NCBI GenBank assembly: GCA_947502975.1 | Contig: CANNBV010000001.1 | Coordinates: 248,001-312,000, forward strand | Length of the DNA: 64,000 nt | Reading direction: 5' to 3' | DNA from: an uncultured Flavobacteriaceae bacterium | Lineage (GTDB): Bacteria > Bacteroidota > Bacteroidia > Flavobacteriales > Flavobacteriaceae | Shown here: positions 1 through 64,000 of the stretch, piece after piece | How the letters are laid out: each line of letters starts with the position of its first letter | Numbering within the stretch: the stretch's first letter is position 1 | The notes under the pieces: model-generated | Told to the model about the DNA's origin: nothing | Database searches by the model: none | What the model saw: only the letters and a program-made list of their open reading frames with translations | Position numbers and translations under genes: made by a program

Positions 1-3000
1 TTTCTTGAAGTTTATCACCGTTGATTATTAACTCTACAGTATCATTTTCATTTATCATTTTTTGTTTTTCAAGTTTTGTAAATTCTATTAACGCTTTTAA
101 TGCCATAGCTGTAGATTGTGTGGAACCAAATCTGCCATATTTTCTATTACTAACCAAAAACTCAATACCTTTTGCAATGAGTGTTTTATTATCTGCTGTA
201 TAACGTATTAGGGCAAGTAAGCTAAACGCAACAGTTTCAATATTTTTTGAATCGCCATAAGAGCGTGTTATAGTATTTGTAACAGGCAACTTATTGAAAC
301 CATATATGTCAATATTTGCTTTAATTTTTTTAATTAGAATATCAACTTTTTGAGATTGATTCAAATTATGACTGGTTAATGCTAAAAGAGCCATTTTGTA
401 AGTGTCGTTACTGTTTATGGCATCATTATATGCTGTTTCATATTCAAAGTTAAAATCTGCATTTATTTTAGCCTCACTTAAAGCATATACTATATATGCA
501 TTGGCAACATCGGCAGGAGAACTTCTAAAACTATCATACCCTTTCGTGCTTTTGTGGAAACCACCTTCGCCATCTTTTCTGCTTAACAACCATTTTACAG
601 TTCTATCAATCATGTTTTGATCGACACCACTAAACACTTCTTTCATTTCGGTAAATTCCAAAACACCATAAGCTGTTAAAGTTTCATGTGGCGGTGTATG
701 CCCAAACCATTCAAAGCCGCCTTCTTTGGTTTCGAAACTTATGAGTCGTTCGTATCCTTTTTTGATAAAATCTAGGGCTTTAGCTTCAACTTCTGGATTA
801 CTTTTCCCTGCTTCTTTCAAATATTTCAATACCATAATATTGGGATAGGTTGATGAAGACGTTTGTTCAAAACAACCATATGGCTGCCGTATGATGCCTT
901 CAATCCCGTTCATTACATCTCCTATAACATCCATATAAATATTGAATTCTGCTTCTAAACTGTTATTTACAACATTGTTGATATCAAAAGTATATGCTTG
1001 TGATTTAGACCCAGAAATGGATAGTTCTGTTGGGAAATATGGACTTAAAATAGTAGCTGTTCTTTTTACAGTATCAGCATTATTTTTTGATTTAAAATTT
1101 ACTTGAATCGTAATATCTATGGCCTTTTTTATTGGAATAACCTTCACGTTTTTAATAACAGTCTTTTTTGTATCAATAGTGATTTTAGCATCAAAATTTT
1201 CAGCTAGTTTTAGGTGTTCTGGTAAAATTAATTCCAGGTTACCAGTAATGCTTTCCTCTGTTTCGTTTGTAATTGAAACTGGTAAAACCACAGTATCATT
1301 CAAAGCCATATAATTAGGTGCTTTAAAATCTACGCTTAGCAGTTTGTTGGTAGCATATGTTTTTTCTTTTCTACCAACTAACCCATTAAAGCCAATACCT
1401 TCAGCAGTAATCTTAAAAGAGGTAATGGCATCAGAATTGTAAAACTCAAATTCAGCTTTTCCATTTTCGTCCGTTTGCACAACTGGATTCCAATAAATGG
1501 TTTGTCTAAAATCGGTACGCTCCTCTGGAATTACCTCGCTATCATATTTTGGCACATAAAATACTTTGGCTGTATAGGTTTTTTGGCTATTATGTATATC
1601 ATAGTTATAAAAAATAGCTGATGCATAATTATTGAATTTTGCATTATTTAGTTTTTTCTTCCCCCAGTTTTTATAAAAGCTTTGGTTTTTAGTAGTGATT
1701 AAAATAACACCGTTTGCACCTCTACTTCCATAAATTGCTGTAGAAGCTGCATCTTTGAGTACACTAACAGACTCAACAGAATTTATAGATATTAATGGAT
1801 CTCCATCGTAAGGTACACCGTCAACTACATATAATGGAGAACTATTTCCTGTGACTGAACCTATGCCTCTTATTCTAATAGTTGAAGTTCTACCTGGAGA
1901 ACCTGATGCCCCTACCACTTTTACTCCCGCTACACTCCCTTGAAGTGTATTTGCTAAATCACCTTCTTCAGAAATATCATCATTTTGAATTTGAGATACC
2001 GATCCAGTAATCTCTTTTTTTGTACTAACACCATAACCAATAACTACCACTTCGTCTAGAGCAGCGATATCTTCACTTAAGGAAATGTTTGCAGTGGCTT
2101 CTTTTTTAATTGGTGATTGCAGTGGCTTATCATTTTTTAAAAATTGTTTTGCTTTACTATTATTTGCTTGATTTTTGTTATTAGCATTAGAGTACACCCC
2201 TTTTTTGAATTCGTTTTTTATAATATCTAATTTTTTTCCATCATCAGTATAAGCCAGTAAAGTTAATGTAGCCATGGCTGCAGCTTTAAATTGAAATTCG
2301 CCTTTTTCGCTTGTTTCAAATACCAAAACATTGTAACCATCTTGGTTGAATAACAATAGTTTTGCTTTTACAGGCTTCTCTTTTTTATCTACAACTATTC
2401 CTGAATGAACACCTGTTTTTTCTGGCTTAAATGCAGCTGTTTCGTATGAAAGTTTGGGGTTGTTAATATAATCACGCCAACCATGGGTTAGCATTACATA
2501 GTCTATAGCTTTATAAGATTTTACTTCTTTTGGATTGAAGTAAAAAGAGGGTTTATGAATCTTTCCTTTTAATTCTGAAGATAATAGCAGACTAGATAAA
2601 ATATGGTCTTGTTTATCATCTGCGAATGACACTAATTTATTATCGGCAACTGAAACCGATATGTTTGATGGTATGGGGTTGTCATCCACATCGGTTGTTA
2701 AAATAGTTGCCTTTACTTTTTCTCTGGTTTTATAAATAGACTTACCTAATTTAATAGCGACTTTGAGTTGTTTGTGTGCATTAAGAAATACCAGACGCTC
2801 TGCAACAATAGTCTTATTTTTATCTAGTATGCTAAATTTTGCTATTCCAATAGGGAAATCTTTTGTGTTTATTGAAACATTTTTTTTGGAAGGATTAATA
2901 CGCTTGCTAAAAAGCGTTTTTGAAGCATTAGTGATTTCCAGATACAGTGTTTTCTTTTCAGAAGAAAAAAGGTTGACTTCAGTGTTTAGACTATCAGAAA

Positions 3001-4018
3001 CTACCGAAAAGCGTGTACCAAATTGATGCACTTTTGGAAGTGAAATTTGTCGCTCTGAAACAAAAGGTGTTTTAATTTTTGCATAATATCTGGTGTTTGT
3101 AGCCAACATATTAAATGCACCCATACCATCATGAAAACTATTGAAAGTGGTAATGAGTTCTCCGCGCTCACCCACAATATCACCTGAAATATCTACAGGT
3201 TTTCCAAATTCATTAATCGCTTTAAAAGCTATGTTGTTATTAGTGTTTGCAACTAGTTTTCCACTTTCTGGAAAAAATTGTAGATCGATATTATCTAAAA
3301 CCACGGGAACGCTTCTAGAAATAGATTCGGTAGTACCATTGTAGAGGACTAATGTATTTAAAACAACATCAGTTGTACCTAAATCGTTTGGTAGCTCAAA
3401 GATTATATTTGATTTTCCATTCTTATCCGTAGTTGCTTGTTTTGAAATAATTTTTTTACCTTTTGTAGAAACCTCAAATGTAATTTCTTTATGTTTTAAA
3501 GGGGCATTCTTAAGGTCTTTAGCTTCAAAATTTGCAATAACTTGAGATGCTTTTCCATAACCTTCTTTTTCGAACTTTAAGTTTAATAATACATTGGGTT
3601 TTACAACTTTTTGAATGGTTATTTTTTTTGTAAAAAAAGAATCTTCTCCAAAATTCTGCATCCAATTGGTATAAGTCTTTAAAGTGTAGATACCACCCAC
3701 CCAGTTACTATCAATATGAAAATCACCATATGCATAACCGTTTTCAACTGAAAGCCTGATTTTTTTGACAACTACACCTTTCGGAGAAATTAATTCAGCT
3801 ATCATAATATCACTGATGCTAGAAATTGTATTATCAGTAGTAACTAGATATGATTTAAACCAAATAGTTTCGCCTGGGAAATAGAAAGGTCTGTCTGTAT
3901 GGGTATATATTTTTTCCAACGGTGCTTTATCGTTATAAAACGATTTAAAAGACACTAAAGAAATAGTAGTTACAAAAAGTAAAATAGTGTATACGAAATG
4001 ACATTTTATATGTTTCAT
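1..4018 (-). CDS. Alpha-2-macroglobulin family protein with inserted SusC-type TonB plug domain (partial, C-terminus beyond window)
   Basis: An open frame of 1,339 codons runs off the left edge. A hydrophobic signal sequence covers residues 1 to about 24, with no lipobox. The N-terminal part has the macroglobulin pattern (YTHTDRPFYFPGETIWFKSY near residue 39). A carboxypeptidase-D-like beta domain lies near 530-600. Residues 656-777 are a SusC-type plug: EVVVIGYG at the start, GSVAGVKV, IRIRGIGS, PLYVVDG, then VLKDAASTAIYGSRGANG. The macroglobulin chain then resumes (DFRQTIYWNP near 835), and the thioester motif GCFEQ is intact with Cys1049, followed by alpha-helical TED-like repeats. In known family members the thioester covalently traps proteases. 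A plug belongs in a TonB-dependent barrel, so its presence here is odd. The gene starts six bases after the stop of a SusC-like barrel that lacks a plug, which suggests the two proteins form one complex. That pairing is inference; the domain calls are strong. Confidence 0.9.
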   Translation of the reverse strand, partial: MKHIKCHFVYTILLFVTTISLVSFKSFYNDKAPLEKIYTHTDRPFYFPGETIWFKSYLVTTDNTISSISDIMIAELISPKGVVVKKIRLSVENGYAYGDFHIDSNWVGGIYTLKTYTNWMQNFGEDSFFTKKITIQKVVKPNVLLNLKFEKEGYGKASQVIANFEAKDLKNAPLKHKEITFEVSTKGKKIISKQATTDKNGKSNIIFELPNDLGTTDVVLNTLVLYNGTTESISRSVPVVLDNIDLQFFPESGKLVANTNNNIAFKAINEFGKPVDISGDIVGERGELITTFNSFHDGMGAFNMLATNTRYYAKIKTPFVSERQISLPKVHQFGTRFSVVSDSLNTEVNLFSSEKKTLYLEITNASKTLFSKRINPSKKNVSINTKDFPIGIAKFSILDKNKTIVAERLVFLNAHKQLKVAIKLGKSIYKTREKVKATILTTDVDDNPIPSNISVSVADNKLVSFADDKQDHILSSLLLSSELKGKIHKPSFYFNPKEVKSYKAIDYVMLTHGWRDYINNPKLSYETAAFKPEKTGVHSGIVVDKKEKPVKAKLLLFNQDGYNVLVFETSEKGEFQFKAAAMATLTLLAYTDDGKKLDIIKNEFKKGVYSNANNKNQANNSKAKQFLKNDKPLQSPIKKEATANISLSEDIAALDEVVVIGYGVSTKKEITGSVSQIQNDDISEEGDLANTLQGSVAGVKVVGASGSPGRTSTIRIRGIGSVTGNSSPLYVVDGVPYDGDPLISINSVESVSVLKDAASTAIYGSRGANGVILITTKNQSFYKNWGKKKLNNAKFNNYASAIFYNYDIHNSQKTYTAKVFYVPKYDSEVIPEERTDFRQTIYWNPVVQTDENGKAEFEFYNSDAITSFKITAEGIGFNGLVGRKEKTYATNKLLSVDFKAPNYMALNDTVVLPVSITNETEESITGNLELILPEHLKLAENFDAKITIDTKKTVIKNVKVIPIKKAIDITIQVNFKSKNNADTVKRTATILSPYFPTELSISGSKSQAYTFDINNVVNNSLEAEFNIYMDVIGDVMNGIEGIIRQPYGCFEQTSSSTYPNIMVLKYLKEAGKSNPEVEAKALDFIKKGYERLISFETKEGGFEWFGHTPPHETLTAYGVLEFTEMKEVFSGVDQNMIDRTVKWLLSRKDGEGGFHKSTKGYDSFRSSPADVANAYIVYALSEAKINADFNFEYETAYNDAINSNDTYKMALLALTSHNLNQSQKVDILIKKIKANIDIYGFNKLPVTNTITRSYGDSKNIETVAFSLLALIRYTADNKTLIAKGIEFLVSNRKYGRFGSTQSTAMALKALIEFTKLEKQKMINENDTVELIINGDKLQE

Positions 4019-4024
4019 GATATA

Positions 4025-6862
4025 TTATATTTTGAGATTGATTTTTAGACCTACTTCGCTAATTAACGGTGCATTAAAAAAGTTAAGCCCACTTGCTGAA
4101 GTATTATTGTATAGATTGCTATATGGTGTAGCTCCTCTAAATTTTGCCCAAGTAATTAGGTTTTTAGCATATAGACCAACTTCTAGAGAACGAAAGAATT
4201 CTTTACTAATATTCTTTTTAAAATCATAACTAATATCAATTGATTTAAGGTTTACATAACTGCCATCTTCAATGGCATCTTCTGCAACACCTTCAAACCC
4301 ATAGCGTACAAATCGATTTTCTGAAATAGTGTTATTGGCGTTATAAAAGTCTACAGGAATGGCATTTGTTGTGCCTTGGGTATTTATGCCGTTAAACACA
4401 AAATTGCTGATATTTCTTTCAATTGCAGATTGTTGTGATGTACCTAAGTAATTCAATACATTTTGAGTACCGTTCCACACAGTGCCTCCTTTTTGAAAAT
4501 CGATTAAAAAGTTGATTGTAAAATTGTGTAGTTTAATGTGGTTATTAAACCCTAAGTTGAATTTAGGAATAGGATTTCCAATAATTTGCAGGTCTGGATT
4601 TACTAGTGGAAACCCATCATCACCAATAATAACCCTATTATTTTCGTCTCTTAAATAAGCAGAACCAATTATAACTCCAGTTGGTTGTCCCTCAATTAAG
4701 TTTTTAGAAACTGTGGAAAACCCCGCAATGGGAATATAGCTTCTATCCTCCAGTAGTTTTGTAACTCTTGGGCGATATGTTGAAAATATAAGCTTAGGGA
4801 AATATCTAAAATTACTTGAAAAGTTTACATGTGTACCTAATGACATTTCAACGCCTTTATTTTTTACGTTCGCTAAATTTTTAAGCTCAAACTCATTGTT
4901 TTCAAAAACGGGAAATACGGTGTTTTTAGTTGTATTATTAAAGTGCGTAAAACCAAAATCGAAGTGTGACCCTAATGCTCTAAACTGAAAATTGAAGTCA
5001 AATTCAAAGCTTTCTTTTTCTTCAAGTCTTATTGATTCATTAATAAATAAATCGTTAATTGCTCTGTAATTTAAACTTTCTTCTGGACGAATATTTAAGC
5101 TATTATGACTAAGGTTTCCGTAAAGCAAACTTCCATCATTAATATCATAAGATGTACTTGCCGAAAGTGTAATGTTATAGAAATTGTAGATATTGAGTAT
5201 ATCATCTAATTTCCATTTTACCTGTAAAGTTGGTAAAAACCATTTGTTGTTTTGTATAGATGAAACGTAAGAATTATTACTAAGCCCAACGACCAAATCA
5301 TCATAACCTAAATTATACCTTAGTTTCTGTTGTAATCTTAAAACACCACGGTGTAAATGCTTTTTATTTGATGAATTTGTTTGTGGATCATCAAATGAAA
5401 AACTATTGAAACCTTCAGCTTGAAATAAGTTATATTTTAAATTTTGATGAAGAAAATCTATTGTTGAATTGAATTTTACCTCAGAACGATGTAGTTGCTT
5501 TTTAGATTCAAAATGTATCGCAGCGTTAAAGTTTTTTTTATCAAAGTTTCTATCACTTAAATAACCATCTTCAAAGCCGTTAGTGTTTTTTACAACACCA
5601 AAACGCTGTGTGCTTTTAAAGTTACTATAGTTAACTTTTGAGTTTAATTTACTATTATCTGAAAGCTTTAATGTATTAGAAAGGCTAGCTATAAATTCAT
5701 TATCTTTTTCTTTATTTCTATTGTTGTTTAATAACCAATCTGGATTATTGAATCTATTAGGACTAAAGCTTCGCTGTAAACCATTTTGAAGTCTGTCACC
5801 TTGAGTGTTGCTAAAACTAGCGGGTGTTGCCCAAGTGTTTAGCAATATATTATTTTGAAACCCATTGATATTGGGCTGATTATTATTTTGATTATTAAGT
5901 TTTACAAAAGCCTCCCAGTGGTTTTTATCATTAGCTTTATTTTCATATTTAAGAATAATATTGTTTGAAGTATTTCTTTTAATATCATACAAGTCTTTTT
6001 GTGACTTATGCGTTACATCAAACCTTAAAGAAGAAACATCAGAATTTACATTAAAAAATAGATGATGTGTGGAATTTAAGCCAGTATTAAAAACAGAGTT
6101 ATCATAAATATTGGCGGGTATACCGTTGCCACTTCCAATACCAATAAGTTGTCCATTGGTATCGTAAGGATAGTTTGTTCCATCAAATTCAAGTAAATTT
6201 AGTTGAGACCCGTAAGAAAATAGAGTTCCTGTTTCTGGTCCTTGGAAAGTAAACACACTATTGTTTGAAACACCTTGACTATAAATACGTTGTAATTGTG
6301 GTAAGTTGCTTTGTTTTACAAACCGAAATCCATTAATAGTTTTGAATCCAACTTCAAAATATATATCAGGATCAAAATAGGTAAGCTTCACTTTCTTTTC
6401 GTTGATATCGATATTTTTAATACGATTATGCTGAAAGCGTGATTTTCTATTATATGTTTTTTCAGAATCAGCTACCGATGGAATAGAAAATGCTGATGTT
6501 TTATAATATTGCAATGCTTTAGTGTAGGCTTCACTTTTAATAGGTTCAACAGGTGTTTTTTCAATAGTAATAGCATTTGAAGTTATACTAAACATCGCTG
6601 AGGTTACCGTAACTTCTTTTGTGTTAAATCCTATATAATTAAACTGAAGCACGTCTCCTACACTACTGATAATACTATAATTCCCATCAAAATCTGTAAT
6701 CACTCCAGTGCTTGTGCCTTTTATTATGATGTTGGCTCCAATAATCGGAGTACCGTCATTATCTTTAAGAATACCAGAGACTGTTCCCTGTTGTGTAAAA
6801 GCATTTGTAGAAATAAGAATGAAGAGAAATGAAAGCAGTGTTTTGGTTAGTTGTGTTTTCAT
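4025..6862 (-). CDS. Plug-less SusC/RagA-like outer-membrane beta-barrel protein
   Basis: The 945-residue protein has a signal peptide (1-23, ending FTQ) and a carboxypeptidase-D-like domain at 24-100 (GTVSGILKDNDGTPIIGANI, STGVITDFDGNYSI), exactly as in SusC proteins. A SusC plug with its EVVVIGYG, IRG and VLKDA-YGSRGANGV motifs should follow. Here residues 100-165 are a short linker and the chain goes straight into long amphipathic beta strands that end in SEVGLKINLKI. The plug motifs instead occur in the downstream gene, six bases away on the same strand. The plugged SusC elsewhere in this window is 1,004 residues, so the roughly 120-residue deficit fits a missing plug. The likely role is an outer-membrane channel gated by its neighbour; the substrate is unknown. 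No SusD gene is adjacent within the window. Confidence 0.85.
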   Translation of the reverse strand: MKTQLTKTLLSFLFILISTNAFTQQGTVSGILKDNDGTPIIGANIIIKGTSTGVITDFDGNYSIISSVGDVLQFNYIGFNTKEVTVTSAMFSITSNAITIEKTPVEPIKSEAYTKALQYYKTSAFSIPSVADSEKTYNRKSRFQHNRIKNIDINEKKVKLTYFDPDIYFEVGFKTINGFRFVKQSNLPQLQRIYSQGVSNNSVFTFQGPETGTLFSYGSQLNLLEFDGTNYPYDTNGQLIGIGSGNGIPANIYDNSVFNTGLNSTHHLFFNVNSDVSSLRFDVTHKSQKDLYDIKRNTSNNIILKYENKANDKNHWEAFVKLNNQNNNQPNINGFQNNILLNTWATPASFSNTQGDRLQNGLQRSFSPNRFNNPDWLLNNNRNKEKDNEFIASLSNTLKLSDNSKLNSKVNYSNFKSTQRFGVVKNTNGFEDGYLSDRNFDKKNFNAAIHFESKKQLHRSEVKFNSTIDFLHQNLKYNLFQAEGFNSFSFDDPQTNSSNKKHLHRGVLRLQQKLRYNLGYDDLVVGLSNNSYVSSIQNNKWFLPTLQVKWKLDDILNIYNFYNITLSASTSYDINDGSLLYGNLSHNSLNIRPEESLNYRAINDLFINESIRLEEKESFEFDFNFQFRALGSHFDFGFTHFNNTTKNTVFPVFENNEFELKNLANVKNKGVEMSLGTHVNFSSNFRYFPKLIFSTYRPRVTKLLEDRSYIPIAGFSTVSKNLIEGQPTGVIIGSAYLRDENNRVIIGDDGFPLVNPDLQIIGNPIPKFNLGFNNHIKLHNFTINFLIDFQKGGTVWNGTQNVLNYLGTSQQSAIERNISNFVFNGINTQGTTNAIPVDFYNANNTISENRFVRYGFEGVAEDAIEDGSYVNLKSIDISYDFKKNISKEFFRSLEVGLYAKNLITWAKFRGATPYSNLYNNTSASGLNFFNAPLISEVGLKINLKI

Positions 6863-6883
6863 GGTTTGGTGTTATTTATACAT

Positions 6884-6891
6884 CAAACCTA
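6884..6891 (-). promoter_or_regulatory. Bacteroidota -7 promoter element (TAGGTTTG) before the barrel / macroglobulin operon
   Basis: On the minus strand TAGGTTTG matches the TAnnTTTG consensus 22 bases before the start codon of the plug-less barrel. It would give a short leader. The -33 element is not clear. Confidence 0.45.
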
Positions 6892-6964
6892 TAGTTAAAC
6901 TCAGGGATTTAAAACTGCTATTGAGTGAACTGTTCTTTTGGGTGAGTGAAGTCTATAAAATAAA

Positions 6965-6987
6965 ACCTTCTCCATTTCTGGAAAGGT
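6965..6987 (-). terminator. Hairpin after the zinc-ribbon gene
   Basis: On the minus strand ACCTT-TCCA pairs with TGGA-g-AAGGT around a GAAA loop and is followed by TTTATTTT. It lies 26 bases after the stop of the zinc-ribbon membrane protein gene and would separate it from the barrel operon. Confidence 0.5.
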
Positions 6988-7013
6988 TATATCCTTTTAA
7001 ATTACTATAAAGC

Positions 7014-7523
7014 TTACTCCTTATCTAAAAACTTATTTTTCTTCTTCAATTGTTGAGCTTCCATAGAGTTCCAAATTCCATAACATAGAAAGCCAATGAT
7101 AACAACTTTCCACAAAATTCCTCTAAGTATAAATTCAGGATTAATTAAGTATAATAATCCGTAATAACTTAAAATCAGTATTAAAGCTAATGACAAAAAT
7201 AAAATTGGTTTTTTTGAAGAAAAATATCCAAATACTCCTAAAAGTATGCCCAGAGTAATATAAAAAGTAACATCTACAATACTTTTTGTATTGAAGTATA
7301 CTAAAATGCCATTAATTATTTGAAACCCACCAATGATATATAAGATACGTTGTGCCTTTTCTTGAGATTCTTTAGCATCACCAATCTTTGATTTATTAGA
7401 TATTTGTCTTCCTATAAAAATTGCCTTTTCCTTTTCGGTTCCAGATAACGGAAATCCACAATTTTCACAATCTATCTCTACTTGTGAGATTTCTTCTTTA
7501 CAGTTTGGGCACTTTTGTTCCAT
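7014..7523 (-). CDS. Zinc-ribbon membrane protein, function unknown
   Basis: The 169-residue protein begins with a double CxxC zinc ribbon (Cys5, Cys8, Cys19, Cys22; CPNC and CENC), followed by a charged linker and four hydrophobic segments between about 62 and 155. The C-terminus is lysine rich. Proteins with an N-terminal zinc ribbon and a few membrane helices are common in Bacteroidota and have no assigned reaction. The gene stands alone: a hairpin separates it from the barrel operon downstream, and the gene upstream ends 36 bases away. The function cannot be told from the sequence. Confidence 0.75.
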   Translation of the reverse strand: MEQKCPNCKEEISQVEIDCENCGFPLSGTEKEKAIFIGRQISNKSKIGDAKESQEKAQRILYIIGGFQIINGILVYFNTKSIVDVTFYITLGILLGVFGYFSSKKPILFLSLALILILSYYGLLYLINPEFILRGILWKVVIIGFLCYGIWNSMEAQQLKKKNKFLDKE

Positions 7524-7559
7524 AAAATAAATGTTGTTCTGTAATGGTAATTCATTAAT

Positions 7560-8150
7560 TTATATATGCTTTCCCTTCTCCCAACCATGCTTTCCTAAAT
7601 ATTGATTACCACTTTCTACGGCACCATCTTCTATAGAAGTTCCCATAGAATCATTCCATCGGTTTAGGTATCCAAATAGCGAAATTACACCAAGCATCTC
7701 TACGATTTCACCTTCGTTCCAATATTCGTATAAACGCTTTTTAATGGTTTCATCTACGGCATTTGGCACTTGCGAAGCTAGCAAAGAAAAATCTAGTGCT
7801 GCACGTTCTGCCTCGCTAAATGCAGGGTGTGTTCTGTACTCCCAAATATTATCTAGTTGCTCTTGTTCTGCCCCATAGCGTTCTGCAGCGCGAATAGCGT
7901 GAGCTTGGCAATAGCGACATCCTGTCGAATTACTAGAAACCCAAGCAATCATACGCTTTAAGGCTGATGTTACGCGCCCTTCATTAGCCATAACAGCTTT
8001 GTTTAGGTTAATAAAAGCTTTACTAATGGCTGGTCTCCGTTGCATGGTTAATACAGAATTTGGACAAAACCCAAGGGTTTCATTAAAGAATTTTGCGAGT
8101 TCTTTGGTTTCTAAGTCGTGCTCGGCAGATAATGGTGTTACTAAAGGCAT
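7560..8150 (-). CDS. Carboxymuconolactone decarboxylase / AhpD-like peroxidase-related protein
   Basis: This 196-residue all-helical protein carries the CMD/AhpD redox signature with Cys78, Cys81 and His84 (TGCRYCQAH), preceded by a helix like those that hold the proton-relay glutamate. Family members are thiol peroxidases or alkylhydroperoxide reductase partners. The length fits the peroxidase-related branch and not true carboxymuconolactone decarboxylases of about 130 residues. It is divergent from an OsmC-type gene 58 bases away, so the two may share a control region and a role in organic peroxide or thiol stress. The physiological reductant cannot be inferred. Confidence 0.85.
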   Translation of the reverse strand: MPLVTPLSAEHDLETKELAKFFNETLGFCPNSVLTMQRRPAISKAFINLNKAVMANEGRVTSALKRMIAWVSSNSTGCRYCQAHAIRAAERYGAEQEQLDNIWEYRTHPAFSEAERAALDFSLLASQVPNAVDETIKKRLYEYWNEGEIVEMLGVISLFGYLNRWNDSMGTSIEDGAVESGNQYLGKHGWEKGKHI

Positions 8151-8208
8151 ATTTTAATTTATTAAATAGTATTTTTGACTACTACAAGAAACAAAAATAA
8201 TTAGAAAG

Positions 8209-8631
8209 ATGGCAGTTAAAGTTTCCACAAAATGGTTAGGCGAAATGCGATTTGAGAGCACCAATCCTTCGGGACATAACCTATTTATAGATGCAGCTGA
8301 AGAAAACGGAGGGAAAAGTGAAGGGTATCGCCCAAAGGCATTGCTATTATCTGGATTAGCAGGATGCTCTGGGTTAGACGTTGCATCACTTATAAAAAAA
8401 ATGAAATTAAATGTATCTGATTTTAATATAGAAATAGAAGCAAATTTAACTGACGAGCACCCTAAGTTCTACGATAAAGTAGCAATGCATTTTCATTTTT
8501 ATGGTGAAGATCTAAATGAAAAAAAATTACAAAGAGCAGTAGATTTATCTATTGAAAAATATTGTGGTGTCATGGAAATGTTCCGTCAGTTTTCAGAATT
8601 AGACATTAAAACGTTTTTTCACAAAAAATAA
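8209..8631 (+). CDS. OsmC family peroxiredoxin-like protein
   Basis: The 140-residue protein has the OsmC/Ohr fold pattern. Cys53 sits at the start of the long helix (LSGLAGCSGLDVASLIKKMK) and the second cysteine, Cys119, lies in the late helix (EKYCGVMEMF). Both cysteines used by Ohr/OsmC for hydroperoxide reduction are present. The sequence is closer to the short YhfA-like branch than to Ohr. It is divergent from the AhpD-like gene, which supports a shared oxidative-stress role. The next gene, recJ, starts 50 bases downstream and may be co-transcribed. Confidence 0.87.
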   Translation: MAVKVSTKWLGEMRFESTNPSGHNLFIDAAEENGGKSEGYRPKALLLSGLAGCSGLDVASLIKKMKLNVSDFNIEIEANLTDEHPKFYDKVAMHFHFYGEDLNEKKLQRAVDLSIEKYCGVMEMFRQFSELDIKTFFHKK

Positions 8632-8681
8632 AATTACAAAAGCCTCTCTGAACTTTTAAACCTTAAACTTATAACTTTTAG

Positions 8682-10373
8682 ATGCGTTGGACGCTTAAAC
8701 CAAAACCAGATTTAGAAAAAGTAAAACACCTACAAGAACAACTTGAAGTAGATGAAACTATTGCTACATTATTGGTGCAACGAGGTATTGAAACCTATGA
8801 CGCTGCAAAGACTTTTTTCCGTCCTAGTTTAAGTCATCTACACGATCCATACTTGATGAAGGATATGGATAAAGCGGTTGCCAGAATAGAAAAGGCTATT
8901 GCGAATAAAGAAAATATTTTGGTGTATGGTGATTACGATGTTGATGGTACAACGGCAGTTGCTTTAATGTCAACATACCTAAAAACTAAACATAGTTTGG
9001 TGTACACATACATTCCAAATCGATACGATGAGGGCTACGGTGTTTCTAAAAAAGGCATCAATTTTGCTTTGGAAAATGACTTCACATTAATAATTGCTCT
9101 AGATTGTGGTATTAAGGCGATTGATAAAGTTGCATATGCAAAGTCCCTTGGCATCGATTTTATAATTTGTGATCACCATAGACCTGGATCTGAAATACCT
9201 GATGCTGTTGCTGTTTTAGATCCAAAACGAGAAGATTGCGATTATCCTTTTAAAGAATTATGTGGTTGTGGTGTTGGCTTTAAATTAGTACAAGCATTAG
9301 CTCAAAAAGAGGGATATACACCAAAAGATTTATTGCCATATTTAGATTTGGTTGCAACGGCCATAGGTGCAGATATTGTGCCAATTAATGACGAAAATCG
9401 CGTGTTAGCCTATTATGGATTACATGTAATAAATACCAACCCAAGACCAGGTATAAAAGCTATTTTGGATCACATAGAAAAAACAGAACTTACTATTACT
9501 GATGTGGTTTTTATAATTGGACCGAGAATTAATGCGGCGGGGCGTATGGAGCACGGTAATTTTGCTGTTACTCTATTAGCTGAAGAGGATTATGAATTAG
9601 CAAAAACCCATGCAAAAAATATAGATAATTACAATTTAGAGAGAAGAGCCACCGATAAAGAAATTACAGAAGCCGCGTTAGAACAAATAGAAACATTAAA
9701 TGAACAAGATAGACTTACCACTGTAGTTTATGACGAAAATTGGCATAAAGGTGTTATTGGCATTGTAGCGTCTAGGCTCACCGAAACGTATTATCGACCT
9801 ACCTTGGTGTTTACTAAAAGCGGTGATAAATTGGCAGCTTCGGCACGCTCTGTTCGTGGGTATGATGTTTACAATGCACTGGGTGCATGTGCAGAACATA
9901 TTGAACAGTTTGGCGGTCACAAATATGCAGCAGGTTTAACCTTAAAGGAAGAAAATTATGAAGCTTTTAAAAAAGCTTTTGAAGATGAAGTTTCTAAAAC
10001 TATTGATAGAAACTTACTAATTCCTGAAATTAAGATTGACACGGCTATAGATTTGAAAAACGTAACACCAAAGTTCTACAGAATACTAAAGCAATTTGCA
10101 CCTTATGGACCGAGTAATATGACACCTGTATTTATGACCGAAAACTTAAGAGACACTGGTTATGGTAAATGCGTAGGTGCAGATAAAACCCATTTACGAC
10201 TTACCGCAGCACAACCAGACTCTAATACTATTGTAGGTATTGGTTTTGGTATGGGTGATAAATACGAATTGATTTCTGACAAAAAGCTATTTAAAGCAGT
10301 ATATTCTATTGATGAGAATGAGTGGAGAGGTAATGTGTCGCTGCAACTTAAATTGAGGGATATTAAGGCATAA
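8682..10373 (+). CDS. recJ: Single-stranded-DNA-specific exonuclease RecJ
   Basis: This 563-residue protein is a typical RecJ, a 5'-3' single-strand exonuclease acting in recombination and mismatch repair in the cytoplasm. The DHH phosphoesterase motifs are intact: YGDYDVDGTTAVALM near 85, ALDCGIKA near 145, and ICDHHRPG near 165 with its metal-binding histidines. The DHHA1 motif is also present (GGHKYAAGLTL near 410), followed by the C-terminal OB-like domain. The length matches RecJ (about 560-580). The MFS gene begins two bases after the stop, so the two are probably translated from one message. Confidence 0.97.
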   Translation: MRWTLKPKPDLEKVKHLQEQLEVDETIATLLVQRGIETYDAAKTFFRPSLSHLHDPYLMKDMDKAVARIEKAIANKENILVYGDYDVDGTTAVALMSTYLKTKHSLVYTYIPNRYDEGYGVSKKGINFALENDFTLIIALDCGIKAIDKVAYAKSLGIDFIICDHHRPGSEIPDAVAVLDPKREDCDYPFKELCGCGVGFKLVQALAQKEGYTPKDLLPYLDLVATAIGADIVPINDENRVLAYYGLHVINTNPRPGIKAILDHIEKTELTITDVVFIIGPRINAAGRMEHGNFAVTLLAEEDYELAKTHAKNIDNYNLERRATDKEITEAALEQIETLNEQDRLTTVVYDENWHKGVIGIVASRLTETYYRPTLVFTKSGDKLAASARSVRGYDVYNALGACAEHIEQFGGHKYAAGLTLKEENYEAFKKAFEDEVSKTIDRNLLIPEIKIDTAIDLKNVTPKFYRILKQFAPYGPSNMTPVFMTENLRDTGYGKCVGADKTHLRLTAAQPDSNTIVGIGFGMGDKYELISDKKLFKAVYSIDENEWRGNVSLQLKLRDIKA

Positions 10374-10375
10374 TT

Positions 10376-11641
10376 ATGGTGAAAAATGATCCATATGCGG
10401 CGCTTAGAATAAAAGAGTTTAATATTTTCTTATTGCTACGCTTTGCCCTAGTTTTTGGTTGGTCTATGCAATTTGTGGTTATCGAGTGGCATATATATGC
10501 GTTGACTAAAGACGAATTAAGTTTAGGAATCATTGGTCTATGTGAATTTATCCCTGCGTTTTTTATGGCACCGTTCGCAGGTCATATCGTAGATAGAAGA
10601 GAGAAGCGTAATTTGTTTGCATTAACTATTGCCTTATTTTCTTTAATTAGTTTTGGACTATTTTGGTTAACGTCTCAGTATGTAGAAGGGTCATGGACTA
10701 CAAATAGTATCGTTTTAGGTATATATAGCTTAGTGTTTTTTGGAGGAATTTTAAGAGCGTTTTTTGGACCTACCATCTTTTCCTTAATAGCCTTATTGGT
10801 TCCTAAAAGTGTTTACCCTAATGCTGCAACATGGAGTAGTAGTACATGGAAAGGGGCTTCTGTAACAGGAGCTTTAGTTGGCGGCTTTTTAATCGCATGG
10901 ATTGGGGTACATCTAACATTAGGGATCATATTCTCTTTGGTTATTATTGCTTTATTATTAGTATTTCTTGTTAAAAAGAAGCCAATCTTAAATACAAAAA
11001 CCAATGAGTCTATAAAAGAAAGTTTAAAGGTTGGTCTCCAATTTGTTTTTAATGACAAAGTTATTTTAGGTGCTTTAACCTTAGATATGATTGCGGTGCT
11101 TTTTGGTGGGGCTGTAGCTATATTTGCAGTGTTTGCAACAGATATTTTGAATGCTGGCTCTGAAGGTTTAGGTATATTAAATGCCTCACTTTCTTTAGGA
11201 AGTATTTTAACGATGCTAGCCACTACATACTTACCAATCACTAAAAACACTGGTAAAAAACTACTTATTGCTGTCTTTGGCTTTGGTCTGGCGATGATTG
11301 TTTTTGGTGCTTCTAAATTACTTTGGTTAAGTGTAATCGCGTTGTTTATCGCTGGAATATTTGATGGGGTTTCTATGGTGATTCGGCAAACCATTTTACA
11401 ACTAAAAACACCTGACGATATGAGAGGAAGAGTTGGTGCTGTAAATTCTATGTTTGTGGGCTCTTCTAACGAGCTTGGTGCTTTAGAAAGTGGTATTGCT
11501 GCAAAACTATTTGGTGCACCATTAGCGGTAGTTTTAGGTGGGTGTGCTACATTAATTATCGTAACTACTATGGGAATTAAAAATAAACCACTTAGAGAAT
11601 TAGATTTAGTTGATGATGTTGAAGCTAGCGAGGTAGAGTAA
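10376..11641 (+). CDS. MFS transporter, EntS/MFS_3-like
   Basis: The 421-residue protein has about 12 hydrophobic segments. The cytoplasmic loop 2-3 carries the MFS signature (GHIVDRREKRNLF near 75), and a matching loop is present in the second half (DDMRGRVGAVNSMFVG near 350). The pattern resembles the MFS_3/EntS group, whose members export siderophores or drugs, but the substrate here cannot be told. It starts two bases after recJ and converges with the dioxygenase gene, ending 11 bases from it. Confidence 0.85.
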   Translation: MVKNDPYAALRIKEFNIFLLLRFALVFGWSMQFVVIEWHIYALTKDELSLGIIGLCEFIPAFFMAPFAGHIVDRREKRNLFALTIALFSLISFGLFWLTSQYVEGSWTTNSIVLGIYSLVFFGGILRAFFGPTIFSLIALLVPKSVYPNAATWSSSTWKGASVTGALVGGFLIAWIGVHLTLGIIFSLVIIALLLVFLVKKKPILNTKTNESIKESLKVGLQFVFNDKVILGALTLDMIAVLFGGAVAIFAVFATDILNAGSEGLGILNASLSLGSILTMLATTYLPITKNTGKKLLIAVFGFGLAMIVFGASKLLWLSVIALFIAGIFDGVSMVIRQTILQLKTPDDMRGRVGAVNSMFVGSSNELGALESGIAAKLFGAPLAVVLGGCATLIIVTTMGIKNKPLRELDLVDDVEASEVE

Positions 11642-11652
11642 AAGTTGGATTA

Positions 11653-12372
11653 TTAATTTACACTAAAATATTCTAACCACTTCAGAGGTTTTGTTAATTT
11701 ATGTTTGTTAAATTCTAAATGAATAACTCGACGTTTTTTGCCGTTTGTTGTTCTATTAGAAGCATGTAACGTTAAGGGTTTCATTAACATTACACTTCCT
11801 TTTTTAATTTTACAGATAAATTCGTTTTCAACATTCCAGATTTCAGATTCTGCACGTACAATTCCATTTAAATGTGATTTCGGAATTACTTTTAAAGCAC
11901 CATTGTTTCCATCAGTATCATCTAAATGAATTCGAATTGTGATTGTATCTTTTAGAATTTCAATAGGTGGTTGAACACCATATTGCCCTTTTTTAAAAGT
12001 CCAATTCTGATAATTTTCTATTTCTGTTTTTTTATCTACAGAAATGCTCAAATCTTGATGATACCCTACAAACCAATTAGATTCACTTGGTTTATCAAAA
12101 TAAATAGCTTTAGTTAAAAAATATTCAGATTCTGAAAAATTGAAAATTAATTCCTTTAATTTAGAATTGAATAGTAAAGGCCCTAAATCAGGAATATTAT
12201 TGATTAATTGTCTTATTGCAAATAAATCTTTCGTTTTTAAATACGAGTTGAGGTTGGATTCAGAATTTTCAATGCAATTTAAAATTTCTTCAACTTCGTG
12301 ATTAGAGTATAAGTTGCTTAAAATAGAATATCCATTTTCTGATAGCTCTGCTAAATTTTTTCTGTAGTTCAT
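11653..12372 (-). CDS. Phytanoyl-CoA dioxygenase (PhyH) family protein
   Basis: The 239-residue protein shows the Fe(II)/2-oxoglutarate facial triad of the PhyH family. An HxD motif (GYHQDLSISV near 115) is followed by a distal histidine (TLHASNRTT near 210) and an arginine (GKKRRVIHLEF) that would hold 2-oxoglutarate. The core pattern IRIHLDDTDGNNGALKVIPK is typical. The family hydroxylates small molecules or lipids, and many bacterial members have no known substrate. It is convergent with the MFS gene and follows the LpxH-like gene by 18 bases, so the latter two may form an operon. Confidence 0.82.
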   Translation of the reverse strand: MNYRKNLAELSENGYSILSNLYSNHEVEEILNCIENSESNLNSYLKTKDLFAIRQLINNIPDLGPLLFNSKLKELIFNFSESEYFLTKAIYFDKPSESNWFVGYHQDLSISVDKKTEIENYQNWTFKKGQYGVQPPIEILKDTITIRIHLDDTDGNNGALKVIPKSHLNGIVRAESEIWNVENEFICKIKKGSVMLMKPLTLHASNRTTNGKKRRVIHLEFNKHKLTKPLKWLEYFSVN

Positions 12373-12390
12373 TTTAATAAATAAAAATGA

Positions 12391-13152
12391 CTAGGACGTA
12401 CTATACTCTTTCAACTCCAAGGTTTTCCCATCAAATTCTGCATAGGTGAAATACTGAATCCAGTCTCCTAGATTGAGATATTTTGAGTTTTCGTTGAGGT
12501 TGATGTTAAGTGGTAAATGTCTGTGTCCAAACACAAAATAATCACGATGTTTGTCTTCTAACTTACGTTTGCAGTATTGTACGAGCCATTCATTGTCTTC
12601 TCCTAAAAATTTGGCGTCCTCATCACCAGAAATGAGTTTGTTTTTTACTGAAAAGTATTGTGCAATGCGCATACCTATGTCTGGATGCCCCCATTGAAAT
12701 ACCCATTTAAAGAACGGATTTGTAAATACTTTTTTTAAACGTTTGTACCCTTTATCTCCAGGTCCTAAGCCATCGCCATGCCCTATAAAGAATGACTTAT
12801 TATTAAACATAAATTCTTTAGGTTTATGATATACAGGAATGTTGAGTTCTTCTTCAAAATACCCATTCATCCATAAATCGTGATTGCCCACAAAATAGTG
12901 AATGGGGATTCCAGAATCTGAAATTTCGGCAAGTTTGCCGAGTACTCTTGTAAATCCTCTGGGAACTACGGTTTTGTATTCGAACCAAAAGTCAAAAAGA
13001 TCTCCTAAAAGGAAAATAACTGCAGCATCTTTTTTTACTTCATCTAGCCATGCAACGAATTTTTTTTCGCGTGGAAATGAGGCTTCTTTTGTTGGTGCTC
13101 CTAAATGATTATCTGAAGCAAAGTATATTTTTTTTCCTTTTGGGATTTGCAT
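12391..13152 (-). CDS. lpxH: UDP-2,3-diacylglucosamine diphosphatase LpxH-like metallophosphoesterase
   Basis: The 253-residue protein carries the calcineurin-type metal motifs in order: ASDNHLG near 12, GDLFDFWFEY near 50, GNHD near 90, GHGDG near 124, and FGHRH near 208. LpxH removes UMP from UDP-2,3-diacylglucosamine, the fourth step of lipid A synthesis, at the inner face of the cytoplasmic membrane. The length and the LFDFWFEYK pattern match Bacteroidota LpxH. No other lpx gene is near. The symbol is assigned by motif pattern only. Confidence 0.85.
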   Translation of the reverse strand: MQIPKGKKIYFASDNHLGAPTKEASFPREKKFVAWLDEVKKDAAVIFLLGDLFDFWFEYKTVVPRGFTRVLGKLAEISDSGIPIHYFVGNHDLWMNGYFEEELNIPVYHKPKEFMFNNKSFFIGHGDGLGPGDKGYKRLKKVFTNPFFKWVFQWGHPDIGMRIAQYFSVKNKLISGDEDAKFLGEDNEWLVQYCKRKLEDKHRDYFVFGHRHLPLNINLNENSKYLNLGDWIQYFTYAEFDGKTLELKEYSTS

Positions 13153-13220
13153 GGTGTAAATATAATTGTTTTAGGCGGAAGACCGAAGACTGATATTTGA
13201 AGACTTGACCATGGCAGATA

Positions 13221-13306
13221 GTAGCGCTAGGGATTGAACGGTATGTTTGAAATCCCCGACGTAGGAGGGATTGAGTAGTGAAAGCCCGGCCCTTGTGGTA
13301 GCGCCC
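13221..13306 (-). repeat. Structured intergenic repeat, copy 3 (divergent), after queD-like gene
   Basis: Read on the minus strand, the element opens with GGGCGCTACC, continues with GGGCCGGGCTTTC and closes with CAATCCCTAGCGC. This is the same frame as the copies after sod and pyk. Here the closing stem is GCGCTA with TAGCGC; in the other two copies it is GCGTTA with TAACGC, a compensatory change. The interior holds AATCCC/GGGATT complementarity. It begins seven bases after the stop of the queD-like gene, in the same orientation. Confidence 0.7.
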
Positions 13307-13312
13307 AAAAAA

Positions 13313-13765
13313 TTAATCTTGATCGTAAGCGAACCACTCTGCAAAACTGGTTGCAGTTTCTTGGAGCTTTAAAGAATGCAATTTGATGTTTTCGGGCAAC
13401 CGTGCTTTTATTTTTTTTGCAAAATCGATAACCATCATTTCGCTTGTGGGTTGGTAATCTACTAGTAAAACATTGTGACCTCTATTTTCTAACTCTTTGG
13501 CAAGCTCTACATGTGGTGTGTTTTTGTTGAATACAGTTGCGTGGTCGAATACGTTTACTATTTCTTCTTTTACTATTTTTTTAAGGTCACCAAAATCGAT
13601 AACCATACCATATTTTACATTAGAATTATCTGTGATGGGTTTGCCAATAACCGTGACATCGAGACGGTAACTGTGACCGTGTACATTTTTACATTTGCCA
13701 TCGTAACCGTATAAGGCATGACCTGTTTCGAACGAAAATTGTTTGGTGATGCGTATGTTGCTCAT
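13313..13765 (-). CDS. queD: 6-carboxytetrahydropterin synthase (QueD) / PTPS family
   Basis: This PTPS-fold protein has the three zinc histidines (ETGHALYG; VHGHSY), the catalytic cysteine in GKCKNVHGH, and the downstream aspartate-histidine and glutamate residues (VFDHATVF; LKLQETATSFAEW). QueD makes 6-carboxytetrahydropterin in the queuosine pathway. The start at MSNIRITKQFSF gives 150 residues and fits the family. An upstream in-frame ATG would add seven residues (MPTNTTQ) without family support. A short two-gene membrane-protein set precedes it. Confidence 0.88.
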   Translation of the reverse strand: MSNIRITKQFSFETGHALYGYDGKCKNVHGHSYRLDVTVIGKPITDNSNVKYGMVIDFGDLKKIVKEEIVNVFDHATVFNKNTPHVELAKELENRGHNVLLVDYQPTSEMMVIDFAKKIKARLPENIKLHSLKLQETATSFAEWFAYDQD

Positions 13766-13791
13766 TTGTGTAGTGTTGGTTGGCAAAGATA

Positions 13792-13890
13792 CTATCTTCT
13801 TCGTTTTTTATTTACAAAATATACGATTATTAGCACTAAAGCTAAAAGTAAAAAGAGGCCGTTGCCGCTTAAAAAGTTAAGAATATCCAT
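13792..13890 (-). CDS. Small single-helix membrane protein (32 aa)
   Basis: The frame reads MDILNFLSGNGLFLLLALVL, then a few more hydrophobic residues, and ends in NKKRRR and a stop. It has one transmembrane helix with a positive cytoplasmic tail. Its start lies two bases after the stop of the 57-residue membrane protein, in the same direction. The clean helix plus tail and the tight spacing argue for a real microprotein, but no homology could be tested. Confidence 0.45.
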   Translation of the reverse strand: MDILNFLSGNGLFLLLALVLIIVYFVNKKRRR

Positions 13891-13891
13891 A

Positions 13892-14065
13892 TTAGTTCTC
13901 GCTATTACGTTTTTTACTATAATAATACAACATGTAGGCAATGATTACAAGCACTATAAACGGAATCATAGAACCTATAAAAACGCCAACTTCGTAACCT
14001 TCGTCTGGTGCATTTTTTATCTTTTCTTCAATATCAGAGGTTTGTTGTAGCAATGCTAAAATCAT
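13892..14065 (-). CDS. Small single-helix membrane protein (57 aa)
   Basis: The frame begins MILALLQQTSDIEEKIKNAP, with a short extracytoplasmic acidic segment. One hydrophobic helix follows (GSMIPFIVLVIIAYMLYYYS) and the protein ends KKRNSEN. The start is 10 bases from the end of the MATE gene on the same strand. The topology is typical of flavobacterial small membrane proteins of unknown function. It is followed almost directly by a second, 32-residue protein of the same design. Confidence 0.5.
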   Translation of the reverse strand: MILALLQQTSDIEEKIKNAPDEGYEVGVFIGSMIPFIVLVIIAYMLYYYSKKRNSEN

Positions 14066-14074
14066 TGTGTAAAG

Positions 14075-15427
14075 TTAGTTGTTTTTGGTGAGTGGGATAA
14101 ATTGTTTTCTAAAATTAATCAGCAATGGTAACGCTCTGGCTATCATCCAAAACGTAAGCGCTATAAAGATACCATTGAGTTTAAAATCGAAATAGTCTAA
14201 ACCGTATAGTATTGGGATGAATACAAGAAATGTGGACAGAAGTAACACATTTCTAAGCGTACTCATTTTTCCTAAGCCCTTAAAGATACCATCGAAAATA
14301 AAGGCTATGGCGCAAATGGGCTGCATAATGAGTACTATCCAAAACACATCGTAAAAACGCGTTAAAACTTCTGGATCTTTGGTGAAAAGAATACCGATAG
14401 GTTTGTAAATTACAAAACCGAAAAGTGTTAACACAACCCCAACTATAAGTCCAATTTTAATGAGTTTTTTATTGAGGTTTATTAAATCTTTATAGTTTTT
14501 TGCTCCGTACAACCTTCCTGACATAATGTTGCCAGCACCGGCGTAACCATCGATGATAAAAGCTCCCAAAAACCATAAATTAATGGCGATGGTGTAGGCC
14601 GCAATATAATTTTTGCCATAACCTGTTGCAAATCTGGTAGCAAAATATAGTGTGATGTTAAGGGCTACTGTTCTAACGAATAAATTAAGAATCATTACAA
14701 CAAATCGCCAAATTTCTTTATTGAAAGGAAAGGTAGGTATTAGTGGAATTGTAGTTTTTTTCAATAAAAAATATGCAGAAAATAACGCCATTAGAATTTG
14801 CGCAATTACACTTGCATAAGCAGCCCCTTCAATATTCATCGGTTCTAAATACCCTGAAATTCCATATACTAAAACGAAGTCTAGAATAATATTTGCAGAT
14901 GCTCCAATAATGGCAACTATCATAGGGTGGTAGGTGTTTTGTAAGCCTCTAAATGTTCCAAAAACAGCTATAGTAAATAATGTAAATGGGAAGCCAAACA
15001 CCCTGATTTTATAATAGATGACACTGTAATCTAGAATTAAACCTGAAGCATTGTATAGTTTGAAAATTTGATTTGCAAAAGGATATGTGCCAGCAATGAT
15101 AAACAGACTTAGAGATGTAACAATAAAAATAGCCTGTGCTGGTAGGTTTTTTACAGCCCCTAAATTGTTAGCTCCTAAATATTGCGAAACTATAGCAGAT
15201 ATAGCACTCCGAGTTTGTCCCAAAATCCAAATTAGCATAGATAGAAATGTACCAACAATGCCAACAGCTGCTAAAGATTCTACAGGATTAGTATTTATAT
15301 TTCCAACAATGGCGGTATCTGTTATGGATAGTATAGGTTCAGATATACCAGAAATAAGGGCTGGAATAGCCAATTTATTGATATGTTTTAGGCTGATGTT
15401 TGAACTCACAGGACTAATTCGTAACAA
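14075..15427 (-). CDS. MATE family efflux transporter (DinF-like)
   Basis: The 450-residue protein has about 12 hydrophobic segments and two similar halves. The N-terminal helix pattern PALISGISEPILSITDTAIVG and QYLGANNLGAV near 93 are typical of the DinF branch of MATE antiporters. These use sodium or proton gradients to export cationic drugs or metabolites across the inner membrane. The gene overlaps the 3' end of the GNAT acetyltransferase gene by 22 bases, which suggests translational coupling. The substrate is not predictable. Confidence 0.9.
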   Translation of the reverse strand: MLRISPVSSNISLKHINKLAIPALISGISEPILSITDTAIVGNINTNPVESLAAVGIVGTFLSMLIWILGQTRSAISAIVSQYLGANNLGAVKNLPAQAIFIVTSLSLFIIAGTYPFANQIFKLYNASGLILDYSVIYYKIRVFGFPFTLFTIAVFGTFRGLQNTYHPMIVAIIGASANIILDFVLVYGISGYLEPMNIEGAAYASVIAQILMALFSAYFLLKKTTIPLIPTFPFNKEIWRFVVMILNLFVRTVALNITLYFATRFATGYGKNYIAAYTIAINLWFLGAFIIDGYAGAGNIMSGRLYGAKNYKDLINLNKKLIKIGLIVGVVLTLFGFVIYKPIGILFTKDPEVLTRFYDVFWIVLIMQPICAIAFIFDGIFKGLGKMSTLRNVLLLSTFLVFIPILYGLDYFDFKLNGIFIALTFWMIARALPLLINFRKQFIPLTKNN

Positions 15428-15906
15428 TGAAACGGATATTCACTTTGTTTTGGAAAATAAATATCCCCTAACTTTTTGTACCCACGAAGTTCGTAAAACT
15501 TTTGATTTCTTGGGTTTTGAGAAAATGTGTCTAATCGTATTGAAGTGTATTTTTTAGTTTTAGCATAAGCTTCTGCAAAAGTAAGTAGTTGCTGTGCATA
15601 GCCATTACCTTGAGATTCTGGATGTACTGCTAAACGGTGAATGTATATATTATTTTCATTTGGGGTTATCCACATAATAGGCATATATTCTTCATCCATA
15701 AAGGTTGAAATAGTAATACAGCCTATGAGCTTATTTTCAACTTCTAACACATAACATTCGCTACGTTCAATATCTTTTTCAAAAGCTAATGCATTGGGGT
15801 AGAATTCGTTCCACTGAAAGATGTTTTTACTAATCATATGTGCAGCACATGCTTTAGTGATTTTTAAAATTCCATTTACATCCTTAAATATTGCTTTTCG
15901 TATCAT
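15406..15906 (-). CDS. GNAT family N-acetyltransferase
   Basis: The 166-residue single-domain protein has the GNAT motif A (IHRLAVHPESQGNGYAQQLL near 90-109), in which the Q-G-N-G-Y-A loop binds the acetyl-CoA pyrophosphate, followed by motif B (IRLDTFSQNPRNQKFYELRG). The family acetylates small amines or protein N-termini; the acceptor is unknown. It is the first gene of a minus-strand pair with the MATE gene, so a resistance-type role is possible but not shown. Confidence 0.88.
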   Translation of the reverse strand: MIRKAIFKDVNGILKITKACAAHMISKNIFQWNEFYPNALAFEKDIERSECYVLEVENKLIGCITISTFMDEEYMPIMWITPNENNIYIHRLAVHPESQGNGYAQQLLTFAEAYAKTKKYTSIRLDTFSQNPRNQKFYELRGYKKLGDIYFPKQSEYPFHCYELVL

Positions 15907-15916
15907 TAAATTAGTT

Positions 15917-15924
15917 TACTTTTG
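15917..15924 (+). promoter_or_regulatory. Bacteroidota -7 promoter element (TACTTTTG) before the universal stress protein gene
   Basis: TACTTTTG matches TAnnTTTG 42 bases upstream of the start codon of the universal stress protein gene. It lies in the short gap to the divergent GNAT gene. Confidence 0.45.
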
Positions 15925-15966
15925 CCTCATAATTTATTGTAAATTTAAGCTTAAACTTTCTAAGTC

Positions 15967-16761
15967 ATGAAAAATATTTTAGTTCCTGTTGGTTCTTCAG
16001 AAAATGCAGTGAGTCATTTGCAGTATGCGGTTGATTTTGCTGAAGCTTTTGGAGGAAAAGTGTTTGTGGTACAAGTATACAATGTATTTACTAAGGCCGG
16101 AACTATGATTAAGGTTGATAAGATTATTGAAAAAGAAAGTTTGTCTTTTTTAAAAGGGTTAGTTGATAAGGTTGACACCAAAAATGTTGATGTTATTGTG
16201 AAAACCTTAAAGGGAGATTTAATTGACACTCTAGAATTAGCCTGTAAAGCTGCTGATGTAGATTTAGTTTTGGTAGAGCCTAGAACAAATTCTATTAAAG
16301 ATGAGGTGTATTTAGGTAAAACTTCTGGTAAAATTATTAAACGAATGGACGTACCCGCGTTGATTGTTCCAGAAGGTTATAAATTCTCAAAACCTTCTAG
16401 TATTTTAATGGCAATTAAGTCGGCTATTATTAAAAAAGAAAATGCATTACAACCTCTTAAGGACATTACAACGAAATTTAATGCTACAGTTGACCTTTTA
16501 TTGGTAAAAACACCTTACCATGATGAAGGTGATTTTGATGTAAATGAAGAGTTGAGTAGTCTTGTTAGAAATACAACAGAATCTGTAAATGCTACAACAT
16601 TTCAAGGTGTTTTAGAACACTTTCAATCACATAACCCAGATTTGTTGTGCGTGGTGAGACGCAAGCGCGGATTTTTTGCTAAGAAATGGGAAAAAGACAC
16701 TATTTTAAGAAAAGACTTTTTTATAAAGACTCCTGTTTTGGTGTTGAGTGGCTTAAAATAA
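15967..16761 (+). CDS. Universal stress protein family protein
   Basis: The 264-residue protein starts with the UspA pattern MKNILVPVGSSENAVSHLQY and carries a G-x-x-S-G-K-I-I-K-R motif near 116-128 (GKTSGKIIKRMDVPALIVPE), which resembles the ATP-binding G-2x-G-9x-G(S/T) motif. A second, degenerate Usp half follows from about 140. Two-domain Usp proteins of this size are common in Flavobacteriia. It is a single-gene unit with its own TAnnTTTG promoter. The role is presumably stress survival and cannot be narrowed down. Confidence 0.85.
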   Translation: MKNILVPVGSSENAVSHLQYAVDFAEAFGGKVFVVQVYNVFTKAGTMIKVDKIIEKESLSFLKGLVDKVDTKNVDVIVKTLKGDLIDTLELACKAADVDLVLVEPRTNSIKDEVYLGKTSGKIIKRMDVPALIVPEGYKFSKPSSILMAIKSAIIKKENALQPLKDITTKFNATVDLLLVKTPYHDEGDFDVNEELSSLVRNTTESVNATTFQGVLEHFQSHNPDLLCVVRRKRGFFAKKWEKDTILRKDFFIKTPVLVLSGLK

Positions 16762-16768
16762 TATAGTT

Positions 16769-17869
16769 TTAGCCGTTATTTAGGTCTATTGAAACGATAT
16801 CTATCAACTCTGATTTTCCTTTCACTTGGTGTTTTCCTAATGCTTTAATTTTATAATCATCACCAAAATTAAGTTGATTTTTAAGTGTATTTGAAACTAA
16901 AAATTCAGCATTATATGTATTACAAAGACCTTGTATTCGGGCTGTTGTATTTAAAACATCTCCAGTGAAAAAGATTTCTTTCTTTAGAGCTCCTATTTCT
17001 CCAGTAGTGACTTCTCCGCAATGCAGTGCTGCTTTAAATTCTGGAAAAACTTTATACTTTTTTATATAGGACTCCCTTTTCTTAAATAGCTCTTTTTTCA
17101 TCTCGAAAAAACAATTGATACAATTATTATTAGCGATGCCTTTTGATAGTTTCCATGAAATAACTATTTCATCTCCTATATATTGATAGACCTCTCCTAG
17201 ATTTTTCACTATAGGATTTGCCAAATCAAAATAGTAAGATCGTAAAAATTCAAAATATGCTACATGCCCTAATTGTTCTGCAATTGATGTTGACGCTTTC
17301 ATATCAACAAACATAAAAACTCTATGTTCTGATTTAGGATTATGATATTTTCCAGTAAAGAAATTAAGTAATACGTTCTGACCTAAATTTTCACTAATTT
17401 CAGAATAAAGTAAAGAGATAAGCAATGAAAACACGAGTTGAATAATTGCACTTATATGCGTTATGCTAAAGAAGAATTCGAAATATTTATCCCAAACTCT
17501 ATCGTCTAATACTGAAGTATTGAGTTCAATACTCGCTGCAATTGGATAGTTTATTAAAATGACAAGAAAGAAAAAGAGCGTGTATATAAAAAACTTGGAG
17601 ACAATTTTTACAAGAAAGCTTTTTTTAACGAATAATTTTTCTAAAAAAAGTATTTCTATGGTGCCTATTAAAAGTCCTATAATCGTAATTCCAGATAGTG
17701 CAAAAAGAAGTACTTGTGGAGTGATTTGAATTGCAGATTCAGGTGTGTTTGTTTGATCTCCAATGGCAGCATATTCTATCCAAAGGAATAAGCATGCGAA
17801 TACAAGTGAAATAAAACCAAACGGAAGAATTCTAATTATATTTCTTTTAGTAATTGGTGATAATTTCAT
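16769..17869 (-). CDS. Membrane-bound class III adenylate/guanylate cyclase domain protein
   Basis: The 366-residue protein has four hydrophobic segments in residues 1-160 and a C-terminal class III cyclase domain. The first metal aspartate is in MFVDMKASTSIAEQ near 188, the second in YIGDEIVISW near 230, and the transition-state Asn and Arg are in GDVLNTTARIQ. The position normally holding the adenine-specifying lysine, three residues before the glycine of GDE, is glutamine (YQYIGDE). The domain is therefore probably active, but its base preference is open. It converges with the Usp gene, with 7 bases between. Confidence 0.83.
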   Translation of the reverse strand: MKLSPITKRNIIRILPFGFISLVFACLFLWIEYAAIGDQTNTPESAIQITPQVLLFALSGITIIGLLIGTIEILFLEKLFVKKSFLVKIVSKFFIYTLFFFLVILINYPIAASIELNTSVLDDRVWDKYFEFFFSITHISAIIQLVFSLLISLLYSEISENLGQNVLLNFFTGKYHNPKSEHRVFMFVDMKASTSIAEQLGHVAYFEFLRSYYFDLANPIVKNLGEVYQYIGDEIVISWKLSKGIANNNCINCFFEMKKELFKKRESYIKKYKVFPEFKAALHCGEVTTGEIGALKKEIFFTGDVLNTTARIQGLCNTYNAEFLVSNTLKNQLNFGDDYKIKALGKHQVKGKSELIDIVSIDLNNG

Positions 17870-18001
17870 AATCAGTTACTAACTTACATTTTGCAAGTTA
17901 ACTAATTCGGTTTTTAATATAAGCGTAAAAACAAATATCAAGTATATTAAATTAATCATTAAATACATATATTTACAGACCTTTTAAAATACGCAAAATA
18001 T

Positions 18002-18075
18002 GGGGATGTAGCTCAGTTGGCTAGAGCGCTTGACTGGCAGTCAAGAGGTCGTCGGTTCGAATCCGATCTTCTCCA
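18002..18075 (+). tRNA. tRNA-Ala (GGC)
   Basis: A full cloverleaf can be drawn. The acceptor stem starts GGGGATG, the D-arm is GCTC/GAGC, the anticodon stem is CTTGA/TCAAG around loop CTGGCAG with anticodon GGC, and the T-arm is GTCGG-TTCGAAT-CCGAT. The discriminator base is A and CCA is not encoded. One T-T mismatch sits in the acceptor stem. TATATTTAC about 25 bases upstream may be its promoter. Confidence 0.95.
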
Positions 18076-18081
18076 CAAACT

Positions 18082-18108
18082 AAAAGCTTCTCATTACGGA
18101 AGCTTTTT
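18082..18108. terminator. Bidirectional hairpin between tRNA-Ala and the cytochrome gene
   Basis: AAAAGCTTC pairs with GAAGCTTTT over an eight-base loop. It lies seven bases past the tRNA and overlaps the stop codon of the convergent cytochrome-c-domain gene, so it can serve both strands. Confidence 0.65.
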
Positions 18109-19533
18109 GCTTATGCTATCATTTTCTAATTCTAAACTTTTATAAATGGCCTCGCTTATGCCTTTGTTTATAAATAGACTAGGCTTTTCTACTTTAAGTT
18201 TTTTTAAACCGTTCTCATCAATTTCTGTATTATAAATATATAGATGTGTTAAGTTTTCAAAACTATTTAAAACATCAATACTCTTATCAGAGATTTTAGT
18301 TGAATAAACCTTTAATGACTTTATCTTAGAAAGTCTTTTTAATTTTGAAAAATACGCATCGGTAAGTGTGGAGTTATCCAACTCTAAATGTTCTAGATTT
18401 TCACAAGTAGCAAGAAATTCAAACTCATTGCGTTCTAGAGGTAAACCACTTAAATCTAGTTCTATTATATTTTTAGCGATTGGTAGCAAATCCAATATAG
18501 GCTTAGGATTGTATTCTGGAGGTAAATAACAATTAATACTTAAAGCATCGTATCCATTAGCAATCCTTTTTATTGTTAAATAGTCCGTGTTTAAGGCTTC
18601 GATTGTTTTATCCGTAACTTTCGGGAGAGATTCCCATGTATTAGAAGCTTCAGGACGAATCATCTTTTTGATGGAAATAGAGAGTGGCGTATTTTCATCT
18701 AAATCATTTAGCTTTAATGTATCCAAAGCACCTAATAAAATCCATTGTTCCAAGATTTTAATTTCATTATTCGTTAAAGGTGTTTTTCCTTCTGGAGGCA
18801 TATGTTTTTCATTCTCAATAGGAAGATGTAAACGTTTTATCAATTCGCTTTGCTCAGGATTGTTGGGAATAATGCTTTTTCCACTTTCTCCTCCTTTTAA
18901 TAAAGCATTAAAATTTGTCATTAATAAACCACCTTTTTTCTTGTTTGGGTTATGACAAGAAATACAGTTATTGTCTAAAATGTTATGTACAATGTCTCTA
19001 TAAATAATAGGGTTCTCAGGGATTTTATTTTCTGTGTTGGTTGGGATGGCCAGAAAATTTTCACCATGTGTAATCATACCACCAAAATGTCCTGTAAAAC
19101 CAATAAGAAATAATAGTATAATTTTAATTCCACTTAGAACTAATTTATTATAAAATTTATATTGATGTAGCCAATACCAAATTGTTGTAACAATAGCCAA
19201 GCTTATGCCCAGCCATTGATGCTTAATTAATAAGTCTCCTTTATTGGGAGATTCTAGACCTAAAAAAAAGCCTGAAATTGCAGTTATTAATGTAGAAATG
19301 GTTACTATTAAGAAGAGTATATGTGATATCCTTTTTTTAGTTAAGGATAAAAAAATTAGAAGTAATAATAGAACAATTGGAAAATGTAAAACTAACGGAT
19401 GCCATCTTCCTAACCAGGCAACTATACTGGGTAATTGGATATAATTTTCAAAAACAAAACAAAATATAAGAAAGGTAAATAGACCCAAGATGATATAATC
19501 TGCCCACCTTTTTTTTGATGCAAATTTTACCAT
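18094..19533 (-). CDS. Membrane protein with planctomycete-type cytochrome c domain and leucine-rich C-terminus
   Basis: The 479-residue protein has about five membrane helices in residues 12-150, of the DUF2231-like type. It has one heme c site CISCH (Cys190, Cys193, His194) in a planctomycete cytochrome domain whose MPPEGKTPLTNNE segment gives the axial methionine. Four to five leucine-rich-like repeats follow (NIIELDLSGLPLERNEFEFL, NLEHLELDNSTLTDAYFSKL). It is the last gene of a three-gene set; its ATG overlaps the stop of the DUF1501 gene (TAATG). A membrane-anchored electron carrier for its operon partners is the natural guess. The reaction is unknown. Confidence 0.82.
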   Translation of the reverse strand: MVKFASKKRWADYIILGLFTFLIFCFVFENYIQLPSIVAWLGRWHPLVLHFPIVLLLLLIFLSLTKKRISHILFLIVTISTLITAISGFFLGLESPNKGDLLIKHQWLGISLAIVTTIWYWLHQYKFYNKLVLSGIKIILLFLIGFTGHFGGMITHGENFLAIPTNTENKIPENPIIYRDIVHNILDNNCISCHNPNKKKGGLLMTNFNALLKGGESGKSIIPNNPEQSELIKRLHLPIENEKHMPPEGKTPLTNNEIKILEQWILLGALDTLKLNDLDENTPLSISIKKMIRPEASNTWESLPKVTDKTIEALNTDYLTIKRIANGYDALSINCYLPPEYNPKPILDLLPIAKNIIELDLSGLPLERNEFEFLATCENLEHLELDNSTLTDAYFSKLKRLSKIKSLKVYSTKISDKSIDVLNSFENLTHLYIYNTEIDENGLKKLKVEKPSLFINKGISEAIYKSLELENDSISKKLP

Positions 19534-20993
19534 TATGTAAGGATATCGTTTACTAGGTTACCTGCCACATCAGTTAATCTAAAACGACGCCCTTGATATT
19601 TATAGGTTAATTTCTCATGATTAAGACCTAAGCAATGCATTATAGTTGCATGAAAATCATGTACATGAACTGGGTCTTTAATAATATTATATCCAAATTC
19701 ATCGGTTTCTCCATAAGTAATACCTGGCTTAATACCACCTCCGGCCATCCAAATACTAAATGCCCTTGGATGATGATCTCTACCAAAGTTATTGGGGTCA
19801 AAATTACCTTGGCAGTAATTGGTTCTTCCAAATTCACCGCCCCATATCACAAGAGTATCTTCTAACATCCCCCGTTGCTTTAAATCCATTACTAATGCAG
19901 CTGAGGCCTGATCCACATCTTTTGCTTGACTTGCCATATGCGTTGGAAGTCTCCCATGTTGATCCCATCCTTGATGATATAATTGAATAAACCGTACGCC
20001 ATTTTCGGCTAGTCTACGTGCTTGAAGTGCATTTGCAGCATAAGTGCCTGGTACTTGACAGTCTTCACCATATAACTTAATAATTGATTCAGGTTCTTTT
20101 TTAATATCCATTACATCAGGCACCGACATTTGCATTCTATATGCCATTTCATACTGTGCTATTCTGGATTCAATTTCATCATCACCTGTTTCGACATGAT
20201 GTAATTTATTTAAGGATGATACATGGTCTAAAAGATGTCTTTTGTCTGATCTAGAGAGTCCATCTGGATCATTTAAATATAATACTGGATCTTTTCCAGA
20301 TCGCATTAAAACACCTTGGTGTTTAGAGTCTAAAAACCCACTAGACCATAGTTTTGAATACAGACCCTGGCTGTTTCCTTTACCTCTTGAAGTTAAAACT
20401 ACGAAAGACGGTAAGTTTTTATTTTCGTTACCCAAACCATAGCTCATCCATGAACCCATACTTGGTCTTCCAGATTGTTGGCTTCCAGTTTGAAGGAACG
20501 TAATGGCAGGATCATGGTTTATGGCTTCGGTGTTCATACTTCTAATAATGCAGATATCGTCTGCTATTTTAGCAATATGAGGAAAAAAGTCACTGATGTA
20601 GGCACCACTATTCCCGTACTGTTTGAAATCGACAAAAGAAGGCATTAACGGAAAGTTTTTTTGACCAGATGTCATCCCTGTTAAACGCTGCCCTTGTCTT
20701 ATGGAATCAGGTAAATCTTCTCCCATTCTTTTTCGCAATGTTGGTTTATAATCAAAAGATTCTAGTTGCGAGGGTGCTCCTGATTGAAATAAATAGATAA
20801 CACGTTTTGCCTTCGGTGCAAAATGCGGAATTCCTAATGGAAGGCCACCAAGAGTATCTGCATCACTTTTAAACAAATCGGGAATTAATAATGAACCCAA
20901 GGCCAAAGATCCTATTCCTACACTTAATTGAGAAAAAAAATGTCTTCGGTTTATCTTTAAGGGACTCTCAGCTTTTTTATTTTTATCCTTCAT
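19533..20993 (-). CDS. DUF1501 (sulfatase-like fold) exported protein
   Basis: The 486-residue protein begins with a twin-arginine type signal (NRRHFFSQLSVGIGSLALGS). It contains the DUF1501 pattern: YLFQSGAPSQLESFDYKP near 67, NHDPAITFLQTGSQQSGRPS near 165, and VIWGGEFGRTNY near 380. The family belongs to the alkaline phosphatase/sulfatase fold but has no proven activity. It is almost always paired with DUF1549/DUF1553 cytochrome proteins, as here, with four bases between them. It is presumably exported folded by Tat. Confidence 0.88.
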   Translation of the reverse strand: MKDKNKKAESPLKINRRHFFSQLSVGIGSLALGSLLIPDLFKSDADTLGGLPLGIPHFAPKAKRVIYLFQSGAPSQLESFDYKPTLRKRMGEDLPDSIRQGQRLTGMTSGQKNFPLMPSFVDFKQYGNSGAYISDFFPHIAKIADDICIIRSMNTEAINHDPAITFLQTGSQQSGRPSMGSWMSYGLGNENKNLPSFVVLTSRGKGNSQGLYSKLWSSGFLDSKHQGVLMRSGKDPVLYLNDPDGLSRSDKRHLLDHVSSLNKLHHVETGDDEIESRIAQYEMAYRMQMSVPDVMDIKKEPESIIKLYGEDCQVPGTYAANALQARRLAENGVRFIQLYHQGWDQHGRLPTHMASQAKDVDQASAALVMDLKQRGMLEDTLVIWGGEFGRTNYCQGNFDPNNFGRDHHPRAFSIWMAGGGIKPGITYGETDEFGYNIIKDPVHVHDFHATIMHCLGLNHEKLTYKYQGRRFRLTDVAGNLVNDILT

Positions 20994-20997
20994 CTAA

Positions 20998-23334
20998 TTA
21001 TTCTTTAGTAATAGTTTCATCTAGATTATATACAACTTGAGAAGTAAGCATTAAAGCTGCAGTTTTCGCTGGGTTTTCCCAAGTTTTCTCATACTCTCCT
21101 ATGCTTGCCATTTTTACGGCATTATCATGATTTACAGTAAACTCATCAAAGGTCGTTTTATAATATTTCTCCAATAATGCCAATTCGTCTTCTTTAGGAG
21201 ACCGTATTAAAATTTTTTCAAATAAGCTCTTAAGCATTTTGGTTGTATCTTCTTCTTTATGTTCAATATTTTGCGCTAAAACTCTAGCTGCCTCTAAAAC
21301 TTGGATATCATTTTGTAAGGCCAGCGCTTGTAAAGGAGTGTTTGTTTTTTGTCGTCTTACCTCACAATTATCACGTGTAGGTGCATCAAAAAGTGTCATA
21401 CTAGGTGGAGGAGAAGTTCTTTTCCAAAATGTATATAAAGATCTTCGGTAAAGCTTATCACCTTCATCTTTCTTATAAACTTTTAAAAGCCCTCTTCCTG
21501 CATTTGTGTCTTTCCAAAGACCATCAGGTTGATAAGGTTTTACACTCGGCCCCCCGATTTCTGATTTTAATAATCCACTTGTAGCTAAAATATAATCACG
21601 TATCATTTCTCCGCTCATTCTAAATCTTGAGGCTCGCGCTAATAATACGTTTTCAGGATCAGCCTGTTTTAATACTGGCGTAAGTTCAGATGTTTGTTGA
21701 TATGTGGCAGAGAGCATTATTTTTTTTAAGAGGTATTTTATATCCCAGTTGTGCTCTACAAAATCTACTGCTAACCAATCTAAAAGTTCTGGGTGAGATG
21801 GCAAACTTCCTTGTACACCAAAATCTTCTGAAGTTTCTACTAATCCTTTTCCAAAGAGCATACCCCACATTCTATTTACAAAGACTCTAGCTGTTAAAGG
21901 GTTATTATTACTGGTTAGCCAATAAGCTAATCCTAACCTGTTTTTAGGATACTCTTCTGAAAAGGGTAAAATAAAGTCAGGGACGTTGGGTTTCACTTTT
22001 TCAGTAGGATTATCATATTCTCCACGGTCTAAAATAAAAGCTTTTCGAGGAGTTGAATCATTCATTACCATTACACTAACAACTTCATTTTCTTTTTTAT
22101 TTATGAAACTTAATGTATTATTTACGTCTTCATCAGTAATTGTTAAAAATGGAGCATCTGCATAATACTTTCGTCTTACAGCTTCGGGAACTGTCATCTG
22201 GATGCCTTTTTCATTTACATTATTAAAGAAGGCATACATTTCGAAATAATTTTTTTGAGACAAAGCATCATATTTATGGTCATGGCATTTTGCACATTCC
22301 AAAGTAAGTCCTAAAATACCTTTACCTAGTGTGTTGGTTCTATCTACTACATAAGCAGACCTATATTCTTCTTGAATAATACCACCTTCTTGAGTAATGG
22401 GATGATTACGATTAAACCCAGTGGCTAATATTTGTTCTTTAGTAGCATTAGGAAGAAGATCTCCTGCCATTTGCCAAATTAAAAATTCGTTATAGGGTAG
22501 GTTTGAATTAAAAGCATGAATCACCCAATCTCTCCAAGGCCACATAGAGCGATAATTATCGTCTTGATAACCGTGTGAATCTGCATATCTTGCCAAATCT
22601 AACCAATTTTGAGTCATGCGCTCTCCGTAAGCTGGAGATGCTAAGAATAAGTCTATTATTTCGCCTATATCAGCTTCAGAATCTGTTGTAATAAACGATT
22701 TGATTTGTTCTTCGTTAGGAGGAAGGCCAGTTAAATCTAAGCTAATTCTTCTTATGAGAGTCTCTTTTTTAGCTTTTTTAGAAGGTGATAAATTATTTTC
22801 TTCAAGGCGTTTTAAAATAAAATAATCTATTTCATTCTGTACCCATTTTGATGATGCTATTTCAGGTAGATTGTTTTTTTTCGGTTTGATATATGCCCAA
22901 TGTTTCTTGAATTTCGCTCCTTGTTTAATCCATTTTTTTATTAAAGAGATTTCGTAAGTGCTTAACTTTAATTGAGAATCGATTGGGGGCATTAAAATTT
23001 TTGGATCGTCGGTAGTAATTCTATGATACAACTTACTTTTATTCGGTTTCTCTGGAATGATTGCATATTCTCCAGGAGACTCACTAAGTTCTTCAAAAGC
23101 AGACGTTTCATTATCTAACCTCAATCCAGCCTTTCTTTTATTGGCATCTGGACCATGACAGGTATAGCACTTGTCTGAAAGAATGGGTTTGATGTGAAAA
23201 TTATAGTCTATAACATCTGGTATTTTGACATCGGTATAACGTTCGTTTTTAGAATTTAAAACTCCAGTTTTAATACTAAAAACAACACTGATAACTATAG
23301 CTAGAACCAGAAAAATTAAAAGCTTTTGCTTCAT
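20998..23334 (-). CDS. PSCyt1-DUF1549-DUF1553 (PSD1) exported cytochrome-domain protein
   Basis: The 778-residue protein has an N-terminal membrane/signal helix (residues 4-22) and a cytochrome domain with heme site CYTCH (Cys56, Cys59, His60). The DUF1549 domain follows (RRISLDLTGLPPNEEQIKSF), with a second CxxCH (LECAKCHDHKYD), then a long DUF1553 domain (RVFVNRMWGMLFGKGLVETS; TNTPLQALALQND). This architecture is typical of Planctomycetes and marine Bacteroidota and always travels with DUF1501. The reaction is unproven; redox chemistry on carbohydrates in the periplasm has been a common assumption. It is the first gene of the three-gene set, 170 bases after the CRTAC1 gene. Confidence 0.88.
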   Translation of the reverse strand: MKQKLLIFLVLAIVISVVFSIKTGVLNSKNERYTDVKIPDVIDYNFHIKPILSDKCYTCHGPDANKRKAGLRLDNETSAFEELSESPGEYAIIPEKPNKSKLYHRITTDDPKILMPPIDSQLKLSTYEISLIKKWIKQGAKFKKHWAYIKPKKNNLPEIASSKWVQNEIDYFILKRLEENNLSPSKKAKKETLIRRISLDLTGLPPNEEQIKSFITTDSEADIGEIIDLFLASPAYGERMTQNWLDLARYADSHGYQDDNYRSMWPWRDWVIHAFNSNLPYNEFLIWQMAGDLLPNATKEQILATGFNRNHPITQEGGIIQEEYRSAYVVDRTNTLGKGILGLTLECAKCHDHKYDALSQKNYFEMYAFFNNVNEKGIQMTVPEAVRRKYYADAPFLTITDEDVNNTLSFINKKENEVVSVMVMNDSTPRKAFILDRGEYDNPTEKVKPNVPDFILPFSEEYPKNRLGLAYWLTSNNNPLTARVFVNRMWGMLFGKGLVETSEDFGVQGSLPSHPELLDWLAVDFVEHNWDIKYLLKKIMLSATYQQTSELTPVLKQADPENVLLARASRFRMSGEMIRDYILATSGLLKSEIGGPSVKPYQPDGLWKDTNAGRGLLKVYKKDEGDKLYRRSLYTFWKRTSPPPSMTLFDAPTRDNCEVRRQKTNTPLQALALQNDIQVLEAARVLAQNIEHKEEDTTKMLKSLFEKILIRSPKEDELALLEKYYKTTFDEFTVNHDNAVKMASIGEYEKTWENPAKTAALMLTSQVVYNLDETITKE

Positions 23335-23504
23335 TATAATAATACTATATGTTCTTAAGCTAGTCCAATTTATTGGAGTAGCATCTCTCTAAATATAGTA
23401 CATTTTTATTCTGCTAGGTTATTGAAAGAATGTTAAATAGCTATTAATTAAGTAAAATTTAAGTAACCGTATTTTTCTTTGAAAAGAATAGTATTGCGAT
23501 ATAT

Positions 23505-26500
23505 TTAATTCAGTTTAATAATTTGAAGGTAGTCATCATTTTTTGCAGCGATAATAAAGTGACGATTTTTAATTTCAATAGTTTCTAAATCTTTTACATC
23601 TCCAGATACAAAAAAACCACTTTCAAATGCATTTTTAGCATCAAATGTACCATTACCATTTCCTTTTAGGAATAAACCATAACCAGCATCGTTTCGAGGA
23701 GTTTCTACTTCAGAAGAATATAAATTACCAGCAATTAAAGCATCTAAATTGCCGTCATTATTATAATCATCAACCAGAATTTTATTGATACTTGAAACTT
23801 GAGCTTCAATCGGTAATTCATGAATAATAAACGTATCACCCTTGTTCTCTAAATATACACTTGCAAAAGATTTGACTTGATAATGAGTAGATGATTTAAG
23901 TGCATCTTCGTCATAAATATCAACTAAAGTGGCATTAGAGAATGCTTCATAATTTTTAAACTTCTCTTTTATCTGTGGAATTTGTTGTGAAGAACATTCA
24001 CGCCCTCGAACGGGATATTGTTTTCCATTGTTATAATAGCTCAATACGATGTCATTTTTGTTATTATTATCAAAATCATTAACATAAATATCGAAGGTTT
24101 CATCCTTAGTAGCTTTGTATTTATAGTTTTGACCATTATTTCCAACGATGTAGTCTATATCTCCATCGCCATCAAAATCGCCATGGTTGATGCTCCACCA
24201 CCAACCTGTAGTGTCTGTTGTTAAACCTAGCTTCTCAGAAACCTCTACATAAGAGCCATTATTATTTTCAAAAATGCGGATAGGCATCCATTCACCTACA
24301 ATAATAATATCGTCTAATGTATCATTGTTATAATCTGTTATAACTGCCGAAGTAGCCATTCCCAAATTTTGAAAAACCTCTGCTCTTGCTTCAGTTACAT
24401 CTTCAAATTTTACAATACCATTTTTAGTTTTATTTTCTAATAAATAGGTGTTTGCAGGTGATGGATAATTTCCAGGTATTTGTCTGCCCAAAACCAAGAG
24501 ATCTTGTTTCCCATCTTTGTTATAATCTAATGTGTACGCATTAGATCCACTGGTTATCATTTCTGGAAGTGCATGAGATGTAGTGAAATTTCCGGAGCCA
24601 TCATTAAGATATAATCTATCCTGAAGCATTTTAGATTTCGAAGAAAACTCATAGCCTCCACTTACTACATACAAATCGTTATCACCATCATTATCGGCAT
24701 CAAAAATTAATGCGCCAACGTCTTCACTTAACTTGTCTTTTTCTAGAGAAGAATTTTCTTGCAACTTAAAGCCATTTTTGGTTTGAAAAAATAAACTTCC
24801 TGTTCTGTTAAAGGCTCCGCCGACAAAATAATCGTCCAAACCATCATTATTTAAATCACCAATAGCTAAAGCAGGGCCAGAGGTGGACATTTTATGTGGC
24901 AATAAGACTTGATACTTAAAATCGTCAAATTTATTTTCATTGTGTTTGTGAGTTGGAAACACATCTGTGATATTTGAATCAAAGAGTAGCTTATTTTCTT
25001 TTGGAATATCTTCAATTAAACCAGCATTTAAATATTTGAAAGTTAATATGTTATTTACTTGAACATTTATTTTAATCTCAATTTTGCCATCAGTCCAAAC
25101 CACTTTTAATTCCTCTATAATTTCAGAATCGCCTAAACCAAAATGCAATTCTGGAGCTACTGATGATTGAAAGCCTCTGGTTAACGTCAATTCTTGCATT
25201 TGTGTTTTGCCATTTGCTGTTACAAAAACACGATTACCTAAGCCAAATTTGTTTTCAGAGGCGCCTTCAAAATTTATGGTGATATAATTGTTCACATCGG
25301 CAGAATTATTCTTAAAAACTGAAGCTTTATCATCGATATTATTTGTTATGATTTCCAAATCGCCATCATTATCTAAATCGGCATAAGCTACGCCATTTGA
25401 AAAGCCTTTAAATTCAATACCCCAATCTTTGTTGGATTGTTTAAATTTTAAATCGCCTTTATTTTTGTATATGAAATTATCGATACGTTCCGATGGAATG
25501 TTCATACTCATTTCCAATGTTTTATCACTATCAATGGTGAACGCATCATCAATCTGATTAAAAAAATCTCGATTATTTACTTCGCGTCGTGTGCCATTAG
25601 ACACAAATAAATCTTTTAGTCCGTCATTATCAAAATCTGCAAATAGAGGTCCCCAACTCCAGTCGGTTGATGATACACCAGTTATCCTAGAAACATTTGA
25701 GAAAAATGGATTTCCATCTTTAAAAACACCAGTATTCATTTGTAAGCAATTCTGCATATACTGGTAATGGAAACCTGCATCTACCACGCCCCAAAATAAA
25801 TCAGGATTCATGCCTGCCATATTTGCCTTTTTGCGTTTATTGGTTTTAGCATCCATATCTACCTGAAAAATATCGAGATTACCATCATTATTAAAATCGG
25901 AAATATCCGCACCCATGCCGTAAAACGCCGTATGGCTCATACTTTCTTTAACAACTTCTCTAAACGTGCCGTCTTGATTGTTTATATAAAGATAATCAGG
26001 TGAAGCAAAATCGTTTGAAATATAAATATCAGGGTATGAATCATTATTTAAGTCCCCAACAGTAGCACTAAGAGTCAATCCAAAACTTTTTACACCAGCT
26101 TCGATGGTGACATCAGTAAAAGTATGACCATCGTTTCTGAACAAGTGATCGGTTTCTACATCGTTTACTGTTTTCATTTTCTGTTCATAAACATACACCG
26201 AGGCATTAAATTTTGTCACAGGGTAATTAGCAACATACACATCTAAATCACCATCTTTATCATAATCAAAAAAGGTAGCTTGCACACTTTGCCCGATATC
26301 CGCCAAACCAAATTCTTTAGCTTTTTCTGTAAATGTACCATCCTGATTGTTGATATAAAGTTGATTTTCTTTTGGCGAAAATTTTCCAGCAACAGAACAA
26401 TAAATATCCAAATAGCCATCAGCATTTACATCTGCCATAGTTACTCCTGTGTACCAGCGATTATCACCCGAAATATTAGCGTTTTCAGTAATATCTTCAA

Positions 26501-26807
26501 ATTGAAGATTTCCTTTATTTAGGTATAATTTATTGGAGACTTGATTACCAGTAAAGAATACATCTTTTAAGCCATCATTATTTATGTCACCTACAGCAAC
26601 ACCACCTCCCATATAAATGTAAGAATATGTAAAGTAGTTAAGACTATCATTTTCAGTGAGTGTATTGGTGAAATCGATGCCAGAATTTGAAGCTTCAAGG
26701 GTTTCAAAAACCGTTTTTGAAGTAGATTTCGATTCCTCTTTTTCACAATTGAAAAAGAGCATCAATATAAATAAGCTTATTATAAATTTTAATGCTCTGC
26801 TTTGCAT
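23505..26807 (-). CDS. CRTAC1 family lipoprotein with FG-GAP/VCBS repeats and ASPIC/UnbV domains
   Basis: The start is chosen at MQSRALKFIISLFILMLFFN, which puts the lipobox cysteine at 21. A longer in-frame start eight codons upstream would overlap glpD. The mature N-terminus CEKEES has an acidic/lysine pattern like surface-export signals of Flavobacteriia lipoproteins. Then come many FG-GAP/VCBS repeats of the D-x-N-x-D-G-x-x-D type (ITNNIDDKASVF, DYNNDGNLDALI), forming two seven-bladed propellers. The ASPIC/UnbV segment lies near 510-590 (FGLGDSEIIEELKVVW). The protein is probably displayed on the cell surface and may bind glycans or calcium. It follows glpD by 16 bases and so sits within the carbohydrate operon. 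Confidence 0.87.
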   Translation of the reverse strand: MQSRALKFIISLFILMLFFNCEKEESKSTSKTVFETLEASNSGIDFTNTLTENDSLNYFTYSYIYMGGGVAVGDINNDGLKDVFFTGNQVSNKLYLNKGNLQFEDITENANISGDNRWYTGVTMADVNADGYLDIYCSVAGKFSPKENQLYINNQDGTFTEKAKEFGLADIGQSVQATFFDYDKDGDLDVYVANYPVTKFNASVYVYEQKMKTVNDVETDHLFRNDGHTFTDVTIEAGVKSFGLTLSATVGDLNNDSYPDIYISNDFASPDYLYINNQDGTFREVVKESMSHTAFYGMGADISDFNNDGNLDIFQVDMDAKTNKRKKANMAGMNPDLFWGVVDAGFHYQYMQNCLQMNTGVFKDGNPFFSNVSRITGVSSTDWSWGPLFADFDNDGLKDLFVSNGTRREVNNRDFFNQIDDAFTIDSDKTLEMSMNIPSERIDNFIYKNKGDLKFKQSNKDWGIEFKGFSNGVAYADLDNDGDLEIITNNIDDKASVFKNNSADVNNYITINFEGASENKFGLGNRVFVTANGKTQMQELTLTRGFQSSVAPELHFGLGDSEIIEELKVVWTDGKIEIKINVQVNNILTFKYLNAGLIEDIPKENKLLFDSNITDVFPTHKHNENKFDDFKYQVLLPHKMSTSGPALAIGDLNNDGLDDYFVGGAFNRTGSLFFQTKNGFKLQENSSLEKDKLSEDVGALIFDADNDGDNDLYVVSGGYEFSSKSKMLQDRLYLNDGSGNFTTSHALPEMITSGSNAYTLDYNKDGKQDLLVLGRQIPGNYPSPANTYLLENKTKNGIVKFEDVTEARAEVFQNLGMATSAVITDYNNDTLDDIIIVGEWMPIRIFENNNGSYVEVSEKLGLTTDTTGWWWSINHGDFDGDGDIDYIVGNNGQNYKYKATKDETFDIYVNDFDNNNKNDIVLSYYNNGKQYPVRGRECSSQQIPQIKEKFKNYEAFSNATLVDIYDEDALKSSTHYQVKSFASVYLENKGDTFIIHELPIEAQVSSINKILVDDYNNDGNLDALIAGNLYSSEVETPRNDAGYGLFLKGNGNGTFDAKNAFESGFFVSGDVKDLETIEIKNRHFIIAAKNDDYLQIIKLN

Positions 26808-26823
26808 ACTACTAATCCATATA

Positions 26824-28509
26824 TTATTCAAATTCTTTATCGTAATATGTAGTGGTGTCTTGTATTAAAAGATTAAGACTTTTTTCTTCGGAAGCCACAC
26901 GTTCTATATCCCAATTTAAATAATTTGCACAGTCTTTCGAAATGATTTTTTGATAGGTTTTTACACTCGGAATATCAAAATACAGTCTACCTGTTCGTCT
27001 CACGAAAAAGTCTGTCAAACTATTGGTCATTTCATGATGTATACAAAACCAAAGTTCCGCACGAATCAGTCTTTCTAAGGCATCTTTGTTATCAAATTCA
27101 TTGGACTTTTCAATAATAATATCAGCCTGTTTACCATAAGTGGTGCATAAATACCAAGCATAATAGCTGTCTGAAATACCTTTTGAAAGCAAACTTATCT
27201 CAAGTTCTTTCTGATAAATAGTTACTTCATGTGAGTTCTCTAAAGTGGGCGAGACCAAAGGAATTTTTTCTGTTGAGGACTTCTTTAAATGTTCTTTATG
27301 TTTAGATTTCGTGGCTTTTAATACTGCCTCAATCACACGTTGAGCCATTCTTCTATAGCCCGTAAGCTTACCACCAGCAATCGAGATCAAACCACTATCA
27401 GAAATAAAGATTTCATCCTTCCGTGATAGTTCTGAGGGGTCTTTATCTTCTTCGTGAATTAAAGGTCTTAACCCTGCCCAATTCGATTCTATGTCATCAA
27501 TATTCAAATTTACTTTTGGAAAGGTACTATTGATGGCGTTTAATATATATTCAGCATCATTTTTAGTAGCCACAACACGCTCTAAGTTTCCAGAATAATT
27601 GGTGTCTGTTGTACCTACATAAGTGGCCCTACCTCTTGGAATAGCAAAAATCATTCTGCCATCTGGCACATCAAAATATAACGGTTGTTTTACTGGTAGT
27701 TTTTCATATGGAAATACAATATGTACGCCTTTAGTAAGGTGTAAATATTTGTTGTTCATGGACTGATCCTTGGTACGCAGTTTATCTACCCATGGACCAG
27801 CGGCAGACACATAATTTCTTGCTTTTACTTTGAAACTATCACCCGTATTTCCGTCTTTACAATTCAGGCTTTTTATTTTAGAATCTCCATTGTAATTAAA
27901 AGATTCCATTTCGCAATAGTTGATAACCGTAGCCCCATATGATACTGCTTTTTTCAATATTTCAACGGTCAATCGCGCATCATCCGTTCTATATTCAGCA
28001 TACAAGCCGCCACCTAAAATCACATTTTCATTGAGTAAAGTTTCTTTTTCTAAAGTTTCTTCTTTATCCAACATGCGTCGTCTATCATCACCTTTTACAT
28101 CCGCGAGAAAATCATAAACTTTAAGACCAATTGAGGTCATCATTTTACCATATGTACCGCCTTCAACTAATGGTAATAGCATCTTTTCAGGAATCACTAA
28201 ATGAGGTGCCAATTTGTGTACGATGGCTCGTTCAGATCCTGATTCGCGTACTAATCCAATCTCAAATTGTTTGAGATATCGTAATCCACCATGAATTAAT
28301 TTTGTGGATTTGTTGCTTGTACCTGAGGCAAAATCATTTTTTTCTACCAAACAAACGTTAAGCCCTCGAGAGGCCGCATCTAGGGCTATTCCAGCTCCAG
28401 TGACACCACCTCCAATAACGGCCAAATCAAACTTTTGCGTTTGTAGTTTTTCTATTTGTTCGGTTCTATTTAAAACTGAAAACTCTACAGGTTTTTCCAT
28501 CACCAACAT
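26824..28509 (-). CDS. glpD: Aerobic glycerol-3-phosphate dehydrogenase
   Basis: This 561-residue flavoprotein oxidises glycerol-3-phosphate to dihydroxyacetone phosphate and passes electrons to the quinone pool at the inner membrane. The FAD site is clear (DLAVIGGGVTGAGIALDAAS near 29, then VEKNDFASGTSNKSTKLIHG), as are the DAO core (RATYVGTTDTNYSGNLE) and the C-terminal helical cap. The length matches GlpD. It directly follows glpK with one base between, and both lie downstream of an alpha-galactosidase and a symporter, so the glycerol probably comes from the sugar substrate. No glycerol facilitator gene is present. Confidence 0.95.
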   Translation of the reverse strand: MLVMEKPVEFSVLNRTEQIEKLQTQKFDLAVIGGGVTGAGIALDAASRGLNVCLVEKNDFASGTSNKSTKLIHGGLRYLKQFEIGLVRESGSERAIVHKLAPHLVIPEKMLLPLVEGGTYGKMMTSIGLKVYDFLADVKGDDRRRMLDKEETLEKETLLNENVILGGGLYAEYRTDDARLTVEILKKAVSYGATVINYCEMESFNYNGDSKIKSLNCKDGNTGDSFKVKARNYVSAAGPWVDKLRTKDQSMNNKYLHLTKGVHIVFPYEKLPVKQPLYFDVPDGRMIFAIPRGRATYVGTTDTNYSGNLERVVATKNDAEYILNAINSTFPKVNLNIDDIESNWAGLRPLIHEEDKDPSELSRKDEIFISDSGLISIAGGKLTGYRRMAQRVIEAVLKATKSKHKEHLKKSSTEKIPLVSPTLENSHEVTIYQKELEISLLSKGISDSYYAWYLCTTYGKQADIIIEKSNEFDNKDALERLIRAELWFCIHHEMTNSLTDFFVRRTGRLYFDIPSVKTYQKIISKDCANYLNWDIERVASEEKSLNLLIQDTTTYYDKEFE

Positions 28510-28510
28510 C

Positions 28511-29992
28511 TTAATTTCTTTTTGTTCTTTTTATAGCTTTCTTCCAGCCTTTATAATTCTTTTTTCGTGTTTTCTTATCCATTTTTGGACTAAACACTGT
28601 ATCTACATCTCTAATTTCAGAGATGTTATTTTTTGTCCAAACTCCAGCCTTAATTCCAGCTAGTAATGCAGCACCAAAAGCGGTAACTTCAATCATTTTA
28701 GGTCTATCCACATCTACATTCAATAGATCTGACTGAAATTGCATCAGGTAGTTATTCGCAGTAGCACCGCCGTCAACTTTTAAGGTGGTTATGTTTTCAC
28801 CATAGTCTTTTTCCATAGCGCCAATAACGTCTTTAGTTTGGTATGCCAAAGCGTTTACGGTAGCTTTAATGAGGTGTTCACGCCCCGTGTCAAGGGTCAT
28901 ACCATATACACTTCCTCTTGCTTTTCCGTCCCAATACGGTGCACCTAAACCTGCAAATGCAGGAACAACATATACATTTTTTAATGCAGGAATGCTATTG
29001 CAAATAGCTTCAGTTTCGCTAGCACTATCAATGACTTTCATTCTGTCTCTAAGCCATTGGATGGAAGCCCCTCCTGCAAAAATACTACCTTCTAAAGCAT
29101 AGTTTATAGCTTCGTTATCCAAACTACAGGTTAAGGTTGTTAATAGCCCTTTTTTAGATTTTACATGTTTTTCACCAGTATTCAAAAGGATGAAACAACC
29201 TGTGCCATATGTGCTTTTGCCTATACCCGCTTCAAATCCTCCTTGACCAAATAGTGATGCTTGTTGGTCTCCTGCAACACCATAAATTGGAATTTTTGTG
29301 CCTTTGTAATCTATCGTTCCAAAATCTGATGATGACGATTGAACTTTCGGTAATATGGATGACGGGATATTTAATGCATCTAGTAAACGTTTATCCCAAT
29401 CTAACTTTTTTATGTTATATATAAGGGTTCTAGACGCATTTGTATGGTCAGTAACATGCTTTTCGCCATTGGTGAATTTGTAAATTAACCAACTATCAAC
29501 GGTCCCAAACATCAATTGCCCAGCTTCTGCTTTTTCTTGTGCCCCTTCGACATTATCCAGAACCCATTTTAGTTTGGTACCTGAAAAATAAGAATCAATA
29601 ACTAAACCTGTATTCTTTTTGATGTATCGTGAAAGTCCTTGGTTTTCTAATCTCTCACAAATTTCAGTAGTTCGTTTATCTAACCAAACTATAGCTTTAT
29701 AAATAGGCTCACCGGTTTCTCTATCCCAAACCACAGTTGTTTCCCGTTGATTTGTTATGCCAATAGCAGCTATGTCCTCAGGATTAATTCCAGATTCTGA
29801 TACTGCTTTGGTGAATGTTTCCAATTGGTCATTATAAATTTCTAAAGGATCGTGTTCTACCCAACCAGATTGTGGATAGTGTTGTTTCAATTCTTTTTGA
29901 CAAATGGAAACAATTGCTCCTTGGGTATCAAAGACAATAGTTCTTGTACTTGTGGTACCTTGATCGAATGCTATAACATATGTTTTGCCCAT
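28511..29992 (-). CDS. glpK: Glycerol kinase
   Basis: The 493-residue FGGY-family kinase phosphorylates glycerol to glycerol-3-phosphate. FDQGTTSTRTIVFD at the start holds the phosphate loop. GITNQRETTVVWD near 83 and SYFSGTKLKWVLDNVEGA near 130 carry the usual glycerol contacts, GTGCFILLNTG lies near 265, and the C-terminal FGAALLAGIKAGVW is typical. The length is the family norm. It sits 14 bases after the symporter gene and is followed at once by glpD, giving a two-step route from glycerol to dihydroxyacetone phosphate. Confidence 0.96.
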   Translation of the reverse strand: MGKTYVIAFDQGTTSTRTIVFDTQGAIVSICQKELKQHYPQSGWVEHDPLEIYNDQLETFTKAVSESGINPEDIAAIGITNQRETTVVWDRETGEPIYKAIVWLDKRTTEICERLENQGLSRYIKKNTGLVIDSYFSGTKLKWVLDNVEGAQEKAEAGQLMFGTVDSWLIYKFTNGEKHVTDHTNASRTLIYNIKKLDWDKRLLDALNIPSSILPKVQSSSSDFGTIDYKGTKIPIYGVAGDQQASLFGQGGFEAGIGKSTYGTGCFILLNTGEKHVKSKKGLLTTLTCSLDNEAINYALEGSIFAGGASIQWLRDRMKVIDSASETEAICNSIPALKNVYVVPAFAGLGAPYWDGKARGSVYGMTLDTGREHLIKATVNALAYQTKDVIGAMEKDYGENITTLKVDGGATANNYLMQFQSDLLNVDVDRPKMIEVTAFGAALLAGIKAGVWTKNNISEIRDVDTVFSPKMDKKTRKKNYKGWKKAIKRTKRN

Positions 29993-30006
29993 TTATAGAA
30001 TTCAAT

Positions 30007-31662
30007 TTAAAAGATTAGATAAGTGCTTAATACTAATATAGTTATGGCTAAACCTACTATTTTAGCATATTTCCAAGGTGTAATATCTATTTCCTCTGTC
30101 ACTTTTGGTGTGTATGTTTTAGTATTTGGACATAGTTTTCCTAAAATTAGCATATAGCTAACATTAATTACAAATAGAATACCCATAATATGCAAAAAAT
30201 GAGGATATGCTGTGGCTTTAACAATGCCTAATTGTTTAGGATTGGTAATGCCATTTGCTGCTGCTTCGGCAAGTGCCGTTTCAACAAAATGTGGTGCTAG
30301 CACAAACTGACTTACCAAATACATCAATACACCAACAGTTAATACAATTTTTGCTCCAATAGCAGGTACGTTTTTTGTTGCCATACCCACCGCTACAACG
30401 GCTAAAATAGGAACGCTTAAACTACCTAATGATTCTTGAATATAAGAGAATAAACCATCTGGTGCATTTGCTATAAATGGTGAAATCGTCATAGAGATAA
30501 TTGCCAAAAAGAACCCGAAGACTTTACCAGCTTTTACCATTTTTTTCTCAGAAGCATCTTTGTCAAAGTATTGACGGTATAAATCCACGCCAAATAGCGT
30601 AGAACTGCTATTTAGAAGGCTATTAAATGAACTAAGAATTGCACCAAATAAAACAGCAGCAAAGAATCCTAAAAATGCACCAGGCAATACTTTTCTAACC
30701 AATGCAGGATATGCCGCATCTGCATTTGCTAAATCATTTCCGAAAACATGCCATGCGATAACCCCTGGTAATACCACAATTATAGGAATTAAGAATTTCA
30801 CAAAACCTGCGAGAATCATTCCCTTTTGTCCGTCAGCTAAACTTTTAGCTCCAAAAACACGTTGTAATATGGATTGATTTGTTCCCCAATAGTACATTTG
30901 GGCAATCATCATTCCAGTAAAAATTGTTCCAAAGGGAATAAAGGAATCTACTTCACCTCTTACTTTAAATTTCTCTGGATTCTGATTCCATAATTCACTT
31001 AAACCTTCAGAAACACTTCCATCTCCAATTAGCATTAAACCAAAAACAGGGATTAATAAACCACCAATTAATAAGCCAATAGCATTTACTAAATCTGAGA
31101 CAGCTACCGCTTTTAATCCACCAAAAATAGCATAAATAGAACCTATAATTCCAATAGACCATACACAAATCCAAATGACTTGAGATTGCGATAAGCCTAA
31201 AGTATTCGGTAAATCGAACATGGTACTAAAAGCCAAAGACCCGGAATATAGGATTGTAGGCAATAGCACAATTCCGAAAGCAACTAAAAATAAAAGTGAC
31301 AAAATTGATTTTGTCTGTGCATCAAAACGTTCTTGGATAAACTCAGGAATAGTTGTAATTCCTGAACGCATGTATTTTGGTAGTAGATAAATAGCTGTAG
31401 CAATCATCGAAATAGCGGCTAAAGTTTCCCAAGCCATCACTAAAATACCTTGTGCAAATGACTGCCCGTTAAGACCAACTATTTGTTCTGCAGAAAGGTT
31501 AGTTAATAGTAAAGACCCTGCAATGGTAATGGCTCCCAAACTCCTCCCTCCAAGGTAATAACCATCTGCCGAAGTTTCATCTGTTTTTCTGGTAGCATAC
31601 CAAGCGATGAAGGCTACCAATAAGGTGAATCCTAAAAATGAGACAATTGATAGCGTATCCAT
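30007..31662 (-). CDS. Sodium:solute symporter (SSS/SglT-like) sugar transporter
   Basis: The 551-residue inner-membrane protein has about 14 hydrophobic segments and the SSS signature. The N-terminal GYYLGGRSLGAITIAGSLLL near 34 and LTNLSAEQIVGLNGQSFAQG are typical of the SGLT sugar-transporting branch, as is YYWGTNQSILQRVFGAKSLA near 258, which contains the WGTNQ and QRVFGAKS motifs. These transporters bring in sugars or glycosides with sodium. It lies between the alpha-galactosidase and glpK with spacings of only 4 and 14 bases. It probably moves the intact galactoside from periplasm to cytoplasm after SusCD uptake. Confidence 0.92.
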   Translation of the reverse strand: MDTLSIVSFLGFTLLVAFIAWYATRKTDETSADGYYLGGRSLGAITIAGSLLLTNLSAEQIVGLNGQSFAQGILVMAWETLAAISMIATAIYLLPKYMRSGITTIPEFIQERFDAQTKSILSLLFLVAFGIVLLPTILYSGSLAFSTMFDLPNTLGLSQSQVIWICVWSIGIIGSIYAIFGGLKAVAVSDLVNAIGLLIGGLLIPVFGLMLIGDGSVSEGLSELWNQNPEKFKVRGEVDSFIPFGTIFTGMMIAQMYYWGTNQSILQRVFGAKSLADGQKGMILAGFVKFLIPIIVVLPGVIAWHVFGNDLANADAAYPALVRKVLPGAFLGFFAAVLFGAILSSFNSLLNSSSTLFGVDLYRQYFDKDASEKKMVKAGKVFGFFLAIISMTISPFIANAPDGLFSYIQESLGSLSVPILAVVAVGMATKNVPAIGAKIVLTVGVLMYLVSQFVLAPHFVETALAEAAANGITNPKQLGIVKATAYPHFLHIMGILFVINVSYMLILGKLCPNTKTYTPKVTEEIDITPWKYAKIVGLAITILVLSTYLIF

Positions 31663-31666
31663 ATGT

Positions 31667-33433
31667 TTAATTTTTTGTGAGCTGTGCTAATCCGCAAGCA
31701 GGAATATTAATCTCTACTATACCTAGATTAAGGACTATTTCTTTTTTGTCTAACATTTCTCCTTTGCAATTAAAGATACTGCAATTATAGTTTCCTAAAT
31801 TAGTATTGATTTTTATGATTACACTTTTAGATAATTTTGCATTCAGGATGTCTATGTCTTTAAATGATTCATTTAATTGAACAACATGATCCTCATGAAT
31901 ACCAATTGCTATTTTTTCAGTGTTATTTACCGTTTGGATTGGGTAATTTGCTAATGGTTTAAAGGGTGTGAAATGCCCTTTTGTAATGAGTACTTTGTTG
32001 GTGTTCCAGTATTCGGTATAGAACTTGACCATCTCTAAATGATCCTCAGGAATCTTATCTAATACTACTGAAATTTGAGGCACACCAAATAAAGTGTTTA
32101 CCATTTGTAAGGCGGCAACCTCGAGTTTTTCTTCATTATGCCATGTAATCATATCAGAATGTACTGCCGTATTTCCTGCTAACATTCTTATGTCTGCAAT
32201 TCTTACGCGATTCATAGTAGCATCACCAGGGCAGTCAAATGCTCTAAACATATTGCCATACTTGCGCATGGCTGGACCAACATATTTTTGTCTGAATTCT
32301 ATAAAGACATCTGGATTTATTGCTCTTAGTGTTGTAATCACATCCGTTAATAAACGGTCTACAGCAGCATTTATAGATGTTATATCCATATGAGAATTCA
32401 CTTTTGGTGTATCTACATATAACCTAAAATCATCAATAAAATCTAATTTGAAACCATCAAGATTCCAATCTAATATGGCATTTTTATAAATATTAATTAA
32501 GTATGTCCTTACCTCTGGATATCTTGGGTCAAATACTGGTGCCCAGCGGTGATTTTCCGTTAAGAACTTTCCTTTGAAACGTTGATATGCTTTTGATTTT
32601 TTTCCGCAAAATGGTACAGAATACCAAAAACCAATTTTCATTCCAGTAGCATGAATAGCTTCAACAAATGTCGCAGTTTTGTTCAAACGTTCTGGCTCCC
32701 AATCTCCAGTGTAATCGTATCCTCTGTTACCATCATTGGTCTGCCAACCATCATCAATAATGACTGAACGATATCCTAGTGCATAAGCTTTTTTACATTC
32801 AGAAACCAAAACATCTTCTTCCAAACTTTGATGGAAATTATACCAAGTAGAGTAGAGTGGTGTTAAGGCAATGTCTGGTACAGGCGTTGGTTTTAATTCA
32901 TCAAAACTTTCCCACCATTTAGAAACACCTTTTAAAGCTTCAGAAAAATGTTTTTGACCTTCATCAATTCGTATTTGAATTTTGAAATTATCTATCACAG
33001 ATTGTTTTTCTAAAAACAATGTGACATGACAATAGAAACAGTCATCTTCTTCTCTAATTCTTGCATTGAGTTCTAACTTATTTATGGCGTTTGAACACGC
33101 AAAGGTATGCACGTTACTATCATCATGACCAAATAGACTAATAACAGGTGCGTCTATAGAAATACGAGATTCCATATGATCTAATTCCCAATCGGCCTGA
33201 ATACGTTTAGCAAAATCTGTAGTAGGCTTCCAAACCCCTTTGATGTTATGAGCTGGAATTTTCCATGTAAGTGTTAATGGCAGAGGTATTACTGTTTTTT
33301 TTGAAGTAATATTGATATCATATGTAGCAATATTATTTTCTTCTGAAACACATGTTATTTTAGTTTCAAAATTACTCGAACTATCTTCAACTAGTATATT
33401 ATTTTCAAGAATGGTATTCACAATAGGTGTCAT
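31667..33433 (-). CDS. GH36-like alpha-galactosidase, cytoplasmic
   Basis: The 588-residue protein has no signal peptide. A beta-sandwich occupies about 1-180, followed by a TIM barrel with the GH-D clan pattern: TPLYSTWYNFHQSL near 191, IIDDGWQTNDG near 225, GFWYSVPF near 268, and nucleophile candidate Asp331 in LDGFKLDFIDD. The acid/base candidate is Asp400 or Asp404 in FRAFDCPGDATMNR. GH36 and GH27 enzymes release alpha-galactose with retention. At 588 residues it is shorter than classical 720-residue GH36 enzymes. With SusCD, an SGLT-type transporter, glpK and glpD in the same run of genes, the best guess is an alpha-galactosyl-glycerol substrate (floridoside type); raffinose-type sugars remain possible. 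Confidence 0.82.
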   Translation of the reverse strand: MTPIVNTILENNILVEDSSSNFETKITCVSEENNIATYDINITSKKTVIPLPLTLTWKIPAHNIKGVWKPTTDFAKRIQADWELDHMESRISIDAPVISLFGHDDSNVHTFACSNAINKLELNARIREEDDCFYCHVTLFLEKQSVIDNFKIQIRIDEGQKHFSEALKGVSKWWESFDELKPTPVPDIALTPLYSTWYNFHQSLEEDVLVSECKKAYALGYRSVIIDDGWQTNDGNRGYDYTGDWEPERLNKTATFVEAIHATGMKIGFWYSVPFCGKKSKAYQRFKGKFLTENHRWAPVFDPRYPEVRTYLINIYKNAILDWNLDGFKLDFIDDFRLYVDTPKVNSHMDITSINAAVDRLLTDVITTLRAINPDVFIEFRQKYVGPAMRKYGNMFRAFDCPGDATMNRVRIADIRMLAGNTAVHSDMITWHNEEKLEVAALQMVNTLFGVPQISVVLDKIPEDHLEMVKFYTEYWNTNKVLITKGHFTPFKPLANYPIQTVNNTEKIAIGIHEDHVVQLNESFKDIDILNAKLSKSVIIKINTNLGNYNCSIFNCKGEMLDKKEIVLNLGIVEINIPACGLAQLTKN

Positions 33434-33491
33434 TAATTTATGGTAAATTCAAAAAGATTAACCAAATAATTAAAGATTGATGGTTTTGAGT

Positions 33492-33530
33492 AAAAAGCCG
33501 AGTTAAACAATTAAAACTCGGCTTTTTTTA
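33492..33530. terminator. Terminator between susD and the alpha-galactosidase gene
   Basis: GCCGAGTT (33497-33504) pairs with AACTCGGC (33515-33522) over a 10-base loop, with T runs on both strands. On the minus strand it lies 40 bases after the susD stop. It probably lowers read-through from susCD into the catabolic genes, giving more transporter than enzyme. Confidence 0.75.
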
Positions 33531-33561
33531 ACTACATTCAAACCAAACTAAACAAAATATT

Positions 33562-35175
33562 TTAATTATATCCAGGGTTTTGTCCTAGATTAGGATTTGC
33601 ATCTCTTTCAGAATTAGGTATCCAAACCAATTCGTGTTTCCCACTTTGGAATGTACCCCCACTTAATGATTTTGGGTGATAGGTTTGTGACCCGTTTGTA
33701 ACATGCATAGAAGTTGTCCCCATATATGCATCAGCTAATCCCCATCTTACTAAGTCGAAGAAACGATGGCCTTCACCTGCCAATTCCATGGCCCGCTCTT
33801 CAATAATAGCTTGACGCATATCTGCTTGACTAATACCAGGGTTAGTATCTGCAATTAAAGTTAATCCAGCTCTATTTCTAACCATGTCTATATGAGGAAT
33901 TGCATCTGCTGTTCTGTTGTCTTCATTTAAAGCTTCAGCTAACATTAACAGAACATCTGAATAACGAATGATTCTCCAATTATTTCCAACGTTAGTACCA
34001 AGGAAATCAACATCTTCTCTAGCTCCTAATTCCATTCCAGAATACTTTCTAGAAAAAATAGGCTCTACACCTTCATCATTAGCTGCTGCTATATCATCAG
34101 CCATATCTGTTGTGAAAGCAACTCCTCCATAACCTGTTGCTCCCGGAAAATCATAAACTAAAGTTTCATTTCTCCTTGTAGTATCTCCATTGTCTTCAAA
34201 CAACTGTTTTAACCATGGATTTACCACGTGGCTTTGATCTGGAGATTTTGATGGTGGTGCATAATCAATATGGAAATTACCCATAGTTCCTGTTCCAGGT
34301 ATATCACTGCCCCAAACAAAAGTTTCTTGCCCTAAATATTGTAGTTCAAAAACGGACTCACTATTATTCTCATTTACAGTAGAAAAATTATCACCATATT
34401 GTCCTGCTGGTAACAAACTATACTTCCCTACAAGGCTTTGTAATGCTGTTACAGCATCTCCATATTGCTTCATGTACAAATAACTCTTACCTTTTAGAGC
34501 CGTTGCTGCTCCGGATGTAGTTCTACCTAAATCTTCACCAGTCCAGCTTTCTGGAAGCATAGTTTCTGCCATTTCTAAATCTGCAATAATTTGTGCCCAA
34601 ACAGCATCAGCCGAAGCTTGTTCTACCAATAAGTTATCTAAATCGGGAAGTTCTGTAATTAAGGGAATTCCTCCTGTTTCTCCACTAGCAACATTTCCAT
34701 AGAGGTTTAATAAATACCAATAATCAAACGCACGTAGAAAGTAAGCTTGTCCAACTAAATTGTTTCTAGTTGTTGTATCTGGAATGCCTTCTTCAGTAAC
34801 ATTTATAATGATGTTGTTACATCTTGCAATAGACTTGTACAATTCTTGCCAAGGCTCAGTTGCCCATCGATCTCCTGGATTTCCTAAGAATGTTGACATT
34901 GCAGTATTTGATCCAAAAGGAAACACATTAAATTCATCAGAACGTAATAATGCCCCTGTATGTACAATCCTTCCCCAGAAAAATGTTCCCGTTACTGGAT
35001 GAAATGCACCATTAATTGCCGCCTTAACTTGATCTACAGATGTACCAAAGTTAGCTGTAGATGTAGCATTGTTATTTTGTTGTTCCAAAATATTATCAGA
35101 ACAAGCAAATAGTATAAGTAGAAAGGACAAACAAACGATGCCTAAGTACGATTTTAATTTGAATATTTTTTTCAT
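33562..35175 (-). CDS. susD: SusD/RagB family surface glycan-binding lipoprotein
   Basis: The 537-residue protein has a lipoprotein signal ending LILFAC with the lipidated cysteine followed by SDN, a typical flavobacterial surface-export context. The helical SusD core is clear: a TPR-like RNNLVGQAYFLRAFDYWYLL near 130, TALKGKSYLYMKQYGDAVTA near 228, and the C-terminal RFFDLVRWG pattern near 488. SusD is the lid that captures substrate over the SusC channel on the cell surface. It follows susC by 10 bases. The substrate is inferred only from the downstream enzymes. Confidence 0.93.
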   Translation of the reverse strand: MKKIFKLKSYLGIVCLSFLLILFACSDNILEQQNNNATSTANFGTSVDQVKAAINGAFHPVTGTFFWGRIVHTGALLRSDEFNVFPFGSNTAMSTFLGNPGDRWATEPWQELYKSIARCNNIIINVTEEGIPDTTTRNNLVGQAYFLRAFDYWYLLNLYGNVASGETGGIPLITELPDLDNLLVEQASADAVWAQIIADLEMAETMLPESWTGEDLGRTTSGAATALKGKSYLYMKQYGDAVTALQSLVGKYSLLPAGQYGDNFSTVNENNSESVFELQYLGQETFVWGSDIPGTGTMGNFHIDYAPPSKSPDQSHVVNPWLKQLFEDNGDTTRRNETLVYDFPGATGYGGVAFTTDMADDIAAANDEGVEPIFSRKYSGMELGAREDVDFLGTNVGNNWRIIRYSDVLLMLAEALNEDNRTADAIPHIDMVRNRAGLTLIADTNPGISQADMRQAIIEERAMELAGEGHRFFDLVRWGLADAYMGTTSMHVTNGSQTYHPKSLSGGTFQSGKHELVWIPNSERDANPNLGQNPGYN

Positions 35176-35185
35176 AATTTATTTT

Positions 35186-38100
35186 TTAGAATGTTACTTG
35201 AAGTCCTAACATGAATGTTCTTGCATTTGGATATGCACGTTGGTCGATACCTCTACCTAATAACGGATTTACATCTGATCTTACTCCAGGCACCCCTGAA
35301 TTTAAGTTTGCTCTACCACTATTTGTAGAGGCTATATCAGGATCATAACCAGAATAGTTTGTGATTACAAACGCATTCTGAATGTTAAGTGACAACCTTG
35401 TTTTCTTCACCCAATCAACTCCAAAGAAATCTTCTGGAAAATTATAACCTACTTCGAAATTTCTTAATCTAAAATAAGAACCGTTTTCTACAAAGAAAGA
35501 AGAAGGTGCTTTGTTTCCAGCAGGATCATCAACTGTAGCTCTAGGAATATTTGTATCGGTATTTGTTGGTGTCCAAGAATTTAAAACGTCTGTAAGTTTA
35601 CCTCCATCTTGCCATAAAATGTTGTAATATCTACTTAAATTATAAATTTCATTTCCAGAAACCCCGTTAAATACAACATTAAAATCAAATGCTTTGTAGT
35701 TTCCACTAAATGTAAGACCATATGTAAAATCTGGTGTTGGATTACCAATGATGGTTTGATCGTCGGCAGTAATACCATTTACTCCATCAGTATCTACCCT
35801 TATAAAATCTCCTGTTGCAGGATCCACTTTGTCTTCTACAACATAACCATAAAATGCTCCAACAGGACTATTGGCTTGAGTTCTATTTACCACACGTAAA
35901 TCTTCATCTACTCCAGGGCCTAAGATGGTTGCTGGAATATCTTTTGCTTCATTCTTAAGATTAAAGGAAAAGTTAGTCCCAATCGTATAAGTGAAATCTC
36001 CTTCTGATTTTCGATAAGATACATCAAATTCAAAACCATTATTGATTAATGTACCTGCATTTCTTGTAACTGGTAAACTAACACCCGCTGTAGAAGGAAT
36101 ATTAATAGGAACTAAAGCGTCTTCAACATCTTTTGTATAGTAATCTGCTGAAAAAGTAATAGCGCTATTTAAGAACGACATATCTACTCCAATATCAAAA
36201 GTCTTTGTGGTTTCCCATACCAAATCTTCATCTGCTAGCGTAGTTTGCGCTAAACCATTTGCACTTACACCACCGAAACTTGTATTAGACTGATTTGCCA
36301 AAAATACAGCTTGAGTTGGGTAAAATACATCGGGGTAAGATCCAAGCTCACCGTAGGACATTCTTAATTTGAAGAAATTTATTGTTTCTGATTTCCAAAA
36401 GTCTTCGTTAGAAATGTTCCATGCTCCAGAAACAGATGGGAAATACCCAACCTGATTATCTTTAGCAAATCTAGATGAAGCATCACGCCTTACAGTACCA
36501 GAGAAAATATACTTGTCGTTGTAATTATAGTTTACACGAGTGAAGTAAGAGATTAGACCAGCTTGATTATCTTCACCTAACAATATGTTTTGAGCACTAG
36601 ATGGTAATGCGCCTACCACTCTAATACTATTAGCGGGTGTACCTTGCCCATATATTCCACTACTATTTTGGTTTTCAATAAATCTAGTGTAACCTAAAAC
36701 AGCAGATACTTTGTGAACCTCGTTAAATGTCTTTTTGTAAGATAGAGTAGGTTCAAATAATAAGTTAACATCCTCCTGATTAAATTCTGTTAAATCATTT
36801 AAGGTATTCACGTTTCTTACAGCATCAACATTACTCATAAAGTATGTTGGTGTAAATTGAAAACGTTTTTGAGTTGTATAATCTACGCCTAAGTTAATAG
36901 CAGCAGTTAAATCTTCTGTTATATTATAATCTAACTTTAGGCTACCAAAAATTGTACGTGTAGTTTCTAAATTATCCTCTAAAGTGGCCAATGCGTATTG
37001 GTTAACACCTCCAGGACCTTGAACATCGGTAGATGGGCCTTCAAAACCACCTTCATTATTTGCATTTCTTAGAGCTACTGTGGGTGCTGTAGTACCATCA
37101 AAACCATACCAGTTATTATCCTGTAGCTTACCTTCAGCAATACCTAAAGATTGTGTTAGTTTGAATTTTCCAAACTCGTGAGTGCTATTGAATCTAGCGT
37201 TTAGTCTTTTAAATCCAGATCCAACAAGAATACCATCTTGATTGAAGTAATTGACTGAGGCGAAGTATGAAGATTTTTCTCCACCACCAGATAGTGTTAA
37301 CCCATAATCTTCAACAATACCACTTTGTAAATTTTCTTCCTGCCAGTCTGTACTTACACCATTAAAAGAAACAGATGTAGAACTACCATCATTCGCAAAA
37401 CGCTGATTTAAATAGTTGGTATACTGCTGTCCGTCTATAAAATCTAGCTTTTTACTAGGAGTATCAAAACCTATTCGAGTGTTAAAAGTAACTTCTAAGT
37501 CTCTATTTTTTCTACCGTGTTTTGTTTTTATTAAAACAACACCGTTAGCTGCACGAGAACCATAAATTGCAGCAGCAGCAGCATCTTTTAAAACAGAAAT
37601 GTTTTCAATATCGTTTGGATTAACATAGTTCATATTATCTACAAATAATCCATCAACAATATAAAGAGGGTCTGCATTGCTTAATGAGTTAACTCCTCGA
37701 ATGAATACGTTACCAGTACCACCCGGACGACCACCAGGATTTTCAACCTGAATACCTGTTAGCCTACCTTGTAAAGTTGCTGTTGGGTTACCTGCCACAG
37801 TTGTATTAATTGCATCCCCTTTTATTGTGCCAACAGAACCTGTAAGTTCTCGTTTGTTTGAAGTTCCATAACCAACAATTACTACTTCATCTAAAGCAGC
37901 AGCGTCTTCAACTAGGACAACATTAATGGTGGATTGGTCTCCAACGGTAATTTCTTGAGTTTTATAACCTACATAGCTAAACACAATAACATCGCTGGCG
38001 CTCAAATTCTCTAGCGTGTAGTTACCATCAAAATCTGTAGTCGTTCCATTACTGGTGTTTTTTACTATTATGTTTACACCTGGCAAAGGAAATTGTCCAT

Positions 38101-38200
38101 CCGTAACCGTTCCGGAGACTGACGATGTTTGCGCATTAACACTAAGTCCTGTTAGGAAGAAGAGTAAGCCAAAAATTAGTCTTAAAATGTTTTTTTTCAT
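35186..38200 (-). CDS. susC: SusC/RagA family TonB-linked outer-membrane transporter
   Basis: The 1,004-residue protein has a signal peptide (1-23), a carboxypeptidase-D-like domain (24-97), a plug (about 104-227, with DEVVIVGYGTSNKRELTGSV, FIRGVNS, DPLYIVDG and VLKDAAAAAIYGSRAANG) and a long beta barrel. It imports ligands handed over by SusD, using TonB energy. It is the normal reference for the plug-less barrel at 4025-6862. The regulator gene lies just upstream on the same strand, and a clear TAnnTTTG promoter sits between them with repeated 12-mers downstream of it. Confidence 0.95.
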   Translation of the reverse strand: MKKNILRLIFGLLFFLTGLSVNAQTSSVSGTVTDGQFPLPGVNIIVKNTSNGTTTDFDGNYTLENLSASDVIVFSYVGYKTQEITVGDQSTINVVLVEDAAALDEVVIVGYGTSNKRELTGSVGTIKGDAINTTVAGNPTATLQGRLTGIQVENPGGRPGGTGNVFIRGVNSLSNADPLYIVDGLFVDNMNYVNPNDIENISVLKDAAAAAIYGSRAANGVVLIKTKHGRKNRDLEVTFNTRIGFDTPSKKLDFIDGQQYTNYLNQRFANDGSSTSVSFNGVSTDWQEENLQSGIVEDYGLTLSGGGEKSSYFASVNYFNQDGILVGSGFKRLNARFNSTHEFGKFKLTQSLGIAEGKLQDNNWYGFDGTTAPTVALRNANNEGGFEGPSTDVQGPGGVNQYALATLEDNLETTRTIFGSLKLDYNITEDLTAAINLGVDYTTQKRFQFTPTYFMSNVDAVRNVNTLNDLTEFNQEDVNLLFEPTLSYKKTFNEVHKVSAVLGYTRFIENQNSSGIYGQGTPANSIRVVGALPSSAQNILLGEDNQAGLISYFTRVNYNYNDKYIFSGTVRRDASSRFAKDNQVGYFPSVSGAWNISNEDFWKSETINFFKLRMSYGELGSYPDVFYPTQAVFLANQSNTSFGGVSANGLAQTTLADEDLVWETTKTFDIGVDMSFLNSAITFSADYYTKDVEDALVPINIPSTAGVSLPVTRNAGTLINNGFEFDVSYRKSEGDFTYTIGTNFSFNLKNEAKDIPATILGPGVDEDLRVVNRTQANSPVGAFYGYVVEDKVDPATGDFIRVDTDGVNGITADDQTIIGNPTPDFTYGLTFSGNYKAFDFNVVFNGVSGNEIYNLSRYYNILWQDGGKLTDVLNSWTPTNTDTNIPRATVDDPAGNKAPSSFFVENGSYFRLRNFEVGYNFPEDFFGVDWVKKTRLSLNIQNAFVITNYSGYDPDIASTNSGRANLNSGVPGVRSDVNPLLGRGIDQRAYPNARTFMLGLQVTF

Positions 38201-38230
38201 ATGTCAATATTTAAGTTAGTTGAGGTGTGA

Positions 38231-38278
38231 TACAGTATGCTATTTTATGAAATTAAAAAACTATGCTACAGTATGCTA
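38231..38278. promoter_or_regulatory. Candidate operator repeats in the susC leader
   Basis: TACAGTATGCTA occurs at 38231-38242 and again at 38267-38278, 36 bases apart. The second copy sits in a longer direct repeat (ATGCTACAGTATGCTACT). Both lie between the susC -7 element and the start codon, where a bound repressor would block transcription. The GntR-type regulator encoded next door is the obvious candidate to bind them. Confidence 0.5.
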
Positions 38279-38283
38279 CTTTG

Positions 38284-38291
38284 CAAATATA
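38284..38291 (-). promoter_or_regulatory. susC promoter -7 element (TATATTTG)
   Basis: On the minus strand TATATTTG is a perfect TAnnTTTG match 84 bases before the susC start. The region upstream is A/T rich, and TTT runs near the expected -33 position make a plausible partner. Confidence 0.6.
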
Positions 38292-38376
38292 TGAAAAAAA
38301 ATTAAACAGAAATGAATATTGTAAAAATTATTCAATTTTATTGAAGTATTCATAATAAATGAGAGAGAATACTAGG

Positions 38377-39393
38377 CTATAGAGAATTTCTTTGAATAAG
38401 CTCGGAAGGAATAATGTTATGTATTATATCTTTATGCTTAATAAATTTCGCAGATGCTTGAGCCATTTTCTTAAAGTCCACAGAAATTGTTGTTATACCA
38501 CCAAATATTATTTCTTTTATAGCATTATCGTTATGAGCAAGAACGCCAAAATCTTTTCCAATCAGTAGATTTTTTTGTGTACTATCACTAAGCAATTTCC
38601 ATAAATTACTATCACCAATAAAGAAATATAAGGTGTCCTTCTCAATACTATTTTTGATATAATGGTTTTCTACAAACCCATTAATATTAAAATCTTTTAT
38701 AATTCTATTAAATGCATGTAATATCCCTATTGGATAATCAGAGTCTTCTTTGAAGAATAGAATAAACTTATCATATTTTCTAATTCTAGGTAATAACCCA
38801 ACTAGTTGTTCATAGGTTGAGTTCTCAAATTCTTGAGCTATATAAGAATATTCATTAGGTAGTGAAATATATCTATCAATTACAAGTAATTTTTCGGGTG
38901 GAATATTTTTCAGTAATTGTTTTACCTCGGGGTGCACTATTGGAGCGATAACATACATACCATATCTTCCAGATATTCTTGTTAGGATATCTTTAAACAC
39001 GTCTAAGTTATTATGGTGAAAAAACACATTAATAACATAATTACTCCCCATTTCTTCTCTAAAAGTATTATAAAAATCTTGTTGAAATTCATGAAAAGCA
39101 TACAAAACCAAAGCTACTCTTAGTTTAACACCTGTTTTTACATCTGCAATATAGTAACCTTTAAAGTTTTTAGATTCTACTATACCTCGCCCTTTAAGTT
39201 CTTCATAAGCTTTTACAATGGTTTTTCTAGCATAACCCACTTCAGCTACCATTTTATTTATGGATGGTAACTTATCTCCCTTTTTTAGCTCTTTAGACTC
39301 TATTGCACTAGTAATTGCATGAATCAACTTTTCATGCTTATTTAGGTGTCTGGCATTTTGAAGCTTATTTATATTGTCGAAAATTATATTCAT
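38377..39393 (-). CDS. GntR family regulator with sugar-binding-protein-like effector domain
   Basis: The 338-residue protein has an N-terminal GntR winged helix (KLIHAITSAIESKELKKGDK near 23, LPSINKMVAEVGYARKTIVK, LKGRGIVESKNFKGYYI). A LacI/periplasmic-binding-like effector domain follows from about 92 (LRVALVLYAFHEFQQDFYNT; IGKDFGVLAHNDNAIKEIIF). Such GntR-LacI hybrids control sugar loci in Bacteroidota. It lies directly upstream of susC on the same strand, so it is probably the local regulator and responds to a sugar or glycoside made by the pathway. It may be co-transcribed with the hydrolase gene 26 bases upstream. Confidence 0.88.
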   Translation of the reverse strand: MNIIFDNINKLQNARHLNKHEKLIHAITSAIESKELKKGDKLPSINKMVAEVGYARKTIVKAYEELKGRGIVESKNFKGYYIADVKTGVKLRVALVLYAFHEFQQDFYNTFREEMGSNYVINVFFHHNNLDVFKDILTRISGRYGMYVIAPIVHPEVKQLLKNIPPEKLLVIDRYISLPNEYSYIAQEFENSTYEQLVGLLPRIRKYDKFILFFKEDSDYPIGILHAFNRIIKDFNINGFVENHYIKNSIEKDTLYFFIGDSNLWKLLSDSTQKNLLIGKDFGVLAHNDNAIKEIIFGGITTISVDFKKMAQASAKFIKHKDIIHNIIPSELIQRNSL

Positions 39394-39419
39394 ATAAAGG
39401 GGAGAGCGAGAATAAGCAA

Positions 39420-40262
39420 TTAATTATTCAAAAATATAACTATTTTTTCGAAGACTTCAATCATGACAGAAGACAATTTGTCCTTTTCCCAAGGATGTCT
39501 CGTGTTAAATACATGATCTGCACCTTCTATTATTACCAGATGACTTTGTGGATTCCATTCATGAAGCTGATAGGCTTCATCAATTAATATACTTGTATCG
39601 TTATCACCATGAACAATAAGATATGGTATTTTTAAATTTGAAACCGCACGTTTTATAGTTAGCCTGCCTTCATTTTTAATAAAATCTTCATAAAATTGAT
39701 AGTAGTGGGGCATGTGTTGTTTGGTTCTGCCATTTATAACATATTTAACTCCATCTTTTTTCCATTGTTCTAAATCTCCTGTTGTTGATGATCGTTTACC
39801 ATAATCACAAACACCTGCTAAACTTATTACTTTTGTAATACGTTTATCTTCTTCTGCTTTTATAGTTACAATACCACCGCCACGGCTATGACCGATTAAG
39901 GTGATATTATTGGTGTCAGCTTCTTTTGGATAACTATCATTTTCAGAAATCCAATCGATAATAGATGCTAAATCATCTAGTTCCTTGGTGTAATTATTAT
40001 TCCCAAAAGCTTCCAAATCAGGAAAGTCAATAGGCTGCTCAATCGTTCCGCCATTATGCGAAAAATTAAACTTAATAAAGAAAAACCCATTATCTGCGAA
40101 AGCTTTTGCCATTAAATCCCATGCTCCCCAATCTTTAAAACCTTTGTATCCATGGCAGAAAATAACGACAGGTTTCGCTTTAGTATTTTTATTATAAAAA
40201 ACGTCCATTAAAATGGGTTTGTTATGAATGCCTTCAATACTATTGTTTTTTAAAATAGTCAT
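39420..40262 (-). CDS. Alpha/beta hydrolase (dienelactone hydrolase-like serine hydrolase)
   Basis: The 280-residue protein has the oxyanion segment VIFCHGYKGFKDWGAWDLMA near 33, the nucleophile elbow GHSRGGG near 125 with catalytic serine, an aspartate in VHGDNDTSI near 220, and a histidine in EGADHVFNTRHPW near 250. This is a complete serine hydrolase triad. No signal peptide is present, so it acts in the cytoplasm. The substrate is unknown. It begins two bases after the AddB-like stop, which suggests co-transcription with addB. Confidence 0.85.
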   Translation of the reverse strand: MTILKNNSIEGIHNKPILMDVFYNKNTKAKPVVIFCHGYKGFKDWGAWDLMAKAFADNGFFFIKFNFSHNGGTIEQPIDFPDLEAFGNNNYTKELDDLASIIDWISENDSYPKEADTNNITLIGHSRGGGIVTIKAEEDKRITKVISLAGVCDYGKRSSTTGDLEQWKKDGVKYVINGRTKQHMPHYYQFYEDFIKNEGRLTIKRAVSNLKIPYLIVHGDNDTSILIDEAYQLHEWNPQSHLVIIEGADHVFNTRHPWEKDKLSSVMIEVFEKIVIFLNN

Positions 40263-40264
40263 AG

Positions 40265-43021
40265 TTAGATTTCTTTTTCTGTAAAATCAATTTTTGGATC
40301 ACAGATCTCTAAAATAAGCGTTTTTAGTTCAGTTTCAAATGCTGCGAGTGTATCCTTAGTAATTAATGTATCCTTAGTTCTACTTCTTGAATTTTCTTTT
40401 TTAGCAAATTTTAAAAATCCAGAGTTTAAGTTTTTAAACGAAATAATTCCAGCCTCGACAGGCAGATGAATTGTATTGGATTTATGCATCATATAAGCAT
40501 ATGTTAATACTTGAAAACTTTTGCTGTATTTTTTATAATCTGATGTAATATTTTCCCAATCGATAACTTCAACCTGGCTTTGTTGAACACTTCCTGTTTT
40601 GTAATCTATAATTCTTGTCATACCATTGTATTCATCAATTCGATCTACTTTTCCTGTTATTCTAACAGGAAAATTTAGCTCTGGAATTGTGATTTCTATG
40701 TCGTTATTTGCTTCAACTTGAAGAATTTTAATCTGATTTCCATTTTTAATATCGGCAATTTCAGCATTTAGAAAGTTTAAGACATAGCGTTTGGCAATTT
40801 CAAATACAATAAGATTTTTTCCTTTTGAAATATCACCTTCTTTATATTCGTTTTTAAAATGAAAACTTACACAAGCTTCAATTTTAGATTTCAATTCCTT
40901 TATAATGTCTACCGTTAAAACCTGATTAATGAGAGGGCTATAAAAATCTTCAAGAGTATTGTGTACAACAGTTCCTAATGTATTGGCAGCAACAGTTTCT
41001 TCAACATCTTCGTATTCTCGTATTTTTAAAATCTTTTGATAGTAAAAATCGATTGGGTTTCTCATGTAATTGGTTAATGAGGATGGAGAGAACCCTTTTT
41101 TCGCGACTAAAAAAATGTCTTTTAATAACGCATCTGTTTTTGTAATAACTTTTAATTTCTGATCAATTATGGGGACTTTTGGCACTACTATTTGATGATT
41201 TATATTGTGAATGCCTTCTAACTCTAATTGTGTGATAAATCTACTTTTTTCACCCCCAGTAAGTACATCAGCTTCTGTATTATATAGTATGAATACATGT
41301 TTTGCGCGCTGTATCAATCTATAAAAATGATAGGTGTAAACAGCATCTTTTTCTTTAAAGGTGGGTAAATTGTTTTCTAATTTCACATCAAATGGAATAA
41401 AAGAATTATTACTTTTCCCTGCCGGTAATATCCCTTCGTTTACTGACGATATAATAACAGTATCAAAATCTAAAACGCGAGATTCTAACATTCCCATAAC
41501 TTGTAAACCTTCTAATGGTTCACCTAAAAAGTCTAAAGTTTCTGAACTTAATAATTCTTTATAAACGCTATGAAGTGCTGCAATATTTTTAATGTGATTG
41601 TACTCTGAATTTAGCTTTAAAATTTCAATAAATAATTTATGAAATCGATATAAATACTCCAGTGATAACCTGTTTGACGATTTATCTTTATCTAAGTATG
41701 CTTTAATTGTGAATATTAAATCAGTGCAATTTTTGATGGCTGTTTCAATTGACGTATGCCATCCATAAAACAATAAATTTATAATTGTTTTGTACTTAGG
41801 AGCTATTTGTTTTAACTGCTCTATTTTAAGATACGTTAAGTTATTACTACTTATGTGTTTTATAAGCTTATTTGCGGTATCCATAGCATCATTAAAGAAT
41901 AGTGGTCTTACAAATGGATGAGATAAAATTGTGGTGATATCTTTATGATAATAGTTTTTCGTATTGGTTTTATGGATGCGAAATAAATGCTCAAAAAGTG
42001 ATGCTAAAGGAATTGATTTTAAAGGAAAGCCCATTGTAATGTTTAAGGCTTCAATGCTTGTTGGTAGAGAATTTAAAACAGGTACAAGTAAATTTTCGTC
42101 ACCTAATACAACAGCTGTATGTTCTAAACCATTATTCTTTTGATTCAGATTTTCAAGCAGTTCTCCAATATATTTGGCTTGACCTACATTTTTAGGTATT
42201 CCAAAAACTGATATGTTTTTTTCTTTTGAATAGTGCTCTTTTATCCAATTAAGCGGATGTGTTTTAAAATAGGTCCAATTTGCTTTATGTTCTCTAATAA
42301 AATGACCAGCGTCGTGCTTAGGATTATCTATAAAAACAGTATCAATGTCCCAATAAATTTTCGCAAGATCATTTTGAAGTAACTCCTGAATAATTGTTTC
42401 TTCTGCTGTATTTAATGCATTAAAACCTAAAAAAACAAATTTCTTATTACTGGAATTTTGAATATAGGATTCAATATTTTCAACTGCTTCTCTGTAAATT
42501 AATCCTTGATATCCCGTTTTTTTATTTATTAATGCGGTTGTAAAATGCTCATAGTAAACAGAAAGTTTATTCCAAAATGACAGGTAGTTTTTAATGAACT
42601 CGGTTTGATTCTTTTCAGAAGACCAATGATTGATTTCTTGAATAGCACCCAAATACTCAAATATTTGATACTGGGGAATAAGATAGCGATCAATCTCATT
42701 GAAATCTTGTAATAATATTTGTCCCCATTTAGAAAATGATTCAAATGAATCTTGTTGAGATGGCTCAGTTAATTTTTGATATATGGTATAAAATTCAAAA
42801 AGTAAATCGGTATTATTTACACTTTTAAGATGAGACAATTCTTCTACAAACTCTTCTATACTTAAAATTTTAGGAGCGAAAATTGTTTTTTCACTTATTT
42901 TAGATAGTTGGTGTTTTAAAAACAAACCAGCTCTTTTACTAGGTAGTATGAAAGTTAATTCAGAAAGATTGTAACTATCCTTTTGTAAATCCTGTAAAAC
43001 ATCAAAAATAAAGTTGGACAT
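40265..43021 (-). CDS. addB: AddB-like PD-(D/E)XK exonuclease of the AddAB recombination complex
   Basis: The 918-residue protein has a degenerate helicase-like front (LPSKRAGLFLKHQLSKISEK near 24, without a functional Walker A). It has a C-terminal PD-(D/E)XK nuclease with GKVDRIDEYNGMTRIIDYKT near 795-815, where Asp and Lys are the catalytic residues. The body also contains ILSHPF and VMGMLESRVLDFDTVIISSV motifs. The four-cysteine iron-sulfur cluster of Firmicutes AddB is not seen. The AddA-like helicase is encoded about 1.6 kb upstream on the same strand, with ompA between them. Together they would process double-strand breaks for RecA. Confidence 0.85.
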   Translation of the reverse strand: MSNFIFDVLQDLQKDSYNLSELTFILPSKRAGLFLKHQLSKISEKTIFAPKILSIEEFVEELSHLKSVNNTDLLFEFYTIYQKLTEPSQQDSFESFSKWGQILLQDFNEIDRYLIPQYQIFEYLGAIQEINHWSSEKNQTEFIKNYLSFWNKLSVYYEHFTTALINKKTGYQGLIYREAVENIESYIQNSSNKKFVFLGFNALNTAEETIIQELLQNDLAKIYWDIDTVFIDNPKHDAGHFIREHKANWTYFKTHPLNWIKEHYSKEKNISVFGIPKNVGQAKYIGELLENLNQKNNGLEHTAVVLGDENLLVPVLNSLPTSIEALNITMGFPLKSIPLASLFEHLFRIHKTNTKNYYHKDITTILSHPFVRPLFFNDAMDTANKLIKHISSNNLTYLKIEQLKQIAPKYKTIINLLFYGWHTSIETAIKNCTDLIFTIKAYLDKDKSSNRLSLEYLYRFHKLFIEILKLNSEYNHIKNIAALHSVYKELLSSETLDFLGEPLEGLQVMGMLESRVLDFDTVIISSVNEGILPAGKSNNSFIPFDVKLENNLPTFKEKDAVYTYHFYRLIQRAKHVFILYNTEADVLTGGEKSRFITQLELEGIHNINHQIVVPKVPIIDQKLKVITKTDALLKDIFLVAKKGFSPSSLTNYMRNPIDFYYQKILKIREYEDVEETVAANTLGTVVHNTLEDFYSPLINQVLTVDIIKELKSKIEACVSFHFKNEYKEGDISKGKNLIVFEIAKRYVLNFLNAEIADIKNGNQIKILQVEANNDIEITIPELNFPVRITGKVDRIDEYNGMTRIIDYKTGSVQQSQVEVIDWENITSDYKKYSKSFQVLTYAYMMHKSNTIHLPVEAGIISFKNLNSGFLKFAKKENSRSRTKDTLITKDTLAAFETELKTLILEICDPKIDFTEKEI

Positions 43022-43034
43022 GTGTATAAAAATA

Positions 43035-43065
43035 AAAAACGCTTCGGGATATCCGAAGCGTTTTT
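43035..43065. terminator. Terminator after ompA
   Basis: AAAAACGCTTCGG pairs with CCGAAGCGTTTTT over a five-base loop (GATAT). It lies between the stop of the OmpA gene and the start of addB on the same strand. It is strong and bidirectional. Confidence 0.85.
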
Positions 43066-43094
43066 AAACTTATTATGTTAGGAGTTAACTTGTC

Positions 43095-44489
43095 TTATTT
43101 TGCTAAGTTAATTTCTACACGTCTGTTGTTAGCTCTACCTTTTCTAGTTTTATTAGTATCGATAGGCTTAGACTCTCCATATCCAAGAGCAGATAATCTA
43201 AATGCATCAATACCATGGCTAGTTAAGTATTCTTTTACAGAATTAGCTCTAGAATCAGATAATCTTTGGTTTAGTTTTTCACTACCAACGCTGTCAGTAT
43301 GTCCTTCAACAGTAAACTTAGCAGTAGGATACTCTTTAAGGATCGCAATAATGTCACCTAATACAGCTTCAGATTGAGATTTAATAGATGCCTTACCAGT
43401 ATCAAATAAGATAGTTTTAGCATACTCATTTAAAGTTGCTTGAATTGCTTCAGTAACTTCAGGACATCCATTGTTAGCAACAGTTCCTTTAACATCTACA
43501 CACTTATCGTCTTTGTCTAATACACCATCTCCGTCAGTATCAGGCCATGGGCATCCTTTGTTGGCAGCAGGACCAGCTTGCTCTGGACATTTGTCATCAG
43601 CATCAGTAACACCGTCACCATCAGCATCAGGACAACCAGCTAAGGCTTTTAAACCAGCAACAGTAGGACAGTTGTCATCTTTGTCAACAACACCGTCACC
43701 ATCACCATCAGGACAACCGTTAAATTCAGCTGCACCAGCTTCGTTTGGACAATCGTCTTTGCTATCTTCAATACCATCACCGTCAGTATCAGGACATCCG
43801 TTGAAAGCTTCTAAACCAGCAACATCTGGACAAGCATCATCTTTGTCATAAATACCATCACCATCAGTATCTGTTCCACCAAATCTAATAGAAAGACCAG
43901 CAGAGTGTTGGAAATGTGTATCTAAATAATCTTCAAATGCATGTTTGTATGATGTTTGGATAGTTAAACCGATGTTCTCGTTAAACCAAAGGTTAAAACC
44001 TAATGTACCGTTTAAAGTACCAGCTCCAACTTCATCAATCCATGTGTAACCACCACCGATTCCAACAAATGGATCAAAAGTTTTCCATTCTAAAACTTCA
44101 CCAATACCATACTTAATAGTACCATCGATACCGTAGTATGATAAATCATCAACGCTACGAGTTACTTCTGGAAGAGAACCTGGAACATCTCCCCACTTAT
44201 CAATTTTGTTTAAAGATCCCGTTACTCCAAAAGAGAAACCATCTCCTATATACTTAGAAACAGAAATAGTAGATAGGGAAGGTAAGATGTTGTAGTGATC
44301 TTCTACATTAGCAAATTCATCAAAGATAGTTTCACTAAAAGCGCCACCATCTCCATTAGGATAAGCATCTACTGCGTTTACCCCAATGGTAATTTGCCAA
44401 GGGTTGTTTTTGTCTTGCGCATCAACGTTGCTATAACCTAGTACAAGCAACATAGCGAACAATAATCGGCTAAGATTTTTCATATTCAA
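43095..44489 (-). CDS. OmpA family outer-membrane protein with thrombospondin type 3 repeats
   Basis: The 464-residue protein has a signal peptide (1-24, ending NVDAQ), an eight-strand barrel (25-205) and a run of five to six calcium-binding type 3 repeats of the [19 protein letters not shown] kind (about 208-335). It ends in an OmpA domain that grips peptidoglycan ([20 protein letters not shown] and the final [11 protein letters not shown]). It is a major structural porin type of flavobacteria. It has its own promoter and a strong terminator, which implies high single-gene expression. Confidence 0.95.
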
Positions 44490-44551
44490 AAGTTTAATTT
44501 TTAAGTGTTAATTGTGAACAAAAGTAAGTTGTTAAATGTTATTAACAAAGA

Positions 44552-44559
44552 CAAATATA
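44552..44559 (-). promoter_or_regulatory. ompA promoter -7 element (TATATTTG)
   Basis: On the minus strand TATATTTG matches TAnnTTTG perfectly, 63 bases before the ompA start. It lies between addA and ompA. Confidence 0.6.
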
Positions 44560-44664
44560 TAAAAAAATTGAAGATTACCTTTATTCATGCGTATTTCAGA
44601 ATGATTTTAGATAATATTTCATGAGAATAACCATGCTATATGGATAATTATTCTTGAATTAGTT

Positions 44665-47600
44665 CTAAAAAGTTTTTATAATAACATCGTCATTAATGTA
44701 TATCAGAATTTTATTAGAAACTAGATACCCCATAGCTTCAATGTTTGATTTATAGTCGTTTAGTTGGTTTTGATGGCTTTGCCGTTGTTCACCAGTTTTG
44801 TAATCTATAATAACTATTGTGTTTCTATCTTCATCTAAGACTAACCTGTCTGGTCTTAAAATTCTACTGGTATTGGTAATAATATCTCGTTCATTATATA
44901 TCGCATATTTTGAATCGTAATACTCCTTTAGTTCAGGATGGTTGACTATTTTTAAAATTGTGGTTTTTATGTTTTCCTTTTGTGCTTTGGTAATTTCAGA
45001 AAGCTGATAAGCTTCATTTAAGACCATATCTACATCGTCCTTGGTCTTGATTTTAGCCATGATATCGTGAATCAAATTCCCTTTTTCTATGGCTTCTTGC
45101 TGATGCGTATCCCAAAGCGTTCCAGATTTTGTTACAATTCTAACATTGAGCTCTTCTTTAGCACTCGATATAAAAGGTCCTTGCTCTAATACCAATGTGT
45201 TTTTTGGGGTATGAGAAGATACTTTTTGTGGGTTTCCAAAACTGTATACATTATCAATAGTATTCCACTTGTTTAATTGTTTCAAATAGCTGATTAAAAG
45301 TCCAGAATATTTTTTTTTCGCAGCATCTTCTTTTAAATTCTCATCATTTTTAGAAATAATGTAAAGTTGCTGTTTGGCCCTAGTTAAGGCAACGTATAAT
45401 AAATTTATGTTGTCTAGCTCTTGTTGTGATTTATGATTATTGAATAATTCTAAACCTTGAGGGCCAAAATGTTCGAAGTCGGAATTAAAGTTTAAGAGCG
45501 TATGCGTAAAACCAGAGTACAACGTCTTATCTATTTGAAACCATTCTTTGGGTTCCATTTCTTTATATAGGTCTAAATCTGCATAAGGAAAGACTACAAC
45601 ATTAAATTCCAATCCTTTTGATTTATGAATAGTCATAATTTGTACTGCATTTTTACCCTCTGGCGATACAATACTTAAGGTATCTTTTTTCTTTTCAAAA
45701 TACTCTAAAAATGCCGTAATGTTCGAGCCTTTTTTTTGGTAAAAATCTAAGACAATATCAAAAAAGCCTTGTAAATATGCATTTGCACTTTTAGTTAAGT
45801 CGAAACTCCTAGCTAAGGTTTCTACTAAATCATATATTGGTAATTGTATTAAAATAGCATTGTTTACAAAAATCTTATAATGTTCTAAAGCGTTGAATAA
45901 TTGCGTAAGAGAAAGATTAATATGTTTTAAAAAAAAATGATGCTTATCTTCAATGTCTAATGCATTACACAAAAAGTATAACATTTCAATTTTTACTTCA
46001 TTATTTTCAGGCTGTGTTAATAGTTTTAAAACATTGTTTATGAATGCTACTTCTGGAGCATTAGCTATTAATAAAGTTTCTGAAGACAATATTGGGATAT
46101 TGTGTTCACTTAAATAATTTGCAATAGCTACGCCTTCCTTCTTCTTTCTAACTAATACGGTTATATCTGCATAGTCAAACCCATTTTTTGTGCAATTATT
46201 TATGGTTTGTAATACCGATGATGTAAAGGCTTCATCTCTATTGTCCTCCTTTTCAATATTCAAAAAAGATAATTCTACATAGCCGTTTTCTTGATGATTT
46301 ATATTTTGATGTGCGTTTTCATAAAGTGTGGCATAATCCTCATTTTGAAAAGCCGTACTTGCTATGTAGTTAAATAGTCCGTTATTAAATTCAATAATTT
46401 CTTTAAAACTTCTATAGTTGGTATCTAGATTATATACCTTTTGATGTGTATAAGAAGGATGTTCTTTTAAATTGAATAAATTAATAAATTGTTCTGCTTT
46501 TCCACCCCGCCAACGATAAATGGCTTGTTTTGCATCTCCAACTAACATGGCGCTTCCATTCTCAGCAGATAATGCATTATTAACAAGAGGAATTAAATTT
46601 TCCCATTGTTTAATGGAAGTATCCTGAAACTCATCAATAAAGTAATGCTTGAATTTTTCACCAATGCGCTCATAAATAAATGGCGTAGGTTGATCTTTGA
46701 TTTCTTCACTTATAATATTATTAAATTCTGAGATCAATATTTTGTTTTGATCTTCCTTTAAAAATGAAAGCTCTTTATTTATAGCATTTAAAACAGACAA
46801 AGGTGTACTATTTTTATAAAACGCTTTTAAAAATTTAAAATGAAAAACAGCAGCTTTTATGGTCTCATAGTAAGCTTCGATTTCTGGAAGAATATTGTCT
46901 ATAGTACCTGCTAAAATAGGATCTAAGGTTTTGGTGTAAATGTTTTTTCTTTCAGAAATATATGCCTCAAGTTTATTGTCGTATAAACGATAAAAGTCAA
47001 GGTTGGCTGCTTTTTTAAAATGATTTGGCAATGTGCCTCTAGAAAAATTTGAATGTTCTATACCCGAGTCTGCGATAAGGTCTAAAACAGCGTTAGCATT
47101 ATTTTTAATTGATGTTTCTGTCTCTCCAATTTTCGATTTCAGTAGGGTTTTTAAGGTTTTAAAATCCTCAAAAGATTTCTCTTTTAGCGTATTTATATAA
47201 GGAATGTCATTCTCGTTTACTAGAAGTTTTGCTATTTTGTTAAAGTCTAAAGACACATCCCAACTCTTGTCATCATCAGCCTTTTCAATAGCAAAATCAA
47301 TTAATATTTCCGTTAATTGCTTATCAGTTCCTGCTTTATGTATTAAGCTGTCTACCGCTTCATTTAAAAGTGCCTCTTGGTCTAATTCAACTTCAAAATT
47401 TAAAGGTAATTTTAAATCATATGCAAATGTTCTAATGATTCTATGGGTAAAACCATCAATAGTTGAAATATCAAAAGCCGCGTAATTGTGAAGAATTGTG
47501 TTTAAAACCGATTTTGATTTATAGTGAAGTGCCTCAGGCGATAGGTTCAGCTCCTTGCAAAGTGATGTAAACATCTCATTTTCAGAATTCTTTATAACAG

Positions 47601-47808
47601 AAACATCAGAAAACACTTTAAGTGTGTCTATAATTCTATGTTTCATTTCGGCTACAGCTTTATTGGTAAACGTAATAGCCAAAATGCGCTTAAAAACATC
47701 GTGATGCTTTGAGCCTAACACAATTTTTAGATAAGATTTTACAATTGTATAGGTTTTACCACTTCCAGCAGAAGCGTTGTAGATGGTAAAATCACTTAGT
47801 GCAGCCAT
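44665..47808 (-). CDS. addA: AddA-like UvrD/Rep helicase-nuclease
   Basis: The start is placed at MAALSDFTIYNASAGSGKTY. An upstream in-frame ATG at 47925 would add 39 basic residues without family support and would run into the sod promoter. Motifs in order: Walker A (ASAGSGKT), AITFTNKAVAEMK, Walker B (YFIDEFQDTSIKQW), LVGDAKQAIYRWRGG, LDTNYRS, IMTIHKSKGLEF, LYVALTRAKQQLY, and a C-terminal PD-(D/E)XK nuclease (LRPDRLVLDEDRN, VIIDYKTGEQRQS). The protein is about 1,047 residues. It is the UvrD-type motor-nuclease partner of the AddB-like protein encoded downstream. Confidence 0.88.
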   Translation of the reverse strand: MAALSDFTIYNASAGSGKTYTIVKSYLKIVLGSKHHDVFKRILAITFTNKAVAEMKHRIIDTLKVFSDVSVIKNSENEMFTSLCKELNLSPEALHYKSKSVLNTILHNYAAFDISTIDGFTHRIIRTFAYDLKLPLNFEVELDQEALLNEAVDSLIHKAGTDKQLTEILIDFAIEKADDDKSWDVSLDFNKIAKLLVNENDIPYINTLKEKSFEDFKTLKTLLKSKIGETETSIKNNANAVLDLIADSGIEHSNFSRGTLPNHFKKAANLDFYRLYDNKLEAYISERKNIYTKTLDPILAGTIDNILPEIEAYYETIKAAVFHFKFLKAFYKNSTPLSVLNAINKELSFLKEDQNKILISEFNNIISEEIKDQPTPFIYERIGEKFKHYFIDEFQDTSIKQWENLIPLVNNALSAENGSAMLVGDAKQAIYRWRGGKAEQFINLFNLKEHPSYTHQKVYNLDTNYRSFKEIIEFNNGLFNYIASTAFQNEDYATLYENAHQNINHQENGYVELSFLNIEKEDNRDEAFTSSVLQTINNCTKNGFDYADITVLVRKKKEGVAIANYLSEHNIPILSSETLLIANAPEVAFINNVLKLLTQPENNEVKIEMLYFLCNALDIEDKHHFFLKHINLSLTQLFNALEHYKIFVNNAILIQLPIYDLVETLARSFDLTKSANAYLQGFFDIVLDFYQKKGSNITAFLEYFEKKKDTLSIVSPEGKNAVQIMTIHKSKGLEFNVVVFPYADLDLYKEMEPKEWFQIDKTLYSGFTHTLLNFNSDFEHFGPQGLELFNNHKSQQELDNINLLYVALTRAKQQLYIISKNDENLKEDAAKKKYSGLLISYLKQLNKWNTIDNVYSFGNPQKVSSHTPKNTLVLEQGPFISSAKEELNVRIVTKSGTLWDTHQQEAIEKGNLIHDIMAKIKTKDDVDMVLNEAYQLSEITKAQKENIKTTILKIVNHPELKEYYDSKYAIYNERDIITNTSRILRPDRLVLDEDRNTIVIIDYKTGEQRQSHQNQLNDYKSNIEAMGYLVSNKILIYINDDVIIKTF

Positions 47809-47888
47809 ATCTTTAAATTCGCTTACAAGATAAAAACTATCAATGAGTTCATAACGATTTATTATTTTTAATTGATGCCTTTTATGTC

Positions 47889-47896
47889 TAACTTTG
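47889..47896 (+). promoter_or_regulatory. sod promoter -7 element (TAACTTTG)
   Basis: TAACTTTG fits TAnnTTTG 36 bases before the sod start. It also lies inside the long-start version of addA, which supports the shorter addA start. Confidence 0.4.
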
Positions 47897-47931
47897 TTGA
47901 AATTAGATATTAATATTTTAAACAAATAATT

Positions 47932-48540
47932 ATGGCTTTTGAATTACCAGAATTAGGATATGCATACGATGCTTTAGAACCTCATATAGATGCAAGAACA
48001 ATGGAGATACACCATTCTAAGCACCATGCGGGATATACAAGTAAATTGAACGCTGCTATAGAAGGCACCGATTTAGAAGGAAAATCTATTGAAGATATTC
48101 TTACGAATTTAGATATGAGCAACGGCGCAGTTAGAAACAACGGAGGTGGTTTTTACAACCACTCATTGTTTTGGAGTGTTATGAACCCTGAAGGGAAAGG
48201 CTATTTATCAGGTGAATTAAAGGATGCTATTGAAGCAGAATTTGGTTCTAAAGAAGGATTTATAGATGCATTCTCTAAGGCTGCTGCAACACAGTTTGGC
48301 TCAGGTTGGGCTTGGTTGTGTGTACATAAAGGCGGTAAAGTTGAGGTGTGTTCTACACCAAATCAAGACAATCCATTAATGCCAGGAGTTGGTTGTGGAG
48401 GTTTGCCTATTTTAGGTATTGATGTATGGGAGCACGCCTATTACTTAAATTACCAAAACCGTCGTCCAGATTATATCAATGCATTTTTCAATGTAATCAA
48501 TTGGAATGAAGTTGAAAAACGTTACGCGGAAGCAAAATAA
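47932..48540 (+). CDS. sodB: Superoxide dismutase (Fe/Mn family)
   Basis: The 202-residue enzyme turns superoxide into oxygen and hydrogen peroxide in the cytoplasm. The four metal ligands are present: His27 (MEIHHSKHH), His78 (YNHSLFW), and the Asp/His pair in [20 protein letters not shown] near 161-165. The [11 protein letters not shown] and GSGWAWL segments are typical of the Fe/Mn family. Metal choice cannot be settled from the sequence, so the symbol is tentative (sodA is equally likely). A terminator follows within 30 bases. Confidence 0.96.
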
Positions 48541-48565
48541 AACGTATATAATAAATTAAGTAGTT

Positions 48566-48596
48566 AAGCAAGCTCTATCTGGGCTTGCTTTTTTTA
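48566..48596 (+). terminator. Terminator of sod
   Basis: AAGCAAGC pairs with GCTTGCTT over a nine-base loop and is followed by a run of T, 25 bases past the sod stop. Confidence 0.8.
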
Positions 48597-48597
48597 T

Positions 48598-48753
48598 GGC
48601 GTTACCCTATCGGGTCGGGCTTTCCGCTATATCTTTCTGCGAAGCAGTTCCGAACTTATTTCGGGATCTAGACTATTAATAAATACCGTCTTTTAAATTC
48701 AGGTATGCATTTAAAAGCTTCGCAAAAAGGATGTCGCTGCAATCCCTAACGCG
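48598..48753 (+). repeat. Structured intergenic repeat, copy 1, after sod
   Basis: The element opens with GGCGTTACCCT and CGGGTCGGGCTTTCC, contains TATATCTTT, and closes with AAAAGGATG and TGCAATCCCTAACGC. Its ends pair (GCGTTA with TAACGC). Inside, TGCGAAGC and GCTTCGCA form a second stem around about 75 bases of unique sequence. The same frame recurs after pyk and, in a diverged form, after the queD-like gene, each time in the sense orientation of the gene it follows. Confidence 0.8.
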
Positions 48754-48820
48754 CTCACTCAGATGGCTTACTCAAAATCTGAAAAGTTTATTTGTTTTAT
48801 ATGTATGTTATCATACGTTT

Positions 48821-49450
48821 TTATATTTTTTCAATCAGTTTCAATACTTTATCAAGCCTTTTTACTTGTGACTCCTTTTCGCATTCTGCCTTCCGTTCAT
48901 TTATAATTTTTTTATAAATTTCTTTATTCCTTTTGTTTATAGATATAGTGGATTTTTCCATGTACTGAGGCAATTGTTTACTAGGACATTTCCATAATTG
49001 GTCGGTCAACAAGTTTTCAATTTTGTCTTGATACTCCGAATATTTGTTAAGTTTTGCAAACATCTCAATACCACTATCAACTGTTATTACAGAACCTTTA
49101 TTTACTGTGTTTGAAATCAGGTCTATTGATTCAAATAATTCCTTACTTTTCAAGTCTGTAATTGTCGCTAAAGCAATCATTCCTCCCCAAACCAATCTAT
49201 TGTTTTTATTTGATAAAAGGCTCAGAAACTCTGTATAATATTCAGAAATCAAATCAGGTTTTATATAGGCAGTTTCATAAAGCGTTTTTATACAATCAGC
49301 TTGAATTTTTTTATCCTTGTTCTTCAAGTTCTCAACAAGTTCCTTAATTGCATTCCTATTTTCAGCTTCTGCAATTGCCTTAGCTAAAGCAATATTCGCA
49401 GCATTTCCTTTTTGTCCTAATGATGATGAAAGTTGGTTTATTACAGTCAT
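48821..49450 (-). CDS. HEAT-repeat-like helical protein, cassette gene
   Basis: The 209-residue cytoplasmic protein is all helical, with repeating helix pairs of about 38 residues: AIKELVENLKNKDKKIQADC, then KTLYETAYIKPDLISEYYTE, then MIALATITDLKSKELFESID. These resemble HEAT/ARM repeats. The C-terminus is lysine rich. No catalytic motif is seen. It is the terminal member of a group of minus-strand orphan genes separated by imperfect inverted repeats and inserted between sod and the PurF-like gene. The function is unknown; scaffold or immunity-type binding is possible. Confidence 0.7.
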   Translation of the reverse strand: MTVINQLSSSLGQKGNAANIALAKAIAEAENRNAIKELVENLKNKDKKIQADCIKTLYETAYIKPDLISEYYTEFLSLLSNKNNRLVWGGMIALATITDLKSKELFESIDLISNTVNKGSVITVDSGIEMFAKLNKYSEYQDKIENLLTDQLWKCPSKQLPQYMEKSTISINKRNKEIYKKIINERKAECEKESQVKRLDKVLKLIEKI

Positions 49451-49491
49451 AATTTTTCGCTTATTATCTCAATTTCATGAATTTCTCTTCA

Positions 49492-49638
49492 ATGCATGGT
49501 AACGGTCTAGTACTACCGTCAGTTACGGTTTGATGACCCTAAATTTCAGGCTTAAAAATGACTTTAGCAATTCCGAGTAGATTCGGACGCAGTCGAATCC
49601 GTCGTAATTGCGGTTATGTATTGTTATGTACAGTTTTT
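49492..49638. repeat. attC-like imperfect inverted repeat, element 1
   Basis: The gap between two cassette genes folds as a long imperfect hairpin. ACCGTCAGTTAC (49515-49526) pairs with GTAATTGCGGT (49604-49614), leaving one bulged base, and an inner GATTCG/CGAATC stem lies at 49580-49599. The right arm continues TTATGTATTGTT and ends just before the stop of the DUF4279 gene. This bulged geometry recalls integron attC sites, but the exact integron core triplets are not matched. Confidence 0.55.
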
Positions 49639-50088
49639 TTATTCATCTGATTTTTGTAAAAGTCCGATTGTGTCAGCTTTGTAAAGGTCAAAATCTACTT
49701 CAGTTCCAGTTTTAGCTAAAAAGTCAACAGCTCTTTTATTCAGTCCAAAATAAGGTGTTGAAGATTCAGGGTCTATGTCAATGTCAATTACAAATTGTAT
49801 TCTCGTTGTTAGATCATATTTATTTTTCAGTTTGTTTATGATTTCCGCTTTAGGTTCAAAAATGTCAATCAGTTGTTGAAGATAACTTTCCAAATCAATT
49901 TCGTTTCCAGCGACAATTTGGTATTTCCAAGAAGTTGATTTTGGGACAGGCTCTTTTTTTATCATAACAGAAGTCGGTTCAATATTTAATTCCTCTGTTA
50001 TTTTTTTCGTGTCGAAATATTCGGAATCAAAAGAGAAATACAAATAATTATTGCATTTATTTCCACTATAAGTTAATTTCTCGTACAT
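49639..50088 (-). CDS. DUF4279 domain protein, cassette gene
   Basis: The 149-residue protein matches the DUF4279 pattern: an N-terminal YLYFSFDSEYFDTKKITEEL, then LNIEPTSVMIKKEPVPKSTSW with the conserved K-x-S-x-W segment, and a late RIQFVIDIDI strand followed by GLNKRAVDFLAKTGTEVDFD. Proteins of this family are often found as stand-alone immunity-like genes. No toxin gene is beside it. It lies between an attC-like element and a half-copy of the same repeat. Confidence 0.75.
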   Translation of the reverse strand: MYEKLTYSGNKCNNYLYFSFDSEYFDTKKITEELNIEPTSVMIKKEPVPKSTSWKYQIVAGNEIDLESYLQQLIDIFEPKAEIINKLKNKYDLTTRIQFVIDIDIDPESSTPYFGLNKRAVDFLAKTGTEVDFDLYKADTIGLLQKSDE

Positions 50089-50099
50089 CTGTTTGTTTT

Positions 50100-50120
50100 T
50101 AATTGCGGCTATACATTGTT
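50100..50120. repeat. Half-copy of the attC-like repeat
   Basis: TAATTGCGGCTATACATTGT at 50100 matches the right arm of element 1 (from 49605) at 18 of 21 positions. The left arm is absent. It marks the junction between the DUF4279 gene and the next cassette. Confidence 0.55.
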
Positions 50121-50121
50121 T

Positions 50122-50487
50122 TTACCAAATATTTATAGTTTCAGTAAATTCCGAATCTCCAGTAACACTGATTTTTAGTTTTGAAGGAATAAAACTTTTT
50201 CCTTTGTATTCAGGTTCAGCTGAATATCCTAATTTTTTACCCTCAATTAATAATTCCTCAATCATTTTGTCAAATCGTTGTTTGAACATTTTTGCAAATT
50301 CAGGAACGTAAAGAATGTTTATAGCACTGTCTTCTCCACCAAATTCTAATGGCATTAGGTGAACTTTGGTCAATTTCCCATTTTTATATAATTCGATTGC
50401 TTTTTTGTTACTATCGATTTTGCTGAAATCAGATCCAGTTCCATTTTCAGATTTCGAATTGTCTTTTTTCTTAAACCAATTAAACAT
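50122..50487 (-). CDS. Small orphan protein of unknown function, cassette gene
   Basis: The 121-residue cytoplasmic protein starts MFNWFKKKDNSKSENGTGSD. A predicted alpha/beta domain follows with VHLMPLEFGGEDSAINILYV, then a helix (FAKMFKQRFDKMIEELLIEG) and a C-terminal strand pair (LKISVTGDSEFTETINIW). No family was recognised. It begins 22 bases after the SMI1/KNR4 gene on the same strand, so the two travel as a pair. It may be the effector or, like its neighbour, an immunity-type protein. Confidence 0.6.
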   Translation of the reverse strand: MFNWFKKKDNSKSENGTGSDFSKIDSNKKAIELYKNGKLTKVHLMPLEFGGEDSAINILYVPEFAKMFKQRFDKMIEELLIEGKKLGYSAEPEYKGKSFIPSKLKISVTGDSEFTETINIW

Positions 50488-50509
50488 ATTTGTTGTTATT
50501 ATTTTTCAA

Positions 50510-50959
50510 TTAAATCCGATTAAACTTATTTATCCATTCAGAGAAAGAGTCAGATATTTTTTCCATTGTATTCAAATCATGGTCAAAAAAATAAACCGCA
50601 CAACTTTCTTTTTTTTCTCTTAAATCAGACGTTAGAAATCCGAAAATACTTCCCATACAATCTGAACCAATAGGCATTAAATTAGGTGTTATTTGAGAAG
50701 TCCATTCATTTTTTTTGTCAAATATTATATCTTCAACTTTCCAAAAATTTTGCACGTCATTTAAATCCAATTCTTCGTCAACAATCAAATCCAAAATATC
50801 AGGTGTCCATAGATTTCCAAAATTCAGAAGGAAATTTTTATAATCGTTAGGTAAATTAATATTGAATTCAAATTCAAGTTTTTCAATATCAGATTCAGAG
50901 GCTTTTTTTGCATCTTCACTTCTATTATATTTAGAAGAAAATTCCTTAAATATTTCCAT
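50510..50959 (-). CDS. SMI1/KNR4 family protein (immunity-type), cassette gene
   Basis: The 149-residue protein has the SMI1/KNR4 core: SDIEKLEFEFNINLPNDYKN near 23, then FLLNFGN with the aromatic-glycine turn, PIGSDCMGSIFGF near 97, and a C-terminal SFSEWINKF. This superfamily supplies many immunity proteins against polymorphic toxins. No matching toxin is near, so it is an orphan. An attC-like inverted repeat borders its 5' side. Confidence 0.82.
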   Translation of the reverse strand: MEIFKEFSSKYNRSEDAKKASESDIEKLEFEFNINLPNDYKNFLLNFGNLWTPDILDLIVDEELDLNDVQNFWKVEDIIFDKKNEWTSQITPNLMPIGSDCMGSIFGFLTSDLREKKESCAVYFFDHDLNTMEKISDSFSEWINKFNRI

Positions 50960-50964
50960 TTTCT

Positions 50965-51109
50965 CTAATTATTGCCAACGTCTCGGCTATGAGTAGTTGC
51001 GTGGGTTAGCGGTTAACTTTGCAAGGACACACCAATCTGAAAATCCGCAAGGATTTTTAGAAGTAGGTGAGAACAAGTAATTACTTATAGCCTTTGTTGT
51101 GCTTAGTGC
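50965..51109. repeat. attC-like imperfect inverted repeat, element 2
   Basis: GGCTATGAGTAGTTGC (50985-51000) pairs along its full length with GTAATTACTTATAGCC (51077-51092) if G-U pairs are allowed. The outer ends GCCAAC (50974) and GTTGTGC (51096) are also near-complementary. The central 75 bases are less ordered. The stop codon of the TPR gene lies in the right end of the element, as in integron cassettes. Confidence 0.6.
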
Positions 51110-51984
51110 TTTTTATTATTCATTTTTACATCGACTTTAACTTTTCCATTTTTATCTTTTGTCGTTGTACTTTTTGTGTTAGGTTTTAAATTTCCTTTCA
51201 AGACCTCTTTCACATCGTTCTTTAATTTTTCAAAGTCAATATTCTCTTTATAAGAGTATGAATATAAAGTTCCACTCACTTCATTTTTAGCAGTTTCTAA
51301 TCTCTTTGTCAGTACATAATCAAAGTTTTCATTATTCCCGTGGAACATTAAAACGTGTAATCGGTAAAGTTGGTCTTTATCTGAACCATCTGGATTTGTA
51401 GTGTATACGTAGTAAACAACTTTCGTGAAACTGCTAGAAAATCGATCTTTCGGTAACTCAGCGTACCATTCATAACCCCAAATATTCTTGTCCTCAAATT
51501 TAAAAAAGTCAAAATTAAAGTTTTGGTCAATTCCTTCTGGAAGTTGATTTTTTTCTTTTGCCTCGTACATTTTTTCTTTCCATTTTTTACCTTCTTCGAA
51601 ATTGCCTAAACCATAATTTGCAACCATTATATTTTTGACCATAAAAAACTTTCGTTTAGCAAATTCTTCATCAAATATTTCTGTCCCTTTTTCAATTCCA
51701 TCAAGTGCTTCTTTTGCATATTCAAGTGATTTCTCAAATTTTTCCTGATATCGATAAGTTTCCTGTAAATGAGTTGCGGTTGCAACTTTGTACCAAAGTG
51801 CATATTCATACAAGGTGTCGTTTTTAGGTAGGCTTTTTTCTAATTCCTTAAATTTCACAAAAGCAGTATCAATTTCATTAGTTTGTAAAAGATTTTCCGC
51901 TTTCTGATATTCGGCTAGATGATTGTTTTGACTAAATCCAACTAATGGAATTAATAATAAAATCAGAATGTTTATTTTTTTCAT
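51103..51984 (-). CDS. Exported TPR-like protein of unknown function, cassette gene
   Basis: The start is taken at MKKINILILLLIPLVGFSQN, a clean signal peptide; an upstream in-frame ATG would add 17 residues of no signal type. The mature part has TPR-like helix pairs (LAEYQKAENLLQTNEIDTAF; YQEKFEKSLEYAKEALDGIE; MVANYGLGNFEEGKKWKEKM), then a beta-rich region and a lysine-rich tail. The length is 293 residues. The gene is framed by 14-base inverted repeats at 51096-51109 and 51998-52011 (13 of 14 match). Its role is unknown. Confidence 0.7.
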   Translation of the reverse strand: MKKINILILLLIPLVGFSQNNHLAEYQKAENLLQTNEIDTAFVKFKELEKSLPKNDTLYEYALWYKVATATHLQETYRYQEKFEKSLEYAKEALDGIEKGTEIFDEEFAKRKFFMVKNIMVANYGLGNFEEGKKWKEKMYEAKEKNQLPEGIDQNFNFDFFKFEDKNIWGYEWYAELPKDRFSSSFTKVVYYVYTTNPDGSDKDQLYRLHVLMFHGNNENFDYVLTKRLETAKNEVSGTLYSYSYKENIDFEKLKNDVKEVLKGNLKPNTKSTTTKDKNGKVKVDVKMNNKKH

Positions 51985-51997
51985 AGATGTCGTTTCG

Positions 51998-52093
51998 GCA
52001 TTAAGCACAACTCGTTGTACAATAACTTTTATCACCGATATCCCGCAAACAAGTCAGGATATAGCAAGTTTTTGTTGTTATCTAGTAAAAATA
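51998..52093. repeat. Inverted-repeat end and hairpin region, element 3
   Basis: GCATTAAGCACAAC (51998-52011) is the inverse of the GTTGTGCTTAGTGC at the other end of the TPR gene. It is followed by an imperfect hairpin whose core is GATATCC (about 52039) with GGATATA. It marks the right border of the cassette group. Confidence 0.5.
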
Positions 52094-52171
52094 ATTATTT
52101 CAAGAAGAAAAAGAATACAAAAAACTACAAAAAGAAAAGATTCCTCTTTTCGTAGGAATTGATTTAAAATG

Positions 52172-52249
52172 AAAAAGGTGAACCAGATAGTTCACCTTTT
52201 TGCCCCAAATCTACCATAAACTTAACCTACTTATGTTATGGTGAGTCAA
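52172..52249 (-). repeat. Twin terminator-like repeat, copy 1
   Basis: On the minus strand CTCACCATAACATAAGTAGG leads into ATGGTAGATTTGGGGC and a hairpin (GGTGAAC-tatct-GGTTCACC) with a T tail. It is nearly identical to the copy 250 bases to the right. It lies in the gene-free stretch 51985-52607, which otherwise holds nothing recognisable beyond element 3 and short A/T-rich sequence. Confidence 0.7.
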
Positions 52250-52420
52250 ATATATACTGATGCTAAAGGATGCGAAAATATTTTGGCTGAACTACTAATA
52301 AATTGGCTTAAAGGAAGTAAGGTTAAAAAATACTGATGAATGGTAATCGTAAATCAAAATTTGGGCTGAAGACCTCAAGTATAATCTTAACTTATGTTAA
52401 TTTGATAATGTTATTGTATA

Positions 52421-52500
52421 AAAAAAGGCGAACAGTTGTTCACCTTTTTTTGCCCCAAATCTACCATGAACTTAACCTACTTATGTTATGGTGAGACCAA
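52421..52500 (-). repeat. Twin terminator-like repeat, copy 2, after the PurF-like gene
   Basis: Same sequence frame as copy 1, with CTCACCATAACATAAGTAGG, ATGGTAGATTTGGGGC, and the hairpin GGTGAAC-aact-GTTCGCC followed by seven T. It lies 108 bases after the stop of the PurF-like gene and probably terminates it. The 5' ACCATAAC can pair with GTTCATGGT, or TCACC can pair with the GGTGA of the hairpin, so two folds compete. Confidence 0.7.
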
Positions 52501-52607
52501 TTTATATCTATTTCGGATAATCAGAATATTTATTAGATGAATTGCTCATTTATCAGACAAAATGCATCGTTTATGGTTTAACCGTAAAAAAATTATTAAA
52601 ATGATAA

Positions 52608-54506
52608 TTAATAAGCTCTTTCTTTACTGCCTTCGTAAAAATTAAGGAACGCTCTATTTACAACCCTATTACCACCATCAGTAGGATAATTTCCAGTAAA
52701 ATACCAATCGCCCAAATTATCAGGGCAAGCTTTATGTAAATTCTTTACTGGCTGAAATAATATTTTAACCTCGGCATTAATGGATGTATCACTCAATAAC
52801 TCAGATATCTTTAAAGAAATTTCGTCATCAGTAAACGGATCGTAAATTTCTTTTACGAAGTTCTGCACGTTTTTATCTTCAAAGTCTTTTTGTGCTTTAC
52901 ATTTTTTATAAACCTCTTCAACTAAATGATATTGATTTGTGTCTTTTAATAACGATAAGGCTGCTCTAAAGGCAACTAAATCTTCAAGTCTAGCCATATC
53001 TATACCATAACAATCCGGATAGCGTATTTGTGGTGCAGAAGATACTACCACAATACGTTTAGGATTTAAACGGTCTAGCATTTTTAAAATACTCTTTTTA
53101 AGTGTAGTACCTCTTACAATACTATCGTCTATAATAACTAGATTATCGTTTGGTTTTATAACGCCATAAGTGATATCGTAAACGTGAGCTACTAAATCAT
53201 CACGACTACTATCTTCGGTTATAAAAGTTCTAAGCTTTACATCTTTAATAGCAATTTTTTCAACCCGAATACGCTCTGATAAAATTTCGGTGACTTTATC
53301 TGCAGAAATGTTTCGGCTGCCATTTAATATGGTATCAGTCTTCTTCTTATTAAGCTCAGATTCTGCAGTTTCAATCATTCCAAAGAAAGACGTTTCTGCA
53401 GTATTAGGAATATAAGAGAACACGGAGTTTTTTAAATCGCCATCAATAGCCTCAATAACTTTAGGCATTAAAAGCTTACCGAGCATTTTTCGCTCTTTAT
53501 AAATTTCGGCATCACTTCCTCTAGAAAAATAAATACGCTCAAATGAGCATGCTTTTCTTTCTAGTGGCTGTAAAATTTGTTTAATGGAAAATTCACCTGA
53601 CTTCTTGGTGATAATTGCATTTCCAGGAGGTAACTCATGTACATCTTCAAACTTTACATTAAATACAGTTTGAATTACTGGTCGTTCTGAGGCCACAACG
53701 ATTATCTCATCATCACTGTAGTAATAACAAGGCCGTATTCCGGCAGGGTCGCGTAAAACAAAAGAATCACCATGACCAATTAATCCAGCCATTGCATAGC
53801 CACCATCCCAATTTTTTGCAGCTCGTTTTAAAATTTTAGATACCTTAAGACGTTCTGCGATTAAAGGAGAAGCTTGTTGTTTGTTATAACCTTCCTTTTT
53901 TAAATCTTTATAAATTTTGCTCACAGCATCATCTAAAAAATGACCGATTTTTTCCATTACAGTAATGGTGTCGGTATATTCTTTAGGATGTTGCCCAAGC
54001 TCAATTAAGTTTTGAAATAATTCTTTAACATTAGTCATGTTAAAGTTACCAGCCATAATAAGATTTCTGTGCATCCAATTATTTTGCCTTAAGAACGGGT
54101 GTACACTCTCTACACTGTTCTTTCCAAAAGTACCATAGCGCACATGTCCTAAAAGTAATTCGCCAATGTATGGGATATTTTGTTTTTGTGCTGCAACGTC
54201 ATCATTATATTCTGGATGATTTTTTAGTTCAGTATTTATACGATCATTTATTTGATCGAAAATATCTTGTATAGGCTGTTGAGCAATTGACCTAACTCTA
54301 CTTATATAACGCTGCCCGGGTTTTACATCTAATTTAATACTTGCAAAACCAGCACCGTCTTGTCCGCGATTGTGCTGCTTTTCCATCATAAGGTACATTT
54401 TATTTACCCCATAAAATGCGCTCCCATATTTTTCCTTGTAATACTCTAATGGTTTTCTAAGTCTTATGAGTGCAATCCCGCATTCATGTTTTAAAGCATC
54501 GCTCAT
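52608..54506 (-). CDS. PurF-like amidophosphoribosyltransferase paralogue (class II glutamine amidotransferase + PRTase)
   Basis: The 632-residue protein has a catalytic Cys9 behind a short propeptide (HECGIALIRL). It has glutaminase motifs (HNRGQDGAGFAS, GHVRYGTFG, GNFN), the DPAGIRPC segment, and a PRPP-binding loop (NLVIIDDSIVRGTTLKKS). PurF makes 5-phosphoribosylamine in purine synthesis. This protein is about 130 residues longer than usual PurF and departs at several motifs (IPNTAETSFFGM, APQIRYPDCYGID), so it looks like the Bacteroidota-specific paralogue. It follows the PfkB kinase gene, separated by a terminator, and purN lies 3 kb upstream. Confidence 0.85.
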   Translation of the reverse strand: MSDALKHECGIALIRLRKPLEYYKEKYGSAFYGVNKMYLMMEKQHNRGQDGAGFASIKLDVKPGQRYISRVRSIAQQPIQDIFDQINDRINTELKNHPEYNDDVAAQKQNIPYIGELLLGHVRYGTFGKNSVESVHPFLRQNNWMHRNLIMAGNFNMTNVKELFQNLIELGQHPKEYTDTITVMEKIGHFLDDAVSKIYKDLKKEGYNKQQASPLIAERLKVSKILKRAAKNWDGGYAMAGLIGHGDSFVLRDPAGIRPCYYYSDDEIIVVASERPVIQTVFNVKFEDVHELPPGNAIITKKSGEFSIKQILQPLERKACSFERIYFSRGSDAEIYKERKMLGKLLMPKVIEAIDGDLKNSVFSYIPNTAETSFFGMIETAESELNKKKTDTILNGSRNISADKVTEILSERIRVEKIAIKDVKLRTFITEDSSRDDLVAHVYDITYGVIKPNDNLVIIDDSIVRGTTLKKSILKMLDRLNPKRIVVVSSAPQIRYPDCYGIDMARLEDLVAFRAALSLLKDTNQYHLVEEVYKKCKAQKDFEDKNVQNFVKEIYDPFTDDEISLKISELLSDTSINAEVKILFQPVKNLHKACPDNLGDWYFTGNYPTDGGNRVVNRAFLNFYEGSKERAY

Positions 54507-54557
54507 GTTTTAAATTGTTGTTTTCTCGCTTTCGCGGAAATTATAAATATGTAAAAC

Positions 54558-54588
54558 AAAAACGCACCCATTTAGAGTGCGTTTTTTT
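54558..54588 (-). terminator. Terminator after the PfkB kinase gene
   Basis: AACGCAC (54561-54567) pairs with GTGCGTT (54577-54583), flanked by A and T runs. On the minus strand it directly follows the stop codon of the PfkB kinase gene. Confidence 0.75.
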
Positions 54589-55513
54589 AAGTTAATTCTA
54601 TTTCAAACTGCGTCAGTTGTTTAAACTGTAGTAGTCGTTTTTCTACTTCTTTTTTAGATAGATGCTGCATACGCTCAGTTCCAAATTTCTCAACACAAAA
54701 CGATGCTAGAGTAGAACCAAAAATCACAGCATTTTTCATATTTTCGAAAGAAACATCCCCTGTTTTTGTTAAGTATCCCGCAAATCCTCCTGCAAAAGTA
54801 TCTCCTGCACCTGTGGGATCAAACACTTCTTCTAAAGGTAATGCTGGAGCATAAAACACATTGTCATTATGGAATAGTAATGCACCATGTTCTCCTTTTT
54901 TAATTACCACATATTTTGGTCCCATATCATGGATCTTTCTGGCAGCAACAACTAATGAATATTCTCCAGTTAATTGTCTTGCCTCTTCGTCATTTATCGT
55001 AATAACGTCTACACGTTTTATCACATTTAATAAATCATCAAGCGCGCAATCCATCCAAAAATTCATAGTGTCTAAAATCACCAATTTTGGTTTTACAGCC
55101 ATTTGATCTAAAACACTAGCTTGGACGAGTGGATGTAGATTTCCTAACATCACTACATCTGCATCTGTATAATCTTTAGGAACAACAGGGTTAAAGTCTG
55201 CCAGCGTATTCAATTCCGTAACTAAAGTGTCACGAGAATTCATATCGTTATGATAGCGTCCGCTCCAAAAAAACGTTTTTCCATCTTTCACGATTTCAAC
55301 GCCAGAAACATCGAGATTTTTATCCGAAAGTAAGTCTAAATATTTTTGTGGAAAATCGCCTCCAACAACAGATACGAGTGCGGCATCTATATTAAAATGT
55401 GATGCGGAAAGTCCAATAAAGGTGGCTGCTCCACCTAGGATTTTGTCGGTTTTACCAAACGGTGTTTCAATAGCATCAAAGGCTACTGTACCAACAACTA
55501 CTAATTTACTCAT
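54587..55513 (-). CDS. PfkB family sugar/nucleoside kinase
   Basis: The start at MSKLVVVGTVAFDAIETPFG gives 308 residues; an upstream ATG adds nine residues without family support. Residues GGAATFIGLSASHF near 28 and the catalytic DPTGAGDTFAGGFAGYL near 241, with Asp as the base, define the PfkB/ribokinase family. The substrate is not predictable. Neighbouring PurF-like and PurN genes make a nucleoside or ribose phosphate possible. It acts in the cytoplasm and has its own terminator. Confidence 0.88.
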   Translation of the reverse strand: MSKLVVVGTVAFDAIETPFGKTDKILGGAATFIGLSASHFNIDAALVSVVGGDFPQKYLDLLSDKNLDVSGVEIVKDGKTFFWSGRYHNDMNSRDTLVTELNTLADFNPVVPKDYTDADVVMLGNLHPLVQASVLDQMAVKPKLVILDTMNFWMDCALDDLLNVIKRVDVITINDEEARQLTGEYSLVVAARKIHDMGPKYVVIKKGEHGALLFHNDNVFYAPALPLEEVFDPTGAGDTFAGGFAGYLTKTGDVSFENMKNAVIFGSTLASFCVEKFGTERMQHLSKKEVEKRLLQFKQLTQFEIELT

Positions 55514-55605
55514 AAACGCGAGACCTGATTTATTTTGCAAATATAAGTCTTTTAAGCACTAATACTAGAAAATTTTTGTTGCCGTTTTTGTATAAAATTA
55601 AGATA

Positions 55606-56247
55606 TTATTTCCTCCCGAAATCAGCAGGTATTTCTCCCCATGCTTTGGTCTCCCATTTTACAATAACAGTACTATAAGTATTTGTTTTTAGCCAATCAA
55701 CAGCACGATCTACTAAATCGAAAACAGGTTTGTTTTTTGAGTTACGTTGCAATTTTGTATTGCAATTTTTCTTTTTTACCCAGCTTATGGCTGTTTTGGA
55801 ATCGGTATATATAATACGATTGCTATTATTTTTCTTTAATAATGCTAAACCGTGAACTATTGCCAGGAATTCACCAATATTATTTGTGCCTTCTTTAAAA
55901 GGACCTTGAATAAAGAGTTGCTTTTTGGTTTTGGTATCTACACCACGATACTCCATTTTTCCAGGATTTCCAGAAGATGCAGCATCAACAGCAATGGAGT
56001 TATAATTAGGTTTTCCTGTTTTTTTTAGTTGAGCTTCAGTTAATTCGGAAGTGAATTTTTTGCTTTTACCTATGTAATCTTTGTAGTTGCCTTTTAGTGC
56101 TTTTTTTGCAGCTTCAAACGTTGAAAAAGATTTGTATTGTGCGCCATCAAAACTTGTAATTTGTGCTTTACAGTCATCCCAAGACTCGAAAACGCCAGTG
56201 TGATGGCCTTTCCAAACGGTGTAATATTTCTTTTTCTTTTTTGACAT
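55606..56247 (-). CDS. rnhA: Ribonuclease H with N-terminal viroplasmin domain
   Basis: The 213-residue protein joins a viroplasmin-like RNA:DNA-binding domain (KYYTVWKGHHTGVFESWDDC, then FDGAQYKSFSTFEAAKKALK) to an RNase HI domain from about 75. The catalytic acids are in SIAVDAASSGNPG, NIGEFLAIVHGL and IIYTDSKTAI, and a fourth is near the C-terminus (WGEIPADFGRK). It cuts the RNA strand of RNA:DNA hybrids. The same fusion is found in eukaryotic RNase H1. It sits 9 bases from the cyclase gene in a minus-strand run with purN. Confidence 0.92.
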   Translation of the reverse strand: MSKKKKKYYTVWKGHHTGVFESWDDCKAQITSFDGAQYKSFSTFEAAKKALKGNYKDYIGKSKKFTSELTEAQLKKTGKPNYNSIAVDAASSGNPGKMEYRGVDTKTKKQLFIQGPFKEGTNNIGEFLAIVHGLALLKKNNSNRIIYTDSKTAISWVKKKNCNTKLQRNSKNKPVFDLVDRAVDWLKTNTYSTVIVKWETKAWGEIPADFGRK

Positions 56248-56256
56248 TAAAAGCTT

Positions 56257-56952
56257 CTAATTTTCAAAAACAGCAACCGCACGGACAGGGGAGCCTGTCC
56301 CTCCTTTAATTTTTAAAGGTAGAGCAATGAAACGAAATCGTCCTCTTCCGATTAATTTATATAGATTAATCATGTTCTCATAATGTGTAAAGCCTAATGC
56401 CCCACATATATGATGTACTTTTTTATTAGAAATGCCAGAAACGCCAGGAGACATAGTTTCAACGCCAAAAGCTGAAATCTTTTTATTGCCTAACCATGTT
56501 GCAGCATCTGCCGATAGACCTGGCCCGTTACCCCAATTTTCAGTCCTAAACGCATTTCTATAATGGTCGGTGTAAATTAAAACAGTATCATTTTTTTTAA
56601 TATCTAAATTTTGCGCTATGCAAGCATTTTTTAGATCTTCTATCTCGATTAATTCTCTAAATTTTTTATGAGAAAGATTCAAGCAAATACCTTCAGTGTA
56701 AAACATAGATAGAGGCATAGTATCAATTGATTGTCCTTGGTATTCTTTAGCCATGTGATTCATTGCATCAACATGAGTTCCAGTATGCTCCCCTAACTCC
56801 AATTTATGTACAGCAGGAGTTTTGATTTTTGAATTTACAATACCATCCCATTCCTCATGTGTATTGTGCACGCTCATTTTCACCTGAGGCAAATCTTTAA
56901 ATACGGGCATACCTTCATATATATCTTGACTTAAATCAATAATTTCAATCAT
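56257..56952 (-). CDS. Cyclase family protein (kynurenine formamidase-like metal hydrolase)
   Basis: The 231-residue protein has the cyclase/KynB metal motif HTGTHVDAMNHM near 57-68, preceded by the start pattern IIDLSQDIYEGMPVFKDLPQ. TVLIYTDHYRNAF lies near 123, and FGVETMSPGVSG is the usual active-site loop. The family covers KynB, isatin hydrolase and carbapenem-type cyclases, and the substrate here is open. It overlaps purN by eight bases, so the two are translationally coupled. Confidence 0.85.
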   Translation of the reverse strand: MIEIIDLSQDIYEGMPVFKDLPQVKMSVHNTHEEWDGIVNSKIKTPAVHKLELGEHTGTHVDAMNHMAKEYQGQSIDTMPLSMFYTEGICLNLSHKKFRELIEIEDLKNACIAQNLDIKKNDTVLIYTDHYRNAFRTENWGNGPGLSADAATWLGNKKISAFGVETMSPGVSGISNKKVHHICGALGFTHYENMINLYKLIGRGRFRFIALPLKIKGGTGSPVRAVAVFEN

Positions 56953-57538
56953 TATAATCTATGTCCTTATTTTTAGGGAACAAAAGTTTTTCCACAACCT
57001 TAGGAAAATATTCCATTTCCAATTCATGAATTTTAGCTGCTACATCATCTGCTGTATCAGTGGCAGTCAAATCACATTTCGCCTGAAAAATTATTGCACC
57101 TTCATCATAATTTTCATTTACATAATGTATGGTGATACCCGTTTCAGTTTCATTATTAGCAACAACTGCCTCATGCACATTCATACCATACATCCCTTTT
57201 CCGCCATATTTAGGCAATAAAGCAGGGTGTACATTAATAACTTTATTAGGAAATGTTTCTAAAATGAATTCTGGGAACTTCCATAGAAAACCAGCCAAAA
57301 CGATTAAATCTGGTTTAGAGGCTTTCAAAACATTTAAGACATCTTCACTTTTAGAAAATGCTATTCTATTGAATGATAGCGCACTAACTTTTAGTCTTTT
57401 TGCGCGATCTAATACTTTGGCATGAGGATTGTTACACAATATTTGAATAACAGACGCATTATCGCTGTTGTGAAAAAACTTAATTAAATTTTCAGCATTA
57501 CTTCCACTTCCGGACGCAAAAATTACAATACGTTTCAT
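56945..57538 (-). CDS. purN: Phosphoribosylglycinamide formyltransferase
   Basis: The 197-residue protein is the folate-dependent GAR transformylase, third step of purine synthesis. The substrate loop FASGSGSNAENLIKFF, the catalytic Asn-His pair in VINVHPALLPKYGGKGMYG near 102, and the later GITIHYVNENYDEGAII with catalytic Asp are all present. The length matches PurN. It is the first gene of a minus-strand group (purN, cyclase, RNase H) and is divergent from acpP. Confidence 0.95.
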   Translation of the reverse strand: MKRIVIFASGSGSNAENLIKFFHNSDNASVIQILCNNPHAKVLDRAKRLKVSALSFNRIAFSKSEDVLNVLKASKPDLIVLAGFLWKFPEFILETFPNKVINVHPALLPKYGGKGMYGMNVHEAVVANNETETGITIHYVNENYDEGAIIFQAKCDLTATDTADDVAAKIHELEMEYFPKVVEKLLFPKNKDIDYND

Positions 57539-57686
57539 TTACAGACTTATAATGTTAAAGATTGTTCAAACAAAAAAAAGAATAATTATTAACAATTAGA
57601 AGGTAAATTATAAATACTTAAAAGTAATTTTTTGTAAATTACAAACACATTTTTTTCACAAAACTGTGTATTACAATAAAGTTTTT

Positions 57687-57694
57687 TATTTTTG
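57687..57694 (+). promoter_or_regulatory. acpP promoter -7 element (TATTTTTG)
   Basis: TATTTTTG fits TAnnTTTG 33 bases before the acpP start, in the purN-acpP divergent gap. Confidence 0.5.
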
Positions 57695-57726
57695 CCAACT
57701 AATTAAACCTTTAAAATTAAAAGATT

Positions 57727-57960
57727 ATGTCAGACATTGCATCAAGAGTAAAAGCAATTATCGTAGATAAGTTAGGTGTTGATGAAAATGAAGTTGTTGC
57801 AGAAGCAAGCTTCACTAACGATCTAGGAGCGGACTCTTTAGACACTGTAGAATTAATTATGGAATTCGAAAAAGAATTCGATATTCAAATACCAGACGAT
57901 CAAGCAGAAAATATTGCTACTGTTGGTCAAGCTATTTCTTATATAGAAGAAGCAAAATAA
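57727..57960 (+). CDS. acpP: Acyl carrier protein
   Basis: The 77-residue acidic helical protein carries growing fatty-acyl chains on phosphopantetheine. The attachment serine is in [16 protein letters not shown] near 36. The N-terminal [20 protein letters not shown] and the [12 protein letters not shown] end are typical. It is followed by fabF after 13 bases, the usual arrangement. Confidence 0.98.
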
Positions 57961-57973
57961 GCAAAACATTTTT

Positions 57974-59224
57974 ATGGAAATAAAGCGCGTTGTAGTTACA
58001 GGACTAGGAGCTTTAACACCAATTGGCAATACCAAAGATGATTATTGGAATGGTCTAATTAGTGGAAAAAGTGGTGCTGCGCCTATTACATATTATGATA
58101 CTGAGAAGTTTAAAACAAAATTTGCTTGCGAATTAAAAAACTTCAATGCAACTGATTTTCTGGATAGAAAAGAGGCTCGTAAAATGGATAAGTTTGCACA
58201 ATATGCTATGGTAGCTTCAGATGAAGCTATTGCTGATGCAAAACTTAATACTGATGAGTTAAACAAGTTGCGTGTAGGCGTAATATGGGGAGCAGGTATT
58301 GGTGGCCTTGAAACATTTCAGCAAGAAGTTTTAAACTTTGCTGCTGGTGATGGGACACCCAGATTTAACCCGTTCTTTATTCCAAAAATGATAGCAGATA
58401 TAGCACCTGCTAACATCTCCATAAAATATGGTTTTATGGGGCCTAATTACACAACAGTTTCAGCATGTGCTTCTTCAGCAAACGCGATGTTTGATGCCTT
58501 AAACATGATACGTTTAGGACATTGTGATGTAGTAGTGACTGGAGGAAGTGAAGCTGCTGTAACTATTGCTGGTATGGGTGGTTTTAATGCTATGCATGCC
58601 TTATCTACCAGAAACGAAAGCCCAGAAACAGCCTCTCGTCCATTTGATGGTACAAGAGATGGTTTTGTTCTTGGTGAAGGTGCAGGCGCACTAATTCTAG
58701 AAGAATATGAGCATGCAAAAGCAAGAGGCGCAAAAATATATGCTGAAGTAGCTGGTGGTGGTTTATCATCAGATGCGCATCATATGACAGCGCCGCATCC
58801 AGAAGGCGTAGGTGTAGTTGAAGTCATGAAAAATTGTTTAGAAAACGCAGGTTTAAATCCTGAAGATGTAGATCATATAAACACACATGGTACTTCAACA
58901 CCGTTAGGAGATGTAGCCGAGTTAAAAGCAATTTCTAAAGTATTTGGAGATCATGCTAAAAACATAAATATTAATTCAACAAAATCAATGACTGGGCATC
59001 TTTTAGGAGCTGCCGGGGCTATTGAGTCTATTGCTAGTATTTTGGCAATAGAAAATGGAATTGTTCCACCAACTATTAATCACACAACAGTTGATGAGAA
59101 TATAGATCCTGAATTAAATTTAACGTTAAACAAGGCTCAAAAAAGAGATGTTAAAGTTGCAATGAGTAATACCTTTGGATTTGGTGGACACAACGCCTGT
59201 GTATTATTCAAGAAACTAGATTAA
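57974..59224 (+). CDS. fabF: 3-oxoacyl-[acyl-carrier-protein] synthase II
   Basis: The 416-residue condensing enzyme elongates acyl-ACP with malonyl-ACP. The catalytic triad is complete: Cys in VSACASSANAMFDA near 165, His in HINTHGTSTPLGD near 304, and His in KSMTGHLLGAAGAIE near 341. The length matches FabF. It is the middle gene of acpP-fabF-rnc. Its stop is 7 bases before the rnc start. Confidence 0.98.
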   Translation: MEIKRVVVTGLGALTPIGNTKDDYWNGLISGKSGAAPITYYDTEKFKTKFACELKNFNATDFLDRKEARKMDKFAQYAMVASDEAIADAKLNTDELNKLRVGVIWGAGIGGLETFQQEVLNFAAGDGTPRFNPFFIPKMIADIAPANISIKYGFMGPNYTTVSACASSANAMFDALNMIRLGHCDVVVTGGSEAAVTIAGMGGFNAMHALSTRNESPETASRPFDGTRDGFVLGEGAGALILEEYEHAKARGAKIYAEVAGGGLSSDAHHMTAPHPEGVGVVEVMKNCLENAGLNPEDVDHINTHGTSTPLGDVAELKAISKVFGDHAKNININSTKSMTGHLLGAAGAIESIASILAIENGIVPPTINHTTVDENIDPELNLTLNKAQKRDVKVAMSNTFGFGGHNACVLFKKLD

Positions 59225-59231
59225 ATCCCGA

Positions 59232-59972
59232 ATGAATATCATTCGTAACATATTAAATTCCCGTTCCGAACGAAACGGGAATTTTTTTATGCAATTACAT
59301 AAAGTTTTAGGGTATAAACCTAAAAGCACAGCTATTTTTAAAAAGGCATTTACACACCGTTCCATGAACATAAAAGATAGCAAAGGGAATGCTATAAATT
59401 ATGAAAGACTGGAGTTTTTAGGTGACGCTATGTTAAGTGCTGTTATTGCATCACATTTATTTCAAGAAGTGCCAAGTGGAGATGAAGGCTATCTTACCAA
59501 AATGCGTTCTAAAATTGTAAGTAGGGAGCATTTAAACGAATTAGGAAAAGAACTCAACCTCATTGATTTGGTGCAAAGCAAAATCCCTTCTGGACAGTTT
59601 GGAGATAATATTCATGGTAACCTGTTTGAAGCTTTAGTAGGCGCCATTTTTTTAGATAAAGGTTACAAATACTGCGAAAAATTTATCTATAAGAGAGTTA
59701 TAACACCTCATGTCGATATAGAACAATTAGAAGGTAAAGTCATTAGCTATAAAAGCCTCTTAATAGAATGGTGTCAAAAAGAAAAGAAAATATTTGGGTA
59801 TAATGTATACGAAGACACAGGAAATGATGATGTGAGACATTTTTCTGTAAAATTGTCCATAGATGACAAAATTGTTGCTAAAGCCAGAGCTACTTCTAAG
59901 AAAAAAGCGGAAGAAAAGGCATCAAAACGTGCATTTTTTGCGTTTCAAAGTAAGATGTCTAAAATGATTTAG
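59232..59972 (+). CDS. rnc: Ribonuclease III
   Basis: The 246-residue protein has the RNase III signature ERLEFLGDAMLSAVIASHLF near 62, with the catalytic Glu/Asp set and the second acidic cluster GNLFEALVGAIFLDKG near 130. A C-terminal double-stranded RNA-binding domain follows (SYKSLLIEWCQKEKK and ATSKKKAEEKASKRAF). It matures rRNA and cleaves double-stranded RNA. The start at 59232 keeps the SRSERNGNFF segment that resembles family N-termini. A terminator-like hairpin lies inside the first 19 codons; the alternative start is ATG 59289, just after it. Confidence 0.93.
   Translation: MNIIRNILNSRSERNGNFFMQLHKVLGYKPKSTAIFKKAFTHRSMNIKDSKGNAINYERLEFLGDAMLSAVIASHLFQEVPSGDEGYLTKMRSKIVSREHLNELGKELNLIDLVQSKIPSGQFGDNIHGNLFEALVGAIFLDKGYKYCEKFIYKRVITPHVDIEQLEGKVISYKSLLIEWCQKEKKIFGYNVYEDTGNDDVRHFSVKLSIDDKIVAKARATSKKKAEEKASKRAFFAFQSKMSKMI
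59256..59288 (+). terminator. Terminator-like hairpin inside the rnc 5' coding region
   Basis: AATTCCCGTT (59256-59265) pairs perfectly with AACGGGAATT (59274-59283) over an eight-base loop and is followed by five more T. It lies between fabF and the core of rnc, within the predicted rnc N-terminus, and would limit or regulate rnc expression. Confidence 0.7.
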
Positions 59973-60086
59973 ATTTAAGATGCCACAACTATAACGTTTG
60001 AGTAGGTTTTTGGTATTAAGAAATCATAAATCCTTTCACATCTAAATATTTTAAACACTATATTTACAGCGCTAATAAGTCAGGTT

Positions 60087-60572
60087 ATGGCAGTACACAA
60101 ACTTATTCTTGATGATATATTTGAGGATGTGTCTTGTACTTTAATTGCTATTCATTGTGCGATTGAAGATTACAGGTTAGCTTATCTTTTAAATAAATAT
60201 TTAGATATTGCTTTAACAAGAAAACCTAAGGATTTAGATTTTAATAAAGGCAATACAACTTATTCTGTTTTTGAATACGAAGATGATAAAAAGTTAATTG
60301 TTTGGAATTTAATATCTAACATTTGTAAAATAGAAACCGACTCTAAAATAGTACAACAATCATTATTCAATGCACATCATAAAGTGATAAAAACCTACAA
60401 TTTAATACCAGAATATGGAAAGGTAAACTACTTTTTGAAAATTGATAATGAGTTTAATAATAGTAAAGAAAAGCAAATAATAAATAACCTCCTTAAGATT
60501 CCGCAAATAGCAATGGCTTACAATGTTGATATGAGTTCGCTTAAATCTAAGGAGCATTTAATTTTTGATTAA
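60087..60572 (+). CDS. IPExxxVDY family protein
   Basis: The 161-residue cytoplasmic protein is of a Bacteroidota-specific family named for a C-terminal motif, here KIPQIAMAYNVDMSSLKSKE. The N-terminal part (ILDDIFEDVSCTLIAIHCAI) is a helical and beta mix with no catalytic motif. It always lies between rnc and pyk in flavobacteria, as here; pyk starts at its stop codon. The function is unknown; an enzyme-linked or translation-linked role is inference from synteny only. Confidence 0.88.
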   Translation: MAVHKLILDDIFEDVSCTLIAIHCAIEDYRLAYLLNKYLDIALTRKPKDLDFNKGNTTYSVFEYEDDKKLIVWNLISNICKIETDSKIVQQSLFNAHHKVIKTYNLIPEYGKVNYFLKIDNEFNNSKEKQIINNLLKIPQIAMAYNVDMSSLKSKEHLIFD

Positions 60573-62014
60573 TGGCAGAAACTAAAAAAACCAAAATAGT
60601 AGCAACATTAGGACCAGCAACGAGTACCAAAGAAGTTTTAAAAGGTATGCTAGAAGAAGGTGCTAATGTATTTAGAATTAACTTTTCTCATGCTGATTAT
60701 GAAGATGTAAAGGAACGTATTACTATGATACGTGAATTAAATGAAGAGTTTGGATATAATGCAGCTATACTTGCCGATTTACAAGGCCCAAAACTTAGGG
60801 TTGGCGTAATGAAAGAGGAGGTAGAAGTAAAACCAGGAGATGAAATTATTTTTGCCACTGGAGAACGCTTTGAAGGCACGAAAGAACGTGTTTATATGAC
60901 CTACGATAGGTTCCCGCAAGATGCTAAACCAGGAGAACGTATCCTTTTAGATGATGGTAAATTAATTTTTGAAGTGGCCTCTACTGATAAGAAAAGTGAG
61001 GTAAAAGCAAAAGTTATTCAAGGCGGACCCTTAAAATCTAAAAAAGGTGTAAATCTTCCTAATACAGATATTTCACAGCCAGCATTAACCGAAAAAGATA
61101 TTGAGGATGCAATTTTCGCTATAAGCCAAAATGTAGATTGGATTGCCTTATCCTTTGTGCGTCATGCAGAAGATTTAATGCAGCTACGTGATTTAATCAA
61201 AGAACACAGCGATTATAAAATTCCAATAGTTGCAAAAATAGAAAAGCCAGAAGCTGTTGAGAATATTGATAAAATTGTAACGCAGTGTGACGGTCTTATG
61301 GTAGCTCGTGGTGATTTAGGAGTTGAAGTTCCCGCAGAAGAAGTGCCTCTCATTCAAAAACAATTAGTTTTAAGAGCAAAAAAAGCAAGAATACCAGTAA
61401 TCATTGCCACTCAAATGATGGAGACTATGATTTCTAGTCTTACACCAACACGAGCAGAGGTAAATGATGTTGCGAACTCCGTTATGGATGGAGCAGATGC
61501 AGTAATGTTATCTGGTGAAACCTCAGTAGGACAGTATCCAGTGCAAGTTATCAAACAGATGAGTAACATTTTAAAAAGTGTAGAAAACTCTCCGCTTATT
61601 AAAGTGCCAGAAATGCCACCGCACATCCGTACCAATAGATATATCACCAAGTCTATTTGTTACCATGCTGCAAATATGGCAAACGAAATTGATGCAAAAG
61701 CTATTTCAACATTAACTAATAGTGGTTATACAGCATTTCAAATTTCTGCATGGAGACCGTCTTGTCATATTTTAGTATTTACATCAAATAAACGCATTCT
61801 AACACGTTTAAGTTTATTATGGGGTGTACGTGCCTTTTATTATGATAAGTTTGTAAGTACCGATGAAACTATAGAAGATGTAAACGCAATTGCCTGTAAA
61901 AAAGGCTATCTCGATGTTGGTGACATGCTTATTAGTTTAGCCGCTATGCCAATTCAAGATAAAGGAATGGTAAACACGCTTCGCGTTACAGAAATTGAAA
62001 CCTGTAGCTTTTAG
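60572..62014 (+). CDS. pyk: Pyruvate kinase
   Basis: The 480-residue glycolytic enzyme converts phosphoenolpyruvate and ADP to pyruvate and ATP. Signature segments are TKIVATLGPATSTKEVLKGM at the start, VFRINFSHADYEDV near 33, PIVAKIEKPEAVENIDKI near 218 with the catalytic lysine, MVARGDLGVEVP near 243, and ATQMMETMI and SGETSVGQYPVQVI further on. The C-terminal allosteric domain is present. It overlaps the stop of the IPExxxVDY gene by one base. A structured repeat follows 14 bases after its stop. Confidence 0.97.
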   Translation: MAETKKTKIVATLGPATSTKEVLKGMLEEGANVFRINFSHADYEDVKERITMIRELNEEFGYNAAILADLQGPKLRVGVMKEEVEVKPGDEIIFATGERFEGTKERVYMTYDRFPQDAKPGERILLDDGKLIFEVASTDKKSEVKAKVIQGGPLKSKKGVNLPNTDISQPALTEKDIEDAIFAISQNVDWIALSFVRHAEDLMQLRDLIKEHSDYKIPIVAKIEKPEAVENIDKIVTQCDGLMVARGDLGVEVPAEEVPLIQKQLVLRAKKARIPVIIATQMMETMISSLTPTRAEVNDVANSVMDGADAVMLSGETSVGQYPVQVIKQMSNILKSVENSPLIKVPEMPPHIRTNRYITKSICYHAANMANEIDAKAISTLTNSGYTAFQISAWRPSCHILVFTSNKRILTRLSLLWGVRAFYYDKFVSTDETIEDVNAIACKKGYLDVGDMLISLAAMPIQDKGMVNTLRVTEIETCSF

Positions 62015-62028
62015 AATATAAATTATTT

Positions 62029-62134
62029 GGGCGTTACCCTGCGGGTCGCGCTTTTCATTATATCTTTTAAACACAAAACCTGCTTTTTTAGCAGGTTTTG
62101 TGTTTAAAAGGATGCCATTGCAATCGCTAACGCG
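62029..62134 (+). repeat. Structured intergenic repeat, copy 2, after pyk
   Basis: It opens GGCGTTACCCT, CGGGTCGCGCTTTTC and TATATCTTT, and closes AAAAGGATGCC and CTAACGC; the ends pair (GCGTTA with TAACGC). The centre is a perfect 20-base-pair stem, 62064-62083 with 62091-62110, over a seven-base loop (TTTTTTA). That stem could act as a terminator for pyk. Confidence 0.85.
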
Positions 62135-62173
62135 GGTGTGTTTGCAAGCTTAGAGTCATTTCCAAACCAATAT

Positions 62174-62596
62174 TTAGTTTGTGTAACTGTTTCTTTCCCC
62201 TGGCTTATCACTAAGATATTGCACAAATTCAAACTGATTCCCATCCGCATCAGCAAAATAATCCCTAATTCTGTATTTTTCTATTTCTTTAGGAAAATCT
62301 CTCTTATATCCATTTTTAAGTAGATTATTAGCAATTTCCTCAACATCATTTACAACAAAACCTAAGTGATTTATGCCTATGGTGTCATAGTTTTTATCAA
62401 CTTTTAAATCACTTTGTGTCGCTTGATTAATAGCTACATACGTATTATCGTCACCAAGATGAACCCATTCTCTTAGTTCATTACCTCCACCTCTAATTTT
62501 AAAATGAGGAAATGCAATTTGGAAGAATTTAATGGCTTCCTGGACATTATTTACTGTAATATTTGCATGTTCTAAATATATGCTCTGTGCTTTCAT
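62174..62596 (-). CDS. VOC family (glyoxalase-like) protein
   Basis: The start is set at MKAQSIYLEHANITVNNVQE, giving 140 residues. A longer in-frame ATG would add 44 hydrophobic residues foreign to the family and run into the regulator gene. Two VOC beta-alpha-beta modules are seen: LEHANITVNNVQEAIKFFQI at the front and IGINHLGFVVNDVEEIANNL near 75, with metal-type His and Glu positions (NQFEFVQYL near the end). The family includes lyases, isomerases and resistance proteins; the substrate is unknown. It lies downstream of the GAF-LuxR regulator on the same strand. Confidence 0.85.
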   Translation of the reverse strand: MKAQSIYLEHANITVNNVQEAIKFFQIAFPHFKIRGGGNELREWVHLGDDNTYVAINQATQSDLKVDKNYDTIGINHLGFVVNDVEEIANNLLKNGYKRDFPKEIEKYRIRDYFADADGNQFEFVQYLSDKPGERNSYTN

Positions 62597-62711
62597 AATA
62601 TATTGTTTTTGATTTAGAACAAATATCAGGCTGTGAGTCGAGTAATAAAACGAACCTAAGTACAGAAAGTTACCTGTACTAAAGTGCAGGTATAACAAGT
62701 TAAGAAGTAGA

Positions 62712-63650
62712 TTAGAGACTAAGAACACCTCTTTTTAAACAAATATCAACTGCTTCGGTACGTGTACTAGCATTAAGTTTAGATAGAATTGCAGTAACAT
62801 GAAATTTAACGGTGCGTTCGGTTATAAATAGCGCTTCACCAATCTGATTATTGGTAAGCCCTTTTTTTATAAGATGAAGCACTTCTAACTCACGTTTTGT
62901 TAATGGTTGTTCAGGATAAAGAAGCTCTTTTTTATGACTCTCAGCTCTTTCTTGTGCTTTGGTTTCTTTACCTAAAACATTCAGTTGCTTTTGTAATTCT
63001 TTAGCTGTGTTTAAAGCTTCATGTATCTCTCTTTTATCTAAATTGGGAGTATCAAGACACGAAATAATTGTTTTTAAGTGTGGATCAAAAACGTTGTCTA
63101 ATACCCTTTTAATTATTTTATCAGATGTAACACTTTTAGTTTTAAATGACTGCTGTAACCTCGTTCTTTGAATTGCAGTACCAACTAACTCGCTAATGGT
63201 ATTAAGAATCGCCAATTCCTTTTCAGTAAGCTCGCGAGTCTCTTTGCTAAGTAAGTTCATGAGCCCTACTTTCTGACCATTAATTATTATGGGAATGACT
63301 GCATGAAATTTTAAACCCTTAGTCCCAGAACTAATATCATTTAGTCTAGAGCATCTAATCTCGCTAATATTCATTGCCTCGTCTATACCATCATCTAGGT
63401 ATTGTTTTATGCAATAGCACCAACCAGACAAACGTTCAGGATGATTATTTAGCGCAGGTGGTAAATTATATGATGCAGCTAGATAAACCGATTTATGATC
63501 GGGTTCAGTTAACCAAAACCATCCAGTTTCTAGGTCTAATAGTTCTACAGTTTTACTTAAAGATTTAAGAAGTGCAGAATGAAGAGAATATTCTTTATTT
63601 AAATGACTCGCTATTTCATACAAATAAGAAAAATAATCTTTATCGTTCAT
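62712..63650 (-). CDS. GAF-domain LuxR-type transcriptional regulator
   Basis: The 312-residue protein has an N-terminal GAF domain (about 20-165; VELLDLETGWFWLTEPDHKS, SGWCYCIKQYLDDG, HAVIPIIINGQKVGLMNLLS), a helical linker, and a C-terminal LuxR helix-turn-helix (LTKRELEVLHLIKKGLTNNQ, then IGEALFITERTVKFHVTAIL). Cysteines in CYC and RCSRL may bind a ligand or sense redox. It probably controls its neighbours, the VOC gene or the monooxygenase gene. No gene or clear signal is seen in the 184 bases upstream of it. Confidence 0.88.
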   Translation of the reverse strand: MNDKDYFSYLYEIASHLNKEYSLHSALLKSLSKTVELLDLETGWFWLTEPDHKSVYLAASYNLPPALNNHPERLSGWCYCIKQYLDDGIDEAMNISEIRCSRLNDISSGTKGLKFHAVIPIIINGQKVGLMNLLSKETRELTEKELAILNTISELVGTAIQRTRLQQSFKTKSVTSDKIIKRVLDNVFDPHLKTIISCLDTPNLDKREIHEALNTAKELQKQLNVLGKETKAQERAESHKKELLYPEQPLTKRELEVLHLIKKGLTNNQIGEALFITERTVKFHVTAILSKLNASTRTEAVDICLKRGVLSL

Positions 63651-63834
63651 ACTGTTTGGTCTATTGAAATGAAAGCGAGTATTACTCTATTTATAACACT
63701 TAGTTTTTTTAATGTAAATTATCATAAACGAAGGTAGCAAAATTTTCAAGATCGAATAAAAGTAGAATTCAAACTTCAATTACATCAACTGTTTTTTATT
63801 GACAGGTTTTTCCTTTTTCAGTATTTAAAGTAAA

Positions 63835-64000
63835 TCAAGAAAATTTTGGAATAACCTTTTCTCCAATTTCTTCTATTAATTCTTCTGCTGGTCTTGAGCT
63901 ATATTTTAAATTCAGAATAACGTGGTTTACACCATAAGATTCCAATAAATTCAAATGCGCATTTAAGTATGATGTTCCCGATTTAAATCCAAGATGTATT
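63835..64000 (-). CDS. Luciferase-like (LLM class) flavin monooxygenase, C-terminal end only
   Basis: A minus-strand frame enters from the right edge and ends at 63835 with ESYGVNHVILNLKYSSRPAE, ELIEEIGEKVIPKFS and a stop. The GVNHVILNLK...RPAEELIEEIGEKVIP pattern is typical of the C-terminus of FMN-dependent luciferase-like oxidoreductases. Only 54 residues are visible, so the subfamily cannot be set. The upstream part lies outside the window. Confidence 0.7.
   Translation of the reverse strand, partial: IHLGFKSGTSYLNAHLNLLESYGVNHVILNLKYSSRPAEELIEEIGEKVIPKFS

Follow-up and report, generated by a model that had tools for sequence, protein, structure and literature searches.

In TonB-dependent transporters (TBDTs) both ends of the plug domain point to the periplasm, and laboratory constructs of E. 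coli transporters reportedly still function when plug and barrel are separate polypeptides. Macroglobulins have their bait region just ahead of the PF00207 domain.

For the SusCD systems it has been proposed that TonB removes the plug, and cryo-EM shows that the plug can vacate the barrel entirely; Bt1763 has DEVVVTG as its TonB box, deletion or replacement of which impaired growth in the way that deleting SusD does (PMC7782687). In the bacterial macroglobulin ECAM, cleavage untethers a disordered bait, which then outcompetes the contacts holding the thioester unactivated (PMC4498604).

The window, by which we mean the whole stretch of DNA analysed (64,000 nucleotides from an uncultured member of the Flavobacteriaceae), begins with two genes which divide the parts of a SusC-type transporter between two proteins, one of them a macroglobulin. 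Their features are:

4025..6862, minus strand: plug-less SusC-type barrel gene, 945 aa (Pfam, TIGR04056 and homologues)
6596..6778, minus strand: CarbopepD_reg_2 domain that forms the N-terminal extension of the barrel protein, residues 29–89 (Pfam, E 1.2e-12)
4031..6115, minus strand: SusC barrel region, residues 250–944, equivalent to TIGR04056 positions 275–980 (E 8.3e-49)
1..4018, minus strand: macroglobulin gene, residues 1–1339 in the window, continuing 551 bases past position 1 (1522 aa in total)
3671..3913, minus strand: MG2 domain, residues 36–116 (Pfam, E 4.6e-11)
2060..2191, minus strand: disordered linker preceding the plug, residues 610–653 (AlphaFold2, pLDDT below 50)
2030..2059, minus strand: TonB-box motif LDEVVVIGYG, residues 654–663 (from the sequence; compare DEVVVTG of Bt1763, PMC7782687)
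1685..2059, minus strand: SusC-type plug, residues 654–778, Pfam match 667–771 (Pfam, TIGR04056 and alignment to solved SusC proteins)
1565..1684, minus strand: linker following the plug, residues 779–818, partly disordered (AlphaFold2)
1232..1501, minus strand: A2M domain PF00207 after the bait slot, residues 840–929 (Pfam, E 3.6e-10)
83..940, minus strand: thioester-containing domain (TED), residues 1027–1312 (Pfam, E 1.1e-33)
863..877, minus strand: thioester motif GCFEQ, residues 1048–1052 (from the sequence)

The gene anatomy given in the preliminary description is confirmed, with small corrections, and the case for it proves much stronger than was claimed there. The barrel protein possesses a carboxypeptidase-D-like domain (CarbopepD_reg_2) and, by Pfam, no Plug domain anywhere in its 945 residues. 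Its TAA stop codon (4025–4027) is separated by 6 bp from the ATG of the macroglobulin gene (from 4018), the thioester motif is intact, with its cysteine at position 1049, and the macroglobulin contains a SusC-type plug. The two chains thus carry complementary pieces of a SusC protein, TIGR04056 positions 58–207 being found on the macroglobulin (residues 634–780) and 275–980 on the barrel. The final 183 residues of the macroglobulin fall beyond the window and include a bMG10 match (1407–1508) under the Pfam cut-off. Two trivial explanations of the split were considered and rejected. A frameshift or gene-model artefact is contradicted by the window barrel frame, which runs uninterrupted from the signal peptide to the C-terminus, as do those of most of its homologues. 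Read-through giving a fusion was suggested by the shared frame of the window genes; the genes are in frame at three of 10 loci, with spacings of 2–6 bp, which is the chance expectation. Past the macroglobulin gene, and outside the window, lies a convergent gene (L031:5036–7357) whose IgGFc_binding-like product bears a type IX sorting domain (CHU_C).

Against TIGR04056 (SusC/RagA) the barrel protein scores 166.7 bits, under the whole-protein cut-off of 368.25 because it is only part of a SusC. Its match to positions 275–980 and a profile match to SusC proteins identify it, by sequence alone, as a SusC-type transmembrane barrel. The stretch of about 85 residues that links the N-terminal extension to the first strand is poorly conserved; a profile alignment hinted at a plug remnant in residues 102–190, which we rejected as the sequences show no plug motif. 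In Chitinophagaceae the barrel is, at most loci, without the N-terminal extension as well. Its best-scoring complete relatives include a 1623-aa SusC (L224:5408–10279; 445 bits, level with G283 at 446 bits) which carries VIT and VWA domains between its N-terminal extension and plug. Short or broken barrel frames occur at L123, L136, L139 and L159, and contig ends cut L147, where the N-terminal part of the barrel is missing, and G079. In Flavobacterium piscis (L159:5187–8005) the N-terminal extension and the barrel occupy two adjacent ORFs, either a true split or a frameshift.

The second protein, with its MG domains, PF00207 and a TED bearing a CxEQ motif, is a thioester macroglobulin. Its plug (PF07715, 60.4 bits against a cut-off of 23.9) aligns with the plugs of solved SusC proteins, among them Bt1763 [5t3r], so that a TBDT plug complete with TonB box is present, although on the macroglobulin chain; the SusC TonB-box motif (DEVVV in the window) is retained by the plugs of paired macroglobulins. 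The plug is flanked by a weak CarboxypepD-like match (539–587, E 0.036), which is stronger in the sister protein L164, and by PF00207. Placed by domain order, it occupies the bait-region slot directly preceding PF00207. No classic bait region is present there: the slot consists of the plug between two linkers predicted to be disordered, which could still serve as bait. An AlphaFold2 model built on an alignment of 75 sequences (residue equals model number plus 139) had a mean pLDDT of 79, with values below 50 at residues 610–674 and in parts of 779–818, 47–72 (middling) in the plug blocks and above 80 in most of the remainder. Foldseek returned full-length matches of the model to CD109, A2ML1, A2M, C3/C5 and ECAM (best E 5.8e-38), at TM-scores near 0.2 which do not establish the domain arrangement.

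Since both plug ends face the periplasm, a mid-chain plug fits a periplasmic macroglobulin lying under the barrel, and the macroglobulin domains that come after the plug would account for the barrel being a chain of its own. That the barrel instead secretes or surface-displays the macroglobulin strikes us as extremely improbable: the plug ends both point the wrong way, and a protein of 1522 residues far exceeds folded passage through the SusC lumen. A limit of about 5 kDa has been suggested for the glycan SusC systems (PMC7782687), while in favour of export one may cite Myxococcus, where secretion of the protease PopC needs the TonB-dependent transporter Oar (PMC6434023).

A lipobox pattern was matched in the first 40 residues by one of 82 macroglobulins (some called starts being too long) and just before the first MG domain by one of 67, with 15 more not placed. 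Another anchor is therefore plausible, and the main rival to the reading preferred below supposes nothing beyond this: a lasting, non-transporting plug-barrel complex keeps a protease trap fixed to the outer membrane on its periplasmic side, with the linkers as bait. The linkers exposed beside the plug in the AlphaFold2 model would suit this arrangement, as would the fact that ECAM is held at the inner membrane by a membrane anchor (PMC4498604). A static anchor would, however, have no need of the retained TonB-box motif, nor of what appears from its sequence to be a whole SusC-type barrel, and we consider that anchoring alone is rather unlikely to be the answer.

The barrel was used as a query (E 1e-30) against 199 genomes of the window's family. 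Twenty-one matched, 11 of them in the plug-less form (in G079 as two contig pieces) and the other 10 partially, in SusC-length frames of 1076–1121 residues. The macroglobulin query matched 145 of the 199. The long macroglobulin that includes a thioester domain turned up in exactly the 11 genomes that have the full-length plug-less barrel, that of G079 being cut at residue 779, and the remaining matches, among those listed, were SusC plugs or half-macroglobulins. At the nine further complete loci of the family the barrel lies 2–5 bp upstream of the macroglobulin, and all nine macroglobulins contain the plug; G079 agrees, in contig pieces.

A wider search employed a macroglobulin alignment with two seeds in the MG part and none in the plug. 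The best 80 of 175 relatives, that is, the nearest ones, comprise 49 from Flavobacteriaceae, 11 from Chitinophagaceae, six unplaced and the rest from families of Cytophagales and Bacteroidales; seven are contigs already among the family loci. Every one of the 80 has a plug (87–182 bits) and GCFEQ, and a SusC barrel without a plug hit is directly upstream in all 79 for which upstream sequence was available. Together with the window's own locus, G157, G127, G079 and two loci described below (L161 and L182), a plug-less barrel directly precedes the plug-bearing macroglobulin at 85 of 86 loci with readable upstream sequence, L214 being the exception. Plug and barrel are encoded by two genes, not as a single-chain TBDT, at all loci read with a plug-bearing macroglobulin. 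A barrel profile run against 395 genomes of the phylum gave full-length plug-less matches in four (G000, G127, G157 and G399), each adjoining a long macroglobulin; short frames in G326, G206 and G527 stand outside this count. Absences in these genome searches, and in those with the thioester-domain profile described below, are soft because the best 2–5 candidates per genome were scored and matches are taken as listed. The earlier expectation that plug-less barrels and plug-bearing macroglobulins keep to each other was borne out from both sides: among the matches listed from the 199 family and 395 phylum genomes there was no full-length plug-less barrel lacking a plug-bearing neighbour, and no plug-bearing thioester macroglobulin among the loci read stands beside a complete SusC instead, L214 simply having no barrel directly upstream. 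Since the pair is kept at 85 of 86 loci, chance adjacency and a one-off fusion are excluded; across Bacteroidota the two genes make up a conserved module.

No conserved third gene was seen with the pair: within five ORFs no gene family recurs in more than three bacterial families or at more than 4–5 of the 80 loci, and no SusD-like, peptidase or transporter neighbour was seen to recur in the same interval. This bears upon the suggestion that the device is an importer of nutritive peptides or proteins, in which the macroglobulin receives or holds periplasmic cargo rather than serving in defence. Oligopeptides and glycans are indeed taken up by SusC/RagA relatives (RagAB and Bt2263-64, cited in PMC7782687). 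Against it stand the lack of such recurring neighbours within five ORFs and the irreversibility of thioester capture, which would be wasteful for food; nutrition is in our opinion an improbable function. Individual loci have their own neighbours. At L161:2360–5206 an ECF sigma factor and a 771-aa protein (Plug, VWA and type IX sorting tail) directly precede barrel and macroglobulin; by eye the latter protein has a predicted membrane segment, and its second plug could compete for the barrel. At L057:3677–5093, just upstream of the barrel, we noted by eye sigma-factor-like and short regulator-like genes, together with a 156-aa protein bearing plug-like C-terminal motifs (Plug match 103–148).

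The reverse question was approached with a thioester-domain profile built from the plug-bearing members and blind to both plug and barrel. It matched in seven of 395 genomes of the phylum sample and 65 of 395 of the class sample, and 64 loci were read (60 from the class-sample hits, four from the phylum-sample hits). Fifty-nine proved to be GCFEQ macroglobulins without a SusC-type plug, two were distant GCVEQ types and three carried the plug. In the stretches read, no SusC-barrel hit was found beside any of the 61 plug-less macroglobulins, including the 59 GCFEQ sisters, 53 of which had at least 3 kb of upstream sequence. Two of the three plug-bearing proteins (L161 and L182) have a plug-less barrel 3 and 4 bp upstream. 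The third, L214, has the plug with a permease-like gene upstream instead of a barrel, and its fragmented genome (1670 contigs) yielded no barrel elsewhere, only SusC-length frames (1062–1182). In a tree of 141 macroglobulins (83 with plug, 58 without; slot excluded) the plug label needs three changes, at least two of them forced, with long-branch warnings. The locus counts are accordingly not independent events, the plug pattern needing only two to three evolutionary changes. L214 apart, neither half was seen to persist alone over wide divergence.

The slot of the plug-less sisters usually holds a polar, bait-like stretch. In example sisters it is rich in N, K, P, M and E; over 100 residues in 58 sisters its hydrophobic fraction is 0.21 versus 0.30 (s.d. 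0.03) elsewhere, a level attained by 0.6% of the other stretches compared. Pfam analysis of six sisters revealed TonB_C [PF03544; E 8e-8 to 5e-19] in the slot of four (L184:4715–9682, L218:2002–7143, L220:1961–6964 and L223:1984–6666) and, in two (L178 and L220), a Plug which the SusC-plug profile had missed. Parts of the TonB system seem to have entered the bait slot more than once.

Plugs without barrels occur in other proteins as well. The window's genome codes for three short ones of 215–228 aa (L074:4286–4933, L075:4784–5458 and L076:3205–3891), each a CarboxypepD-like domain with a C-terminal plug, with no barrel hit within about 4 kb. Half-macroglobulins (L066:7000–9756, with similar genes in L067–L073 and L077–L079), some in tandem, have MG domains but a plug that is degenerate or missing, and lack the thioester domain. 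We rejected them as part of the system: at the 14 loci read no plug-less barrel stands beside a short-plug or half-macroglobulin gene.

The history of the plug differs from that of its partners. By mutual information in 82 pairs (effective number 72), the 500 highest-ranked column pairs include none that joins plug to barrel, although column numbers predict about 41, and the top 1000 include 4–5 against 82 expected, while other domains were near or above expectation. Plug distances correlate at about 0.6 with those of the barrel and of the rest of the macroglobulin; barrel and other macroglobulin domains correlate at 0.90–0.95. On both results it appears that the top covarying pairs follow ancestry. 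The window plug is closest to that of a SusC of its own genome (L024, 65%, versus 59% for the best of 80 macroglobulin plugs), and in a poorly resolved tree (128 columns; its 23 SusC plugs were taken solely from the genome of the window) SusC and macroglobulin plugs mix, with eight changes of which at least four are forced. Recent gene conversion of the plug was considered and dropped, third-position identity being 0.25–0.62 in blocks across the plug with no recent tract; given these synonymous positions, plug exchange is old at most. The plug data suit an ordinary, exchangeable SusC plug and are no proof of contact with this barrel.

One might argue from this that the parts are independent, the plug being a leftover or general periplasmic binding module, the barrel open or otherwise closed, and the gene order a frozen accident. 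The barrel-less plugs of the three short proteins and the degenerate ones of the half-macroglobulins would be in keeping with it, as would the absent covariation. Yet pairing is found in 85 of 86 cases with plug and in none of 59 without, the paired plugs are SusC-like (87–182 bits) where those of half-macroglobulins give 11–29 bits or no hit, and an open pore of the 22-strand type would leak. Independence is, we believe, very improbable. The preliminary description had proposed a single outer-membrane complex; the near-absolute pairing, and the joint absence of both halves from the sisters, speak strongly for it, while covariation gave it no support. On balance plug and barrel very likely form one complex, and barrel and macroglobulin probably work as one machine.

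How might such a machine operate? The barrel would be inserted into the outer membrane without a plug, and the macroglobulin exported to the periplasm, where its plug would be seated in the barrel from below on its two flexible linkers. Through the TonB box in the first linker TonB could then pull the plug. As the plug fills the bait slot, pulling it or cutting the linkers would act like bait cleavage: bound to the barrel the plug would be a tether, and its movement, by TonB pulling or substrate binding, or the cutting of the exposed linkers, would untether the slot. A conformational change would follow, the thioester would become exposed, and a protein bound at or entering the pore could be caught covalently just under the barrel. 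Periplasmic location, seating, TonB pulling, trigger and capture are the parts of this model that we infer. TonB dependence of the two-chain device is likely, and we incline, by no great weight of probability, to the whole reading of a TonB-dependent outer-membrane device in which plug movement replaces bait cleavage as the thioester trigger. Capture of an incoming protein by the thioester is a possibility somewhat short of even chances. The boldest version, in which the proton-motive force, through TonB, pulls the bait-replacing plug and so fires the thioester, covalently catching whatever enters the barrel, we put forward tentatively, as a speculation; were it true, the complement/macroglobulin superfamily would have in this TonB-energised macroglobulin a member with a mechanical trigger, and the pair would be a naturally occurring TonB-dependent transporter that receives its plug in trans, from an effector protein.

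The unit joins two large and well-studied families, the TBDTs and the thioester macroglobulins, in one conserved arrangement, and suggests what one class of bacterial macroglobulins, annotated without function, may do. If the preferred reading is right, a TonB plug can act in trans, its movement could be followed on a protein distinct from the barrel, and force rather than proteolysis could drive the activation of macroglobulins. Nothing on such a plug-in-trans macroglobulin unit was found in the open-access literature searched, a body of text that takes in few of the subscription papers.

Compared with SusC/RagA transporters such as Bt1763 and RagA, barrel (positions 275–980), plug (58–207) and TonB-box motif correspond; unlike them, plug and barrel are here on two chains, with the plug in the middle of a macroglobulin, and no SusD-like gene was seen to recur among the neighbours within five ORFs of the pair. 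With ECAM/YfhM, Salmonella SaA2M, eukaryotic A2M, CD109 and A2ML1 the macroglobulin shares MG2, PF00207 and a TED with CxEQ, and with CD109, A2ML1, A2M and ECAM its whole-length fold by Foldseek E-value, at low TM-scores; it differs from this group in having a TonB plug in place of the bait stretch and no clear lipobox. ECAM has the PBP1c gene as its operon partner (PMC4498604), whereas the window macroglobulin adjoins a barrel. The plug-less Bacteroidota sisters (e.g. L160 and L164) possess the same N-terminal part, PF00207 part and TED with GCFEQ, but their slot is a bait-like stretch, in a few TonB_C or another plug, and no SusC barrel adjoins in the stretches read. Half-macroglobulins of the window's family (about 800–1250 aa, e.g. 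L066:7000–9756) resemble it in their MG N-terminal part, PF00207-like part and the plug remains between, but are without the thioester domain, their plug is degenerate or absent, and no plug-less barrel adjoins them in the loci read. The SusC with VIT and VWA (L224:5408–10279), one of the barrel's highest-scoring complete relatives, likewise has large extra domains before its plug, but it is a single chain and these domains are not macroglobulin. The unit thus departs from each of its parent families in one defining trait, from the TBDTs in not being a single chain and from the macroglobulins in having no bait region.
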